Shown here one piece after another: positions 1 to 62,186 of a stretch of DNA of 62,186 bases. The first letter of the stretch is position 1. Each line of letters begins with the position of its first letter. The stretch comes from Phycicoccus sp. Soil748 (GTDB lineage: Bacteria > Actinomycetota > Actinomycetes > Actinomycetales > Dermatophilaceae): the NCBI RefSeq assembly GCF_001428025.1, contig NZ_LMSC01000007.1, positions 1 to 62,186 of the forward strand, written 5' to 3'. Under the pieces are notes generated by a model that was given only the letters and a program-made list of their open reading frames with translations, ran no database searches and was not told the DNA's origin. The translations under genes were made by a program, and so were the position numbers.

Positions 1-1
1 C

Positions 2-394
2 CGGTCCGACCAGTTCCACATCACGGTCGAGGTGGCGCCGCAGCGGGCGGGGTACCGGCCGGGAGAGGAACCCCGCTGGGGCGAGAGCCGCGGACCCACC
101 TGCTACGGCCTGCCGGACTCGTACGGCAGCCAGGCCCACCCCAAGGGGCCAGTCCACTTCAGTGACGGCACCGCCGGCAGCGGGTCGAGCGCCGGCAGCG
201 CCCTGCCCACCGCCTTCACCGGCGCCTCGGGCCTGGCCATCGGCAACGCCGACGCCGGCCTCGCCGGCACCGAGCAGGAGCAGCACGTCGTCGCCGCCCT
301 GCTGTCGGACGACGGGTCAGCGGCCACGCCATCGGCCATCACCACCCTGCTCGCCGGACCCATGCTGCGCGGAACGGTGGTGAGCCAACAATGA
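2..394 (+). CDS. mceA: MceA-type protein, C-terminal part
   Basis: This is the 3' end of a gene that enters from the left edge; the frame is open from base 2 and stops with TGA at 392-394. It encodes about 130 residues with no MCE core left, so the call rests on two things. The Arg-Gly-Pro-Thr-Cys-Tyr-Gly-Leu-Pro segment is typical of Mce C-terminal regions, and the gene comes directly before mceB, the mceA slot in actinobacterial mce operons. The rest is a low-complexity Gly/Ala/Ser tail. MceA is one of six MlaD-domain subunits thought to form the periplasmic channel of a lipid/sterol importer. yrbE permease genes are expected to lie upstream, outside the window. Confidence 0.75.
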   Translation, partial: RSDQFHITVEVAPQRAGYRPGEEPRWGESRGPTCYGLPDSYGSQAHPKGPVHFSDGTAGSGSSAGSALPTAFTGASGLAIGNADAGLAGTEQEQHVVAALLSDDGSAATPSAITTLLAGPMLRGTVVSQQ

Positions 395-456
395 ACATCA
401 CCCCACCACGTTCTCCGCTCCTTCGTCGCTCCGATACTTGGCGAGGACCCCGATGA
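391..456 (+). other. 21-codon mini-ORF bridging mceA and mceB
   Basis: An ATG at 391 overlaps the mceA stop (ATGA, 391-394). Its own TGA (454-456) overlaps the mceB start in the same way (ATGA, 453-456). The product would be 21 residues, Pro/Arg-rich, with no recognisable family. Its only apparent merit is positional: it would keep ribosomes moving across the 58-nt gap between two genes that in the rest of this operon overlap directly. It may be coincidence. Confidence 0.25.
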
Positions 457-1481
457 GCACCCGTTCCAGCCTCGTGAAGTTCATCGTGTTCGTCGTCGCG
501 ACCCTGCTGGCGACCGGCACGCTGGCGGCCACCATCGCCAACATCCAGTTCGGCGACAAGGCGACCTACACCGCGGTGTTCGACGACGTCACCGGGCTCG
601 CCAACGGCCAGGAGGTGCGCATCGCCGGGGTCCGGGTCGGTGAGGTCACCGGCATCAAGGTCGCCCACGACCGCGTCCACGCCGACGTCGAGCTCAAGGT
701 GCTGAAGACCAGCGTCCTCACCCAGGGCACCAAGGCGACCATCAAGTACCGCAACCTCGTCGGTGAGCGCTACATCGCCCTGACCCAGGAGGCCGGTGGT
801 GCCCTGCCGCTCAAGGACGGTGCCACCATCGGGCTCGACCACACCCAGTCCGCCCTCGACCTCACCGTCCTGTTCAACGGGTTCAAGCCGCTGTTCGCCG
901 CGCTGTCGCCCAAGGACGTCAACGAGCTGTCGGGCAACATCATCAGCGTCCTGCAGGGGGAGGGCGGCAACATCAACTCGCTGCTGGCCAAGACCGCGTC
1001 CCTGACCTCGACCCTGGCCGACCGCGACGAGGTCATCGGCCGCACGATCAGCAACCTCAACACCGTGCTCGGCACGGTCGACGAGCACGACGCAGCGCTC
1101 AAGGAGCTCATCGACCAGCTCCAGCGCTTCGTGTCCGGCCTCGCCGCCGATCGCGAGACCATCGGCGCCTCGCTGACCAACATCAACTCGCTCACGGCGC
1201 AGACCGCCGACCTGCTCGAGGTGACCCGACCGTCCATCAAGACGGACATCACCAACCTGCGCCAGCTCGCCACCGGCCTCAACAAGCCGTCCAACACGGC
1301 GACGTTCGAGAAGTTCCTCTCGACCTCGCCCGGCAAGATCGCGACCATCACCCGGACCGCGACCTACGGCTCCTGGTTCAACTTCTACCTCTGCGACTTC
1401 AGCGGCACCATCAAGCTGCCCGCCGGTCCGCCGGTGAAGCTGGACAAGCCCGGTGGCCTCAGCGCTGCGAGGTGCTCCTGA
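453..1481 (+). CDS. mceB: MCE family protein MceB
   Basis: The product is 342 aa. It has one N-terminal membrane anchor (residues about 7-29), then an MCE/MlaD domain (about 38-115) with the family's Val-Arg-Ile-Ala-Gly-Val-x-Val-Gly-x-Val stretch, then a long helical region that would form the tube of the lipid channel. The ending Trp-Phe-Asn-Phe-Tyr-Leu-Cys is typical of the B subunit. I chose ATG 453 over the in-frame TTG at 438 because GAGGA sits at 442-446, correctly spaced, and the hydrophobic anchor follows at once. The stop overlaps the mceC start by one base. The substrate is not visible from sequence; mycobacterial homologues carry fatty acids or sterols. Confidence 0.9.
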   Translation: MSTRSSLVKFIVFVVATLLATGTLAATIANIQFGDKATYTAVFDDVTGLANGQEVRIAGVRVGEVTGIKVAHDRVHADVELKVLKTSVLTQGTKATIKYRNLVGERYIALTQEAGGALPLKDGATIGLDHTQSALDLTVLFNGFKPLFAALSPKDVNELSGNIISVLQGEGGNINSLLAKTASLTSTLADRDEVIGRTISNLNTVLGTVDEHDAALKELIDQLQRFVSGLAADRETIGASLTNINSLTAQTADLLEVTRPSIKTDITNLRQLATGLNKPSNTATFEKFLSTSPGKIATITRTATYGSWFNFYLCDFSGTIKLPAGPPVKLDKPGGLSAARCS

Positions 1482-2452
1482 TGGCCATCCCGTTCCGCGA
1501 GCGCAACCCCGTGCCGATCGGCGCGGCGGGCCTGCTGGTCATCGCCCTGCTGCTGGTGGTGGCGTTCAACATCCAGAGCATCCCGTTCATCGGTGGGGGC
1601 GACCACTACCGCGCCGCCTTCAGCGAGGCCGGCGGCCTGCTGAAGGGTGACGACGTCCGCATCGCCGGCGTCAAGGTCGGCAAGGTCGAGGGCGTCGACC
1701 TCGCCGGCGACCACGTCGTCGTCGACTTCAAGGTCACCGAGCCGGCGGCCTTCGGCACCCGGACCGGGGCCTCGGTGCGCATGAAGACCCTCCTGGGCCA
1801 GAAGTACCTCGCCCTCGAGCCCGGTGGCTCTGGCCAGCTGAAGGAGGGCAGCGAGATCCCGATCGACCGGACCGTGTCGTCCTACGACATCGTCAACGCC
1901 TTCAGCGACCTCGCGACGACGACCGAGCGCATCGACACCGGCCAGCTCGCCAAGTCGCTGACCACGCTCGCCACCGAGTTCAAGGACAGCCCGCAGGACG
2001 TGCGGGCCGCGCTCGACGGGCTGAGCCGCCTCTCGCGCACCATCGCCTCGCGCGACGCCGAGCTCAAGCGCCTGCTCGCCTCGGCCAACAGCGTCTCCGG
2101 CACGGTGGCGCAGCGCAACAAGGCCGTCGAGTCGATCATCAAGAACGCCGACCTGCTCCTCGTCGAGCTCGACAAGCGGCGCGAGGACATCCACACGCTG
2201 TTCGTCAACACCTCGAAGATGGCCCAGCAGATCACCGGCCTCGTCCGAGACAACCGCGCCGAGCTCAAGCCGGCCCTCGACCAGCTGACCAAGGTCCTCG
2301 CCGTCCTGCAGAAGCACGAGCAGGACCTCGGCGACACGATCGCCGCGATGGCGCCCTTCACCCGCCTGTTCGCCAACGTCCTGGGCAACGGCCGCTGGTT
2401 CGACACCTACATCCAGAACCTGACGACGCCCGTCGAACTGGGAGGCAACTGA
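1481..2452 (+). CDS. mceC: MCE family protein MceC
   Basis: The product is 323 aa. A membrane anchor at about residues 12-30 is followed by an MCE domain (Asp-Asp-Val-Arg-Ile-Ala-Gly-Val-Lys-Val-Gly) and a helical domain to about residue 290. The ATG at 1481 shares its A with the mceB TGA, and GAGG lies at 1469-1472. The GTG at 1472 is in frame but would leave no room for a ribosome site. Translation is likely coupled to mceB. It is one of six non-identical subunits expected to assemble into a hetero-hexameric MCE ring in the cell envelope. Confidence 0.9.
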   Translation: MAIPFRERNPVPIGAAGLLVIALLLVVAFNIQSIPFIGGGDHYRAAFSEAGGLLKGDDVRIAGVKVGKVEGVDLAGDHVVVDFKVTEPAAFGTRTGASVRMKTLLGQKYLALEPGGSGQLKEGSEIPIDRTVSSYDIVNAFSDLATTTERIDTGQLAKSLTTLATEFKDSPQDVRAALDGLSRLSRTIASRDAELKRLLASANSVSGTVAQRNKAVESIIKNADLLLVELDKRREDIHTLFVNTSKMAQQITGLVRDNRAELKPALDQLTKVLAVLQKHEQDLGDTIAAMAPFTRLFANVLGNGRWFDTYIQNLTTPVELGGN

Positions 2453-3714
2453 TGGCCCGCCTGCCCTCGCTGCCGCGCCTGCCCCACGTGGGCCTCGTAC
2501 CCCGCCTCGTCGCCGCCCTCGCGGTGGTGGCGCTGGTGGCCGGCGCGTACGCGTTCTGGCCGCGTCACGAGACCGTACGGGTCACCGGCGAGTTCAGCCG
2601 GGCCGTCGGCCTCTTCCCGGGTTCGGACGTGCGCATCCTCGGGGTCCAGGTCGGCCAGGTGAAGCAGGTGACGCCCAAGGGCGACAAGGTCGAGGTGGTC
2701 TTCGAGTACGACCGCAAGTACAAGGTGCCCGCCGAGGCCAAGGCAGCCGTCGTCGCGCCCTCGCTGGTGAGCGACCGCTACGTCCAGCTCTTCCCTGCAT
2801 ACACGGGCGGGCCGGTCATGAAGGACCGCGCGCAGATCGGGCTCGACCGCACGGCGGTGCCCGTCGAGCTGGACCGCATCTCCTCGAGCCTGGACGACCT
2901 GCTGGTCGCCCTCGGGCCCACCGGGGCCAACAAGGAGGGCGCCTTCGCCCAGGCCCTCGACACGGGGGCGAAGAACCTCGACGGCCAGGGGCAGAAGATC
3001 CACGACACCAACCGCGACCTCAGCAAGGCCCTCGAGACCCTGTCTGGTGGCCGCGACGACCTGTTCGGGACGGTGAAGAACCTGCAGACGTTCACGACGA
3101 TGCTGGCCACCAACGACCAGCAGGTACGCCGCCTCAACAGCGACCTCGCGAGCGTCTCGACCCAGCTCGACGCCGAGCGCGGCGACCTGGCCGCAGCGCT
3201 GAAGAACCTCGCCGTGGCGCTCAGCGAGGTCAGCTCCTTCGTCCACGACAACCGCGCCGGCCTCACCACCAACCTGCAGCAGCTGGCGTCGGTGACCGGC
3301 ACGGTGGCCAAGCAGCGTGACGCCCTCGCCGAGACGCTGACCAACGCGCCCGTCGCGATCAGCAACCTGCAGAACGCCTACAACCCCAAGTCGGGCACCC
3401 TCGACACCCGGGCGAACATCAACGAGAACCTCAAGCTCCAGACGCTGCTGTGCAACCTCATCACGGCGAGCGGGCAGCCCGCGAGCGTCTGCAAGACGGT
3501 GGCCGGGGTGCTCAAGCCGGTGACCGACCTGCTCGACACCCTCAAGGGCGCCGGGGTGAAGCTGCCGCTCGACCTGCTCAGCGCCATACCCCGCTCGGAA
3601 GGTGGCATTGGCCCCGAGCCCGGCGCGGCCGCGGCCGGCGGCGCGCCGACCACCACCGTGCAGATGCGCGGCGCCGACCCCACCCTCGGTGGGCTGCTGG
3701 GGGGAGGGCGATGA
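2452..3714 (+). CDS. mceD: MCE family protein MceD
   Basis: The product is 420 aa. A membrane anchor (about residues 16-37) ends in Phe-Trp-Pro. An MCE domain with Ser-Asp-Val-Arg-Ile-Leu-Gly-Val-Gln-Val-Gly follows, then coiled helix to about 300, and a Gly/Ala/Pro-rich tail. The start overlaps the mceC stop by one base (TGATG) with a GGGAGG site just before. Assignment as the D subunit rests on gene order: a lipoprotein (E) and then F follow. Confidence 0.9.
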   Translation: MARLPSLPRLPHVGLVPRLVAALAVVALVAGAYAFWPRHETVRVTGEFSRAVGLFPGSDVRILGVQVGQVKQVTPKGDKVEVVFEYDRKYKVPAEAKAAVVAPSLVSDRYVQLFPAYTGGPVMKDRAQIGLDRTAVPVELDRISSSLDDLLVALGPTGANKEGAFAQALDTGAKNLDGQGQKIHDTNRDLSKALETLSGGRDDLFGTVKNLQTFTTMLATNDQQVRRLNSDLASVSTQLDAERGDLAAALKNLAVALSEVSSFVHDNRAGLTTNLQQLASVTGTVAKQRDALAETLTNAPVAISNLQNAYNPKSGTLDTRANINENLKLQTLLCNLITASGQPASVCKTVAGVLKPVTDLLDTLKGAGVKLPLDLLSAIPRSEGGIGPEPGAAAAGGAPTTTVQMRGADPTLGGLLGGGR

Positions 3715-5021
3715 CCATGCGGACCACCGAGCCCACGGAGCCGCGCACCACCCGTACGCCGCGGAGCCGCCTGACCGTCGCCGGCCTCGCCGCAGCCGCG
3801 GTGCTGGTCACCAGCGGCTGCCAGGGAGCGTTCGACCTCCCGCTGCCCGGGGGCGCCGCGCAGCACGGCGACGTCATGCGGGTCACCGCGGAGTTCGCCG
3901 ATGTCCTCGACCTCGTGCCCCAGTCCTCGGTGAAGGTCGACCAGGTCACGGTCGGCTCGGTCGAGAAGATCGAGCTCAACGGCTGGACGGCCCGGGTGAC
4001 GCTGCGGCTGCCCAGGGACGTCAAGCTGCCCGACAACGCCGTGGCCGAGCTCAAGCAGACCTCGCTCCTCGGTGAAAAGTACGTCGAGCTCGGGCCTCCC
4101 ACCACCGGCAAGCCCGAGGGCTCGCTCGGCGACGGCGACAACATCCCGCTCGACCGCACGGGCCGCAACCCGGAGGTCGAGGAGGTCCTCAGCGCCATGT
4201 CGCTGCTCCTCAACGGCGGAGGCGTCGCCCAGCTCAAGACCATCGAGGCCGAGCTCAACAACGCCCTGAGCGGCAACCAGACGCAGGTCCGCGACCTCAT
4301 CAAGCAGCTCGACACCTTCGTCGGCGGCCTCGACCAGCAGAAGTCCGAGATCGTCCGGGCCATCGACAACATCGACAAGCTGGCAGCCAAGCTCGCCGCG
4401 CAGAAGGACGACCTCGCCCGCGCGGTCGAGGCGCTCCCCGGCGGCCTCAAGGTCCTGGCCGACCAGCGCAAGCAGCTGGTCCAGATGCTCGCGGCGCTGA
4501 GCCGCCTCGGGGCCGTCGGCACCGACGTCATCCGGCAGAGCAAGGACGACACCGCGGCCAACCTCAAGTCCCTCGCGCCGATCCTGGCGCAGCTGACCAA
4601 GGCCGGCGACGACCTGCCCAAGTCGCTGCAGCTCCTGCTCACCTATCCGTTCCCCGACAGCGCGACCGGCGCGATCAAGGGCGACTACACCAACCTGTCG
4701 GCCGACCTCGACCTCAACCTGGTCAACCTCGCGGGCAACCTCGGACTGCCGACGGCGCCCCCCACCGGGCTCCCGACGGGCCTGCCGACCGGGCTCCCCA
4801 CCGGGCCGCTGCCGTCCCTCCCGCTGCCCACCGGCTCGCTGCCCAGCCTTCCGGGGCTGCCCGGCCTGCCCACCGGGTCCTCGACCTCCTCCGGGACCTC
4901 GACCACCTGCACGGGGCTGCTCTGCCCACTGGGCTCATCCCAGCAGTCGTCGCAGTCGGGGTCGGCACAGACCTCGGGCTCCGACGGCTCGTGGCGCTCG
5001 CTCTACGGAGGTGGCTCGTGA
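3711..5021 (+). CDS. mceE: MCE family lipoprotein MceE
   Basis: The product is 436 aa. The signal peptide ends in a lipobox, Thr-Ser-Gly-Cys, with Cys37 as the predicted lipidated residue. A lipoprotein is the hallmark of the E (LprK-type) subunit. An MCE domain spans about residues 50-130 and a helical region runs to about 330. The C-terminus is unusual: about 50 residues of Pro-Thr-Gly-Leu repeats, then a Ser-rich end, probably a flexible wall-spanning tail. ATG 3711 overlaps the mceD stop (ATGA) behind a GGGGGGAGGG site; ATG 3717 is an in-frame alternative that changes little. Confidence 0.9.
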   Translation: MTMRTTEPTEPRTTRTPRSRLTVAGLAAAAVLVTSGCQGAFDLPLPGGAAQHGDVMRVTAEFADVLDLVPQSSVKVDQVTVGSVEKIELNGWTARVTLRLPRDVKLPDNAVAELKQTSLLGEKYVELGPPTTGKPEGSLGDGDNIPLDRTGRNPEVEEVLSAMSLLLNGGGVAQLKTIEAELNNALSGNQTQVRDLIKQLDTFVGGLDQQKSEIVRAIDNIDKLAAKLAAQKDDLARAVEALPGGLKVLADQRKQLVQMLAALSRLGAVGTDVIRQSKDDTAANLKSLAPILAQLTKAGDDLPKSLQLLLTYPFPDSATGAIKGDYTNLSADLDLNLVNLAGNLGLPTAPPTGLPTGLPTGLPTGPLPSLPLPTGSLPSLPGLPGLPTGSSTSSGTSTTCTGLLCPLGSSQQSSQSGSAQTSGSDGSWRSLYGGGS

Positions 5022-6298
5022 TCCGCCGCTCGGTGAAGGTCCAGCTCTTCGCCTTCATGCTCATCACCCTGCTCACGGTCTCGGTGCTCTCGGCCCGCTA
5101 CGTCGGGCTCTACGACCGCGTCGTGGGCGGCCAGTACCGCGTCTCGGCCGACTTCGCCCAGTCCGGCGGCATCTTCGTCGGCTCCGAGGTGTCCTACCGT
5201 GGCGTCACCGTGGGTCGGGTCGACCGCCTGCGGTTGTCCAAGGACGGCGTCGTCGTCGAGGCGAAGATCAAGCGAGGGGTGAAGATCCCCAAGGACACCA
5301 AGGTCGTGGTGGAGAACCGCTCGGCGGTGGGGGAGCAGTACCTCGACTTCCAGCCCCGTAGCGACCGCGGACCGGACCTCGCCGACGGCGACAGCATCCC
5401 CCGCAAGGACACCGGCTACCCCCTGCGCGTCGACACGCTGCTGCTCGACCTCGACCAGACCGTCAACTCGGTGGACCGCGGCGACCTCGCCACCGTGGTC
5501 GACGAGCTGGGCACCGGCTTCGCCCACGGCGGGCAGGACCTCCAGCGCCTCATCGACAGCGGCGACGCCCTCACCAAGGCGGCCACCGAGGCGCTGCCGC
5601 AGACCGAGAAGCTCATCGACGACGGCCGGATCGTCCTGGACACCCAGCGCGACACCTCGGGGCAGATCAAGGTCTTCGCCAAGAACTTCAAGGAGCTGTC
5701 GCAGACGCTCAAGACGTCCGACGGCGACCTGCGCCTGGTGCTGGACAGGGGAGCGGTCGCCTCCGGTGAGCTCGAGGCCCTGATCCGCGACAACAAGGGC
5801 AACCTCGCGGCCCTCCTGGCCAACCTCATCACGATCGGCCAGGTGACCACGTCGCGGCTCGACGGCATCCAGCAGCTGCTGGTGACCTACCCCGACGTCG
5901 TGGCCGGTGGGTACACGGTGGTCCCGGGGGACGGGACGGCCCACTTCGGGCTGGCCCTGGCCCAGGACCCGCCGGTCTGCACCCAGGGCTACGGCGGCAC
6001 GAAGCGCACCAACCCCAAGACGACGACCAACCTGCCCCCGGTCAACACCTCCGCCCGCTGCACCGCGCCCCGCGGCTCGGGGACCACCGTCCGCGGCGCC
6101 CAGAACGCACCCGGCCCCGCGGGCGGCTCGAGCACGAACTCCACCCTGCCGCTCGCTTTCGGCGACCAGCCCGTATCCCCGGGCATGGCTGCCTCGTTGG
6201 GCATGACAACGCCACAGGTGTCGGTCCCCGTCCCCCCGTCTGGGGGTGACGGCAGCGATCCCTCGTGGTTGTGGATCATGAAGGAGGCTGCTCGATGA
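5018..6298 (+). CDS. mceF: MCE family protein MceF
   Basis: The product is 426 aa. A membrane anchor (about residues 7-27) is followed by an MCE domain with Gly-Ser-Glu-Val-Ser-Tyr-Arg-Gly-Val-Thr-Val-Gly, the form typical of F subunits, then helix and a Pro/Gly/Ser-rich tail. I placed the start at GTG 5018, which overlaps the mceE stop by four bases (GTGA) with CGGAGG at 5006-5011. An earlier in-frame start would add an arginine-rich stretch before the anchor. It is the last MCE subunit of the operon. Confidence 0.88.
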   Translation: MIRRSVKVQLFAFMLITLLTVSVLSARYVGLYDRVVGGQYRVSADFAQSGGIFVGSEVSYRGVTVGRVDRLRLSKDGVVVEAKIKRGVKIPKDTKVVVENRSAVGEQYLDFQPRSDRGPDLADGDSIPRKDTGYPLRVDTLLLDLDQTVNSVDRGDLATVVDELGTGFAHGGQDLQRLIDSGDALTKAATEALPQTEKLIDDGRIVLDTQRDTSGQIKVFAKNFKELSQTLKTSDGDLRLVLDRGAVASGELEALIRDNKGNLAALLANLITIGQVTTSRLDGIQQLLVTYPDVVAGGYTVVPGDGTAHFGLALAQDPPVCTQGYGGTKRTNPKTTTNLPPVNTSARCTAPRGSGTTVRGAQNAPGPAGGSSTNSTLPLAFGDQPVSPGMAASLGMTTPQVSVPVPPSGGDGSDPSWLWIMKEAAR

Positions 6299-6912
6299 GC
6301 ACGATCACCACCCACGCCGGGAGGGCGGTGAAGGCCGGACGCGCCCGCCCGGGCGCGGCTGCCGACACGACACAGCACGAGCTGCAGGACGGTACGGCGC
6401 CCGCCGCACCCTCGCGGGTCGGCGTCGCCCGCATCACGCCCCGCCTCGTCTGGGCGTTGGTGGTCCTCGCCCTCGCCGCGTCCGTCGCGCTGGGGGCCAC
6501 GCGCGGTCGCGACTGGTACGCAGCCCGCCAGACCCAGCAGGCCCACGCCGCCGCGGTGGCCGCCGCCAGGCAGCTGGCCATCAACTTCGTCAGCGTCGAC
6601 TACACCAAGGTCGACGCCGACACCGCCCGAGTCCGCGCCGGCGCCACGGGGCAGTTCCTCAAGAGCTACTCGACCTCCGTCGAGGAGCTGAAGAAGGTCC
6701 TCGTCGCCAACAAGACGGTGTCCACCGTCCAGCGCACCGAGGCGGCGCTGGTCTCGGGCGACCGCGACTCCGCGGTGGCGCTGGTGGGCGTCGTCGCCCC
6801 CACGAAGAACACCGCAGTCCCGGCGGGGGAGACCAAGACCTACCGGATGCGCCTGGAGCTGCGTCGGGTCGGCGAGGCATGGAAGGTGGAGAACCTTGAG
6901 TTCGTCGGCTGA
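6295..6912 (+). CDS. Mce-associated membrane protein
   Basis: The product is 205 aa: a disordered Ala/Gly-rich N-terminus, one membrane helix (about residues 45-66), then a small alpha+beta domain of the kind found in Mce-associated (Mas) proteins, thought to be NTF2/VirB8-like. ATG 6295 overlaps the mceF stop (ATGA) with a strong AAGGAGG at 6281-6287. Mas proteins accompany mce operons and are believed to stabilise the transporter. The exact role is unproven. Confidence 0.8.
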   Translation: MSTITTHAGRAVKAGRARPGAAADTTQHELQDGTAPAAPSRVGVARITPRLVWALVVLALAASVALGATRGRDWYAARQTQQAHAAAVAAARQLAINFVSVDYTKVDADTARVRAGATGQFLKSYSTSVEELKKVLVANKTVSTVQRTEAALVSGDRDSAVALVGVVAPTKNTAVPAGETKTYRMRLELRRVGEAWKVENLEFVG

Positions 6913-7645
6913 CACCCCCCGTCCCCGTCCCAGGGTGGCCGGGCACCGGGCCCGCGCCCGCGCGGCGGAGCCCGTCCACCGCACCGCAGAGCCCGCGCCG
7001 GTCACCGCGACCACGCCCGTCGTCGAGCCGGCCGTCGAGCCGGTTGTCGAGCCGGTTGTCGAGCCCAGGGCCGAGGGCGGCGGGCCCAGGGCCGAGGCCG
7101 GCGAGCCCAGGGCCGAGGCCGGCGAGCCCGGCGCCGAGGCCGCGGGGTCACCGTCCCGCAGCCGGGCCGGCCGGCGCCGGTGGGCAGTTCCCCTCGTGGC
7201 CCTCGTGGCCAGCCTCGCGGTGCTGGGCACGGTCCTCGGCGTCAGCCTGCGCGACTCCGGGCAGGAGGCCTCGGTCGAGCGCGCCGCCTCCAGCCAGGCG
7301 CGCACCTCGATCGAGCAGATGCTCAGCTACAACTACAAGACCATCGACGCCCAGTCGGCGCAGATCGAGGGCCTGCTGACGGGGGCCTTCAAGGGCGAGT
7401 TCACCGCCGCCATGGACAAGCAGATCAAGCCGCTGGCCGTGAAGAACCAGACGGTCGTGCAGGCCCGGGTGTCCGACATCGGGGTCATGAGCTCCACGCC
7501 GACCACGGTCAAGGTGATGGCCTTCGTCAACCAGGCTCGCGTCGGCAGCGACCAGAAGGACCCCGTTGTCGACCAGAACCGGGTCCTGGCGACCATGTCC
7601 AAGGTCGGCGACCGGTGGCTGGTGAGCCGCGTCGACGCCTTCTGA
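6896..7645 (+). CDS. Mce-associated membrane protein with repeat-rich cytoplasmic tail
   Basis: The product is 249 aa. It starts at TTG 6896, 17 bases inside the previous gene, with GGAAGGTGGAG upstream. Residues 1-85 are low complexity with tandem Glu-Pro-Val-Val and Arg-Ala-Glu-Ala-Gly-Glu-Pro units (direct DNA repeats at about 7022-7140). A membrane helix (about 98-118) and a conserved Mas-type domain (about 125-249) follow. It pairs with the preceding gene as the last two cistrons of the mce operon. The TTG start is the weakest point; the domain assignment is firmer. Confidence 0.75.
   Translation: MSSSADTPRPRPRVAGHRARARAAEPVHRTAEPAPVTATTPVVEPAVEPVVEPVVEPRAEGGGPRAEAGEPRAEAGEPGAEAAGSPSRSRAGRRRWAVPLVALVASLAVLGTVLGVSLRDSGQEASVERAASSQARTSIEQMLSYNYKTIDAQSAQIEGLLTGAFKGEFTAAMDKQIKPLAVKNQTVVQARVSDIGVMSSTPTTVKVMAFVNQARVGSDQKDPVVDQNRVLATMSKVGDRWLVSRVDAF
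7022..7140 (+). repeat. Tandem repeats inside the second Mce-associated gene
   Basis: GTCGAGCCGGTT-type units (about 12 bp) and CCCAGGGCCGAGGCCGGCGAG-type units (about 21 bp) repeat head to tail in frame. They encode Val-Glu-Pro and Arg-Ala-Glu-Ala-Gly-Glu-Pro runs, and copy number could vary without breaking the frame. Confidence 0.8.
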
Positions 7646-7669
7646 GCGCCCTCCCGCACCGACGCTGAG

Positions 7670-7703
7670 CTGCGGCGACGTCCCTCCCGGGACGTCGCCG
7701 CAG
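7670..7703 (+). terminator. Terminator of the mce operon
   Basis: A perfect 15-bp stem (7670-7684 with 7689-7703) has a TCCC loop and starts 25 bases after the last mce-operon stop. There is no T-run, which is usual for GC-rich actinobacteria. Confidence 0.8.
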
Positions 7704-8044
7704 GCGTCTGCACCCACCGTTCGGCCCCCCACCCGTGTGGCGCCCTTGACGTGTGGGCGCCGGGGCGTCATCCTCGTCTGCGTCGCACCCGCCCCTTGTG
7801 GGGGCGAGACCCCCGTCAAGGCGTTGGACCTTCCCGCTGGACACGGTTGGACGAGGCTGCCCTTCTACTGTATGCTCATCCTTTGCGCTGCCCTCTTTCG
7901 TCGACCCCGCCCCAGACACCAGCCCTTCGTCGTGCCCTCCGGCACGAATTCGTGGCCAGGACCGTGACGGAGCCGTGATGGCGGCTGGCGCTACTTCGGT
8001 TTCGAACCATCAGTTTTAAGACAGGCCCGTGGAAGGACCCCTCC
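7704..8044 (+). promoter_or_regulatory. rpoB promoter region and leader
   Basis: This gap holds the likely rpoB promoter: TTGGAC (7847-7852), an 18-nt spacer, and TATGCT (7871-7876). The start point would be near 7883, leaving a leader of about 160 nt. The block TTTGCGCTGCCC (7882-7893) falls at the predicted start point; I recall a very similar block before rpoB in other actinobacteria. Upstream are a 7-bp hairpin (7739-7745/7755-7761) whose loop begins TTGACG, a possible second -35, and a 6-bp hairpin (7790-7806). No coding sequence is convincing here. The rpoB ribosome site GGAAGGA is at 8031-8037. Confidence 0.6.
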
Positions 8045-11521
<3,477 letters not shown>

Positions 11522-11527
11522 GGCGTC

Positions 11528-11566
11528 GGTGTGCCGCGCCCGCACCCCGGTGCCGCGCGGCACACC
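11528..11566 (+). terminator. Hairpin between rpoB and rpoC
   Basis: A 12-bp perfect stem, GGTGTGCCGCGC (11528-11539) with its complement (11555-11566), encloses a smaller inner stem, GCACC/GGTGC. Since rpoC must be expressed with rpoB, it is more likely an attenuator or RNA processing/stability element than a full stop. The outer stem is shared with the rpsG-fusA hairpin. Confidence 0.65.
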
Positions 11567-11622
11567 GCCCCTCCTCCCGACCCACCCCCAGACTTAACAA
11601 GAGACACGAGAGAAGGAACCAC

Positions 11623-15501
<3,879 letters not shown>

Positions 15502-15521
15502 CGGTCGCTCGCACAGCACGA

Positions 15522-15563
15522 CCCGAGGGGGTCGGCCCGGTTCGCCGGGCCGGCCCCCTCGGG
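15522..15563 (+). terminator. Terminator after rpoC
   Basis: A 19-bp stem with one G-U pair (15522-15540 with 15545-15563) is capped by a TTCG tetraloop and begins 20 bases after the rpoC stop. It has no T-run. It separates rpoBC from the rpsL promoter. Confidence 0.9.
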
Positions 15564-15606
15564 CGTGCACCCTCGCCGCCGGTGGCCGGGGGAGGGGCCC
15601 CATACC

Positions 15607-15638
15607 GATTTGGTCGGGTCCCACGCAGGCGGTATCTT
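15607..15638 (+). promoter_or_regulatory. rpsL promoter
   Basis: GATTTGG starts at 15607 and gives a -35 TTGGTC (15610-15615). A 17-nt spacer leads to -10 TATCTT (15633-15638). GATTTSG recurs at the same distance in the rpsJ, infA and rplM promoters. Confidence 0.7.
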
Positions 15639-15644
15639 TGAACA

Positions 15645-15887
15645 CTGTGTCTGAGGGCCAACCCTCGGGCATGCCCGCTGGAGCCGCCGCCGATCAGGCA
15701 GCCGGGCCAGCACACCTCTCGCCGGGCAACCCACGACCGATCCGCATGGATGGCGCGTGGGGAGTGCAGGGGAGAGCGCCGAGCGCGACACACCCGAGTG
15801 CGGGGGTCGGGCGGAGCGGCAACACCAAGGAGTGCCAGGGGGCGTCAGCCCCAGGGTGCAGAACATCAACTACGTACGGAGAACAGG
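15645..15887 (+). promoter_or_regulatory. rpsL mRNA leader with shared r-protein element
   Basis: About 240 nt lie between the predicted start point and rpsL. Positions 15785-15810 hold GCGACACACCCGA, two bases, then GCGGGGGTCGG; the rpsJ leader has the same element with only those two bases changed. A 5-bp GGGGC/GCCCC hairpin with GTCA loop (15839-15852) lies shortly before the ribosome site GGAG (15878-15881). The arrangement suggests autogenous control by a ribosomal protein, by analogy with known leaders. No gene is convincing in this stretch. Confidence 0.55.
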
Positions 15888-16262
15888 TTGCCTACGATCA
15901 ACCAGCTTGTGCGCAAGGGGCGCCAGGACAAGGTCACCAAGACCAAGACTCCTGCCCTCAAGGGCTCGCCCCAGCGCCGTGGCGTGTGCACGCGTGTGTA
16001 CACCACCACCCCCAAGAAGCCGAACTCTGCCCTGCGCAAGGTCGCCCGTGTGCGCCTCACCAGCGGCATCGAGGTCACGGCCTACATCCCGGGCGTCGGC
16101 CACAACCTGCAGGAGCACTCGATCGTGCTCGTGCGTGGCGGTCGTGTGAAGGACCTCCCCGGCGTGCGCTACAAGATCGTGCGCGGCTCGCTCGACACCC
16201 AGGGTGTCAAGAACCGCAAGCAGGCCCGCTCCCGTTACGGCGCGAAGATGGAGAAGAAGTAA
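15888..16262 (+). CDS. rpsL: 30S ribosomal protein S12
   Basis: The product is 124 aa from TTG 15888 (Leu-Pro-Thr-Ile-Asn-Gln-Leu-Val-Arg), six bases after GGAG; the start is fixed by the universal S12 N-terminus. S12 sits at the decoding centre. Lys43 in Thr-Pro-Lys-Lys-Pro-Asn-Ser and Lys88 in Gly-Gly-Arg-Val-Lys-Asp are the sensitive forms at the two classic streptomycin-resistance sites. The stop overlaps the rpsG ATG by one base. Confidence 0.98.
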
Positions 16263-16732
16263 TGCCTCGCAAGGGACCCGCGCCCAAGCGCCCCCTCGTC
16301 GTCGACCCGGTCCACAACTCCCCGTTGGTGACCCAGCTGGTCAACAAGATCCTGCTCGATGGCAAGAAGTCCATCGCGGAGACGATCGTCTACGGCGCCC
16401 TCGAGGGCTGCCGCGAGAAGACCGGGACCGACCCCGTGGTCACGCTCAAGCGTGCCCTCGACAACATCCGTCCCACCCTCGAGGTCAAGTCCCGCCGTGT
16501 CGGTGGCGCGACCTACCAGGTGCCGATCGAGGTCAAGCCCAACCGCGCGACCACGCTGGCCCTGCGCTGGATGGTCGGCTACTCGCGTCAGCGTCGTGAG
16601 AAGACGATGACCGAGCGCCTCATGAACGAGATCCTCGACGCGTCCAACGGCCTCGGTGCCGCGGTGAAGCGTCGCGAGGACACCCACAAGATGGCCGAGT
16701 CCAACAAGGCCTTCGCGCACTACCGCTGGTAG
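16262..16732 (+). CDS. rpsG: 30S ribosomal protein S7
   Basis: The product is 156 aa, the standard length. S7 starts assembly of the 30S head by binding the 3' domain of 16S rRNA, and in E. coli it represses its own operon. The N-terminus Met-Pro-Arg-Lys-Gly-Pro-Ala and the Arg-Trp-Met-Val-Gly-Tyr-Ser-Arg motif identify it. The ATG shares a base with the rpsL stop (TAATG), so the two are translationally coupled. Confidence 0.98.
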
Positions 16733-16738
16733 CAGCGC

Positions 16739-16775
16739 CCGGTGTGCCGCGCGCGTGACGCGCGCGGCACACCGG
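16739..16775 (+). terminator. Hairpin between rpsG and fusA
   Basis: A perfect 17-bp stem (16739-16755 with 16759-16775) has a TGA loop and starts six bases after the rpsG stop. It contains the same GGTGTGCCGCGC arm as the rpoB-rpoC hairpin. Confidence 0.75.
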
Positions 16776-16846
16776 AAGGTGCGTGGTGCCCACGCGCCAC
16801 CCGCACCACACAGATTTTTCGTAACGAGCGAGATGAGACGATCACA

Positions 16847-18964
<2,118 letters not shown>

Positions 18965-19083
18965 CCGCTAAGATCAACGGTCGAAGCACGGTCTGACCCC
19001 CAGCACCACCCCCCACAGCGCGCCACGTCCCACCTGGGCACAAAGGCGTTCCACCAAGAAGAGAGTCCTGAGGAGGACACCAA
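18965..19083 (+). promoter_or_regulatory. fusA-tuf spacer
   Basis: This 119-bp gap contains a -10-like TAAGAT (18969-18974) without a clear -35, the recurring CAGCACCACCC string (19001-19011), and a strong ribosome site AGGAGG before tuf. A tuf-specific promoter is possible but not convincing from sequence alone. Confidence 0.35.
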
Positions 19084-20280
19084 GTGGCGAAGGCAAAGTT
19101 CGAGCGGACCAAGCCGCACGTCAACATCGGCACCATCGGTCACATCGACCACGGTAAGACGACGCTGACGGCTGCGATTTCCAAGGTCCTGCACGACAAG
19201 TACCCGGACCTGAACCCGCAGTTCGCGTTCGACGACATCGACAAGGCGCCGGAAGAGAAGCAGCGCGGCATCACGATCTCGATCGCGCACATCGAGTACC
19301 AGACGGAGGGTCGTCACTACGCCCACGTCGACTGCCCCGGTCACGCTGACTACGTGAAGAACATGATCACGGGTGCCGCGCAGATGGACGGCGCGATCCT
19401 CGTGGTCGCGGCGACCGACGGCCCGATGCCGCAGACGAAGGAGCACGTCCTCCTGGCCCGCCAGGTCGGCGTCCCCTACATCGTCGTGGCGCTCAACAAG
19501 GCCGACATGGTCGACGACGAGGAGATCCTCGAGCTCGTCGAGATGGAGGTCCGCGAGCTGCTGTCCTCCTACGAGTTCCCCGGCGACGACCTCCCGGTCG
19601 TCAAGGTCTCGGCGCTCAAGGCGCTCGAGGGCGACCCGGAGTGGGGCCAGTCGGTCCTCGACCTCATGGACGCCGTCGACACCGCGATCCCGGAGCCCGA
19701 GCGCGAGATCGACAAGCCGTTCCTCATGCCCGTCGAGGACGTCTTCACGATCACCGGTCGTGGCACGGTCGTCACCGGCCGCATCGAGCGCGGTGTCCTC
19801 AAGGTCAACGAGGAGGTCGAGATCGTCGGCATCCACACCGGCCCGCCGGCCAAGACCACCGTCACCGGTGTCGAGATGTTCCGCAAGCTCCTCGACGAGG
19901 GTCGCGCTGGCGAGAACGTCGGCCTGCTCCTTCGTGGCACCAAGCGCGAGGACGTCGAGCGTGGCCAGGTCGTCGTCAAGCCGGGTTCCATCACCCCGCA
20001 CACCGAGTTCGACGCGAACGTCTACATCCTGTCCAAGGACGAGGGTGGCCGTCACACGCCGTTCTACGACAACTACCGTCCGCAGTTCTACTTCCGGACG
20101 ACTGACGTGACCGGTGTCGTGCACCTCCCCGAGGGCACCGAGATGGTCATGCCCGGTGACAACACCGAGATGAAGGTCGAGCTCATCCAGCCCATCGCCA
20201 TGGAAGAGGGCCTGAAGTTCGCCATCCGCGAGGGTGGCCGGACCGTCGGCGCCGGCCGCGTCACCAAGATCATCAAGTGA
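19084..20280 (+). CDS. tuf: Translation elongation factor Tu
   Basis: The product is 398 aa, delivering aminoacyl-tRNA to the ribosome as a GTP complex. Gly-His-Ile-Asp-His-Gly-Lys-Thr-Thr (near residues 19-27), Asp-Cys-Pro-Gly-His and Asn-Lys-Ala-Asp form the GTP site; the beta-barrel domains II and III are complete. GTG 19084 lies behind AGGAGG. Codon choice is extremely biased to C-ending codons, as expected for one of the most abundant proteins. Confidence 0.99.
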
Positions 20281-20303
20281 TCTGACGCACCCAGCACCAC
20301 CCG

Positions 20304-20337
20304 GAAGGGCCCCGCAGCTTCGGCTGCGGGGCCCTTC
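20304..20337. terminator. Terminator after tuf
   Basis: A perfect 15-bp stem (20304-20318 with 20323-20337) has a TTCG tetraloop. It lies between convergent genes and could serve both strands. Confidence 0.9.
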
Positions 20338-20364
20338 TGCATGCCCCGGGCTGCCGGGCGGTGG

Positions 20365-21651
20365 TCAGCCGGCGTCCGCCAGCAGCTCGGGCCCCACCTC
20401 TGCCACCGAGCCGACCCCGCAGAGCCCCAGCGTGAGGTCGAGCTCGGCGACGACGTTCGCGACCACGTCGCGCACCCCCGCCTGGCCGTCGAGGGCGAGG
20501 CCGTAGACGTAGGGCCGCCCGAGGGCGACGGCGTCGGCGCCGAGGGCGAGGGCCTTGACGACGTCGGCGCCGGACCTCACCCCGCTGTCGAGGACGACGG
20601 CCGTCTGCGTCCCGACCGCGGACCGGACCGCGCCCAGGGCGTCGAGCGAGGCGACGGCACCGTCGACCTGGCGGCCGCCGTGGTTGCTCACCACCACAGC
20701 GGCCGCGCCGAGGTCCACCGCTCGACGCGCGTCGTCAGGGTGCAGCACCCCCTTGACCACGACGGGCAGCCGGGTGCGCCCGGGCAGGGTGGCCAGGTGG
20801 TCCCAACCGAGACCGGGGTTGGAGTAGATGTCGAGGAAGGTTTCGACAGCCGCCCGGGGCACGGGGGAGCGAAGGTTGGCCAGCCACGACCCCGGGTGCT
20901 CGCGGCTGATCGAGAGCAGCGACCGCAGCGCACCGACAGTGACCTCGACGTCCCGGTCGCGCCCGGTGGGGGCGTCGGCCACGCGCTCCGCCACGATCTG
21001 CCTGAACCGGGGGTCCGAGGTGTACTGCGCGATGCCGATGCCTTGGGAGAACGGCAGGGAGCCGAGGTCGAGGTCGCGGGGTCGCCAGCCGAGCATCGTG
21101 GTGTCCAGGGTGACGACCACGGCTCCTGCGCCGCTGGCCTCGGCCCGCTGCAACAGGCTGTCCACGAGGTCCTCGTCGGTCGACCAGTACAGCTGGAACC
21201 ACCACGGGGTGTCGCCCATGGCCCGTGCCACGTCCTCCATCGGGGAGCAGCCCTGGTTGGAGACGATGTACGGAGTGCCGAGCTCGGCTGCTGCCCGCGC
21301 GACCGCGAGGTCGCTGCCCCGCGCCACCAGGCCCGCCGCGCCGATGGGCGCGAGCAGGAGGGGGGAGGGCAGCCGCTGGCCGAGCAGCGTCGTGGACAGG
21401 TCACGCTCGCGGTGGCCGGCGGCCATCCGGGGGACCAGCCGACGTCGCTCGAACGCCGCCCGGTTGGACCGGATGGTGGCTCCGCTCCCGGCCCCACCCG
21501 CGACGTACGCCCACGCCTTGCGGCTCATGGCCCGCCGGGCACGGCGCTCGAGCTCGGCGGGGTCGGCAGGGACGGTGGGGCGGCGACCCAGGACGCCGGC
21601 GCCGTAGACCTCGGCCTGCCGTGCCCGCCCGGGGCCCACGGGGATCCTCAT
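20365..21651 (-). CDS. FMN-dependent alpha-hydroxy-acid oxidase, lactate 2-monooxygenase-like
   Basis: The product is 428 aa, a TIM-barrel flavoprotein that oxidises a 2-hydroxy acid such as L-lactate. Ser-Asn-His-Gly-Gly-Arg-Gln-Val-Asp-Gly (residues 322-331) holds the catalytic His324 and substrate-binding Arg327. Lys300 (Val-Val-Val-Lys-Gly-Val) contacts FMN, and Asp-Ser-Gly-Val-Arg-Ser-Gly is the phosphate-binding loop. The long segment at about 190-265 resembles lactate monooxygenases rather than membrane-bound LldD. The true acceptor (oxygen or a quinone) cannot be read from sequence. It is a single gene with an AGGA site before ATG 21651, convergent with tuf and divergent from the sedolisin. 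Confidence 0.85.
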   Translation of the reverse strand: MRIPVGPGRARQAEVYGAGVLGRRPTVPADPAELERRARRAMSRKAWAYVAGGAGSGATIRSNRAAFERRRLVPRMAAGHRERDLSTTLLGQRLPSPLLLAPIGAAGLVARGSDLAVARAAAELGTPYIVSNQGCSPMEDVARAMGDTPWWFQLYWSTDEDLVDSLLQRAEASGAGAVVVTLDTTMLGWRPRDLDLGSLPFSQGIGIAQYTSDPRFRQIVAERVADAPTGRDRDVEVTVGALRSLLSISREHPGSWLANLRSPVPRAAVETFLDIYSNPGLGWDHLATLPGRTRLPVVVKGVLHPDDARRAVDLGAAAVVVSNHGGRQVDGAVASLDALGAVRSAVGTQTAVVLDSGVRSGADVVKALALGADAVALGRPYVYGLALDGQAGVRDVVANVVAELDLTLGLCGVGSVAEVGPELLADAG

Positions 21652-21856
21652 GTCGCGATCCTGTCACCACGTGCATCCGTCTGGGGCAGACCCCGTTTGG
21701 GTCCATGGAATCTGGTGCGCCTGTGCAACCGTCATTCTGCGTAGACAGGGCCATGACATCCGGCATCGGTGACCGGCGGAATCCGGACGAAACTTCGTGA
21801 GGGGGACGCGGCCCCGCGGGCCCCGCAGCTCTTCACCCTTCGGAGGTCATCGCGGC

Positions 21857-23854
21857 ATGAAAGCTCTCACCAGGAGTCAGGCAGGGTTGGCAGTCACGAG
21901 CTGCCTCGCCCTGACCCTCGCCACCCCCGGCCTGGCGCAGGCCGGAGGCAGCCCGAGCCGGCACGTCCTCGGGCACGCCCCGACGTGGACGGCACGGGCC
22001 CACCACGTCGGCCACCTGTCCGGTTCGACCCAGCAGGACCTGAGCTTCGTGCTCAACCTGCGCGACGCGTCCGGAGCGGAGGCACTCGCCGACGCCGTCT
22101 CCACGCCGTCGAGCGCGCAGTACGGGCACTACCTCAGCGCCGCGCAGTGGCGAGCCCGTTTCGCCCCGACCGACGCGCAGGTCCGGGCGGTCTCGGACTG
22201 GTTGACGTCCAACGGGTTCCACGTCGTAGAGGTGCCTGCCAACCACCGGTACGTCAGGGTCACGGCCTCGACGTCGACCACGGAGAAGGCACTGTCGACG
22301 CAGCTGGACGCCTACGTGAAGGACGGCCACGACGTGACCGCACCGGCTGCGGAGTACTCGGTGCCCGGTGCCCTCGCGGGGGTCGTGGCCGGGGTGGGCG
22401 GTCTGGACACCTCCCAGCGCACGGTGCCGCTGCACACGACGCCCGACACCACCGAGCAACGCGCCGGGGCCGCCTCCAGCGCGACCAGCGAGCTGCTGCC
22501 CCCGCCCGACCCGGTGTTCAGGAACGCGACCCCCTGCTCGTCCTACTACGGCGAGAAGATCGCCACCGGGGTGCCGCAGCTCGTCAAGAACCCCCAGCCC
22601 TACGCGCCCTGCGGCTACAAGCCGGCCCAGGTCCGCGGTGCGTATGGCACGCAGACCGCCCTTGCGGGAGGACTCGACGGCAGCGGCGGCACGGTCGCCA
22701 TCGTCGACGCCTACGCGTCGCCCTTCATCGCGCAGGACGCCGCCACGTACGCCCGGCGCAACGACTCCGCGCACCCGCTGCGGTCCGGCCAGCTGAAGCA
22801 GATCGTGCCCAGGTCCTTCACGCACGCGAAGCTGTGCGGCCCGGGTGGGTGGTACGGCGAGGAGACCCTCGACGTCGAGGCCGTCCACGCCACCGCGCCC
22901 GGCGCCAAGATCCTCTACGTCGGCGCCAGGAGCTGCCTGGACTCCGACATCAACGCCGCGGTGAACACCATCGTCGACAACGAGCTCGCGCAGGTCGTCT
23001 CCAACTCCTACGGCGAACCCGACGACGCCGTGCTGGCCTCGGACCTCGTGGCCCAGCACCAGACCTTCCTGCAGGCCGCAGCGGAGGGCATCTCGATGGT
23101 GTTCTCCTCGGGTGACGACGGCGACGAGATCCTCAACACCGGGACCCGGCAGACCGACTCGCCGGCCTCCGACCCCAAGGTCACCGCGGTGGGCGGCACG
23201 TCCCTGGCCGTGACGAAGTCCAACGGCTACGGGTTCGAGCAGGGTTGGGGCACGGGCAAGTCGACCCTCGTCGACGGCGCCTGGACGCCGGTCCCCCCGG
23301 CCTACCTGTACGGCGGCGGAGGCGGCACCAGCCACCTGTACCGGGAGCCCGACTACCAGAAGGGCGTGGTCCCGGACCAGCTCGCCGGCTACTTCGGCGA
23401 CGGGACGATGCACCGGGTGGTGCCCGACGTCGCCATGGTGGGCGACCCGAACACCGGGTTCCTCGTCGGCCAGAGCCAGACCTTCCCCGACGGGAGCATC
23501 CGCTACTCGGAGTACCGCATCGGTGGCACCTCGTTGTCCTCGCCGCTGTTCGCCGGTGTCGTCGCGGTGGCCAACCAGGTCCACGGCGCGCCGCTGGGCT
23601 TCCTGAATCCGCGTCTGTACGCGCTCTCGGGCAGCTCGGCCCTCCGCGACGTCGACCACGGCCGGCGGGTCACCGACGCCGTCGTCCGGGTGGACTTCGT
23701 CAACGGGTTCAACGCCAGCGACGGCACGGTGACGTCCCTGCGGACCCTCAACCAGACGGGGACCATCTTCACCCGTCCCGGGTACGACGACGTGACCGGC
23801 GTGGGGAGCCCGCACGGCATGGCGTTCCTCACCGCGATGGGCGCCCGTCACTGA
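21857..23854 (+). CDS. Secreted sedolisin-family (S53) serine-carboxyl peptidase
   Basis: The product is 665 aa. A signal peptide (residues 1-29, ending Ala-Gln-Ala) is followed by a pro-domain of the kumamolisin activation type (about 45-190) and a catalytic domain. The triad is visible: Glu335 and Asp339 in Gly-Glu-Glu-Thr-Leu-Asp-Val-Glu, and Ser559 in Gly-Gly-Thr-Ser-Leu-Ser-Ser-Pro. The C-terminal Asp-Asp-Val-Thr-Gly-Val-Gly-Ser is the calcium site. Such enzymes are exported as zymogens and work at acid pH. I placed the start at ATG 21857, after CGGAGG at 21841-21846 and directly before the signal peptide; the frame is open further upstream without a good start. Confidence 0.9.
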   Translation: MKALTRSQAGLAVTSCLALTLATPGLAQAGGSPSRHVLGHAPTWTARAHHVGHLSGSTQQDLSFVLNLRDASGAEALADAVSTPSSAQYGHYLSAAQWRARFAPTDAQVRAVSDWLTSNGFHVVEVPANHRYVRVTASTSTTEKALSTQLDAYVKDGHDVTAPAAEYSVPGALAGVVAGVGGLDTSQRTVPLHTTPDTTEQRAGAASSATSELLPPPDPVFRNATPCSSYYGEKIATGVPQLVKNPQPYAPCGYKPAQVRGAYGTQTALAGGLDGSGGTVAIVDAYASPFIAQDAATYARRNDSAHPLRSGQLKQIVPRSFTHAKLCGPGGWYGEETLDVEAVHATAPGAKILYVGARSCLDSDINAAVNTIVDNELAQVVSNSYGEPDDAVLASDLVAQHQTFLQAAAEGISMVFSSGDDGDEILNTGTRQTDSPASDPKVTAVGGTSLAVTKSNGYGFEQGWGTGKSTLVDGAWTPVPPAYLYGGGGGTSHLYREPDYQKGVVPDQLAGYFGDGTMHRVVPDVAMVGDPNTGFLVGQSQTFPDGSIRYSEYRIGGTSLSSPLFAGVVAVANQVHGAPLGFLNPRLYALSGSSALRDVDHGRRVTDAVVRVDFVNGFNASDGTVTSLRTLNQTGTIFTRPGYDDVTGVGSPHGMAFLTAMGARH

Positions 23855-23861
23855 GGCACAC

Positions 23862-23896
23862 CGGACCGGTCGGCGGCGCGGCCGCCGGCCGGTCCG
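23862..23896 (+). terminator. Terminator after the sedolisin gene
   Basis: A 16-bp stem with one G-U pair (23862-23877 with 23881-23896) and a GCG loop starts seven bases after the stop codon. Confidence 0.85.
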
Positions 23897-23964
23897 TGGT
23901 GTCCGGACGTTTGCCGGTCGTCGGGGCGGGCACTCCCACGGTGTCCCCCAGACGAAGGAGCACC

Positions 23965-25053
23965 ATGGCCACCCCAGGCACCAGCGCCGAGAAGTCGGCC
24001 ACCGCACCGCCGCCGGACGACAGCAGCAAGCCCGACTCGCTGGGTGACCTGCCGAGCCGGTCCTGGACCTACACCGCGAAGAAGGCCTGGGCGGAGTTCT
24101 CCCGCGACCAGTGCACCGACCTCGCCGCAGCGCTGACCTACTACTCAGTGCTCTCGCTGTTTCCCGCACTGCTGGCGCTCATCTCCCTCCTCGGCGTCTT
24201 CGGCCAGGGCGAGTCCACCACCAACGCCCTCCTCGACCTCGTCCGGTCCCTTGGGCAGGGCGACACGGCCAACCAGCTGCGCGGCCCCATCACGCAGATG
24301 ACCCAGAACCACTCGGCAGGCTTCGCCCTGGTGTTCGGGCTGCTCGGCGCCCTGTGGTCGGCCTCCGGCTACGTGGGCGCGTTCGGGCGGGCCCTCAACC
24401 GCGTCTACCAGGTGGACGAGGGGCGACCGGCGTGGAAGCTGCGCCCGCTGCAGCTGCTGCTCACCCTGGTCGGCGTCATCGCCGTGGCCCTCGTGCTCGT
24501 CGGCCTGGTGGTGACCGGTCCGCTGGCGCAGTCGGTCGGCGACACCATCGGCCTCGGCAAGGGCGCGGTCACCGCGTGGAACATCGCCAAGTGGCCGGTC
24601 ATGCTGGCCATCGTCGTGGTCCTGGTCGCGATGCTCTACCACGCGACGCCCAACGTGCGGCAGCCGAAGTTCCGGTGGATGAGCGTCGGCGCCGCCATCG
24701 CCATCCTCGTGTGGATCGTGGCGTCGGTGGCCTTCGGCTTCTACGTCGCCAACTTCGGCTCGTACAACAAGACCTACGGCTCGCTGGCCGGGGTCATCGT
24801 GTTCCTGCTGTGGCTGTGGCTGACCAACCTGGCCCTGCTCTTCGGTGCCGAGGTGGACTCCGAGCTCGAGCGCTCCCGCGAGCTCGTCGCGGGCATCGAG
24901 GCCGAGCGCACGCTGCAGCTGCCGCCGCGGGACACCAAGGTCTCGGAGAAGAAGGCGCAGAAGCTGCGCGAGCACGAACAGGAGGGCCGCGAGCTGCGCG
25001 AGGAGGCCGTGCGGCGCGGCGCCGGGGAGGGCGACGGGCACCGCGTACCCTGA
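23965..25053 (+). CDS. YihY/BrkB family membrane protein
   Basis: The product is 362 aa. The N-terminus is disordered (1-35), followed by Ala-Ala-Leu-Thr-Tyr-Tyr-Ser-Val-Leu-Ser-Leu-Phe-Pro, the family signature, and about six membrane helices to residue 300. The Tyr-Gly-Ser-Leu-Ala-Gly-Val near residue 270 is also conserved. A charged, probably cytoplasmic helix rich in Glu and Arg closes the protein. GAAGGAG precedes ATG 23965. YihY proteins were once called ribonuclease BN; that activity belongs to another protein, and their function is unknown. Confidence 0.85.
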   Translation: MATPGTSAEKSATAPPPDDSSKPDSLGDLPSRSWTYTAKKAWAEFSRDQCTDLAAALTYYSVLSLFPALLALISLLGVFGQGESTTNALLDLVRSLGQGDTANQLRGPITQMTQNHSAGFALVFGLLGALWSASGYVGAFGRALNRVYQVDEGRPAWKLRPLQLLLTLVGVIAVALVLVGLVVTGPLAQSVGDTIGLGKGAVTAWNIAKWPVMLAIVVVLVAMLYHATPNVRQPKFRWMSVGAAIAILVWIVASVAFGFYVANFGSYNKTYGSLAGVIVFLLWLWLTNLALLFGAEVDSELERSRELVAGIEAERTLQLPPRDTKVSEKKAQKLREHEQEGRELREEAVRRGAGEGDGHRVP

Positions 25054-25096
25054 CGCGACGCGCCACGCGCGCGGGGATGCGGTGCCCGCCCACCGC
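25054..25096 (+). other. Spacer before the rpsJ promoter
   Basis: No gene or clear hairpin is visible between the YihY stop and the rpsJ promoter; the stretch is GC-rich. No terminator for the YihY gene is evident. Confidence 0.5.
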
Positions 25097-25129
25097 GATT
25101 TGGTAGGTCGCGGGGGCCTCTGGCACACT
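25097..25129 (+). promoter_or_regulatory. rpsJ (S10 operon) promoter
   Basis: GATTTGG starts at 25097, giving -35 TTGGTA (25100-25105). After 18 nt comes -10 CACACT (25124-25129). The -10 is poor, but the GATTTGG block and its 27-nt distance to the -10 match the rpsL, infA and rplM promoters. Confidence 0.65.
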
Positions 25130-25135
25130 GGACCG

Positions 25136-25398
25136 GTTGCTTGACGCGCGCCGTTGACCCATGTCGACGCCGCCACCCCCGGTGACACACCTCGAACCGA
25201 GCCACCTGAGCTCGGGGCGACACTCCAGGGAAGCGCAAGCCCCGGCCTTGCCGGACTGAACCGACCCGTACGACCACTGCGTGAGAGCGCATGTCGTCGG
25301 GCCGCGGAGCGGGTGCGACACACCCGACCGCGGGGGTCGGAGAAGCCCACAGGGTCGGCCACAAGCTAGATGTTCGGCGAGAGAGAGACGTAACGGAG
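25136..25398 (+). promoter_or_regulatory. S10 operon mRNA leader with shared r-protein element
   Basis: About 260 nt are untranslated. Positions 25315-25340 carry GCGACACACCCGA, CC, GCGGGGGTCGG, 24/26 identical to the rpsL leader. Here CCGACC and GGTCGG can pair around GCGGG, and GGGTG (25311-25315) can pair with CACCC (25321-25325), so two mutually exclusive folds are possible. This is consistent with feedback control of the operon, but the regulator is unknown. Confidence 0.55.
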
Positions 25399-25707
25399 AT
25401 GGCGGGACAGAAGATCCGCATCCGCTTGAAGTCGTATGACCACGAGGTCATCGACAACTCGGCGCGCAAGATTGTCGACACGGTGACCCGTGCTGGCGCG
25501 ACGGTGGTCGGCCCCGTGCCGCTGCCCACGGAGAAGAACGTCTTCGTGGTCATCCGTTCGCCCCACAAGTACAAGGACAGCCGCGAGCACTTCGAGATGC
25601 GCACCCACAAGCGCTTGATCGACATCATCGACCCGACGCCGAAGGCCGTCGACTCGCTGATGCGCCTCGACCTGCCGGCTGACGTCAACATCGAGATCAA
25701 GCTCTGA
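25399..25707 (+). CDS. rpsJ: 30S ribosomal protein S10
   Basis: The product is 102 aa from ATG 25399 ([11 protein letters not shown]). S10 is part of the 30S head and also, as NusE, a transcription antitermination factor. Arg-Ser-Pro-His-Lys and [11 protein letters not shown] are conserved. It is the first gene of an 11-gene unit running to rpsQ. The purine-rich GAGAGAGACGTAACGGAG before the ATG is an imperfect ribosome site. Confidence 0.98.
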
Positions 25708-25718
25708 GGCTGGCGACA

Positions 25719-26372
25719 ATGACCACTGCTACCAAGACCGTGAAGGGCGTGCTGGGCAAGAAGCTCGGCATGACCCAGGTGTGGGACGCCGGCAACCGGC
25801 TCGTCCCCGTCACCGTCATCGAGGCGGGCCCCTGCGTCGTCACGCAGGTGCGCGACGCGGCGAAGGACGGCTACGACGCCGTCCAGATCGCGTTCGGCGC
25901 CATCGACCCGCGCAAGGTGACCAAGCCCCTCACCGGGCACTTCGAGAAGGCCGGCGTGACCCCGCGTCGCCACCTCGTGGAGCTCCGTACCGCTGACGCC
26001 GCCGAGTACTCGCTCGGCCAGGAGATCACGGTCGAGACCTTCGAGGCCGGCCAGGACATCGACGTCACCGGCACCACTAAGGGCAAGGGCTTCGCCGGCG
26101 TCATGAAGCGTCACGGCTTCCACGGCGTCAGCTCCTCCCACGGTGCCCACAAGAACCACCGCAAGCCGGGCTCGATCGGTGGCTGCGCCACCCCGGGTCG
26201 CGTCTTCAAGGGCATGCGCATGGCCGGCCGCATGGGCGGCGTGCGCCAGACCACCCAGAACCTCACGATCCACGCCGTGGACGTCGAGCGCGGCCTGCTG
26301 CTCGTCAAGGGTGCCGTTCCCGGCCCCCGTGGCGGCACCGTCCTCGTCCGCACGGCCGCGAAGGGAGCCTGA
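25719..26372 (+). CDS. rplC: 50S ribosomal protein L3
   Basis: The product is 217 aa and begins 11 bases after rpsJ. L3 is an early assembly protein whose long loop reaches the peptidyl-transferase centre. The conserved [12 protein letters not shown] and Pro-Gly-Ser-Ile-Gly segments are present. The site of the methylated Gln in E. coli (Gly-Gly-Val-Arg-Gln-Thr here) is conserved too. Confidence 0.98.
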
Positions 26373-26377
26373 CCACC

Positions 26378-27142
26378 ATGGCTACCAAGACCGTCGCTGC
26401 TGACCTGCCCGCCGAGATCTTCGACGTCCAGGTCAACGTGCCGCTGATCCACCAGGTCGTCGTGGCGCAGATGGCTGCCGCGCGCCAGGGCACCCACTCC
26501 ACCAAGACCCGCGGCGAGGTCCGCGGCGGTGGCCGCAAGCCCTACCGCCAGAAGGGCACCGGCCGCGCCCGCCAGGGCTCGACCCGTGCGCCGCAGTTCG
26601 CCGGTGGTGGCGTCGTCCACGGCCCGCAGCCGCGCGACTACTCCCAGCGCACCCCCAAGAAGATGAAGGCCGCCGCCCTGCGTGGCGCCCTGTCCGACCG
26701 GGCCCGTCACGACCGCGTCCACGTGGTCGACTCCCTGGTCACGGCCGACGCGCCGTCGACCAAGGACGCGGCGGCGCTGCTGGCCGGCCTCACCACCCGG
26801 ACCAACGTGCTCGTGGTGCTCGACCGCAGCGACCTGGTGTCGCTGAAGTCGGTGCGCAACCTCGAGGGCGTCCACGTCCTGGCCGCCGACCAGCTCAACA
26901 CCTACGACGTGCTGATGTCGGACGACGTCGTCTTCACCAAGGCCGCCCTGGACGCGTTCGTGTCCGGTGCCCAGCCCGTCGGTGGCGTCGTCGAGGTCGA
27001 GGTCGAGGTGACCGAGGCCGTGGCCGAGAAGCCCGCCAAGAAGGCCGCCGCGAAGAAGCCCGCTGCTGCCAAGGCCGACAAGGCCGACAAGCCCGCGAAG
27101 GCTGCCAAGGCCGAGACCGCGGATGAGGAGGATGGCAAGTGA
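26378..27142 (+). CDS. rplD: 50S ribosomal protein L4 with C-terminal extension
   Basis: The product is 254 aa, about 40 longer than usual. The L4 globular domain and the Lys/Arg loop that lines the exit tunnel ([16 protein letters not shown], about residues 50-66) are intact. Residues from about 213 form a Lys/Ala/Asp-rich tail with Lys-Ala-Asp-Lys repeats. L4 represses the S10 operon in E. coli; whether that holds here is unknown. It overlaps rplW by four bases. Confidence 0.97.
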
Positions 27143-27444
27143 GCACGCTCGCTGCAGGCAAGGACCCCCGCGACATCCTGATCGCTCCGGTCGTGTCGGA
27201 GAAGTCGTACTCGCTGCTCGACCAGGGCAAGTACACCTTCATCGTCGACCCGCGGGCCAACAAGACCGAGATCAAGATCGCCGTTGAGCGTGTCTTCGGC
27301 GTCAAGGTCGACTCCGTGCACACCCTCAACCGTGTCGGCAAGACCCGTCGCACGCGGTTCGGCATCGGCAAGCGCAAGGACACCAAGCGTGCGATCGTCA
27401 CCCTCCGCGAGGGCTCGATCGACATCTTCGGTGCCGGCGCCTGA
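27139..27444 (+). CDS. rplW: 50S ribosomal protein L23
   Basis: The product is 101 aa from GTG 27139, overlapping the rplD stop (GTGA). L23 sits at the tunnel exit and is a docking site for trigger factor and SRP. Pro-Val-Val-Ser-Glu-Lys-Ser and the Arg-Arg-Thr-Arg-Phe-Gly-Ile-Gly loop identify it. Confidence 0.97.
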
Positions 27445-27478
27445 CCAGGACGCTGAAGAGACGTTAGGGACTTAGAAC

Positions 27479-28315
27479 ATGGGTATCCGCAAGTACAAGC
27501 CGACGACGCCTGGGCGTCGAGGCTCCAGCGTTGCCGACTTCGTCGAGGTCACGCGCTCCACTCCGGAGAAGTCGCTGGTCCGTCCACTGACGAAGTCCGG
27601 TGGACGCAACAGCAACGGCCGCATCACGACCCGCCACATCGGTGGGGGTCACAAGCGCGCCTACCGCGTCATCGACTTCCGTCGTCACGACAAGGACGGC
27701 GTGCCGGCCAAGGTCGCTCACATCGAGTACGACCCCAACCGCACCGCACGTATCGCCCTGCTGCACTACGCCGACGGTGAGAAGCGCTACATCCTGGCCC
27801 CCAAGGGCCTGGAGCAGGGCGCCAACATCGAGAACGGCCCCGGTGCCGACATCAAGCCCGGCAACAGCCTGCCGATGCGCAACATCCCGACCGGTACGGT
27901 CATCCACGCCGTCGAGCTGAAGCCCGGTGGCGGCGCGAAGATCGCCCGTTCGGCCGGTGTGCGTGTGCAGCTCGTCGCCAAGGACGGCCCCTACGCGCAG
28001 CTGCGCATGCCGTCCGGTGAGATCCGCAACGTCGACCTGCGCTGCCGCGCCACGGTCGGCGAGGTGGGCAACGCCGAGCAGTCCAACATCAACTGGGGCA
28101 AGGCCGGCCGCATGCGCTGGAAGGGCAAGCGCCCGACCGTCCGTGGTGTCGCCATGAACCCGGTCGACCACCCGCACGGTGGTGGTGAGGGCAAGACCTC
28201 CGGTGGTCGCCACCCGGTCAGCCCCTGGGGTCAGGCCGAGGGCCGCACCCGCCGCCCCGGCAAGCCGAGCGACAAGATGATCGTGCGCCGCCGTCGTACT
28301 GGCAAGAAGCGCTGA
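27479..28315 (+). CDS. rplB: 50S ribosomal protein L2
   Basis: The product is 278 aa. L2 is a core rRNA-binding protein near the peptidyl-transferase centre. The essential [13 protein letters not shown] segment (about residues 225-238) is intact. ATG 27479 follows a 34-nt gap with only a weak AGGGA ribosome site, the longest spacer within this operon. Confidence 0.98.
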
Positions 28316-28333
28316 GAAGGAGCCTGAAGAAAC

Positions 28334-28615
28334 ATGCCTCGTAGCTTGAAGAAGGGCCCCTTCATCGACGACCACCTTCAGAAGAAGGTCGACGTCCAGA
28401 ACGAAGCGGGCACCAAGACAGTCATCAAGACCTGGTCGCGTCGGTCGGTCATCAGCCCCGACATGCTCGGTCACACCTTTGCCGTGCACGACGGCCGCAA
28501 GCACGTCCCGGTGTTCGTCACCGAGTCGATGGTCGGCCACAAGCTCGGCGAGTTCGCGCCGACCCGCACGTTCAAGGGTCACGTGAAGGAAGACAAGAAG
28601 GGGCGTCGTCGCTGA
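28334..28615 (+). CDS. rpsS: 30S ribosomal protein S19
   Basis: The product is 93 aa, standard length. [10 protein letters not shown] and Val-Gly-His-Lys-Leu-Gly-Glu-Phe are diagnostic. S19 partners S13 at the top of the 30S head. The AAGGAG site is at about 28317. Its stop overlaps the rplV start by one base. Confidence 0.98.
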
Positions 28616-29016
28616 TGGCCGCCCCCACCGAGAACAAGGACAACGTGATGGAAGCCAAGGCGAGCGCGCGGCACGTCCGCGTCACGCCCCAGAAGGCGCG
28701 TCGCATCATCGACCTCATCCGCGGCAAGCAGGCCGTCGAGGCCGTCGCGACGCTGCGGTTCGCCCCGCAGTCGGCGTCCGACCCGATCCAGAAGGTGCTC
28801 GAGAGCGCCATCGCCAACGCCCGGGTCAAGGCCGACAAGGCGTCTGAGGCGTTCGACGAGCGCAACCTCGTCATCAGCGCCGCCTACGTCGACGAGGGCC
28901 CGACGATGAAGCGGTTCCGCCCGCGTGCCCAGGGCCGCGCGGCCCGCATCAACAAGCGGACCAGCCACATCACCGTGGTCGTCACGCCGAAGACCCCCAA
29001 GGGAGGCACCCGCTAA
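28615..29016 (+). CDS. rplV: 50S ribosomal protein L22
   Basis: The product is 133 aa from ATG 28615 (TGATG overlap with rpsS). A second in-frame ATG at 28648, with AAGGA before it, would start directly at the usual Met-Glu-Ala-Lys-Ala actinobacterial N-terminus. Either may be used. The conserved [10 protein letters not shown] and the C-terminal beta-hairpin that lines the exit tunnel are present. Confidence 0.95.
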
Positions 29017-29834
29017 TGGGCCAGAAGGTCAACCCGCACGGCTTCCGCCTCGGCATCACCACCGAGCACAAGAGCCGCTGGTTCGCTGACTCCACCAAGG
29101 AGGGGCAGCGTTACCGCGACTACGTCAAGGAAGACGTCGCCATCCGCAAGCTCATGTCCGAGGGCATGGAGCGGGCAGGCATCTCCCGCGTGGAGATCGA
29201 GCGCACCCGTGACCGCGTCCGTGTGGACATCCACACCGCGCGTCCCGGCATCGTCATCGGTCGCCGCGGCGCCGAGGCCGACCGCATCCGTGGCGAGCTC
29301 GAGAAGCTCACGGGCAAGCAGGTGCAGCTGAACATCCTCGAGGTCAAGAACCCCGAGGTCGACTCCCAGCTCGTCGCGCAGGGCATCGCCGAGCAGCTCT
29401 CTGCTCGTGTGTCGTTCCGCCGCGCGATGCGCAAGGGCATGCAGTCCGCCACCCGCGCCGGCGCCAAGGGCATCCGTGTGCAGGTCTCCGGCCGCCTCGG
29501 CGGCGCGGAGATGTCTCGCACGGAGTTCTACCGTGAGGGTCGCGTCCCGCTGCACACCCTGCGTGCGCAGATCGACTACGGCTTCTACGAGGCCCGCACC
29601 ACCTTCGGGCGCATCGGCGTCAAGGTGTGGATCTACAAGGGCGACGTCACCGCTCGCGAGCTGGCCCAGCAGCAGGCTGCTGCGCCGCGCCCGAGCCGTG
29701 GCCCGCGTCGCGACGGCGCCGACCGTCCGGCCCGCGCTCGTCGCGAGCGTCCGGAGGCCGCCGCCACCGAGACCACTGCTGAGGCACCCGCCGTCGAGGC
29801 GACCGCCGCCAGCACTGAGGGAGAGCAGTCCTGA
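29016..29834 (+). CDS. rpsC: 30S ribosomal protein S3 with C-terminal extension
   Basis: The product is 272 aa. The N-terminal KH domain contains Gly-Arg-Arg-Gly-Ala-Glu-Ala, and the C-terminal S3 domain is complete to about residue 210. S3 forms part of the mRNA entry channel and helicase. The last 60 residues switch from Arg/Pro-rich to Ala/Thr/Glu-rich, a tail common in actinobacteria. The ATG overlaps the rplV stop (TAATG). Confidence 0.98.
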
Positions 29835-29835
29835 C

Positions 29836-30255
29836 ATGTTGATTCCTCGTCGAGTCAAGCACCGCAAGCAGCACCACCCGGGTCGCTCGGGCGCTGCGAA
29901 GGGTGGCACGAAGATCGCGTTCGGCGACTACGGCATCCAGGCCCTCGAGCCCGCCTACGTCACCAACCGCCAGATCGAGTCCGCTCGTATCGCGATGACG
30001 CGTTACATGAAGCGTGGCGGAAAGGTGTGGATCAACATCTACCCCGACCGCCCGCTGACCAAGAAGCCCGCCGAGACCCGCATGGGTTCCGGTAAGGGTT
30101 CCCCCGAGTGGTGGATCGCCAACATCAAGCCTGGTCGCGTGATGTTCGAGGTCTCCGGTGTGTCCGAAGAGGTCGCCCGTGAGGCGATGCGTCTGGCGAT
30201 GCACAAGCTCCCCATGAAGTGCCGCTTCGTTCGGCGTGAGGGTGGTGACATCTGA
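29836..30255 (+). CDS. rplP: 50S ribosomal protein L16
   Basis: The product is 139 aa from ATG 29836, one base after the rpsC stop ([11 protein letters not shown]). L16 helps position tRNA at the A and P sites. [11 protein letters not shown] is the family signature. Confidence 0.98.
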
Positions 30256-30506
30256 TGGCAGTCGGATCCAAGGACCTGACGTCCGAGAACCTGCGTGGTC
30301 TCGACGACGAGCGTCTCGTCGACGAGCTGCGCAAGGCCAAGGAGGAGCTGTTCAACCTCCGGTTCCAGTCGGCCACCGGCCAGCTGGACAACCACGGGCG
30401 GCTGCGCGCGGTCCGCAAGGACATCGCACGCATCTACACCGAGCTGCGTGAGCGCGAGCTCGGCATCGGTGGGGCCACCCCGCAGAGCACGGAGAAGTCG
30501 GCATGA
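30255..30506 (+). CDS. rpmC: 50S ribosomal protein L29
   Basis: The product is 83 aa, slightly longer than usual owing to a Ser/Thr-rich end. Two helices with [14 protein letters not shown] and Asp-Ile-Ala-Arg-Ile identify it. It lies next to L23 at the tunnel exit. It overlaps both neighbours by one to four bases. Confidence 0.97.
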
Positions 30507-30793
30507 GCAAGAACGACAAGGATGAGGCCGTGACGGCGCAGGACCGCAACTACCGCAAGACCCGCCAGGGTTACGTGGTCAGCGACAAGATGGACAAGAC
30601 CGTCGTGGTCGAGGTCGAGGACCGCGTCAAGCACGCGCTCTACGGCAAGGTCCTGCGGCGCTCGAGCAAGGTCAAGGCCCACGACGAGAACAACGCTGCC
30701 GGCATCGGCGACCGCGTCTCGATCATGGAGACCCGTCCGCTGTCGGCCACCAAGCGCTGGCGCGTGGTGGAGATCCTCGAGAAGGCCAAGTAG
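30503..30793 (+). CDS. rpsQ: 30S ribosomal protein S17
   Basis: The product is 96 aa. An OB-fold with [11 protein letters not shown] and Arg-Pro-Leu-Ser-Ala-Thr-Lys-Arg-Trp is diagnostic. The ATG overlaps the rpmC stop (ATGA). It is the last gene of the S10 unit; a hairpin follows. Confidence 0.98.
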
Positions 30794-30830
30794 TCCTTTC
30801 AGGCCTGCACCACCCAAGCATCCGCCGCCA

Positions 30831-30864
30831 CCGCGGCGTACCGGCCCCGGTCGGTATGCCGCGG
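30831..30864 (+). terminator. Hairpin between the S10 and spc operons
   Basis: A 13-bp stem with one G-U pair (30831-30843 with 30852-30864) and an eight-base loop contains the GGTATGCCGCGG arm seen in two other operon boundaries. The TGCACCACCC string precedes it (30806-30815). Confidence 0.7.
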
Positions 30865-30941
30865 GGGAGCGGCAACAGACCACCCACAGTTCGGCAAGGC
30901 TCACCGTGAGTGAGAACCAGCTCGACGACAGGAGTTAGACA

Positions 30942-31310
30942 GTGATCCAGCAGGAGTCGCGACTGCGTGTCGCCGACAACACTGGTGCCAAGGAGATCCT
31001 TTGCATCCGTGTTCTCGGTGGTTCCGGTCGTCGTTACGCCGGCATCGGTGACGTGATCGTCGCCGCCGTCAAGGACGCCATCCCCGGCGGCAACGTCAAG
31101 AAGGGCGACGTCGTCAAGGCCGTCATCGTGCGCACCACGAAGGAGCGTCGCCGCTCCGACGGCAGCTACATCAAGTTCGACGAGAACGCCGCCGTCATCC
31201 TCAAGGGCGACGGGGACCCCCGTGGCACCCGCATCTTCGGCCCCGTGGGCCGCGAGCTGCGTGAGAAGAAGTTCATGAAGATCATCTCGCTGGCGCCGGA
31301 GGTGCTCTGA
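30942..31310 (+). CDS. rplN: 50S ribosomal protein L14
   Basis: The product is 122 aa from GTG 30942 (Val-Ile-Gln-Gln-Glu-Ser-Arg-Leu) behind AGGAG. L14 forms an inter-subunit bridge and is the target of RsfS. Asp-Asn-Thr-Gly-Ala-Lys-Glu and Gly-Thr-Arg-Ile-Phe-Gly-Pro-Val are conserved. It is the first gene of the spc unit; no convincing promoter is visible in the 148 bp before it apart from the hairpin. Confidence 0.98.
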
Positions 31311-31313
31311 GCC

Positions 31314-31664
31314 ATGGCTGCAAAGATGAAGATCAAGAAGGGCGACCTCGTCCAGGTCCTCACGGGCAAGGACAAGGCCAAGCAGGGCAAGGTCATCGCC
31401 GTCTACCCGGAGACCCAGCGCGTGCTGGTCGAGGGTGTCAACCGCGTGACCCGCCACACGAAGGCCGGCCAGTCCGCCCGTGGCACCCGCACCGGTGGCC
31501 TTGTCGTCCAGGAGGCCGCGATCCACGTGAGCAACGTGGCGATCGTCGACCCGACCGAGAAGAAGCCGACCCGGGTCAAGACCCGCGTCGAGACCGTCGA
31601 GCGCAACGGCCGCGACAAGGCCGTCCGCACCCGCGTTGCGGTGCGCTCGGGCAAGGACCTGTGA
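31314..31664 (+). CDS. rplX: 50S ribosomal protein L24
   Basis: The product is 116 aa. The KOW motif ([14 protein letters not shown]) at residues 6-20 marks this early 50S assembly protein. It starts three bases after rplN. Confidence 0.97.
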
Positions 31665-31669
31665 GAGAC

Positions 31670-32236
31670 ATGACCGAGACTGCAACCACGCAGGCGCCCC
31701 GTCTGAAGACGCGGTACGCCGAGGAGATCAAGGGCCAGCTGCAGCAGCAGTTCGGCCACGCCAACGTCATGCAGGTGCCCGGCGTCGTCAAGGTCGTCGT
31801 GAACATGGGTGTCGGCGACGCCGCCAAGGACGCCAAGCTCATCGAGGGCGCCATCCGCGACCTGTCCGCCATCACCGGCCAGAAGCCGATCGTCACCCGG
31901 GCGCGCAAGTCCATCGCCCAGTTCAAGTTGCGCGAGGGCATGCCGATCGGTGCGCACACCACGCTCCGTGGCGACCGCATGTGGGAGTTCCTGGACCGCC
32001 TCGTGTCCGTGGCGCTGCCCCGTATCCGCGACTTCCGCGGCCTGTCGCCGAAGCAGTTCGACGGCAACGGCAACTACACCTTCGGCCTCACCGAGCAGTC
32101 GATGTTCCACGAGATCGACCAGGACCGCATCGACCGCGTGCGTGGCATGGACATCACCGTGGTGACCACCGCCACCAACGACGACGAGGGCCGCGCACTG
32201 CTCAAGGCGCTCGGCTTCCCCTTCAAGGAGAACTGA
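31670..32236 (+). CDS. rplE: 50S ribosomal protein L5
   Basis: The product is 188 aa from ATG 31670; GTG 31661, overlapping the rplX stop, would add three residues and is the alternative. L5 binds 5S rRNA and contacts the P-site tRNA. [12 protein letters not shown] and [10 protein letters not shown] are diagnostic. Confidence 0.97.
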
Positions 32237-32237
32237 C

Positions 32238-32423
32238 ATGGCGAAGACCGCCCTGGTCAACAAGGCCAACAAGAAGCCGAAGTTCAAGGTGCGTGGCTAC
32301 ACCCGTTGCCAGCGCTGCGGCCGACCGCACTCGGTCTACCGCAAGTTCGGGCTGTGCCGTGTGTGCCTTCGCGAGATGGCCCACCGCGGCGAGCTGCCCG
32401 GCGTCACCAAGAGCTCCTGGTAA
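32238..32423 (+). CDS. rpsZ: 30S ribosomal protein S14, zinc-binding type Z
   Basis: The product is 61 aa, the short form. Cys24, Cys27, Cys40 and Cys43 form an intact zinc ribbon, so this is the zinc-dependent S14. Many actinobacteria carry a zinc-free paralogue elsewhere for zinc starvation; none is in this window. It starts one base after the rplE stop. Confidence 0.97.
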
Positions 32424-32522
32424 GAGAAGCTCAGCACCACCCCACCCATTGATTTCGTTCTACATCGCAGGTCGCAGCGCGAAGCGCAGTGAAACCGCGG
32501 TGAGAGAGGGCCGGAGAAGCCC
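32424..32522 (+). other. Spacer between rpsZ and rpsH
   Basis: This 99-bp gap holds CAGCACCACCC (32432-32442) and GATTTCG (32451-32457). The latter resembles the block in the four r-protein promoters, but no -10 lies at the expected distance, so an internal promoter is not supported. Confidence 0.4.
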
Positions 32523-32921
32523 ATGACCATGACTGACCCGATTGCGGACATGTTGACCCGCGTCCGGAACGCCAACTCGGCGCACCACGACGCAGTCTCC
32601 ATGCCGTTTTCCAAGCTGAAGTCCCACATCGCCGAGATCCTCCAGGCCGAGGGCTACATCGCCTCCTGGAAGGTCGAGGACGCCGAGGTCGGCAAGACGC
32701 TGACGATCGAGCTGAAGTACGGCCCCAACCGCGAGCGTTCCATCGCTGGCGTGCGGCGCGTGTCCAAGCCCGGTCTGCGCGTCTACGCCAAGTCGACGAA
32801 CCTTCCCAAGGTCCTCGGTGGCCTCGGTGTGGCCATCATTTCCACCTCGTCTGGGCTCCTCACGGACCGCCAGGCGGCTTCCAAGGGTGTGGGCGGGGAA
32901 GTCCTCGCCTACGTCTGGTAA
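32523..32921 (+). CDS. rpsH: 30S ribosomal protein S8
   Basis: The product is 132 aa. S8 binds helix 21 of 16S rRNA and represses the spc operon in E. coli. [12 protein letters not shown] at the start and Gly-Gly-Glu-Val-Leu-Ala-Tyr-Val-Trp at the end are signatures. ATG 32523 lies behind GGAGAAG; ATG 32529 is also in frame. Confidence 0.98.
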
Positions 32922-32933
32922 GGGGTATTCGAC

Positions 32934-33470
32934 ATGTCGCGTATTGGACGACTCCCGGTCGCCATCCCCAGCGGTGTCGACATCACCGTCGACGGCCAGA
33001 CCGTCAAGGTGAAGGGCCCCAAGGGCGAGCTCAGCCACCGTGTGGCCGAGCCGATCACCGTCGAGAAGGGTGACGAGGCCCTCGAGGTCAAGCGCCCCAA
33101 CGACGAGCGCCAGTCCCGTGCCCTGCACGGCCTGACCCGCTCGCTCATCAACAACATGGTCCTCGGTGTCACCGAGGGCTACGAGAAGAAGATGGAGATC
33201 CACGGCACGGGTTACCGCGTGGCCAACAAGGGCGGGAACCTCGAGTTCGCGCTCGGCTACAGCCACCCGATCACCGTCGAGGCCCCCGAGGGCATCTCCT
33301 TCGCCGTCGAGAACCCGACCCGCTTCGCGGTGCAGGGCATCGACAAGCAGCTGGTCGGCGAGGTTGCCGCGAACATCCGCAAGCTGCGCAAGCCCGACCC
33401 GTACAAGGGCAAGGGCGTGCGCTACGCGGGCGAGCACATCCGTCGCAAGGTCGGAAAGGCCGGTAAGTAA
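32934..33470 (+). CDS. rplF: 50S ribosomal protein L6
   Basis: The product is 178 aa, with two L6 repeats. Met-Ser-Arg-Ile-Gly-Arg-Leu-Pro and the C-terminal [11 protein letters not shown] are diagnostic. L6 lies at the base of the L7/L12 stalk by the sarcin-ricin loop. Confidence 0.98.
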
Positions 33471-33473
33471 GTC

Positions 33474-33848
33474 ATGGCAATGATCGTCAAGCGCGCCAAG
33501 GGCAAGTCCGCCGCACGCGGCCGCCGCCACCTGCGCCTGCGCAAGAAGGTGACCGGCACCGCCGTGCGTCCCCGCATGGTCGTCTCGCGCTCCTCGCGCC
33601 ACGTCTTCGTCCAGGTCGTCGACGACACGGTCGGCAAGACCGTGGCCTCGGCCTCGACCATGGAGGCGGACCTGCGCACCTTCGAGGGTGACAAGACCGC
33701 CAAGGCCCGCAAGGTGGGCGAGCTGCTCGCCGAGCGTGCCAAGAGCGCCGGCATCGAGGCCGTCGTCTTCGACCGTGGCGGCAACCGCTACCACGGTCGC
33801 GTCGCGGCCATCGCCGAGGGCGCCCGCGAGGGTGGGCTGTCCCTGTGA
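33474..33848 (+). CDS. rplR: 50S ribosomal protein L18
   Basis: The product is 124 aa. The basic N-terminus and [11 protein letters not shown] mark L18, which anchors 5S rRNA with L5. It starts three bases after rplF. Confidence 0.97.
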
Positions 33849-33894
33849 CCGGCACCGCAATGAACTCGACTGTTACTGAGATGAGGAACGTCTG

Positions 33895-34542
33895 ATGCCC
33901 GGACCCCAGCGTCGAGGCACTGGAGCCGCTGGCGCCGCCGGAGGCGAGCGTGGCGACCGCCGCGACCGCCGCGACAACCGTCGTGACGGTGGCCGCGACC
34001 AGGCCGAGAAGAGCGCCTACGTCGAGCGCGTGGTGACCATCAACCGCGTCGCCAAGGTCGTCAAGGGTGGCCGCCGCTTCAGCTTCACCGCCCTCGTGGT
34101 CGTGGGCGACGGCGACGGCACCGTCGGCGTCGGCTACGGCAAGGCCAAGGAAGTTCCCGCCGCGATCGCCAAGGGTGTCGAGGAGGCCAAGAAGCAGTTC
34201 TTCAAGGTCCCGCGCATCCAGGGCACCATCCCGCACCCCGTGCAGGGTGAGGCCGCCGCGGGTGTCGTCATGCTGCGCCCCGCCGCCCCCGGTACCGGTG
34301 TCATCGCCGGTGGCCCGGTGCGTGCGGTGCTCGAGTGCGCCGGCATCCACGACGTGCTGAGCAAGTCGCTCGGCTCGGACAACGCGATCAACATCGTCCA
34401 CGCGACGGTCGCGGCCCTGCAGGGCCTCGAGCGTCCGGAGGCCGTGGCTGCCCGCCGTGGCCTGCCCGTGGACCAGGTCGCCCCGGCCGCCATGCTGCGC
34501 GCCCAGGCTGCTGGCCGCGAGGCCGCCAAGGCAGGTGCCTGA
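33895..34542 (+). CDS. rpsE: 30S ribosomal protein S5 with Arg/Asp-rich N-terminus
   Basis: The product is 215 aa. Residues 1-35 are disordered with repeated Arg-Asp-Arg-Arg-Asp units. The S5 RNA-binding domain begins at [11 protein letters not shown], and Gly-Gly-Arg-Arg-Phe-Ser-Phe and Gly-Tyr-Gly-Lys-Ala-Lys-Glu-Val-Pro are conserved. S5 affects translational fidelity and 30S assembly. It overlaps rpmD by one base. Confidence 0.97.
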
Positions 34543-34721
34543 TGCGTCTCAAGGTGACCCAGACCCGTTCCGAGATCGGCGGCAAGCAGAACCAGCGTGA
34601 CACGCTGCGCAGCCTCGGTCTGAAGCGCATTGGCGACGTCGTCGTCAAGGAGGACCGTCCCGAGATCCGCGGGATGGTCAAGACGGTGACCCACCTGGTG
34701 ACCGTCGAGGAGGTTGACTGA
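34542..34721 (+). CDS. rpmD: 50S ribosomal protein L30
   Basis: The product is 59 aa from ATG 34542 (GATG overlap with the rpsE stop). Leu-Lys-Val-Thr-Gln-Thr-Arg-Ser and Thr-Leu-Arg-Ser-Leu-Gly-Leu-Lys-Arg are the L30 signature. A longer reading of the frame upstream is only the shadow of rpsE. Confidence 0.96.
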
Positions 34722-34723
34722 CC

Positions 34724-35224
34724 ATGGCAGAGAAGAAGGCCACGACCAAGGCCGCTGCGAAGTCGGAGAAGTCCGTCGAGGGCGCAGCGCTGAAGCTGCA
34801 CCACCTGCGTCCCGCCCCGGGTGCCAAGACCGCCAAGACCCGCGTGGGTCGCGGTGAGGGCTCCAAGGGCAAGACCGCCGGTCGCGGCACCAAGGGCACC
34901 GGCGCCCGCTACCAGGTGCCGGAGCGCTTCGAGGGTGGCGCCATGCCGCTGCACATGCGGCTGCCCAAGCTCCGCGGCTTCAAGAACCCGTTCAAGGTGG
35001 AGTACCAGGTCGTCAACCTGGACAAGCTCTCCGCCCTCTACCCGCAGGGCGGCGACGTGACCGTCGACGACCTCGTGGCCAAGGGTGCGGTCCGCGACAG
35101 CGCACCGGTCAAGGTGCTGGGCGACGGCGAGATCAGCGTCAAGGTCAACGTGACCGCTGACAAGTTCTCGGCCTCCGCCAAGGAGAAGATCGAGGCCGCC
35201 GGCGGCTCGGTCACCTCCGCCTGA
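34724..35224 (+). CDS. rplO: 50S ribosomal protein L15
   Basis: The product is 166 aa, with a 20-residue Ala/Lys/Glu leader before the usual [10 protein letters not shown]. The Gly/Lys/Arg-rich segment ([14 protein letters not shown]) threads into 23S rRNA. It is the last gene of the spc unit and is followed by a long hairpin. Confidence 0.97.
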
Positions 35225-35241
35225 GCACCACCACGTTCCAC

Positions 35242-35286
35242 GGTATGCCGCGGTCTCACCGCTTCACGGTGAGCCCGCGGCATACC
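35242..35286 (+). terminator. Terminator after rplO
   Basis: A 20-position stem with one T-C mismatch (35242-35261 with 35267-35286) starts 17 bases after the rplO stop and is followed by TGTTTGT. It carries the recurring GGTATGCCGCGG arm. Confidence 0.85.
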
Positions 35287-35424
35287 TGTTTGTCCTGATC
35301 GTCCCTCGCGGCCCGTCACGGGTCGTGTTGGATGACGACCGGCACGGCCCGCGGGGTATCGTGCCTAGGATTGCCTGACCGTCTCACCGCGTGGCCGATG
35401 CGCCCGCGTCACCCAGGAGGACCT

Positions 35425-36738
35425 GTGCTCACCGCCTTCACCCGTGCGTTCAAGACGCCGGACCTGCGCAGGAAGCTGCTGTTCACCCTCGCCATCGTCA
35501 TCCTCTTCCGGCTCGGCTCGCACGTGCCGGTCCCGGGGGTCAGCTACACGGCGGTGCAGACGTGCATCAAGAACGCGCCGACCAACTCCGGGGTGCTGGG
35601 CCTGGCCAACCTGTTCAGCGGTGGCGCGCTCCTCCAGCTGTCGATCTTCGCGCTCGGGATCATGCCGTACATCACGGCGAGCATCATCGTGCAGCTCCTC
35701 ACCGTGGTCATCCCTCGGTTCGAGGCCCTCAAGAAGGAGGGCCAGCAGGGCCAGACGAAGATGACGCAGTACACGCGCTACCTGACGATCGGGCTCGCGA
35801 TCCTGCAGTCCTCGACGCTGATCACGTTCGCCCAGAACCCGACGGCGCTGTTCGGCCCCGGCTGCACGAGCATCCTGCCCAACGACTCCATCCCGACCCT
35901 GGTCATCATGGTGCTCACCATGACCGCCGGCACCGGCGTGGTCATGTGGCTCGGCGAGCTCGTCACCGACAAGGGCATCGGCAACGGCATGTCGCTGCTG
36001 ATCTTCACCTCGATCGCCAGCTCGTTCCCCGGCTCCCTGTGGGCGATCCAGCAGCAGGACGGCCGCTGGGACATCTTCGTCGGGGTCATCCTGCTCGGCT
36101 TCCTCATCATCGCGCTCGTCGTCTTCGTCGAGCAGAGCCAGCGCCGCATCCCGGTGCAGTACGCCAAGCGCCAGGTCGGTCGCCAGATGTACGGGGGCAC
36201 GTCCACCTACATCCCGCTCAAGGTCAACATGGCCGGCGTCATCCCCGTGATCTTCGCCTCCTCCCTGCTCGCGCTGCCCTCGTTGCTGGCACAGTTCAAC
36301 CGGTCGACCACCGGCAACCAGGCCGGCTGGGTGACGTGGATCGAGCAGCACCTCGTCCGGGGTGACCACCCGATCTACATGGCGCTCTACATCGGGCTGA
36401 TCCTGTTCTTCACGTTCTTCTACGTGTCGATCACGTTCAACCCGGTGGAGGTCGCCGACAACATGAAGCGCTACGGCGGCTTCATCCCAGGTATCCGCGC
36501 CGGGCGACCCACGGCCGAGTACCTCGACTACGTGCTCACCCGCATCACCGTTCCCGGGGCCATCTACCTCGGCCTCATCTCGCTGATCCCGCTCATCGCG
36601 CTGGTGCTCGTCAACGCCAACCAGAACTTCCCGTTCGGTGGCACCTCGATCCTCATCATCGTCGGCGTCGGCCTCGAGACGGTGAAGCAGATCGAGTCCC
36701 AGCTGCAGCAGCGTCACTACGAAGGGTTCCTCCGGTAA
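35425..36738 (+). CDS. secY: Protein translocase subunit SecY
   Basis: The product is 437 aa, the channel of the general secretion pathway, with ten predicted membrane helices. Gly-Ile-Met-Pro-Tyr-Ile-Thr-Ala-Ser-Ile-Ile (helix 2) and Gly-Ile-Gly-Asn-Gly-Met-Ser-Leu-Leu-Ile (helix 5 region) are signatures, as is the Arg-Pro-Thr-Ala-Glu-Tyr-Leu loop. I placed the start at GTG 35425 with AGGAGG at 35415-35420, which gives the expected Leu-Thr-Ala-Phe-Thr-Arg-Ala-Phe. The promoter probably lies in the 140 bp between the rplO terminator and this start, but no hexamer pair is clear. The stop abuts adk. Confidence 0.97.
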   Translation: MLTAFTRAFKTPDLRRKLLFTLAIVILFRLGSHVPVPGVSYTAVQTCIKNAPTNSGVLGLANLFSGGALLQLSIFALGIMPYITASIIVQLLTVVIPRFEALKKEGQQGQTKMTQYTRYLTIGLAILQSSTLITFAQNPTALFGPGCTSILPNDSIPTLVIMVLTMTAGTGVVMWLGELVTDKGIGNGMSLLIFTSIASSFPGSLWAIQQQDGRWDIFVGVILLGFLIIALVVFVEQSQRRIPVQYAKRQVGRQMYGGTSTYIPLKVNMAGVIPVIFASSLLALPSLLAQFNRSTTGNQAGWVTWIEQHLVRGDHPIYMALYIGLILFFTFFYVSITFNPVEVADNMKRYGGFIPGIRAGRPTAEYLDYVLTRITVPGAIYLGLISLIPLIALVLVNANQNFPFGGTSILIIVGVGLETVKQIESQLQQRHYEGFLR

Positions 36739-37314
36739 ATGCGCCTCATCATCCTCGGCCCGCCCGGCGCGGGTAAGGGCACCCAGGCCGCGAAGATCGC
36801 CGACGCGTTCGGCATCCCCGCCATCTCGACCGGCGACATCTTCCGCGCCAACATCAAGAACGAGACCGACCTCGGGCGCCAGGTGAAGGACATCCTGGCC
36901 TCGGGCGGCTACGTCACCGACGAGATCACCAACGCCATCGTGCGTGACCGCCTGTTCGAGGACGACGCCGAGAAGGGCTTCCTGCTCGACGGCTACCCGC
37001 GCACCTCGGCCCAGGTCGAGGCCCTCGACGCCATTCTCGCCGAGCACGGCCACCAGCTCGGGGCCGTCCTCGAGCTCACCGTCGACGAGGACGCGGTCGT
37101 GTCCCGGCTCCTCAAGCGTGCCGAGATCGAGGGCCGCGAGGACGACACCGAGGCGGTCATCCGCGAGCGCCAGGCCATCTACCGCCGCGAGACCGCGCCG
37201 CTGACCGAGGTCTACGCCGGCCGCGGGCTGCTCGTGCAGGTCGACGGCATGGGCTCGGTCGACGAGGTCTTCGCCCGGATCAGCACCGCCCTCGAAGGGG
37301 TTGCTCGCTCCTGA
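36739..37314 (+). CDS. adk: Adenylate kinase
   Basis: The product is 191 aa, converting AMP plus ATP to two ADP. The P-loop Gly-Pro-Pro-Gly-Ala-Gly-Lys-Gly-Thr is at residues 7-15; Ser-Thr-Gly-Asp-Ile-Phe-Arg and Asp-Gly-Tyr-Pro-Arg-Thr follow. The LID is the short, cysteine-free form ([10 protein letters not shown]), as in other actinobacteria. The ATG is directly after the secY stop, and the stop overlaps map by one base. Confidence 0.98.
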
Positions 37315-38156
37315 TGTTCGGCAGGTCCCGCATCGACACCAAGACGCCCGACCAGATCCTGCGCATGCGCAAGGCGGGTCTGGTCGTCGGCCAGACGCTC
37401 CAGCTCATGGCGCAGACCGTGCGGCCGGGGATGACCACCAAGCAGCTCGACGAGCTGGCCGAGGAGCACATCCGCGGCTGTGGGGCCACCCCGAGCTTCC
37501 TGGGCTACCACGGCTTCAAGGGCTCGCTGTGCACCTCGGTCAACGACGAGGTCGTCCACGGCATCCCGGGCTCCCGGGTGCTCGCCGAGGGTGACCTCAT
37601 CTCGATCGACTGCGGTGCGATCGTGGACGGCTGGCACGGCGACGCCGCCATCTCGGTCATCGTCGGCGGCCGCGACGCGGGCCGGCCCGAGGACCTCGAG
37701 CTCATCGACGCCACCGAGGACTCCATGTGGGCCGGCATCGCCGCCCTGACGGTGGGGGAGTCGCTGTACGCCGTGGGCGCCGGGGTCGAGGACAGTGTCG
37801 TCGCCAGCGGCGAGCGGCAGGGGCGCGAGTACGGCATCGTCGAGGAGTACGTCGGCCACGGCATCGGCACGTCCATGCACATGGACCCCCAGGTGCCCAA
37901 CTACCGCGTCCGCGACAAGGGCCCCACGGTGCGCTCCGGCGTGACGGTCGCCATCGAGCCGATGGTCACCCTGGGCTCGCCCGAGACCCGTGTGCTCGGC
38001 GACGACTGGACCGTGGTGACCACCGACGGCTCGCGCGCCGCCCACTGGGAGAACACCGTGGCGGTCACCGACGAGGGCCTGTGGGTGCTCACCGCCCTCG
38101 ACGGTGGCAGGGAGCGGCTCGAGGCCGCCGGCGCGCCGTACGCCCCGCTGGGCTGA
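37314..38156 (+). CDS. map: Methionine aminopeptidase, type I
   Basis: The product is 280 aa, removing the N-terminal methionine from new proteins. The five metal ligands are all present: Asp99, Asp110, His182, Glu215 and Glu246; His82 is the conserved active-site histidine. Gly-His-Gly-Ile-Gly and Ile-Glu-Pro-Met are the signature motifs. There is no N-terminal SH3-binding extension of the MetAP1c kind. It is the last gene of the secY unit; no obvious terminator precedes the infA promoter 33 bases on. Confidence 0.97.
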   Translation: MFGRSRIDTKTPDQILRMRKAGLVVGQTLQLMAQTVRPGMTTKQLDELAEEHIRGCGATPSFLGYHGFKGSLCTSVNDEVVHGIPGSRVLAEGDLISIDCGAIVDGWHGDAAISVIVGGRDAGRPEDLELIDATEDSMWAGIAALTVGESLYAVGAGVEDSVVASGERQGREYGIVEEYVGHGIGTSMHMDPQVPNYRVRDKGPTVRSGVTVAIEPMVTLGSPETRVLGDDWTVVTTDGSRAAHWENTVAVTDEGLWVLTALDGGRERLEAAGAPYAPLG

Positions 38157-38188
38157 ACGCGCAGGCGCCCGTGGGGGCCGCTGAGCAC

Positions 38189-38220
38189 GATTTCGTGCTG
38201 GGAACGGACTGACGTAGACT
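38189..38220 (+). promoter_or_regulatory. infA promoter
   Basis: GATTTCG begins at 38189, and a good -10, TAGACT, lies at 38215-38220. The 26-nt distance is the same as in the rpsL and rplM promoters. The leader would be about 80 nt. Confidence 0.65.
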
Positions 38221-38307
38221 GTCACGTCGGCATGCGTGTGCGCGCGTGCCGGTTTCCATGCGTGTGTCCCAGCCTGGGGCAGACCGATGCAACGGATTGT
38301 GGAGGCT

Positions 38308-38529
38308 ATGGCCAAGAAGGACGGTGTCATCGAGATCGAGGGCACGATCGTCGAGGCTCTCCCGAACGCGATGTTCAGGGTCGAGCTGTCGAACGGTCAC
38401 AAGGTTCTCGCTCACATCTCGGGCAAGATGCGTCAGCACTACATCCGGATCCTCCCCGAGGACCGGGTCGTCGTTGAGCTGAGCCCGTACGACCTGACCC
38501 GTGGCCGGATCGTCTTCCGCTACCGCTAG
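38308..38529 (+). CDS. infA: Translation initiation factor IF-1
   Basis: The product is 73 aa, an OB-fold protein that occupies the A site during initiation. ATG 38308 (Met-Ala-Lys-Lys-Asp-Gly-Val-Ile-Glu) follows GGAGG at the unusually short distance of two bases. His-Ile-Ser-Gly-Lys-Met-Arg and Leu-Thr-Arg-Gly-Arg-Ile are conserved. The frame is open upstream, but no longer IF-1 is known. Confidence 0.97.
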
Positions 38530-38601
38530 CAGTCCGCACACCCCGCAAGACCTGCCGGCCCGTCCGGGACGGCAGTGCCAGATCGACTCGAAGCAGAGGC
38601 T

Positions 38602-38715
38602 ATGAAGGTTCAGCCGAGCGTCAAGAAGATCTGCGACAAGTGCAAGGTGATCCGCCGTCACGGCCGGGTCATGGTCATCTGCGAGAACCTGCGCCACAAG
38701 CAGCGCCAGGGCTGA
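38602..38715 (+). CDS. rpmJ: 50S ribosomal protein L36, zinc-binding form
   Basis: The product is 37 aa. Cys11, Cys14, Cys27 and His32 form the zinc ribbon, so this is the zinc-containing (C+) version. The usual Met-Lys-Val-Gln-Pro-Ser-Val-Lys start and Arg-Gln-Gly end are present. ATG 38602 follows AGAGG closely. It lies between infA and rpsM, the normal place. Confidence 0.97.
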
Positions 38716-38972
38716 GCATGACCGGGGTCCCGCACGGGACCTCCGCCCGGGTTCGCGCCCGAGCACGAGTCGCATCTCTTCGAGAAGCGCAGACAAGTGA
38801 ATGACGCAGTACCCGGCCCCTGAGCGCGGCGTCGTCGACCGACGACATCCATGCCGACCAGGACGTCACCCCCGGCCCGGAGGCCGGGGACCGGTGCCCC
38901 GAGGAAAGCTTCGGGAACACGCCCGGACCGGTACTGCACCAGACCTCCGGTGAAACAAAGGAAACACACAAC
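38716..38972 (+). promoter_or_regulatory. Structured leader before rpsM
   Basis: This 257-bp gap has several stems: GTCCCG/CGGGAC just after rpmJ, GTCGTCG/CGACGAC at about 38832-38847, CCCCGGCC/GGCCGGGG at about 38870-38890, and a weaker CCCGA/TCGGG further on. There is no promoter I can support and no coding sequence. The density of stems suggests an untranslated regulatory RNA for rpsM-rpsK-rpsD, where S4 is the usual feedback regulator in other bacteria. Confidence 0.45.
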
Positions 38973-39349
<377 letters not shown>

Positions 39350-39350
<1 letters not shown>

Positions 39351-39754
39351 TGCCTCCCAAGGCTCGTACCGCTGGCGCCAAGAAGGTGCGCCGCAAGGAG
39401 AAGAAGAACGTCGCCCACGGGCACGCTCACATCAAGAGCACGTTCAACAACACCATCATCTCGATCACGGACCCCACCGGCGCCGTGATCTCGTGGGCCT
39501 CCGCCGGCCAGGTCGGCTTCAAGGGCTCGCGCAAGTCCACCCCGTTCGCGGCGCAGATGGCTGCCGAGGCGGCCGCCCGTCGTGCCATGGAGCACGGCAT
39601 GCGCAAGGTCGACGTCTTCGTCAAGGGCCCGGGCTCCGGTCGTGAGACCGCCATCCGCTCCCTGACCGCCACCGGCCTCGAGGTCGGCGCCATCAGCGAC
39701 GTCACCCCCTCGCCGCACAACGGCGTCCGCCCGCCCAAGCGCCGTCGCGTCTGA
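39350..39754 (+). CDS. rpsK: 30S ribosomal protein S11
   Basis: The product is 134 aa. [11 protein letters not shown] and the C-terminal [13 protein letters not shown] identify this platform protein. The ATG overlaps the rpsM stop (TAATG). Confidence 0.98.
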
Positions 39755-39777
39755 GAACTGGGAGATAGAGAACACTC

Positions 39778-40386
39778 ATGGCTCGTTACACCGGCCCCAT
39801 CACCAAGAAGTCGCGTCGCCTCAAGGTCGACCTCGTCGGCGGCGACAAGAACTTCGAGCTCCGTCCCTTCCCGCCCGGCCAGCACGGCCGTCGCCGGATG
39901 CAGGAGAAGGAGTACCTCACCCAGCTGCAGGAGAAGCAGAAGGCCCGCTTCACCTACGGCGTCATGGAGAAGCAGTTCCGCGGTTACTACGAGGAGGCCT
40001 CGCGCCGCTCGGGCAAGACCGGTGAGACCCTGCTGCAGATCCTCGAGTCCCGCCTGGACAACGTGGTCTACCGCGCCGGCCTGGCCCGCACCCGTCGTGC
40101 GGCTCGCCAGCTCGTCACGCACGGCCACTTCGAGGTCAACGGCGTGCGCGTGGACGTCCCGTCCTACCGCGTCGAGCAGTACGACATCATCACCGTCCGC
40201 GCCAAGTCCGCGAACACCTTCCCGATCGAGCTGGCTCGCCAGACGTTCGGTGAGCGCCCCACGCCGGCCTGGATGCAGGTCGTCCCGGGCACGCTGCAGA
40301 TCATGATCCACAGCCTGCCCGTGCGTGAGCAGATCGACACGATCCTCACCGAGCAGCTGATCGTCGAGCTCTACTCGAAGAACTGA
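39778..40386 (+). CDS. rpsD: 30S ribosomal protein S4, zinc-free form
   Basis: The product is 202 aa with no cysteine at all, so it is the C-minus form that needs no zinc, unlike S14 and L36 here. The S4-type RNA-binding domain lies at about residues 90-150 (Ser-Arg-Leu-Asp-Asn-Val-Val-Tyr-Arg-Ala-Gly). S4 nucleates 30S assembly and shapes the mRNA entry. GGGAG precedes ATG 39778. A perfect hairpin follows the stop. Confidence 0.98.
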   Translation: MARYTGPITKKSRRLKVDLVGGDKNFELRPFPPGQHGRRRMQEKEYLTQLQEKQKARFTYGVMEKQFRGYYEEASRRSGKTGETLLQILESRLDNVVYRAGLARTRRAARQLVTHGHFEVNGVRVDVPSYRVEQYDIITVRAKSANTFPIELARQTFGERPTPAWMQVVPGTLQIMIHSLPVREQIDTILTEQLIVELYSKN

Positions 40387-40391
40387 TCGCA

Positions 40392-40428
40392 CGAGGTATG
40401 CCGCGGGGTCTCCCCGCGGCATACCTCG
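40392..40428 (+). terminator. Terminator-like hairpin after rpsD
   Basis: A perfect 17-bp stem (40392-40408 with 40412-40428) has a TCT loop and starts six bases after the stop. It contains the recurring GGTATGCCGCGG arm. Confidence 0.85.
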
Positions 40429-40529
40429 CCCTCGGTCGTGGCCCCGGACAGAGGGGGCCTGCGACCTGGACCACCCGGTCCGAATTCCTCGGCGTCATAT
40501 AGCGGTCGCCGACGAGAAAGGAATCACCC

Positions 40530-41564
40530 GTGCTCATCGCACAGCGCCCCACCCTCAGCGAAGAGGTCGTTGCGGACAACCGCAGCCGCTTCGTCATCGA
40601 GCCCCTCGAGCCCGGCTTCGGCTACACGCTCGGCAACTCCATGCGCCGCACGCTCCTGTCGAGCATCCCCGGCGCCGCCGTCACCAGCATCCGCATCGAC
40701 GGTGTGCTGCACGAGTTCTCCACGATCCCCGGGGTCAAGGAGGACGTCACCGAGATCATCCTCAACATCAAGGGCCTGGTCGTCTCCTCGGAGCACGACG
40801 AGCCGGTCGTCATGTACCTGCGCAAGCAGGGTGCGGGCGCCGTCACCGCCGCGGACATCGCGCCGCCGGCCGGTGTCGAGGTGCACAACCCCGACCTGCA
40901 CATCGCGACGCTCAACGGCAAGGGCAAGATCGAGATGGAGCTGACCGTCGAGCGCGGTCGCGGCTACGTCTCGGCCAACCAGAACAAGTCCGGTGACCAG
41001 GAGATCGGCCGCATCCCGGTCGACTCCATCTACTCGCCCGTGCTCGCCGTGACCTACAAGGTCGAGGCGACCCGTGTCGAGCAGCGCACCGACTTCGACA
41101 AGCTCATCGTCGACGTCGAGACCAAGAACTCGATGGCTCCCCGCGACGCCATGGCCTCTGCCGGCAAGACCCTGGTCGAGCTGTTCGGCCTGGCCCGCGA
41201 GCTCAACGTCGAGGCCGAGGGCATCGACATGGGCCCGTCGCCGACCGACGCCGCCCTGGCTGCCGACCTGGCCCTGCCGATCGAGGACCTCGACCTCACC
41301 GTCCGGTCCTACAACTGCCTCAAGCGCGAGGGCATCCACACCGTGGGTGAGCTCGTCGGGCGCAGCGAGGCCGACCTGCTCGACATCCGCAACTTCGGTG
41401 CGAAGTCGATCGACGAGGTCAAGGCCAAGCTCGTCGGCATGGGCCTGGCGCTCAAGGACAGCCCGCCCGGGTTCGACCCGAGCGCGATCGCTGACAACTA
41501 CGGCGACTACGACGACGACTTCGCTGACGACGGCCGCGCGCTGGCCGAAGACGAGCAGCTCTGA
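40530..41564 (+). CDS. rpoA: DNA-directed RNA polymerase subunit alpha
   Basis: The product is 344 aa. The N-terminal dimerisation domain ([14 protein letters not shown]) is followed by a linker and a C-terminal DNA-binding domain (about 250-325, [10 protein letters not shown] and Leu-Leu-Asp-Ile-Arg-Asn-Phe-Gly). GTG 40530 lies behind GAAAGGA. The 100 bp after the rpsD hairpin may hold its promoter; CATATAGC near 40496 is the only AT-rich patch, without a good -35. Confidence 0.99.
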
Positions 41565-41626
41565 CCAACCGCCGCTGAGGTGGCGGCCGGGAAGCCGCCG
41601 CCTCACACACCAAGGAGAACCCAAAC

Positions 41627-42316
41627 ATGCCTACGCCCACCAAGGGTCCCCGTCTCGGCGGCGGTCCGGCTCACGAGCGGCTCATCCTGGCCAACCTGGC
41701 CAGCTCGCTCTTCGAGCACGACTCCATCACCACCACCGAGGCCAAGGCCAAGCGCCTGCGCCCGCTGGCCGAGCGTCTGGTGACGTTCGCCAAGCGCGGT
41801 GACCTGCACGCCCGTCGTCGCGTCCTGTCGGTCATCTCCGACAAGGGTGTCGTGCACCGTCTCTTCACCGAGATCGCGCCCGACATGGCCGAGCGCCCCG
41901 GCGGCTACACCCGCATCACGAAGATCGGCGCCCGCAAGGGTGACAACGCCCCCATGGCCGTGATCGAGCTCGTCCGCGAGCCCATCGCCAAGAAGGCCAC
42001 GGTCAAGGAGGCGGAGGCCGCCACCAAGCGCTCCGCCAAGCAGGCCGAGGCCAAGGAGGCCGCGGCTGAGACCAAGGCCGCCGAGGACGAGGTCAAGGCC
42101 GAGGAGACCACCGAGGCGGTCGCGCTGCCCGAGGGTGCGATCGCTGCCAACGAGGACGGTTCCTCGCCTGACGAGGCCTACGTCGTCAAGGGCAACGCCG
42201 ACTCCGGCAAGTACCACGAGGCCGACGGCCAGTGGTTCGAGCAGACGCAGGCCGAGTTCTGGTTCAAGTCCGCCGAGGACGCCGAGAAGGCCGGTTTCAC
42301 CAAGGCCGGTTCCTGA
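41627..42316 (+). CDS. rplQ: 50S ribosomal protein L17 with an extra C-terminal module
   Basis: The product is 229 aa against about 120 for the core protein. Residues 1-118 are L17 ([15 protein letters not shown]), which sits at the tunnel exit. Residues 119-180 are a helical Ala/Glu/Lys linker. Residues 184-224 form a compact module, Tyr-Val-Val-Lys-Gly-Asn-Ala-Asp-Ser...Lys-Tyr-His, then Trp-Phe and Glu-Phe-Trp-Phe-Lys-Ser. I believe this resembles a small domain found at the ends of various actinobacterial proteins (the so-called sunset domain). The function is unknown. A terminator follows. Confidence 0.95.
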
Positions 42317-42340
42317 CCCGGTAGCCACCCGCTGCACCGT

Positions 42341-42380
42341 CGAAGGGCCGCTCACCCCACAGGGGGTGGGCGGCCCTTCG
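42341..42380. terminator. Terminator after rplQ
   Basis: An 18-bp stem with one G-U pair (42341-42358 with 42363-42380) has an ACAG loop. It lies between convergent genes and ends with CCCTTCG on the plus strand. Confidence 0.9.
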
Positions 42381-42410
42381 CCATCTCTGCGGTCCGGGAG
42401 TGGCCCGGGG

Positions 42411-43604
42411 TCACACGAGGGCGGGGCGGGTCCTGAAGACGCCTGCGAGCGGGAGGATGACCAGGACCAGCACCATGGGGACGGCGAACCCGACGCGCAG
42501 TGAGCCCTGGCCGACCGCCCCGGTCAGCACCGCGCCGAGCAGGCCCCCGACGTAGTTGAACTGGTTGAAGCGGGCGATGACCGCGTCCACCCGGGCCCGC
42601 CGCGCCTGTCCGTCGACGCCGTCCCCGGCGACCGCTGCGGCGGCGGAGAAGCTGAGCGGGGCGATGACCGCCACCGAGGCGCCGACGACGGTGAACCCCA
42701 GCACGGCGACCGCCCAGCCGGGGGAGAACACGATCACGGCCAGCCCCAGGCAGGCCACGACCGCGCCGGCGCGCAGCAGGGCGACGGAGCCGAACCGCTC
42801 GACGGCCCGGTCGCCGAGCAACCGGGTGAGGCCACTGGCCACGAGGTAGGGGAGCGTGGCGAGGGGGAGCAGCCACGCGGGCGCGCTGTGGGCCGACTTG
42901 AGGAACACCGGGCCCCACGTCGTCGCGGCGGTGTCGACCATGTAGAAGAGCACCATCGCGGCCCCGAGCAGGCCGAGGCGTCGCCACGGCACCTCGACGG
43001 CGACGGCGGCGGGGGCGTCGGCCTCGGCGGAGACGGCGTGCGGGAGCAGGGGTGCGGCCAGGACGAGCAGGGCGACCGCCGCCAGTGGCAGGAGCCCGGC
43101 GGTGAGCCCCGCCCCGGTCACCGCGATGGCCACGACCGTCCCGGCGATGCCGCCCACGGTCCAGGCGCCGTGGAAGGACGGCAGGATGGTTCGTCCCCAC
43201 CGGTGCTCCAGGGCCACCGCCTGCATGTTGCCGGCGGCGTCGACCGCGCCGAGCCCCAGGCCGTAGACGGCGAGACCGGCCACGAAGACGGGCCGCTGCG
43301 GCGCGAGGGCGACCAGCGCCAGCCCCACGGCGATGAGCACGAACGCGGTGCGCAGCACGCGCGCACTGCCGAGCCGTGCAGCGCCTGGCTCGGCGAGGAC
43401 CGACCCGAGGCCGGCGAGCAGGACGACCATGAGCAGCAGTCCCGTCACGAACAGCTCGGAGAGGTCCCAGCGCTCCTGGAACCGTGGCAGCCGCGTCGTC
43501 ACCGAGATGAAGAGCAGGCCCTGCGTCGCGAACGTCGCTGCGATGCCCAGGCGGTGGCGGGCGAGGTCGGCGCTGGGGTCGGTCGAGGTCCGCTGCAGGC
43601 TCAC
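42411..43604 (-). CDS. MFS transporter
   Basis: The product is 397 aa with about 12 membrane helices and the usual central break near residue 200. It has no family-specific motif beyond Arg-Leu-Pro-Arg-Phe near helix 1 and Gly-Leu-Gly-Leu-Gly-Ala-Val-Asp-Ala-Ala-Gly-Asn-Met-Gln, a pattern seen in sugar- or drug-type MFS proteins such as the YbjJ group. I chose GTG 43604 (Val-Ser-Leu-Gln-Arg-Thr), which puts helix 1 at the right distance. The frame is open further upstream through a 24-bp tandem repeat and then antisense to truA, which I do not believe is coding. The substrate is unknown. Confidence 0.75.
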   Translation of the reverse strand: MSLQRTSTDPSADLARHRLGIAATFATQGLLFISVTTRLPRFQERWDLSELFVTGLLLMVVLLAGLGSVLAEPGAARLGSARVLRTAFVLIAVGLALVALAPQRPVFVAGLAVYGLGLGAVDAAGNMQAVALEHRWGRTILPSFHGAWTVGGIAGTVVAIAVTGAGLTAGLLPLAAVALLVLAAPLLPHAVSAEADAPAAVAVEVPWRRLGLLGAAMVLFYMVDTAATTWGPVFLKSAHSAPAWLLPLATLPYLVASGLTRLLGDRAVERFGSVALLRAGAVVACLGLAVIVFSPGWAVAVLGFTVVGASVAVIAPLSFSAAAAVAGDGVDGQARRARVDAVIARFNQFNYVGGLLGAVLTGAVGQGSLRVGFAVPMVLVLVILPLAGVFRTRPALV

Positions 43605-43653
43605 CGGGCCACTGTCCCAGACGGTCAGGGGAGGCGCGGGCCCACGCGCCGCG

Positions 43654-43725
43654 GCACCCGCACCCTCGCGGTCACCGGCACCCGCACCCTCGCGGTCACC
43701 TGTACCCGCACCCTCGCGGTCACCG
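43654..43725. repeat. Three 24-bp tandem repeats
   Basis: Units at 43654-43677, 43678-43701 and 43702-43725 follow the pattern GCACCCGCACCC then TCGCGGTCACCG, with only single-base differences. They lie between the divergent MFS and truA genes. Confidence 0.9.
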
Positions 43726-43802
43726 GCGACGGAGCCACCGGCGGGGACCTCGTCCACAGGCCGCGCACGGGGCTGTCCTGCAGCCGTCGCTAGGCTGCCG
43801 CC

Positions 43803-44750
43803 ATGGTCGAGACGCCTGCGCCGGGGGACACGCTGCGCGTCCGGTTCGACCTCGCCTACGACGGCACCGACTTCTCGGGCTGGGCGGCCCAGCCGCGGCT
43901 GCGCACCGTCGAGGGCGAGCTGTCTGCAGCCCTGACCACGGTCCTGCGGGCCCCGGACCCGGTGCGGCTCACCGTGGCCGGGCGCACCGATGCCGGCGTG
44001 CACGCCCGGGGCCAGGTGGCCCACGCAGACGTCGCCCTCCAAGCCTGGCAGTCCCTCCCCGGACGGTCCGACCGCGCACCGGCCGAGGCGGCGCTGTCGC
44101 GGCTGCGCGGGGTGCTGCCCCCTGACGTGGTCGTGCACTCCGTACGGGTGGCGCCGGAGGGCTTCGACGCGCGCTTCTCTGCGCTGCGGCGCCGCTACCT
44201 CTACCGCCTCTGCGACGACCCCACGTCAGCAGACCCGTTGCGGCGCCGCGACACCGTGCTGCACAGGCGGACCCTGGACGCCGCGGCCATGGACGAGGCC
44301 GCCCGGCGGATGGTGGGGCTGCACGACTTCGCGGCGTTCTGCCGGCGGCGGGAGGGCGCCACGACGGTGCGCACACTGCTGGAGTACTCGTGGCTGCGCC
44401 TGGACGACGGGACGCTCGTGGCGACCGTGGTGGCCGATGCGTTCTGCCACTCCATGGTCAGGGCCCTCGTGGGGGCGGTCGTCCCCGTCGGGGAGGGGCG
44501 TCGCGACGCTGCCTGGCCGACCGAGGTCATGGCGGCCGGGCGACGAGACCCCGCGGTGGGCGTCATGCCTCCGCACGGTCTGTCGCTGGAGCAGGTCGTC
44601 TACCCCGACGACGCCGGGCTCGCCGCGCGCGCCGCCGAGTCACGCGCCGTACGCAGCCTGCCCGGGGGTCCCGGCGAGGGGGACGGCGGGCGGGATGCGC
44701 CCGCTCAGGCGGTCTCGGGCAGCGGGGGACCGACGACCTCGAGCCCGTAG
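43803..44750 (+). CDS. truA: tRNA pseudouridine(38-40) synthase
   Basis: The product is 315 aa, modifying uridines 38-40 in tRNA anticodon arms. The catalytic Asp63 lies in Ala-Gly-Arg-Thr-Asp-Ala-Gly-Val-His-Ala, and Arg-Arg-Tyr-Leu-Tyr-Arg-Leu and Phe-Cys-His-Ser-Met-Val-Arg are the other conserved blocks. There is no ribosome site before ATG 43803, but a -10-like TAGGCT (43791-43796) puts the predicted transcript start on the ATG itself, so the message is probably leaderless. The 45-residue Gly/Ser-rich end overlaps the convergent cupin gene by 46 bases. Confidence 0.95.
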   Translation: MVETPAPGDTLRVRFDLAYDGTDFSGWAAQPRLRTVEGELSAALTTVLRAPDPVRLTVAGRTDAGVHARGQVAHADVALQAWQSLPGRSDRAPAEAALSRLRGVLPPDVVVHSVRVAPEGFDARFSALRRRYLYRLCDDPTSADPLRRRDTVLHRRTLDAAAMDEAARRMVGLHDFAAFCRRREGATTVRTLLEYSWLRLDDGTLVATVVADAFCHSMVRALVGAVVPVGEGRRDAAWPTEVMAAGRRDPAVGVMPPHGLSLEQVVYPDDAGLAARAAESRAVRSLPGGPGEGDGGRDAPAQAVSGSGGPTTSSP

Positions 44751-45268
44751 CGCGGCCCGACGACGTTCCAGCGCGCGATCTCCTCGCCCATCGGGCGGCC
44801 GTCGGCGCCCGGCAGCCGCCGTGCGGTGGCCGGGAGGCCCACCTCGTCGTAGAGGTCGAAGAGGTGCCCCGGGTCGGTGAGGCCGAGGAACCTGACGCCC
44901 TCGTCCCCGGTGACGCGGAAGGCGTGGGGGACGTGGGCGGGGAGCCAGATGAAGTCGCCCTCGGCCAGGTGGAAGATGTCGTCGCCGGCGCGGTAGGTCA
45001 TGGTCCCGGACAGGATGTAGAAGGCTTCGGCCTCGCGGGTGTGGCGGTGCAGCGGCGTCGCCGTCCCGACCGGCTGGGTGACCAGGGCGACGCCGACGAG
45101 ACCTCCGGACTCCTCGGCGGTGAGCAGGTGCTCGAACAGGCTGCCCATGGCCCAGGTGCCCCGGGCGCTGCCGGCGGGGCGGTGCACCACCTGCGAATCC
45201 GTCGTGCCGGACGGGTCAGTTGAATCATCCGCATCAGCGCGGCTCGCGATGGCGTCGACGTCGGACAT
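44705..45268 (-). CDS. Cupin-domain protein, quercetinase-like
   Basis: The product is 187 aa. A single cupin barrel carries the metal motif His-Arg-His-Thr-Arg-Glu-Ala-Glu-Ala-Phe-Tyr (two His and a Glu) and the second motif Pro-Ala-His-Val-Pro-His-Ala-Phe. Quercetin 2,3-dioxygenases and many unknown sugar or small-molecule enzymes look like this. ATG 45268 is preceded by GAGGAGG on the minus strand; ATG 45286 would start upstream of that site and is less likely. It is divergent from a TetR regulator, which probably controls it. Confidence 0.8.
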   Translation of the reverse strand: MSDVDAIASRADADDSTDPSGTTDSQVVHRPAGSARGTWAMGSLFEHLLTAEESGGLVGVALVTQPVGTATPLHRHTREAEAFYILSGTMTYRAGDDIFHLAEGDFIWLPAHVPHAFRVTGDEGVRFLGLTDPGHLFDLYDEVGLPATARRLPGADGRPMGEEIARWNVVGPRYGLEVVGPPLPETA

Positions 45269-45286
45269 GGAAGCCTCCTCGTCCAT

Positions 45287-45311
45287 TTCGCCCGAACCAG
45301 ATTCCGGCGAA
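45287..45311. promoter_or_regulatory. Putative TetR operator
   Basis: Inverted repeat TTCGCC (45287-45292) and GGCGAA (45306-45311) with a 13-base centre lies in the 62-bp gap between the divergent cupin and tetR starts. Confidence 0.45.
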
Positions 45312-45330
45312 TATTGCTACGGTAGGTGGC

Positions 45331-45975
45331 GTGCCCGACACCGTCAAGACCCGCGCCTACCGCTCGACCGTCCGGGCGGAGAAGGCCCGGCAGACGCGCC
45401 GCTCGGTGCTCGCCGCGGCGCGGACCCTCTTCGTCGAGCAGGGTTACGAGCGCACGTCGGTGGCGCAGGTCGCCGCGGCTGCAGGCGTGTCCGTCGACAC
45501 GGTCTATGCCGGCGTGGGACGCAAGCCCGAGCTCGCGGTCGCGGTGGTGGACATGGTCCTGGGGTCGTCCGACGAGCCCGTCCCCGCCGAGGAGCGTGAC
45601 TACGTGGTCGCGGTGCGGGCCGCGGAGACCGCACGCGAGAAGATCGCGGTCTATGCCGGGGCCCTGCGCACCCTCGTCCCGAGGACGGCGCCGCTGCTCG
45701 AGGCGCTGCGACGCGCGGGCGAGACCGACCACGCCTCGGCCCGCGCCCACCAGGCGGTGATGGACCGCCGGGCGGCCAACATGCTCCTGTTCGCCCGCGA
45801 CCTGCGGGCCACCGGCGAGCTGCGCGACGACCTCAGCGACCGGGACGTCGCCGACATCGTGTGGTCGACCAACGCTCCCGGCCACTGGCTGGCGATGCAG
45901 TCTCGTGGGTGGTCGGCCACGCGCTGGTCGGAGCTGCTCGAGGACCTGTGGTGCCGGGTCCTGCTCAGTCCGTGA
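45331..45975 (+). CDS. TetR family transcriptional regulator
   Basis: The product is 214 aa. The DNA-binding helix-turn-helix is at about residues 45-64 (Ser-Val-Ala-Gln-Val-Ala-Ala-Ala-Ala-Gly-Val-Ser-Val-Asp-Thr-Val-Tyr). The C-terminal ligand domain has no recognisable specificity. I placed the start at GTG 45331; TACGGT at 45318-45323 could be a -10 that makes a leaderless message. It overlaps the convergent downstream gene by 11 bases. The most likely target is the divergent cupin gene. Confidence 0.85.
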   Translation: MPDTVKTRAYRSTVRAEKARQTRRSVLAAARTLFVEQGYERTSVAQVAAAAGVSVDTVYAGVGRKPELAVAVVDMVLGSSDEPVPAEERDYVVAVRAAETAREKIAVYAGALRTLVPRTAPLLEALRRAGETDHASARAHQAVMDRRAANMLLFARDLRATGELRDDLSDRDVADIVWSTNAPGHWLAMQSRGWSATRWSELLEDLWCRVLLSP

Positions 45976-46882
45976 CGGCCGCGTATCCCGCCGCGTCGTG
46001 CACCGCGAGGCCGGCGAACGAGGGGGAACCCGCGTAGGCGGCGGTGATGCGGCTGAGCTGGGACTCCATCTGGGTCAAGCCCTGGCCGAAGAAGGTCTGC
46101 TTCACCTCGGTCGGGTCGGTGCCCAGGAAGGTGGTCTCCTGGCCGATCCGCACCTGGCGGCCCAGGTCGGCGCCTGCTTGGATCTCGTTGGCGGACAGGG
46201 CGATCGAGCCGTCGACCCCGTCGGCGAGGTTGCGGTAGGCCATCACCGTCACGGCGGTCGTGCGCCGTATGGTCTCGCGGTCGAGGGTCGAGCCGTTCGC
46301 AGCGATCTCGTCGTACCAGAAGGGGATGTCGGCCTCGATCGGCGCCGTCCCCGCGGCCGTGCGCAGCGTGTCGAGGGTGGAGAGGTAGCGCTTGACGACG
46401 GCCTTGCGGTTCGTCGTCCAGGCAGCGGTCGTGTAGGGCTCGATGTCGACGTGCACGCCGGTGAACAGGCCGGTCGCGAGCGCGGGCTTGAGCCAGCTGT
46501 TGACCACCCAGGTGGGGTTGTCGACCCAGCCGGGGTCGCCGCCCAGGGCGTCGACGCGCAGGCCCGCCTCGTCGGCCAGCTCCACGAGCCGGCGCAGCTG
46601 TGCGAGCTGCGGTGAGGTGCCCACGTTGGGGGGCACGGCGGCGTACAGCTGGCCGATGCCCCGAGTGGTGGCGAGGGCGACGACGGACTCGGGGTCGGAG
46701 GTGTCCCACACCCACATGGCGCGGGGTGCAGCCGGGCGGTCGGCGCGCGACGAGGTGGCCACCGCCGCGGTCGTCGACCGCACCGGCGCGGCCCCTGCGG
46801 CGGTGACGCCCACGGCGCCCAGGATGGCCACGAGGGCGACGATAGCCACGAGGCGCAGCGGGTGGGCGGTGCGGGGGGTCAC
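45965..46882 (-). CDS. Secreted TIM-barrel-like protein of unknown function
   Basis: The product is 305 aa from GTG 46882 behind AAAGGAA. A signal peptide (residues 1-32, ending Ala-Gly-Ala-Ala) is followed by alternating helices and strands. Met-Trp-Val-Trp-Asp at about 56-60 and Val-His-Val-Asp-Ile-Glu-Pro-Tyr at 143-150 (Asp146, Glu148) resemble strand ends of glycoside-hydrolase barrels such as GH18 or GH10-like proteins. I do not recognise a characterised family, so a hydrolase role is inference. It stands alone, convergent with tetR and divergent from the ABC-F gene. Confidence 0.7.
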   Translation of the reverse strand: MTPRTAHPLRLVAIVALVAILGAVGVTAAGAAPVRSTTAAVATSSRADRPAAPRAMWVWDTSDPESVVALATTRGIGQLYAAVPPNVGTSPQLAQLRRLVELADEAGLRVDALGGDPGWVDNPTWVVNSWLKPALATGLFTGVHVDIEPYTTAAWTTNRKAVVKRYLSTLDTLRTAAGTAPIEADIPFWYDEIAANGSTLDRETIRRTTAVTVMAYRNLADGVDGSIALSANEIQAGADLGRQVRIGQETTFLGTDPTEVKQTFFGQGLTQMESQLSRITAAYAGSPSFAGLAVHDAAGYAAVTD

Positions 46883-47041
46883 GGGAGGTTCCTTTCGACG
46901 ACCGCTCCATGCTCCGACGGCCGCACCGGTGCCCCTCGCCAACTTGGCCAAGGCTTTACGGTCGCCTCCACCGTTCGTCCAGGCAGGACTCGGGCGACCG
47001 GCGTGCGGGTGCCCGGGCGGGAAGGCGTGCGTCCGCGCGAT

Positions 47042-48766
47042 ATGAAGGTGACGGACGGGCGCCCCGTGCAGCAGGCTGGACCCGTGGGCCACATCGACGT
47101 CAACTCCGTCACCTTCGTCCTGCCCGACGGCAGGCCGCTGCTCGGCGGGGTCTCGCTGCGGGTGGGGGAGGGCGCCAAGGTCGCGCTCATCGGCCCCAAC
47201 GGCACCGGGAAGACGACGCTGGGCCGGATCATCGCCGGTGACCTCGTGCCCCAGGACGGCGCGGTGACGCGCTCGGGTGGGCTCGGCGTGATGCGCCAGT
47301 TCGTGGGCCAGCTGCGCGACGAGTCCACCGTGCGCGACCTGCTCGTCTCGGTCGCCCCGGCGGCCGTGCGGGCCGCTGCCGCCGAGATCGACCGCACCGA
47401 GCTGGCGATGATGGAGCGCGACAGCCAGGACGACCAGATGGCCTACGCCCAGGCCCTGGTGACGTGGGGCGACGTCGGTGGCTACGACTACGAGATCCTC
47501 TGGGACGTCTGCACGGTCGCCGCGCTCGGCATGCCGTTCGAGAAGGCCCAGTGGCGCAAGGTCACGACGCTCTCGGGTGGCGAGCAGAAGCGGGTCGTCC
47601 TCGAGGCTCTGCTCCGCGGACCCGAGGAGGTGCTGCTGCTCGACGAGCCCGACAACTACCTCGACGTGCCCGCCAAGCGCTGGCTCGAGGACCAGCTGAT
47701 CGCCTCGCCCAAGACGGTGCTGTTCGTCAGCCACGACCGCGAGCTGCTCGACCGCGTCGCCACCAGGATCGCCACCCTCGAGCCGGGGGGCTCCGGCTCG
47801 AGCCTGTGGGTGCACCCGGGCCGCTTCGCGACCTACCAGCAGGCGCGCGAGGACCGGAACTCCAAGCTGGAGGAGCTGGGCCGGCGCTGGGACGAGGAGC
47901 ACGTCAAGCTCAAGGCGCTCGTCGTGATGTACCGGCAGAAGGCGTCCTACAACTCCGACATGGCCCCCAAGCTGCAGGCTGCCGAGACCCGGCTGCGGCG
48001 GTTCGTCGAGGCGGGTCCGCCCGAGGCGATCCCGTTGCGGCAGAACGTCCGCATGCGGTTGCAGGGCGGGCGCACCGCCAAGCGCGCCGTCATCGCCGAG
48101 GGCCTCGAGCTCACCGGCCTCATGCGGCCGTTCGACCTCGAGGTGTGGTTCGGGGAGCGCGTCGCCGTGCTGGGCAGCAACGGCTCCGGCAAGTCGCACT
48201 TCCTGCGCCTGGTCGCCGGCGGTGGCAGCGACCCCGATGCCGAGCACCGGCCCGTGGGGGACTTCGTGCCGAAGCCCGTGGCGCACGCCGGTCGGCTGCG
48301 GCTGGGGTCGCGCGTGCGCCCCGGGTGGTTCGCCCAGACCCACGAGCAGCCGTCGCTGACCGGGCGCACGCTCCTGGAGATCCTGCACCGCGGCGACGAG
48401 CACCGGGCCGGCAAGGCCCGCGAGGAGGCCGCCCGGGCGCTGGACCGCTACGGCCTGGCACGGGCGAGCGAGCAGACGTTCGACTCGCTCTCGGGTGGGC
48501 AGCAGGCGCGGTTCCAGATCCTGCTGCTCGAGCTGTCCGGCGCGACGTGCCTGCTGCTCGACGAGCCCACCGACAACCTCGACCTGCACTCCGCGGAGGC
48601 GCTGGAGGAGGGGCTGGCGGCGTTCGAGGGGACGGTCATCGCCGTCACCCACGACCGGTGGTTCTCGCGCGGCTTCGACCGGTTCCTCGTGTTCGGCGCG
48701 GACGGACGGGTCTACGAGAGCAACGAGCCGGTCTGGGACGAGGGGCGGGTGGCCCGCGCCCGCTGA
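47042..48766 (+). CDS. ABC-F family ATPase
   Basis: The product is 574 aa, with two ATP-binding domains and no membrane segment. First domain: Gly-Pro-Asn-Gly-Thr-Gly-Lys-Thr-Thr (51-59), Leu-Ser-Gly-Gly-Glu-Gln-Lys-Arg (about 176), Leu-Leu-Leu-Asp-Glu-Pro. Second: Gly-Ser-Asn-Gly-Ser-Gly-Lys-Ser-His (about 377), Leu-Ser-Gly-Gly-Gln-Gln-Ala-Arg and Leu-Leu-Leu-Asp-Glu-Pro-Thr-Asp-Asn-Leu-Asp. His replaces the usual Thr/Ser at the end of the second P-loop. ABC-F proteins act on the ribosome, in translation control or antibiotic protection; which applies here is not clear. The start is uncertain: ATG 47042, GTG 47066 or GTG 47084. Confidence 0.85.
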   Translation: MKVTDGRPVQQAGPVGHIDVNSVTFVLPDGRPLLGGVSLRVGEGAKVALIGPNGTGKTTLGRIIAGDLVPQDGAVTRSGGLGVMRQFVGQLRDESTVRDLLVSVAPAAVRAAAAEIDRTELAMMERDSQDDQMAYAQALVTWGDVGGYDYEILWDVCTVAALGMPFEKAQWRKVTTLSGGEQKRVVLEALLRGPEEVLLLDEPDNYLDVPAKRWLEDQLIASPKTVLFVSHDRELLDRVATRIATLEPGGSGSSLWVHPGRFATYQQAREDRNSKLEELGRRWDEEHVKLKALVVMYRQKASYNSDMAPKLQAAETRLRRFVEAGPPEAIPLRQNVRMRLQGGRTAKRAVIAEGLELTGLMRPFDLEVWFGERVAVLGSNGSGKSHFLRLVAGGGSDPDAEHRPVGDFVPKPVAHAGRLRLGSRVRPGWFAQTHEQPSLTGRTLLEILHRGDEHRAGKAREEAARALDRYGLARASEQTFDSLSGGQQARFQILLLELSGATCLLLDEPTDNLDLHSAEALEEGLAAFEGTVIAVTHDRWFSRGFDRFLVFGADGRVYESNEPVWDEGRVARAR

Positions 48767-48790
48767 GGGTGGTTCCCGCAGGTCAAGAGA

Positions 48791-48816
48791 GTGCAATTTC
48801 TTGCAGAAACTTGCAC
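48791..48816. promoter_or_regulatory. Putative maltose-regulator operator before the pullulanase gene
   Basis: GTGCAA (48791-48796), CTTGCAG (48800-48806) and CTTGCAC (48810-48816) form a near-palindrome, with the two CTTGCA units exactly 10 bases apart. Repeated CTTGCAG-type sequences lie before alpha-amylase and malE genes of Streptomyces, where a LacI-family MalR/Reg1 protein acts. Confidence 0.6.
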
Positions 48817-48905
48817 AGGCCCTCTGGCGGGGTGTCGGCGCCGCGCCCTAGGGTGGCCCGCGGTCCTCTGGCAGGTGGGCCACCTTCCGCAGCAAAGGAG
48901 CTGTC

Positions 48906-51900
48906 ATGGCCCGCAGGCCCCTGGTCGCCGCCCTCAGCGGGGCGGCCCTCGTCGTCTCGGGACTGCTGGTCCCGCTCAGCGCGCTGCCGGCCCACGCCGC
49001 GCAGCGAACGGTGACCCTCGTCGGCTCCCTGCAGTCCGAGCTCGGCTGCGGCAAGGACTGGGACGAGACGTGCACCGCGACCGACCTCGCGCAGGTGGCC
49101 GGCACCACGACGTACGCCAAGGCGGTGACCGTCCCGGCGGGGACCTACGAGTACAAGGTCGCCATCGACCACAGCTGGGACGAGAGCTACGGCGCCGGCG
49201 GGACCAAGGGTGGCGCCAACCTGCCGCTGGTCCTCAAGGGCCCCGCGAAGCTCGAGTTCACCTATGACGACACGTCGCACCAGATCGGCGTGCGCCCGGT
49301 CCGGCTGTCGGGTCCGGCCACCCGGGCCGACCAGGCGTATGCCGGCGACTCGCTGCGCCAGCCGCTCACCAAGGAGCGCTACTACTTCGTCATGGCGGAC
49401 CGCTTCGCCAACGGTGACAAGGCCAACGACCTCGGCGGGCTGTCGGGCGACCGGCTCAAGACCGGCTACGACCCCACCGACAAGGGCTTCTACCACGGTG
49501 GTGACCTCAAGGGGATCCAGGGCAAGCTCGACTACATCAAGGGGCTCGGCACGACGGCGATCTGGCTGACGCCGTCCTTCAAGAACAAGCCCGTGCAGGG
49601 CACCCCGGGCAGCGAAAGTGCCGGCTACCACGGCTACTGGATCACCGACTTCACCCAGGTCGACCCGCACCTCGGCACCAACGCCGACCTCAAGGCACTC
49701 ATCGCCGCGGCGCACGCGAAGGGGATGAAGGTCTTCTTCGACATCATCACCAACCACACCGCGGACGTCATCAACTACCAGGAGCAGCAGTACACCTACC
49801 GCGACAAGACGGCCTTCCCCTACAAGGACGCGGACGGCACGGTCTTCGACGACAAGCAGTACGCGGGCAAGCCCGGCTTCCCGGCCATGGACCCCGCCAC
49901 CTCCTTCCCCTACACCCCGGTCTTCACCAACCCCGGCGACGCGACGGCCAAGGTCCCGGCCTGGCTCAACGACCCCACCAACTACCACAACCGGGGTGAC
50001 TCGACCTTCGCCGGCGAGTCCGCGGAGTACGGCGACTTCGTCGGCCTCGACGACCTGTTCACCGAGAAGCTGAACGTCCAGCAGGGCATGGAGGACATCT
50101 ACAAGTCGTGGGTCGACTTCGGTGTCGACGGCTTCCGCATCGACACGGTCAAGCACGTCAACATGGAGTTCTGGCAGTCCTTCAGCCCCGCGATGCTGGA
50201 GCAGGCGCGCAAGGACGGCAACGACGACTTCTTCATGTTCGGCGAGGTCTACGACGCGCGCCCGTTATACATGTCGCAGTACACGACGACCGGCAAGCTG
50301 CCGGCGACGCTCGACTTCGGGTTCCAGGCGCAGGCCACCAGCTGGGCGCAGGGCAAGGCGGGCACCGACCTGCGTGACCTCTACGCCGACGACGACTACT
50401 ACACCGACACCGACTCCAACGCCTACGAGCTGCCGACGTTCCTCGGCAACCACGACATGGGTCGCGTCGGCTTCCTCCTGCAGGGCAAGGACCCGGTCGG
50501 CCCGGCGCTGATGGCGCGGGTCGAGCTCGCGGACTCCCTCATGTACCTCACCCGCGGGCAACCCATCACCTACTACGGCGACGAGCAGGGCTTCGTCGGC
50601 TACGGCGGTGACAAGGACGCGCGGCAGGACATGTTCGCGACCAAGGTCGAGGACCGGACCAAGCCGGACGGCTCGGTCGACAAGGGTTACGCCTCGCAGC
50701 CCGTCCTCGGCGGCACCGCCGGGTCACAGGACCGCTACTCCACGAGCGCGCCGCTCTACCAGCACATCAAGGGGCTCGCGGCGGTCCGCGCGGCCAACCC
50801 GGCGCTGGCCGACGGCGCCCAGGTGCACCGCTACGCCAGCAACAACGCCGGCATCTACGCGTTCTCCCGCATCGACCAGGGCAAGCGGGTCGAGTACGTC
50901 GTGGCCGCGAACAACGCGACGACGACCTCGTCGGCGACCTTCGCGACCTACGGCCACAACCAGACCTTCACGCCCGTGTACGGCGCGAGCGGTGCGGTGC
51001 GCTCGGGCAAGGACGGCCGCGTGAGCGTGAGCGTCCCGGCCCAGTCGGTCTCCGTCTGGAAGGCGACCTCGCCGATGGACAAGCCGAAGTCGGCGCCCCC
51101 GGTCTACCTCACCTCGCCCGGTGCCGGCGACGTCGTCGGCGGTCGCGCCGAGATCGGCGCAGCCATCCCGGCCAACACCTTCGCCCAGGTGAGCTTCCTC
51201 TACCGCCCTGTCGGCACCACCGGCTGGAAGCGGCTGGGGACCGACGACAACGCCCCCTACCGCGTCTTCCACGACGTGACGGGCTTCGCCAAGGGGACCC
51301 TGCTGGAGTACCGCGCCGTCGCCAAGGACAGCGCGGGGCACCTGTCGGCCTCCTCGTCGTACGGCATCGTCGGCGGCCCCAAGGCCAGCGGCGGCGGCGA
51401 CGGTGGCGGCGTGGGTCCGGTGACCCAGCCCGACAGCGTCAGCGTCCCCGGCGACCACAACAGCGAGATGGGCTGCGGCGGCGACTGGGACCCTGCCTGC
51501 CCGCAGGCGCAGCTGACCCTGGACCCCAAGGACCAGGTCTGGAAGGGCAGCTACACCCTCCCGGTGGCACCGCACGCCTACAAGGCCGCGATCGACAAGA
51601 AGTGGGACGAGAACTACGGGGCTGGGGGACGGTCCAACGGCGACAACATCAGCTACACCGTGCCCGCCTCGGGTCAGGTCAGCTTCTACTACGACCACTC
51701 GACGCACTGGGTGACCAGTGACGCCGAGGGCGACATCATCACCGCTCCCGGCTCGTTCCAGTCCGAGCTGGGCTGCCCCGCCGACTGGAGTCCTGACTGC
51801 ATGAAGCCGTGGCTGCAGGACCCCGACGGTGACGGCACCTACACCTGGTCCAGCGACCAGCTCCCTGCCGGCACCTACGAGTTCAAGGTGGCCCACGGCC

Positions 51901-54716
51901 TGACCTGGGACGAGAACTACGGTGCGGGCGGTGCGCCGGGCGGCGCCAACATCTCCGTCACGGTGCCGGCCGACGGCATGGTCACCTCCATCTCCTACGA
52001 CCTCGCGACCCACGAGACCACGACCAAGGTGGCCAGGGCAGGCTCGGCCCCCGACCTGACCAAGCAGCGTGCCATCTGGGTCAACCGCGACACGGTCGCG
52101 TGGCCGGCCGCGATGGTCCCGGACGGCGCCAACCCGGCGCTGCTGAAGTGGCGCCTGGCCTGGTCGCGCACCGGCGGCCTGACGGTCGACGCCGAGGACA
52201 TCACCGGTGGCTCGTCCGCAGCGCTGCGCTACGACACGAAGGGGCTGCCCGCCGGCGTCGTCGCCGCGCACCCGGAGCTCAAGGGCTACCTCGCCCTGCG
52301 GCTCGACCGCGCCACCGCCGCGCAGGTGCCGGACATCCTCGAGGGCCAGGTGGCGGTGGGCATGTACGACTCCCTGAACCGGCTGCTCGACGCCACGGGT
52401 GTGCAGACCGCCTACGTGCTCGACGACGTGTACGCCGCCGCGGCGGCCAAGCGCGCGTACGGCGTCAGCTTCGCCGGGACGAAGCCGTCCTACCGCCTCT
52501 GGGCGCCCACCGCCCAGAAGGTCAACGTGCTCACCTGGGAGCCCGGCTCCGCGGCCGACGCCCCGACGAGCGCCGCGACCCGCACGGCGATGAAGCGGGC
52601 CGACGACGGCTCGTGGTCGGCGACGGCGGGCACGCGCAACTCGCGCTACCTCTACGAGGTCACGGTGTGGGTGCCCACGACCGGGAAGGTGGAGACCACC
52701 CAGGTCACCGACCCGTACTCCGTTGCCCTGACACTGAACTCGACCAGGTCAGTTGCCGTGGACCTGGGCGAGGCGGCCTACCGGCCCTCGCTCTGGTCGA
52801 CGACGAAGGCTCCCGCCCTCAAGCAGGACGTCGACTCGACGATCTACGAGCTGCACGTGCGTGACTTCTCCGTCGGCGACCCGACGGTGAGCGGGGAGAA
52901 CCGCGGCTCCTACCTGGCGTTCGCGGAGAACGGCAACGGGACCAAGCACCTCAAGGCGCTCGCAGCTGCCGGGCTCAACACGGTGCACCTGCTGCCGACC
53001 TTCGACATCGCCTCGATCGAGGAGGACCCGGCCAAGCAGGTCAAGCCCGCCTGCGACCTGAAGACCTACGCGCCCGACAGCGAGCAGCAGCAGGCGTGCA
53101 TCGAGCCGACCCGCTCCGGGGACGCCTTCAACTGGGGCTACGACCCGTGGCACTGGATGGCGCCGGAGGGTTCCTACGCCTCCACGCCGGCCAAGGCCGA
53201 CGGCGGTGCCCGTGTCGCGGAGTTCCGCACCATGGTCGGTGCGCTGCACCAGGACGGGCTCCGGGTCGTCCTCGACCAGGTCTTCAACCACACCCCGACC
53301 TCGGGGCAGGCCTCGACCAGCGTCCTCGACAAGGTCGTCCCCGGCTACTACCAGCGCCTCAACGCCTCCGGCGCGGTGGAGACCTCGACCTGCTGCCAGA
53401 ACGTCGCCACCGAGCACGCCATGGCGCAGAAGGCCATGGTCGACGCGGTCGTGCTCTGGGCCAAGCAGTACAAGGTCGACGGCTTCCGGTTCGACCTCAT
53501 GGGCCACCACAGCAAGGCCAACATGCTCGCGGTGCGTTCGGCGCTCGACGCCCTGACCCTCGCGAAGGACGGGGTCGACGGGAAGAGGGTCTATCTCTAC
53601 GGCGAGGGCTGGAACTTCGGCGAGGTGGCGAACAACGCCCGCTTCGAGCAGGCCACCCAGGGCCAGCTCGGCGGCACCGGCATCGGCACGTTCTCCGACC
53701 GCCTCCGTGACGCCGTCCGCGGCGGTGGCCCCTTCGACGACGACCCCCGCACGCAGGGGTTCGGCAGCGGCGAGGCCACCGACCCCAACGGTGACAGCGC
53801 CGCAAACCCTTCAGCCGCAACGCGGTTGAAGCACGACACCGACCTCGTCCAGCTCGGGATGGCGGGCAACCTGCGCACGTTCTCCATGCGGCTCAACGAG
53901 AACGGCCAGGTCGCCCAGGGCAAGGACGTCGACTACAACGGGGCCCCGGCCGGCTACGCCGACCAGCCCGACGAGGTCATCAGCTACGTCGACGCGCACG
54001 ACAACGAGACCCTGTTCGACAGCCTGGCGTTCAAGCTGCCGCAGGCCACCTCGATGGCCGACCGCGTGCGGATGAACTCGATCTCGCTGGCGACCACGGC
54101 ACTAGCCCAGACGCCGTCGTTCTGGCACGCGGGCGCCGACCTGCTGCGGAGCAAGTCGCTCGACCGCAACAGCTACGACAGCGGTGACTGGTTCAACACC
54201 CTCGACTGGACCGGGGCCGACAACGGCTTCGGGCACGGGCTGCCGCTCAAGGGCGACAACGAGGCGAAGTGGCCGTACATGAAGCCGCTGCTGGCAGACT
54301 CCGCCTTCAAGCCGTCGGCGAACGAGGTGCAGTCCGCGACGGCGCAGGCGCAGGAGCTGCTGCGACTGCGGTTCTCCACGCCGCTGTTCCGGCTGGGTTC
54401 GGCGAGTGCGATCAACGCCAAGGTCAGCTACCCCGCCAGCGGCACCGCAGACTCGCACGCCGGCGTCATCGCGATGCGCATCGACGACACGGTCGGCACC
54501 GACGCCGACCCTGCCCTCAAGGGCCTGGTGGTCGTCATCAACGCCTCGCCCGACGCCGTCACGCAGAAGGTGCCCGGCCTGGCCGGTTCGAGCCTGTCGC
54601 TCTCGCCGGTGCAGGCCAGTGGCGCCGACACGGTCGTGAAGGCCTCGACGTGGGACGCGGCGTCCGGTTCGGCGACGGTGCCGGCACGCACGGTGGCGGT
54701 GTTCGTGCAGCACTGA
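48906..54716 (+). CDS. pulA: Secreted two-headed alpha-amylase/pullulanase
   Basis: The product is 1936 aa. It has a signal peptide (1-32), a first starch-module-like repeat (about 36-114) and a GH13 alpha-amylase domain with Asp413, Glu447 and Asp517 as catalytic residues. A linker, two more copies of the same module (about 845-919 and 946-1020), N-terminal pullulanase domains and a second GH13 domain of pullulanase type follow. The latter has Phe-Asn-Trp-Gly-Tyr-Asp-Pro (about 1408) and catalytic Asp1530, Glu1567 and Asp1699. Both catalytic triads look intact, so it should cut both alpha-1,4 and alpha-1,6 bonds in starch or glycogen outside the cell. ATG 48906 follows AAAGGAG. There are no neighbouring maltose genes; control may be through the upstream operator. 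Confidence 0.95.
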   Translation: MARRPLVAALSGAALVVSGLLVPLSALPAHAAQRTVTLVGSLQSELGCGKDWDETCTATDLAQVAGTTTYAKAVTVPAGTYEYKVAIDHSWDESYGAGGTKGGANLPLVLKGPAKLEFTYDDTSHQIGVRPVRLSGPATRADQAYAGDSLRQPLTKERYYFVMADRFANGDKANDLGGLSGDRLKTGYDPTDKGFYHGGDLKGIQGKLDYIKGLGTTAIWLTPSFKNKPVQGTPGSESAGYHGYWITDFTQVDPHLGTNADLKALIAAAHAKGMKVFFDIITNHTADVINYQEQQYTYRDKTAFPYKDADGTVFDDKQYAGKPGFPAMDPATSFPYTPVFTNPGDATAKVPAWLNDPTNYHNRGDSTFAGESAEYGDFVGLDDLFTEKLNVQQGMEDIYKSWVDFGVDGFRIDTVKHVNMEFWQSFSPAMLEQARKDGNDDFFMFGEVYDARPLYMSQYTTTGKLPATLDFGFQAQATSWAQGKAGTDLRDLYADDDYYTDTDSNAYELPTFLGNHDMGRVGFLLQGKDPVGPALMARVELADSLMYLTRGQPITYYGDEQGFVGYGGDKDARQDMFATKVEDRTKPDGSVDKGYASQPVLGGTAGSQDRYSTSAPLYQHIKGLAAVRAANPALADGAQVHRYASNNAGIYAFSRIDQGKRVEYVVAANNATTTSSATFATYGHNQTFTPVYGASGAVRSGKDGRVSVSVPAQSVSVWKATSPMDKPKSAPPVYLTSPGAGDVVGGRAEIGAAIPANTFAQVSFLYRPVGTTGWKRLGTDDNAPYRVFHDVTGFAKGTLLEYRAVAKDSAGHLSASSSYGIVGGPKASGGGDGGGVGPVTQPDSVSVPGDHNSEMGCGGDWDPACPQAQLTLDPKDQVWKGSYTLPVAPHAYKAAIDKKWDENYGAGGRSNGDNISYTVPASGQVSFYYDHSTHWVTSDAEGDIITAPGSFQSELGCPADWSPDCMKPWLQDPDGDGTYTWSSDQLPAGTYEFKVAHGLTWDENYGAGGAPGGANISVTVPADGMVTSISYDLATHETTTKVARAGSAPDLTKQRAIWVNRDTVAWPAAMVPDGANPALLKWRLAWSRTGGLTVDAEDITGGSSAALRYDTKGLPAGVVAAHPELKGYLALRLDRATAAQVPDILEGQVAVGMYDSLNRLLDATGVQTAYVLDDVYAAAAAKRAYGVSFAGTKPSYRLWAPTAQKVNVLTWEPGSAADAPTSAATRTAMKRADDGSWSATAGTRNSRYLYEVTVWVPTTGKVETTQVTDPYSVALTLNSTRSVAVDLGEAAYRPSLWSTTKAPALKQDVDSTIYELHVRDFSVGDPTVSGENRGSYLAFAENGNGTKHLKALAAAGLNTVHLLPTFDIASIEEDPAKQVKPACDLKTYAPDSEQQQACIEPTRSGDAFNWGYDPWHWMAPEGSYASTPAKADGGARVAEFRTMVGALHQDGLRVVLDQVFNHTPTSGQASTSVLDKVVPGYYQRLNASGAVETSTCCQNVATEHAMAQKAMVDAVVLWAKQYKVDGFRFDLMGHHSKANMLAVRSALDALTLAKDGVDGKRVYLYGEGWNFGEVANNARFEQATQGQLGGTGIGTFSDRLRDAVRGGGPFDDDPRTQGFGSGEATDPNGDSAANPSAATRLKHDTDLVQLGMAGNLRTFSMRLNENGQVAQGKDVDYNGAPAGYADQPDEVISYVDAHDNETLFDSLAFKLPQATSMADRVRMNSISLATTALAQTPSFWHAGADLLRSKSLDRNSYDSGDWFNTLDWTGADNGFGHGLPLKGDNEAKWPYMKPLLADSAFKPSANEVQSATAQAQELLRLRFSTPLFRLGSASAINAKVSYPASGTADSHAGVIAMRIDDTVGTDADPALKGLVVVINASPDAVTQKVPGLAGSSLSLSPVQASGADTVVKASTWDAASGSATVPARTVAVFVQH

Positions 54717-54750
54717 CCGGGCTCACTCGGCCCAGTGCCCGGCACGTCTC

Positions 54751-54806
54751 GAGGTGGTGGCAGACCGTCCTTTCCCGAGGGGAAGGAGACGGTCTGCCAC
54801 CACCTC
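54751..54806. terminator. Long bidirectional terminator after pulA
   Basis: A perfect 18-bp stem (54751-54768 with 54789-54806) continues into an inner stem CTTTCCC/GGGAAGG around a three-base loop. It separates convergent genes whose stops lie 34 and 14 bases away. Confidence 0.95.
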
Positions 54807-54820
54807 GGCGTTCCTGGTTC

Positions 54821-55486
54821 CTACTGCGTGAGGACCACGTCGCTGCCGGTGAGGGTCGCGCGGAACCCGTCCTGCTCGACCTTCACCCCCGTCAGCCGCA
54901 CTCCTGCAGGTAGTCCGGTCACCGTGTGGCGGATCGTCACGAGCTTGCGCGCCGCGGTCGACAGGGCGGAGTCGAGCAGTTCGGGACCGCCGAGGTCGAC
55001 GCTTGCGGGGACGATGACGAGCTGGCCGTTGCCGGCGGTGACCGTGGCGGTGGCGCGGACGGCGAGCCGTCGGCCCAGGACCGTCTCGGTCCGCCGCACG
55101 CCGACGCGACCGCCGCCCGCGTCGTAGAGCTCGACGTTGTTGCCGATCTGCCGGGCGACCGTGGCGAAGGGGAAGACCGCGTCGAGGTCGAGCCGTTGCG
55201 CACGCAGGCCGTCGGTCGTCAGGCGGACGCCGGCGCCGCGGGCGGTGACGTCGGTCATGGGACCGTCCGACGTCAGCACGCGGCTGCTGGACAGGTCGAC
55301 GTCAGCCAGCCACGTCTCGCCCTTGGCGACCGATGCGGGTGCAGGGACGGCCGGGGGAGTGGACGGCGTCGCAGGGGCGCGCGTGGAAGGCGCCGCGTCG
55401 GCCACCGGCAGCGAGGCGACCACGAGGACGGCGGTGACGGCCAGGGCCACGAGGGTGGCCAGGACTCCGGCGAGGAAGGCGCGCAT
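54821..55486 (-). CDS. DUF2993 (LmeA-like) lipid-binding envelope protein
   Basis: The product is 221 aa. An N-terminal membrane/signal segment (1-30) and a Pro/Ala/Thr-rich linker precede the DUF2993 domain (about 55-220), a tube-like lipid-binding fold. The mycobacterial member LmeA binds phospholipids in the periplasm and supports lipomannan synthesis. No ribosome site is visible before ATG 55486; a CAGACT six bases upstream on the minus strand could be the -10 of a leaderless message. Confidence 0.75.
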   Translation of the reverse strand: MRAFLAGVLATLVALAVTAVLVVASLPVADAAPSTRAPATPSTPPAVPAPASVAKGETWLADVDLSSSRVLTSDGPMTDVTARGAGVRLTTDGLRAQRLDLDAVFPFATVARQIGNNVELYDAGGGRVGVRRTETVLGRRLAVRATATVTAGNGQLVIVPASVDLGGPELLDSALSTAARKLVTIRHTVTGLPAGVRLTGVKVEQDGFRATLTGSDVVLTQ

Positions 55487-55546
55487 GCGCCCAGTCTGGG
55501 TGCTCGCGCGACCTGCTGCCTCGACGTCGGCGACGGCCTCGCCCCG

Positions 55547-55596
55547 CCCTCACGTGCCCGCCGAGGGCCGCCTGCCTGCCCTCACGTGCCCGTCGA
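55547..55596. repeat. Direct repeat containing CACGTG
   Basis: GCCCTCACGTGCCCG-C/T-CGA occurs at about 55547-55565 and 55578-55596, 31 bases apart, in the gap between two minus-strand genes. Meaning unknown. Confidence 0.6.
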
Positions 55597-55620
55597 AGAT
55601 CGCTTGGCCGGTCCGTCGTC

Positions 55621-55680
55621 TTGGGCTCCCGGGCTCCCGGGCCCTCGGGCTCCCGGGCCCTCGGGCTCTCGGGCTCTCAG
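55621..55680. repeat. GGGCTCCC repeat array
   Basis: Five to six degenerate copies of a 9-bp unit, CGGGCTCCC or CGGGCTCTC, alternate with CGGGCCCT and form overlapping CCCGGG palindromes just downstream of the MFS stop on the minus strand. It could fold into several competing stems and may act as a terminator. Confidence 0.7.
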
Positions 55681-55692
55681 GGGGAGGAGGGG

Positions 55693-57000
55693 TCAGGCGG
55701 GAGTGGTGGCGGGGGTGGGTTCGGCGGTGTCTTCGGCAGTGGGGTCGGTGCTGGTGCGTTCCTGCCGGATGGCCGGGAGGTAGAGCGCCGCGCCGAGGAT
55801 GCTGAACGCACCGGCCGCGATGATGGCCGTGGTGGTGCCGGCGTGCTCGGCGAGGGGACCGAGGACGAGCAGGCCGAGGCTGTAGCACCCACCGGCGACC
55901 ATGGAGTTCATCGAGAGCACCGTGGTGCGGTTGCGTGGCTGCGCCTGCCGGTGGAGCAGGGTGCTGTGCACCGGGCCGCCCGAGCCGTGCAGCGCGTAGG
56001 TGATGAGGAACGCGGTGACGAGCCCGACCGGGCCGGCCATGAGCCCCATGACGACGACGAAGCCGCCGTTGAGCACCCGCGCCACGAGGGCCGTCCAGCC
56101 GACGCCGACACGACGGCTGGTGAGCCCCGCGGCGGCGGAGCCGACCGCGAACAGGCCCCACGCGGCCGCCGACACCGGGCCCATGAGGGCGCCTGCGCGG
56201 GTCTCGCCGCCGGCGACCTCGGCGAGGCGCACCGGCATGAGGGTCTCGAAGGCGATCATGCCGATGGACCAGAAGACCTCGACCAGCACCAGGGCCAGCA
56301 GCACCCGCGAGGTCCGCAGGGTGCGGATGCCGTCGACGACGACAGCCGGTGCCTGCCTGACGGACAGCAGCGCCCGCCGGAAGCCGGTGGAGTCGACGTG
56401 GGTTCGCGGCTCGCGCACCAGCAGGGACACCGCGACCAGGTGGAGCACGAGGAAGCCGATGGCGCACCAGTACGGGAACTCCAGGGCGGTCATCGACCGC
56501 ACGGGGTGCCAGGCGATGAGGCCACCCGAGAGCAGCGCGCCCGAGGCGATGGCGAGGCCGAGCACCACCCCGGCGCGCGAGAGCGCGTCCTCCACCCTGG
56601 TGGTGGGGTCGTCGGCGTGCGCGGTGTCGACGTACCAGGACTCGAGCGGCCCGGAGTCGAGCGCGCGGAAGACCCCCTGCAGCAGCATGGCCACGACGAA
56701 GGCGGTGAAGGTGTGCGCGGTGATGAACAGCAGGGCCGACAGGAGGGCCACGACTGCCGAGGCCACGAGCACCGGGCGCCGGCCGAGGGCGTCGGCGAAC
56801 CCACCGGTGGGCAGCTCGAGACCCAGCACCACGAAGCCCTGCATCGAGAAGATCACGCCGATCTGGGCGAGGCTCATGTGGCGCTCGAGGGCGAGCAGCG
56901 TGACCACGCCGATGATCAGCCCGCCCGGGAACCAGCGGGTGAACGTCAGCAGGAGCAGGACCGCGCGGGCGCGGCGGGCGGTGAGGGGGGCGTGGGTCAT
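55693..57000 (-). CDS. MFS transporter, regulated by the adjacent ArsR-type protein
   Basis: The product is 435 aa with 12 predicted membrane helices. Phe-Ala-Asp-Ala-Leu-Gly-Arg-Arg-Pro-Val after helix 2 is the MFS loop motif, and Glu-Leu-Pro-Thr-Gly precedes it, as in exporters of the tetracycline/macrolide type. The C-terminus is a Thr/Ala/Pro tail. ATG 57000 overlaps the regulator stop (ATGA), so the two are coupled. The substrate is unknown; efflux of a toxic small molecule is a reasonable guess. Confidence 0.85.
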   Translation of the reverse strand: MTHAPLTARRARAVLLLLTFTRWFPGGLIIGVVTLLALERHMSLAQIGVIFSMQGFVVLGLELPTGGFADALGRRPVLVASAVVALLSALLFITAHTFTAFVVAMLLQGVFRALDSGPLESWYVDTAHADDPTTRVEDALSRAGVVLGLAIASGALLSGGLIAWHPVRSMTALEFPYWCAIGFLVLHLVAVSLLVREPRTHVDSTGFRRALLSVRQAPAVVVDGIRTLRTSRVLLALVLVEVFWSIGMIAFETLMPVRLAEVAGGETRAGALMGPVSAAAWGLFAVGSAAAGLTSRRVGVGWTALVARVLNGGFVVVMGLMAGPVGLVTAFLITYALHGSGGPVHSTLLHRQAQPRNRTTVLSMNSMVAGGCYSLGLLVLGPLAEHAGTTTAIIAAGAFSILGAALYLPAIRQERTSTDPTAEDTAEPTPATTPA

Positions 57001-57626
57001 GACTGCTCCGTTCCTCGCGGTACGCGGTCGAGGTCGAGGGGGTAGGTGGCGGTGTAGACGGCCAGGCGTCGCGCGTTGGGGTTGCCCTGCCCGACGCGGC
57101 GGTAGCGGGCGATGAGCTCGTCGAGCTCGGCCTTGAGCTCCTCGACCTGGGCGGCCGTGGCGACGATGAAGGAGTCGTTCATGCCCACGGCGTCGCGCCA
57201 CTCGGTCGGCCAGGTGCCTTCGACGTCGAGCCACCGCTCGAACTGCTCGGAGAAGTGCCGCGTGTAGTCGCGAACCAGCCAGTTGAGTGCGGTCTCGGAG
57301 TCCTCGTCGCCGACGAAGTCGCTCGGCTCGAACTGGTGGCTCTCGGTGGCGGCCTGCCACAGCCGTCGCTTCCCCTCGCCCTCACCGGTGTCGCTGACCA
57401 GGCCGACCGACTCCAGCTTGCGCAGGTGGTAGGAGGTGGCCCCCGAGTTGGTGCCGAGGGCGGCCGCGAGGTCGGTGGCGGTGGCCGGGCCCCCGATGCG
57501 CAGCCTCGACAGCAGCCGCGAGCGCAGGGGGTGGGCCAGCACCTTCAGGGAGGCGGCGTCGAGCCGCATGCCCGTCAGGCCGGCGCTCGTCTGGGGGGTG
57601 GAGCGGGAGGGGGTCTCGGAGGCCAT
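56997..57626 (-). CDS. ArsR-type winged-helix regulator
   Basis: The product is 209 aa. The winged helix is at about residues 24-95 ([13 protein letters not shown] and [10 protein letters not shown]). No metal-binding cysteines are present, so the signal is not a metal of the ArsR kind. The rest is helical. I placed the start at ATG 57626, which lies just after a -10 (TATTGT) at leaderless distance; TTG 57662 would place the promoter inside the gene. It probably represses itself and the downstream transporter. Confidence 0.85.
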
Positions 57627-57628
57627 GC

Positions 57629-57668
57629 GTGCACAATACCTGTGCACACTCTGTTTGCACAAGAGTTG
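57629..57668 (-). promoter_or_regulatory. Regulator promoter with three 13-bp iterons
   Basis: On the minus strand, TTGTGC (57662-57657), an 18-nt spacer and TATTGT (57638-57633) form a promoter. Overlapping it, TGCAC occurs on the plus strand at 57630, 57643 and 57656, exactly 13 bases apart, as the core of GTGCACA-like units. This is a plausible operator for the ArsR-type protein. Confidence 0.6.
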
Positions 57669-57731
57669 GGCACGACGGAGTCCCTGTCACGTTTGCGCAG
57701 GTCAGGGGGCGTGCGCGGGTGTTCCCAGAGC

Positions 57732-57763
57732 GATTTGGGCGCTGGTCGCGCCACCCGTAAACT
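57732..57763 (+). promoter_or_regulatory. rplM promoter
   Basis: GATTTGG from 57732 gives -35 TTGGGC (57735-57740). After 17 nt comes -10 TAAACT (57758-57763). It has the same layout as the rpsL and infA promoters. Confidence 0.75.
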
Positions 57764-57769
57764 TGATCA

Positions 57770-57861
57770 CTGTTGTGCCGTGCGCCCTCGCAAGGCGACA
57801 CACCAGCGCCTCGGGCGCCCACGGCACACCGTTCCTTCCCAGCAAGCAAAGGGCCAGTACA
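57770..57861 (+). promoter_or_regulatory. rplM mRNA leader
   Basis: This leader of about 90 nt contains GCGACACACC (57795-57804), the first ten bases of the rpsL/rpsJ leader element, followed here by a different hairpin, GCGCC-TCG-GGCGC (57806-57818). GTGCCGTG near the start can also pair with CACGGCAC at 57811-57827. Confidence 0.5.
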
Positions 57862-58305
57862 TTGCGCACTTTCACCCCGAAGCCGGCCGAGGTCACTCGG
57901 ACCTGGCACGTCATCGACGCCACGGACGTCGTCCTGGGTCGCCTGGCGAGCCAGACCGCGATCCTCCTGCGCGGCAAGCACAAGACCACCTTCGCGCCGC
58001 ACGTCGACGGCGGTGACTTCGTCATCATCGTCAACGCCGACAAGGTCGCCCTCACCGGCGCCAAGCTCGAGCAGAAGAAGGCCTACCGCCACTCGGGCTT
58101 CCCGGGCGGCCTGCGGAGCACCTCCTACACCGAGCTCCTCGCCAAGAGCCCCGAGAAGGCCATCGAGAAGGCCGTCCGCGGCATGCTCCCGAAGACCACC
58201 CTGGGGCGCGAGCAGCTGACGCACCTCAAGGTCTACGCCGGTGGCGAGCACCCCCACCAGGCGCAGCAGCCCAAGCCCTTCGAGATCTCACAGGTCGCGC
58301 AGTAA
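57862..58305 (+). CDS. rplM: 50S ribosomal protein L13
   Basis: The product is 147 aa from TTG 57862 (Arg-Thr-Phe-Thr-Pro-Lys-Pro), the usual actinobacterial N-terminus. Only a weak AAAGGG site precedes it. [15 protein letters not shown] and Pro-Lys-Thr-Thr-Leu-Gly-Arg identify L13. It forms the standard pair with rpsI. Confidence 0.97.
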
Positions 58306-58347
58306 GTCCGCAAGGACCTGTGCAAGAAAGCGAATTGAGGACATCAC

Positions 58348-58848
58348 GTGGCTGACACCACCGAGAACATCGACTCGACCGACGAGGTCGAGCTCACCGA
58401 GTACACCTCCGAGTCCGAGGGCCCCGTCTCCGGCGAGGCCGTCCGTCGCCCCAGCGCGTCGGCTCCCGGCGCCGCGACCGGTCGTCGCAAGCAGGCCATC
58501 GCCCGCGTGCGCATCGTCCCCGGCACCGGTGAGTGGAAGATCAACGGGCGCACGCTCGAGCAGTACTTCCCCAACAAGGTCCACCAGCAGATCGTCAACG
58601 AGCCGCTCACGCTGCTCGAGCTCGACGGTGCGTACGACGTGCTCGTGCGCGTCCACGGTGGTGGCCCCTCCGGCCAGGCCGGCGCGGTCCGCCTCGGCGT
58701 CGCCCGCTCGCTGAACGGCGTGGACGAGGAGCTGAACCGTCCGGCACTCAAGAAGGCCGGCTTCCTCACCCGCGACGCCCGCGTCCCGGAGCGCAAGAAG
58801 GCTGGTCTCAAGAAGGCCCGCAAGGCGCCTCAGTACTCGAAGCGCTGA
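58348..58848 (+). CDS. rpsI: 30S ribosomal protein S9 with acidic N-terminal extension
   Basis: The product is 166 aa from GTG 58348 behind TGAGGA. Residues 1-45 form an acidic Thr/Glu/Ser-rich extension absent from most S9 proteins. The core starts at [11 protein letters not shown]. The C-terminus ends Tyr-Ser-Lys-Arg, the arginine that touches P-site tRNA. Confidence 0.97.
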
Positions 58849-58887
58849 TCCCGGCCGGGCGCCATACCCGGCGCCCACTGGATCGAC

Positions 58888-58925
58888 CCGAAGGCGGCAC
58901 CCCACAACGCGGGTGCCGCCTTCGG
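58888..58925 (+). terminator. Terminator after rpsI
   Basis: A perfect 15-bp stem (58888-58902 with 58911-58925) has an eight-base loop, 40 bases after the rpsI stop. Confidence 0.85.
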
Positions 58926-59024
58926 CGTCTGGGGGAGTAGGTTCGCCCAGACGCCTCCTGCCGCGTGCCGATGCCGATCCCGGTATGCCGCGAGCACCTC
59001 CGTTCGTCGAAAGGCTCTTCCTCC

Positions 59025-60371
59025 ATGGCACGACTGTTCGGGACCGACGGGGTCCGCGGCCTCGCCAACGTCGACATCACCGCCGAGCTCGCCCTGCGGC
59101 TGAGCGTCGCCGCGGCACACGTCCTCGGCGACGAGGCGCGCAAGCACGGTCGTCGCCCCAAGGCCGTCGTCGGGCGCGACCCGCGGGCCTCCGGCGAGTT
59201 CCTCTCGGCCGCGGTCATCGCCGGGCTCGCCTCTGCGGGCGTCGACGTCTACCACGCGAACGTGCTGCCGACCCCGGCCATCGCGTTCCTCACCGCCGAC
59301 ACCCACGCCGACTTCGGCGTCATGCTCTCGGCGTCGCACAACGCCATGCCCGACAACGGCATCAAGTTCTTCGCGACCGGTGGGCACAAGCTCGACGACG
59401 CGATCGAGGACGAGATCGCTGCGCTGCTCGACCAGGACTGGGAGCGCCCGACGGGGGCCGACGTGGGCCGCGTCGTGACGATGCCCGACGGCCACACGCG
59501 GTACATCTCCCACCTGCTGGCCGTGCTGCCCCACCGGCTCGACGGGGTCTCGGTCGTCATCGACGGCGCCCACGGCGCCGCGAGCTCGGTCTCACCCGAG
59601 GTGTTCCGGCTCGCGGGGGCGACGGTCCACGAGATCGGCACGGAGCCCGACGGCCTCAACATCAACGACGGGTACGGCTCGACCCACCTCGACCACCTCA
59701 AGGCGGCCGTGCTGGCCCGCGGGGCGGACCTCGGGATCGCGCACGACGGGGACGCCGACCGCTGCCTGGCCGTGGACGCGGCCGGCACCGAGGTCGACGG
59801 CGACCAGATCATGGCGATCCTCGCGGTCGACATGAAGCAGCGCGGCGTGCTGGCGCAGGACACCCTCGTCGCCACCGTCATGAGCAACCTCGGCCTCATC
59901 CAGGCCATGGAGCGTGAAGGCATCACCGTGCGCCAGACCGGCGTCGGCGACCGCTACGTGCTGGAGGAGATGCGCGCTAGCCAGCTGTCCCTGGGGGGAG
60001 AGCAGAGCGGGCACGTGATCTTCCTCGACCACGGCACCACCGGCGACGGTGTCCTCACCGGGCTCATGCTGGCGGCTCGCATGGCCTCGACCGGGCGGTC
60101 CCTGGCCGACCTGGCGGCCGTCATGCGCCGCCTGCCGCAGGTGCTCGTCAACGTCAAGGGCGTCGACAAGTCCCGGGTCGAGAGCGACGAGGAGCTGCAG
60201 GAGGCCGTGGCCAAGGAGGAGGCGGCGCTCGCCGGCTCCGGCCGGGTGCTGCTGCGCAAGTCGGGCACCGAGCCGGTCGTGCGCGTCATGGTCGAGGCGG
60301 CCGAGGAGGACGAGGCCCACGCGGTCGCGGGACGCCTGGTCGACGTCGTCAAGGAGCGCCTCAGCCTCTAG
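59025..60371 (+). CDS. glmM: Phosphoglucosamine mutase
   Basis: The product is 448 aa, converting glucosamine-6-phosphate to glucosamine-1-phosphate on the way to UDP-GlcNAc and peptidoglycan. Ser104 in Ser-Ala-Ser-His-Asn is the phosphorylated residue. Asp-Gly-Asp-Ala-Asp-Arg (241-246) binds magnesium, Gly-Gly-Glu-Gln-Ser-Gly-His is the sugar loop, and Arg-Lys-Ser-Gly-Thr-Glu-Pro is the phosphate site. ATG 59025 gives the standard [11 protein letters not shown] N-terminus. It follows rplM-rpsI, a common actinobacterial order. Confidence 0.98.
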
Positions 60372-60400
60372 GGTTGCGCACCTTTGACGGGTTGTCGCCG

Positions 60401-61636
60401 TCAGCCCTCGTGCAGCAGGTCGTCCACGATGTGCCGCGCGATCTCGAACGCGCTCGTCGCCGCCGGTGACGGTGCGTTGAGAACGTGCACGACCCGGCCT
60501 GACCGCTTCACCAGGAAGTCGTCCACGAGGCTGCCGTCGCGCCGTACGGCCTGGGCCCTGACGCCAGCGGGGGCCGGCAGCAGGTCCTCGTCACGCAGCT
60601 CCGGCACCAGTCGGCGCAGGCTGTCGGCGAACCGGTGTGCGGACAGCGACCGTGCCATCTCGTGCGCACCTGTCCGGAGGTGGCGGGCGGCGAGCCGCCA
60701 GGAGCCGGGGAAGGCCAGGGTGTCCCGCAGGTCGGGCCACGAGGCCGTGCCCCAGGTGTAGCCCTCACGGGCGAGGGCGAGGACAGCGTTGGGCCCGGCG
60801 TGCACCTCGCCGTCGATGCCCCGGGTCAGGTGGACCCCGAGGAACGGCAGGTCCGGGTCAGGCACCGGGTAGACCAGCCCGCGCACGAGGTGCGTGGCAG
60901 CGGGGGCGAGCACGCGGTACTCACCCCGGAAGGGGACGATCCGGGTGTCGGGCTCGTGCCCCAGCCGGCGGGCGACCACGTCGGCGTGCAGCCCCGCGCA
61001 CGCCACGACCAGGTCGGCCGGGAGGTCGCCCCGGGTGGTGCGGACGGTGACGCCGCCGCGGGCGCCCATCCCCGCCGTACCGAGCGCCGGCGCAGCAGGC
61101 GTCGAGGTGCCGAGCACCTCGACGCCCAGCAGCAGCGTGGCGCCGTACGCCTCCAGCCGGCGGACGAGGGCCGCGCAGACCCTGCCGTAGTCCACGACCC
61201 CCGTCTCGGCGACGTGCACGGCGGCGAGCGCATCGACGTGCGGCTCGTGCTCGCGCGCCCCTGCAGGGTCCAGCTCGGTCACTGTCAGGCCGTTCTCGCG
61301 ACCTCGTGCGGCAAGCTGCCGGAGCCGCGGCAGCTCGTCCGCCCTGGTGGCCACCACGAGCTTGCCGCACACCTCGTGCGGGATCCCCTCGGCGCGGGCG
61401 AACTCGACCATTAACGTCGCACCCGCCCGGCACAGGCGCGCCTTGGCCGAGCCCGGCGGGTAGTAGAGCCCGGAGTGGATGACGCCGCTGTTGCGCCCGG
61501 TCTGGTGACGGGCCCAGCCCGGCTCCTTCTCGACCACGGTCACCTCGGTACCGGGCCGGGTGCGGCACAGGCGCTCGGCGACGGCCAGGCCGATGATGCC
61601 GCCGCCGACCACGACGACGCGCTGGGACCTGGACAT
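60401..61636 (-). CDS. lhgO: FAD-dependent L-2-hydroxyglutarate oxidase-like protein
   Basis: The product is 411 aa. An N-terminal FAD-binding fold (Val-Val-Val-Gly-Gly-Gly-Ile-Ile-Gly-Leu-Ala, residues 8-18) precedes a DAO-type substrate domain with the family's Gln-Thr-Gly-Arg-Asn-Ser-Gly-Val-Ile-His-Ser-Gly-Leu-Tyr-Tyr segment. LhgO clears L-2-hydroxyglutarate, a by-product of central metabolism. The substrate is assigned by family only. Convergent with glmM, with 29 bases between the stops; divergent from ohr. Confidence 0.85.
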   Translation of the reverse strand: MSRSQRVVVVGGGIIGLAVAERLCRTRPGTEVTVVEKEPGWARHQTGRNSGVIHSGLYYPPGSAKARLCRAGATLMVEFARAEGIPHEVCGKLVVATRADELPRLRQLAARGRENGLTVTELDPAGAREHEPHVDALAAVHVAETGVVDYGRVCAALVRRLEAYGATLLLGVEVLGTSTPAAPALGTAGMGARGGVTVRTTRGDLPADLVVACAGLHADVVARRLGHEPDTRIVPFRGEYRVLAPAATHLVRGLVYPVPDPDLPFLGVHLTRGIDGEVHAGPNAVLALAREGYTWGTASWPDLRDTLAFPGSWRLAARHLRTGAHEMARSLSAHRFADSLRRLVPELRDEDLLPAPAGVRAQAVRRDGSLVDDFLVKRSGRVVHVLNAPSPAATSAFEIARHIVDDLLHEG

Positions 61637-61742
61637 GCCCCCAACCTAGGTCCAAGTGGTGGAACCCACCGAAACCGAGGGAATGGTCCCCAGGGGCCCG
61701 CGGTTGCCCCAGAGGTACCCATCCCCGACAGGCAGGACCACC

Positions 61743-62171
61743 ATGCCCTTCGAAGCAGTGAACGAGACGCTCTACACCACCGCCGCCTCCGCCCAGGGTG
61801 GGCGCCAGGGACGGGTCAGGAGCGAGGACGGGGTCGTGGACCTGCCGCTCGGCAAGCCCGGCAGCACGAGCAACCCCAAGGCCAACCCGGAGACGCTGTT
61901 CGCGTCCGGCTACGCCGCCTGCTTCAGCGGTGCCCTGGCTGCGGTGGCCCAGAAGGAGGGCATCGACGTCAGCACCTCCACCGTCACCGCGAACGTCGAG
62001 TTCGGCAGCACCGACACCGGCTTCGGCCTCGCGGTCGCGCTGACTGCCGACGTCCCGGGTGTCGACGACGCGACCGCGCAGAAGCTCGCCGACGCTGCCC
62101 ACGAGGTCTGCCCCTACTCCAAGGCGACCCGCGGCAACATCGACGTCACCATCACCGGCAAGGGCGCCTGA
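61743..62171 (+). CDS. ohr: Organic hydroperoxide resistance protein (Ohr/OsmC family)
   Basis: The product is 142 aa. Cys60 in Gly-Tyr-Ala-Ala-Cys-Phe and Cys123 in Glu-Val-Cys-Pro-Tyr-Ser form the peroxidatic pair; Arg21 or Arg24 is the likely activating arginine. Val-Cys-Pro-Tyr-Ser-Lys-Ala-Thr-Arg-Gly-Asn is typical of Ohr rather than OsmC. ATG 61743 lies behind CAGGA; earlier in-frame starts lack a ribosome site. No OhrR-type repressor gene is visible in the remaining 15 bases. Confidence 0.93.
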   Translation: MPFEAVNETLYTTAASAQGGRQGRVRSEDGVVDLPLGKPGSTSNPKANPETLFASGYAACFSGALAAVAQKEGIDVSTSTVTANVEFGSTDTGFGLAVALTADVPGVDDATAQKLADAAHEVCPYSKATRGNIDVTITGKGA

Positions 62172-62186
62172 GCGACCCGGCCGCCC

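Follow-up and report, generated by a model that had tools for sequence, protein, structure and literature searches.

The window analysed here, a stretch of 62,186 nucleotides from Phycicoccus sp. Soil748 (contig NZ_LMSC01000007.1, positions 1-62,186), raises the question of why the leaders of two ribosomal operons, rpsL (str) and rpsJ (S10), contain almost the same word, what reads it, and whether the rplM leader belongs with them. The initial annotation attributed the repeat to one RNA element and one regulator common to all three operons. The rpsL/rpsJ pair of 26 nt, at 15785-15810 and 25315-25340, was confirmed with 24 of 26 positions identical. In 1000 dinucleotide shuffles of the two leaders, the best 26-mer identity never exceeded 21 (mean 17.2, against 24 observed); the similarity is therefore beyond chance. 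In both leaders the copy follows a promoter-like sequence and precedes the start codon. The rpsL element lies ~142 nt past its predicted promoter, assuming a start 6 nt beyond the -10, and the rpsJ element is at about +180 relative to its own. The repeated element is a 25-bp block, CGACACRCCCGANNKCGKGGGTCGG (Table 1).

Other features were observed in these leaders. All three operons have a GATTTGG promoter element (15607, 25097 and 57732), with a -10-like hexamer about 19-20 bp on; the element also precedes rpsJ in relatives and could mark a type of promoter that r-protein genes have in common. A second GACACACC occurs in the rpsJ leader at 25182-25191; it precedes the block by 133 nt and is not conserved, the relatives compared having GTGCCACACC at that place. 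Upstream of the rpsL block, at 15715-15785, we found CTCTCGCCGGGCA ... GGAAGTGCAGGGGAGAG, which is common to several rpsL leaders of the family and also present where the rpsL leader lost the block; it is a separate candidate leader structure.

Table 1. Coordinates of the elements, promoter-like sequences and genes in the window.
Feature	Position	Strand	Basis
25-bp element before rpsL (str operon)	15786-15810	+	Covariance-model match (E 9.5e-9), conservation, placement
Putative WhiA core GACACACC of the rpsL element	15787-15794	+	
Candidate auxiliary part of the rpsL element	15795-15810	+	
25-bp element before rpsJ (S10 operon)	25316-25340	+	Covariance-model match (E 2.0e-9), conservation, Streptomyces venezuelae ChIP-seq
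Putative WhiA core GACACACC of the rpsJ element	25317-25324	+	
Candidate auxiliary part of the rpsJ element	25325-25340	+	
rpsL promoter-like sequence, GATTTGG ... TATCTT	15607-15638	+	By sequence
rpsJ promoter-like sequence, GATTTGG ... CACACT	25097-25129	+	By sequence
rpsL (S12), TTG start	15888-16262	+	
rpsJ (S10), ATG start	25399-25707	+	
rplM-leader 10-mer GCGACACACC, most likely a fortuitous resemblance outside the system	57795-57804	+	

Among 58 related genomes searched, rpsJ was found in 55 and 30 loci were obtained; the block, CGACACRCCCGASCKCGKGGGTCGG, was near-invariant in all 30, with the flanks diverging on both sides. Across orders, 54 of 58 rpsJ leaders (the window included, and five that had been picked for a prior pattern match) departed from the 25-nt consensus at no more than one position. 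The rpsL leaders had at most two mismatches in 30 of 42 cases, and the other 12 were without the block (more than two mismatches). Seventeen block positions (0-5, 7-11, 15, 16, 18-20 and 23) were at least 90% fixed in both sets, and positions 6, 12, 13, 14 and 17 were variable, without evident covariation. A covariance model (R1) of 56 copies carried a structure shifted by one column, which makes one of its six pairs impossible, and is thus essentially a sequence profile. In this genome it detected two strong places, those of Table 1, and the next match had E 0.47, all of these E-values being rough. The model matched 219 of 246 class genomes at E ≤ 0.01, so that conservation in other actinobacterial leaders, which the initial annotation had set as a test of its proposal, turned out to be wide within the class.

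The matches were placed almost exclusively in front of the same two genes. Among 118 model-match loci, 53 preceded rpsJ and 63 preceded rpsL (115 distinct places), none was reversed, and two weak matches (L223, L227) preceded neither; these loci comprised the 29 best-scoring class matches, 29 from 16 hand-picked genomes, mostly selected for extra or weak matches, and 60 hand-picked for variety from the class matches listed. Among the exact-pattern matches listed for named genomes, 117 of 118 stretches had the block directly upstream of rpsJ (78) or rpsL (39) in the same orientation, and in one it was 33 bases from the stretch end; the record titles of such stretches were actinobacterial in 80 of 80, also among the matches listed. 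We further collected, at up to three mismatches, 202 distinct copies with rpsJ or rpsL context; 191 of them had no mismatch to a 20-nt pattern containing the core, and the distance from the element to the start codon ranged from 53 to 409 nt. In Streptomyces narbonensis, for instance, the block begins 86 nt ahead of rpsJ, counted to its start codon, and in S. zaomyceticus 75 nt ahead of rpsL. Elsewhere in the scanned loci, 69 words had 0-3 mismatches; one, near a contig end (L156), was exact, and the rest were imperfect, many of them EF-G codons. In fusA genes (e.g. L049:2800), the codons for DTPGHVDF yield the similar word CGACACSCCCGGSCACGT, by which motif scans of the str operon may be misled. 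We also noted CGACACGCCCGGGTTGC in front of a gene that resembles, by eye, an ABC-F ribosome-associated ATPase (L326, G341:C1:630505).

The block opens with C-GACACRCC-CG, and its core GACACRCC (GACACACC in both window copies) fits exactly the published WhiA consensus GAYACRCY. A near-invariant 3′ part follows the core and is a candidate clade-specific auxiliary motif. We assign a probability of about 0.8 to the reading of the repeated element as a DNA site of WhiA. The genome has whiA (TIGR00647, above the cut-off, E 1.0e-108), and the encoded protein matches the PDB WhiA chains 8dy9_I (E 6.6e-156) and 8dy7_I (E 8.5e-156). The frames beside whiA are presumably YvcK, RapZ and UvrC, which they resemble by eye. 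We found whiA in 31 of 33 class genomes searched, the two without it being 70% and 82% complete, and in 4 of 8 genomes outside the class. GAYACRCY was absent upstream of rpsJ in all eight genomes outside the class (450 nt searched; 140 and 238 nt in two genomes), the four with whiA, which are Actinomycetota, included. In consequence, the presence of whiA alone does not predict the box outside the class.

WhiA was reported to bind GAYACRCY ahead of the rpsJ operon (Fisunov et al., 2024; PMC11701221); according to these authors, the core is found in the majority of whiA-keeping species, and a clade-specific auxiliary motif lies downstream of it; the Actinobacteria are among the groups named there as having the rpsJ operon. 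In Mycoplasma gallisepticum, the HTH domain of WhiA reads the core and the HEN domain reads the auxiliary motif; WhiA binds and represses the rpsJ operon, the repression is relieved at high ATP, and the elongation block by WhiA is very weak. In most Mollicutes, transcription starts roughly 22-40 nt upstream of the site (PMC11701221). According to Bush et al. (2013; PMC3781837), rpsJ is a WhiA ChIP-seq target in S. venezuelae, 75 bp from the start codon, and S10 (rpsJ) expression is lower in the whiA mutant. A peak at 75 bp would fall inside the block as it is placed in S. narbonensis. The WhiA sites described for S. venezuelae share only GACAC, MEME gave no flanking consensus, and their orientation is not fixed (PMC3781837). 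Several points count against WhiA in our case, among them the rpsL copies with an altered core described below, the 12 rpsL leaders without the block, the non-class genomes that have whiA but not the core, the fixed orientation of the leader copies, as opposed to the mixed orientation in the Streptomyces work, and the location of the site so far downstream of the promoter, which is unusual. We must also note that rpsL is absent as a WhiA target from the main texts of PMC3781837 and PMC11701221.

The rplM leader most likely does not share this site. Its 10-mer GCGACACACC, which had led the initial annotation to count rplM as a third member, is present, but it stands without the rest of the block and its frequency is at chance level: allowing one mismatch, the window contains 12 occurrences where 14.1 would be expected, and in 37 of 300 shuffling trials a word of at least 10 bases was common to a shuffled leader and the shuffled rplM leader. 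In 170 nt upstream of rplM, 11 genus leaders (the window's included) had the 10-mer in three cases, GAYACRCY in three and GACAC in seven; in 19 leaders outside the genus the counts were 0, 0 and 3. We therefore rejected rplM as part of the 25-bp system, the 10-mer being chance-level and poorly kept and the remaining block not shared. The rplM leader may contain a weak WhiA site (GACAC), judging by this word. The two arms of a separate inverted repeat enclose the 10-mer. This repeat, GTGCCGTGCGCCC ... GGGCGCACGCGGCAT at 57775-57850, is the rplM leader's own and a candidate L13 leader; the outer stem of the rplM leader, with eight predicted pairs, is kept in most of 18 aligned leaders (taken from 30). 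The 25-bp element is thus confined to two operons. From the proposal of one element and one regulator for three operons, the common rpsL/rpsJ element stands and its regulator is likely common, but rplM drops out; the str and S10 operons most likely have one regulator in common.

The block also occurs in IMG/VR phage contigs, where it stands alone as a GC-rich word within sequence of 35-41% GC. Seven phage stretches match the 25-mer exactly, none of them near rpsJ or rpsL, and 17 (16 contigs; L475-L491) match a relaxed form. By a crude ORF call, both neighbouring genes run opposite to the block in 7 of the 17 stretches, from two phage groups; among the other ten, the arrangement is mixed or one-sided, or the block overlaps a small frame. 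On the core side of the block, a TTGACA-N17-TAANAT promoter lies 13 nt away in 5 of the 17 stretches, and a CRP-like TGTGA-N6-YCACA box lies 12-13 nt away in 8; no such box is near any of the 202 leader copies. The independent phage cases are fewer, since many contigs are near-copies (L476/L478/L481; L482/L484/L486/L487/L490; L483/L489). In the group with the sigma70-like promoter, a GP88-family gene adjoins the block (Pfam, L482; the same PHROG in L484 and L486). It is possible that the phage blocks represent capture of a host regulator. A further record, L492 (MT839730.1), is a 4-kb unverified human faecal "Bacteriophage sp." entry with, by eye, a bacterial-looking rpsL leader and the block, and it is probably mislabelled bacterial DNA.

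What is conserved in the block bears on whether it is read in RNA or in DNA. Neither of two hairpin structures (one with an impossible pair) had a single pair changed on both sides among 56 sequences, and no fixed-register flanking stem was found across all column pairs of 187 non-redundant copies. As far as these alignments indicate, it is the sequence that is conserved and not base pairing. Complementary arms flank some rpsL copies by eye, in a register that is not shared. The comparison with Rfam, which the initial annotation had suggested, gave no match in the window at gathering scores; a permissive search of the rpsL and rpsJ leaders returned nothing in one leader and only one weak, unrelated match in the other. 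That match, to the SAH riboswitch on the opposite strand, scored 12.9 bits where the cut-off is 37, and was rejected. We also rejected rRNA mimicry: judged by eye on rRNA stretches that were partly gapped and contained N, the best 16S/23S matches looked like what short GC-rich words would give anyway. An element of the 5′ leader RNA, through which an r-protein or another RNA-binding protein would co-regulate both operons after transcription starts, would nevertheless explain why the leader copies are all sense-oriented, and a recognisable promoter lies upstream of the block in 47 of 108 rpsJ copies, with the element at a median position of +175. The same promoter pattern was found upstream of only 1 of 94 rpsL copies; it is narrow, and misses the window's own rpsL promoter. 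A second promoter downstream of the element was rejected on this narrow pattern, which occurs between the element and the start codon in 1 of 202 copies. An RNA element is, however, hard to reconcile with the wide range of distances to the start codon, with the phage copies antisense to both neighbours, and with the genomes of groups g193 and g194. All seven of these have lost the full block before rpsJ; instead, one or two copies of CGACACGCC(CG), with the core, directly adjoin or overlap a predicted -35 box that was recognised by eye (e.g. TTTGCG-N19-CACAAT). Two f4 genomes with CGACACGCCCGGATT before rpsJ, in which the 3′ half is absent, were left out of this promoter-case count. Given the WhiA motif inside the block, the core at the -35, the antisense phage copies and the lack of compensatory changes, the r-protein-bound RNA of the initial annotation is probably wrong, and we consider any leader RNA element improbable.

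A WhiA site could also be only half of the story. WhiA might take only the GACACRCC core, with the 3′ part serving as the site of a second DNA-binding partner (WhiB, for instance, or an unknown factor) in a composite element. This would fit the S. venezuelae sites, which MEME found to be without flanking consensus (PMC3781837), yet ten further positions are at least 90% fixed here in both sets. The two parts can also be separated: the g193/g194 and f4 genomes retain the 5′ part without the 3′ part, and rpsL copies of group f93 retain the 3′ part with an altered core. The box is missing before rpsJ in all four f93 genomes and present before rpsL, where one copy has the standard CGACAC and three read CAACACRCCCGACCKCGTGGGTCGG (CAACACRCC) with the 3′ part intact (L340-L342). 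The variant changes the first base of the GACAC core (to AACAC), so that GAYACRCY is broken in three of the four rpsL copies; in f93, either WhiA tolerates or follows the core change, or the 3′ part has its own reader. One rpsL leader of family f1 (L093) has CAACCC at its best match. The auxiliary motif is, however, read in Mycoplasma by the HEN domain of WhiA itself (PMC11701221), and we regard a second partner as unlikely, though worth keeping in mind. The constant spacing of the two parts is no evidence either way, because ungapped patterns would miss spacing variants. Coding could be imagined as the cause, through a short leader peptide under conservation or a mere accident of codon constraint, since EF-G codons make a look-alike, but every frame has some fixed third positions alongside variable first or second positions, and one frame would need the rare CGA at two fixed codons. 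The leader peptide was rejected on this codon-position variation, and we give the coding explanation practically no weight.

With WhiA as the preferred reader, its binding to the block inside both leaders would adjust str and S10 transcription together. From the near-identical sequence, we infer that WhiA also binds the rpsL copy. The HTH domain would read GACACRCC, and the following CGANNKCGKGGGTCGG would probably be read by the HEN domain, the 3′ part being, we infer, the HEN (auxiliary) contact. In this genome the predicted promoter precedes the site by some 140-180 bp, and the site would be transcribed as part of the leader. Its strict orientation and its place past the promoter would fit a WhiA that meets the elongating polymerase or acts at short range on the promoter. 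The Streptomyces data point to activation of rpsJ (PMC3781837) and the Mycoplasma data to repression (PMC11701221); by analogy, activation, as in Streptomyces, appears a little likelier here.

WhiA is known mainly as a regulator of sporulation in Streptomyces, where about 15,000 GACAC words exist, only a small subset is bound, and further determinants are reportedly lacking (PMC4850268). A near-invariant 25-bp site, almost confined to two ribosomal operons, is a candidate for such a missing determinant, and suggests that the widespread role of WhiA is the control of ribosome synthesis; the RNA regulator proposed initially would become a protein-DNA interaction. We put forward more tentatively, at somewhat less than even odds, that the WhiA sites of Actinomycetes began with the str and S10 boxes and are strongest there, that WhiA first of all couples these two main ribosomal-protein operons, that its full code is the 25-bp block and not GACAC, and that phages of these bacteria keep the block beside promoters of their own in order to tap the circuit or titrate it. 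The rpsJ WhiA site is already in print (PMC11701221, PMC3781837). The rpsL site and the 25-bp form were not found in the main texts of the literature searched; rpsL may be listed in Table S1 of Bush et al., and the longer motif may appear in the logo that Fisunov et al. give for Actinobacteria. Neither rpsL nor fusA was found in the main text of PMC11701221. The phage copies were not met in print, in a literature search that was not directed at phages.

In its location, the block resembles the r-protein leaders compiled by Eckert and Weinberg (2020; PMC7247131), which are likewise conserved elements in the 5′ leaders of r-protein operons; unlike it, those are structured RNAs with covariation, and no actinobacterial rpsJ or rpsL leader is among the entries compared from their Table 1. 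The rpsJ motif RLC-47-1 (PMC11109978) also occupies an rpsJ 5′ UTR, but is a structured RNA from three Peptostreptococcaceae genera. With the sites of Bush et al. (PMC3781837), the block shares the GACAC core and rpsJ as a target, whereas their consensus is 5 bp in mixed orientation and ours is 25 bp in a single orientation. The closest parallel in arrangement is that described by Fisunov et al. (PMC11701221): a GAYACRCY core before the rpsJ operon, an auxiliary motif directly downstream and, in Mollicutes, a site downstream of the transcription start, as it is here relative to the predicted promoter. In contrast to that description, the actinobacterial form is a GC-rich block of 25 bp, lies far downstream of the predicted promoter, and has a second copy before rpsL.
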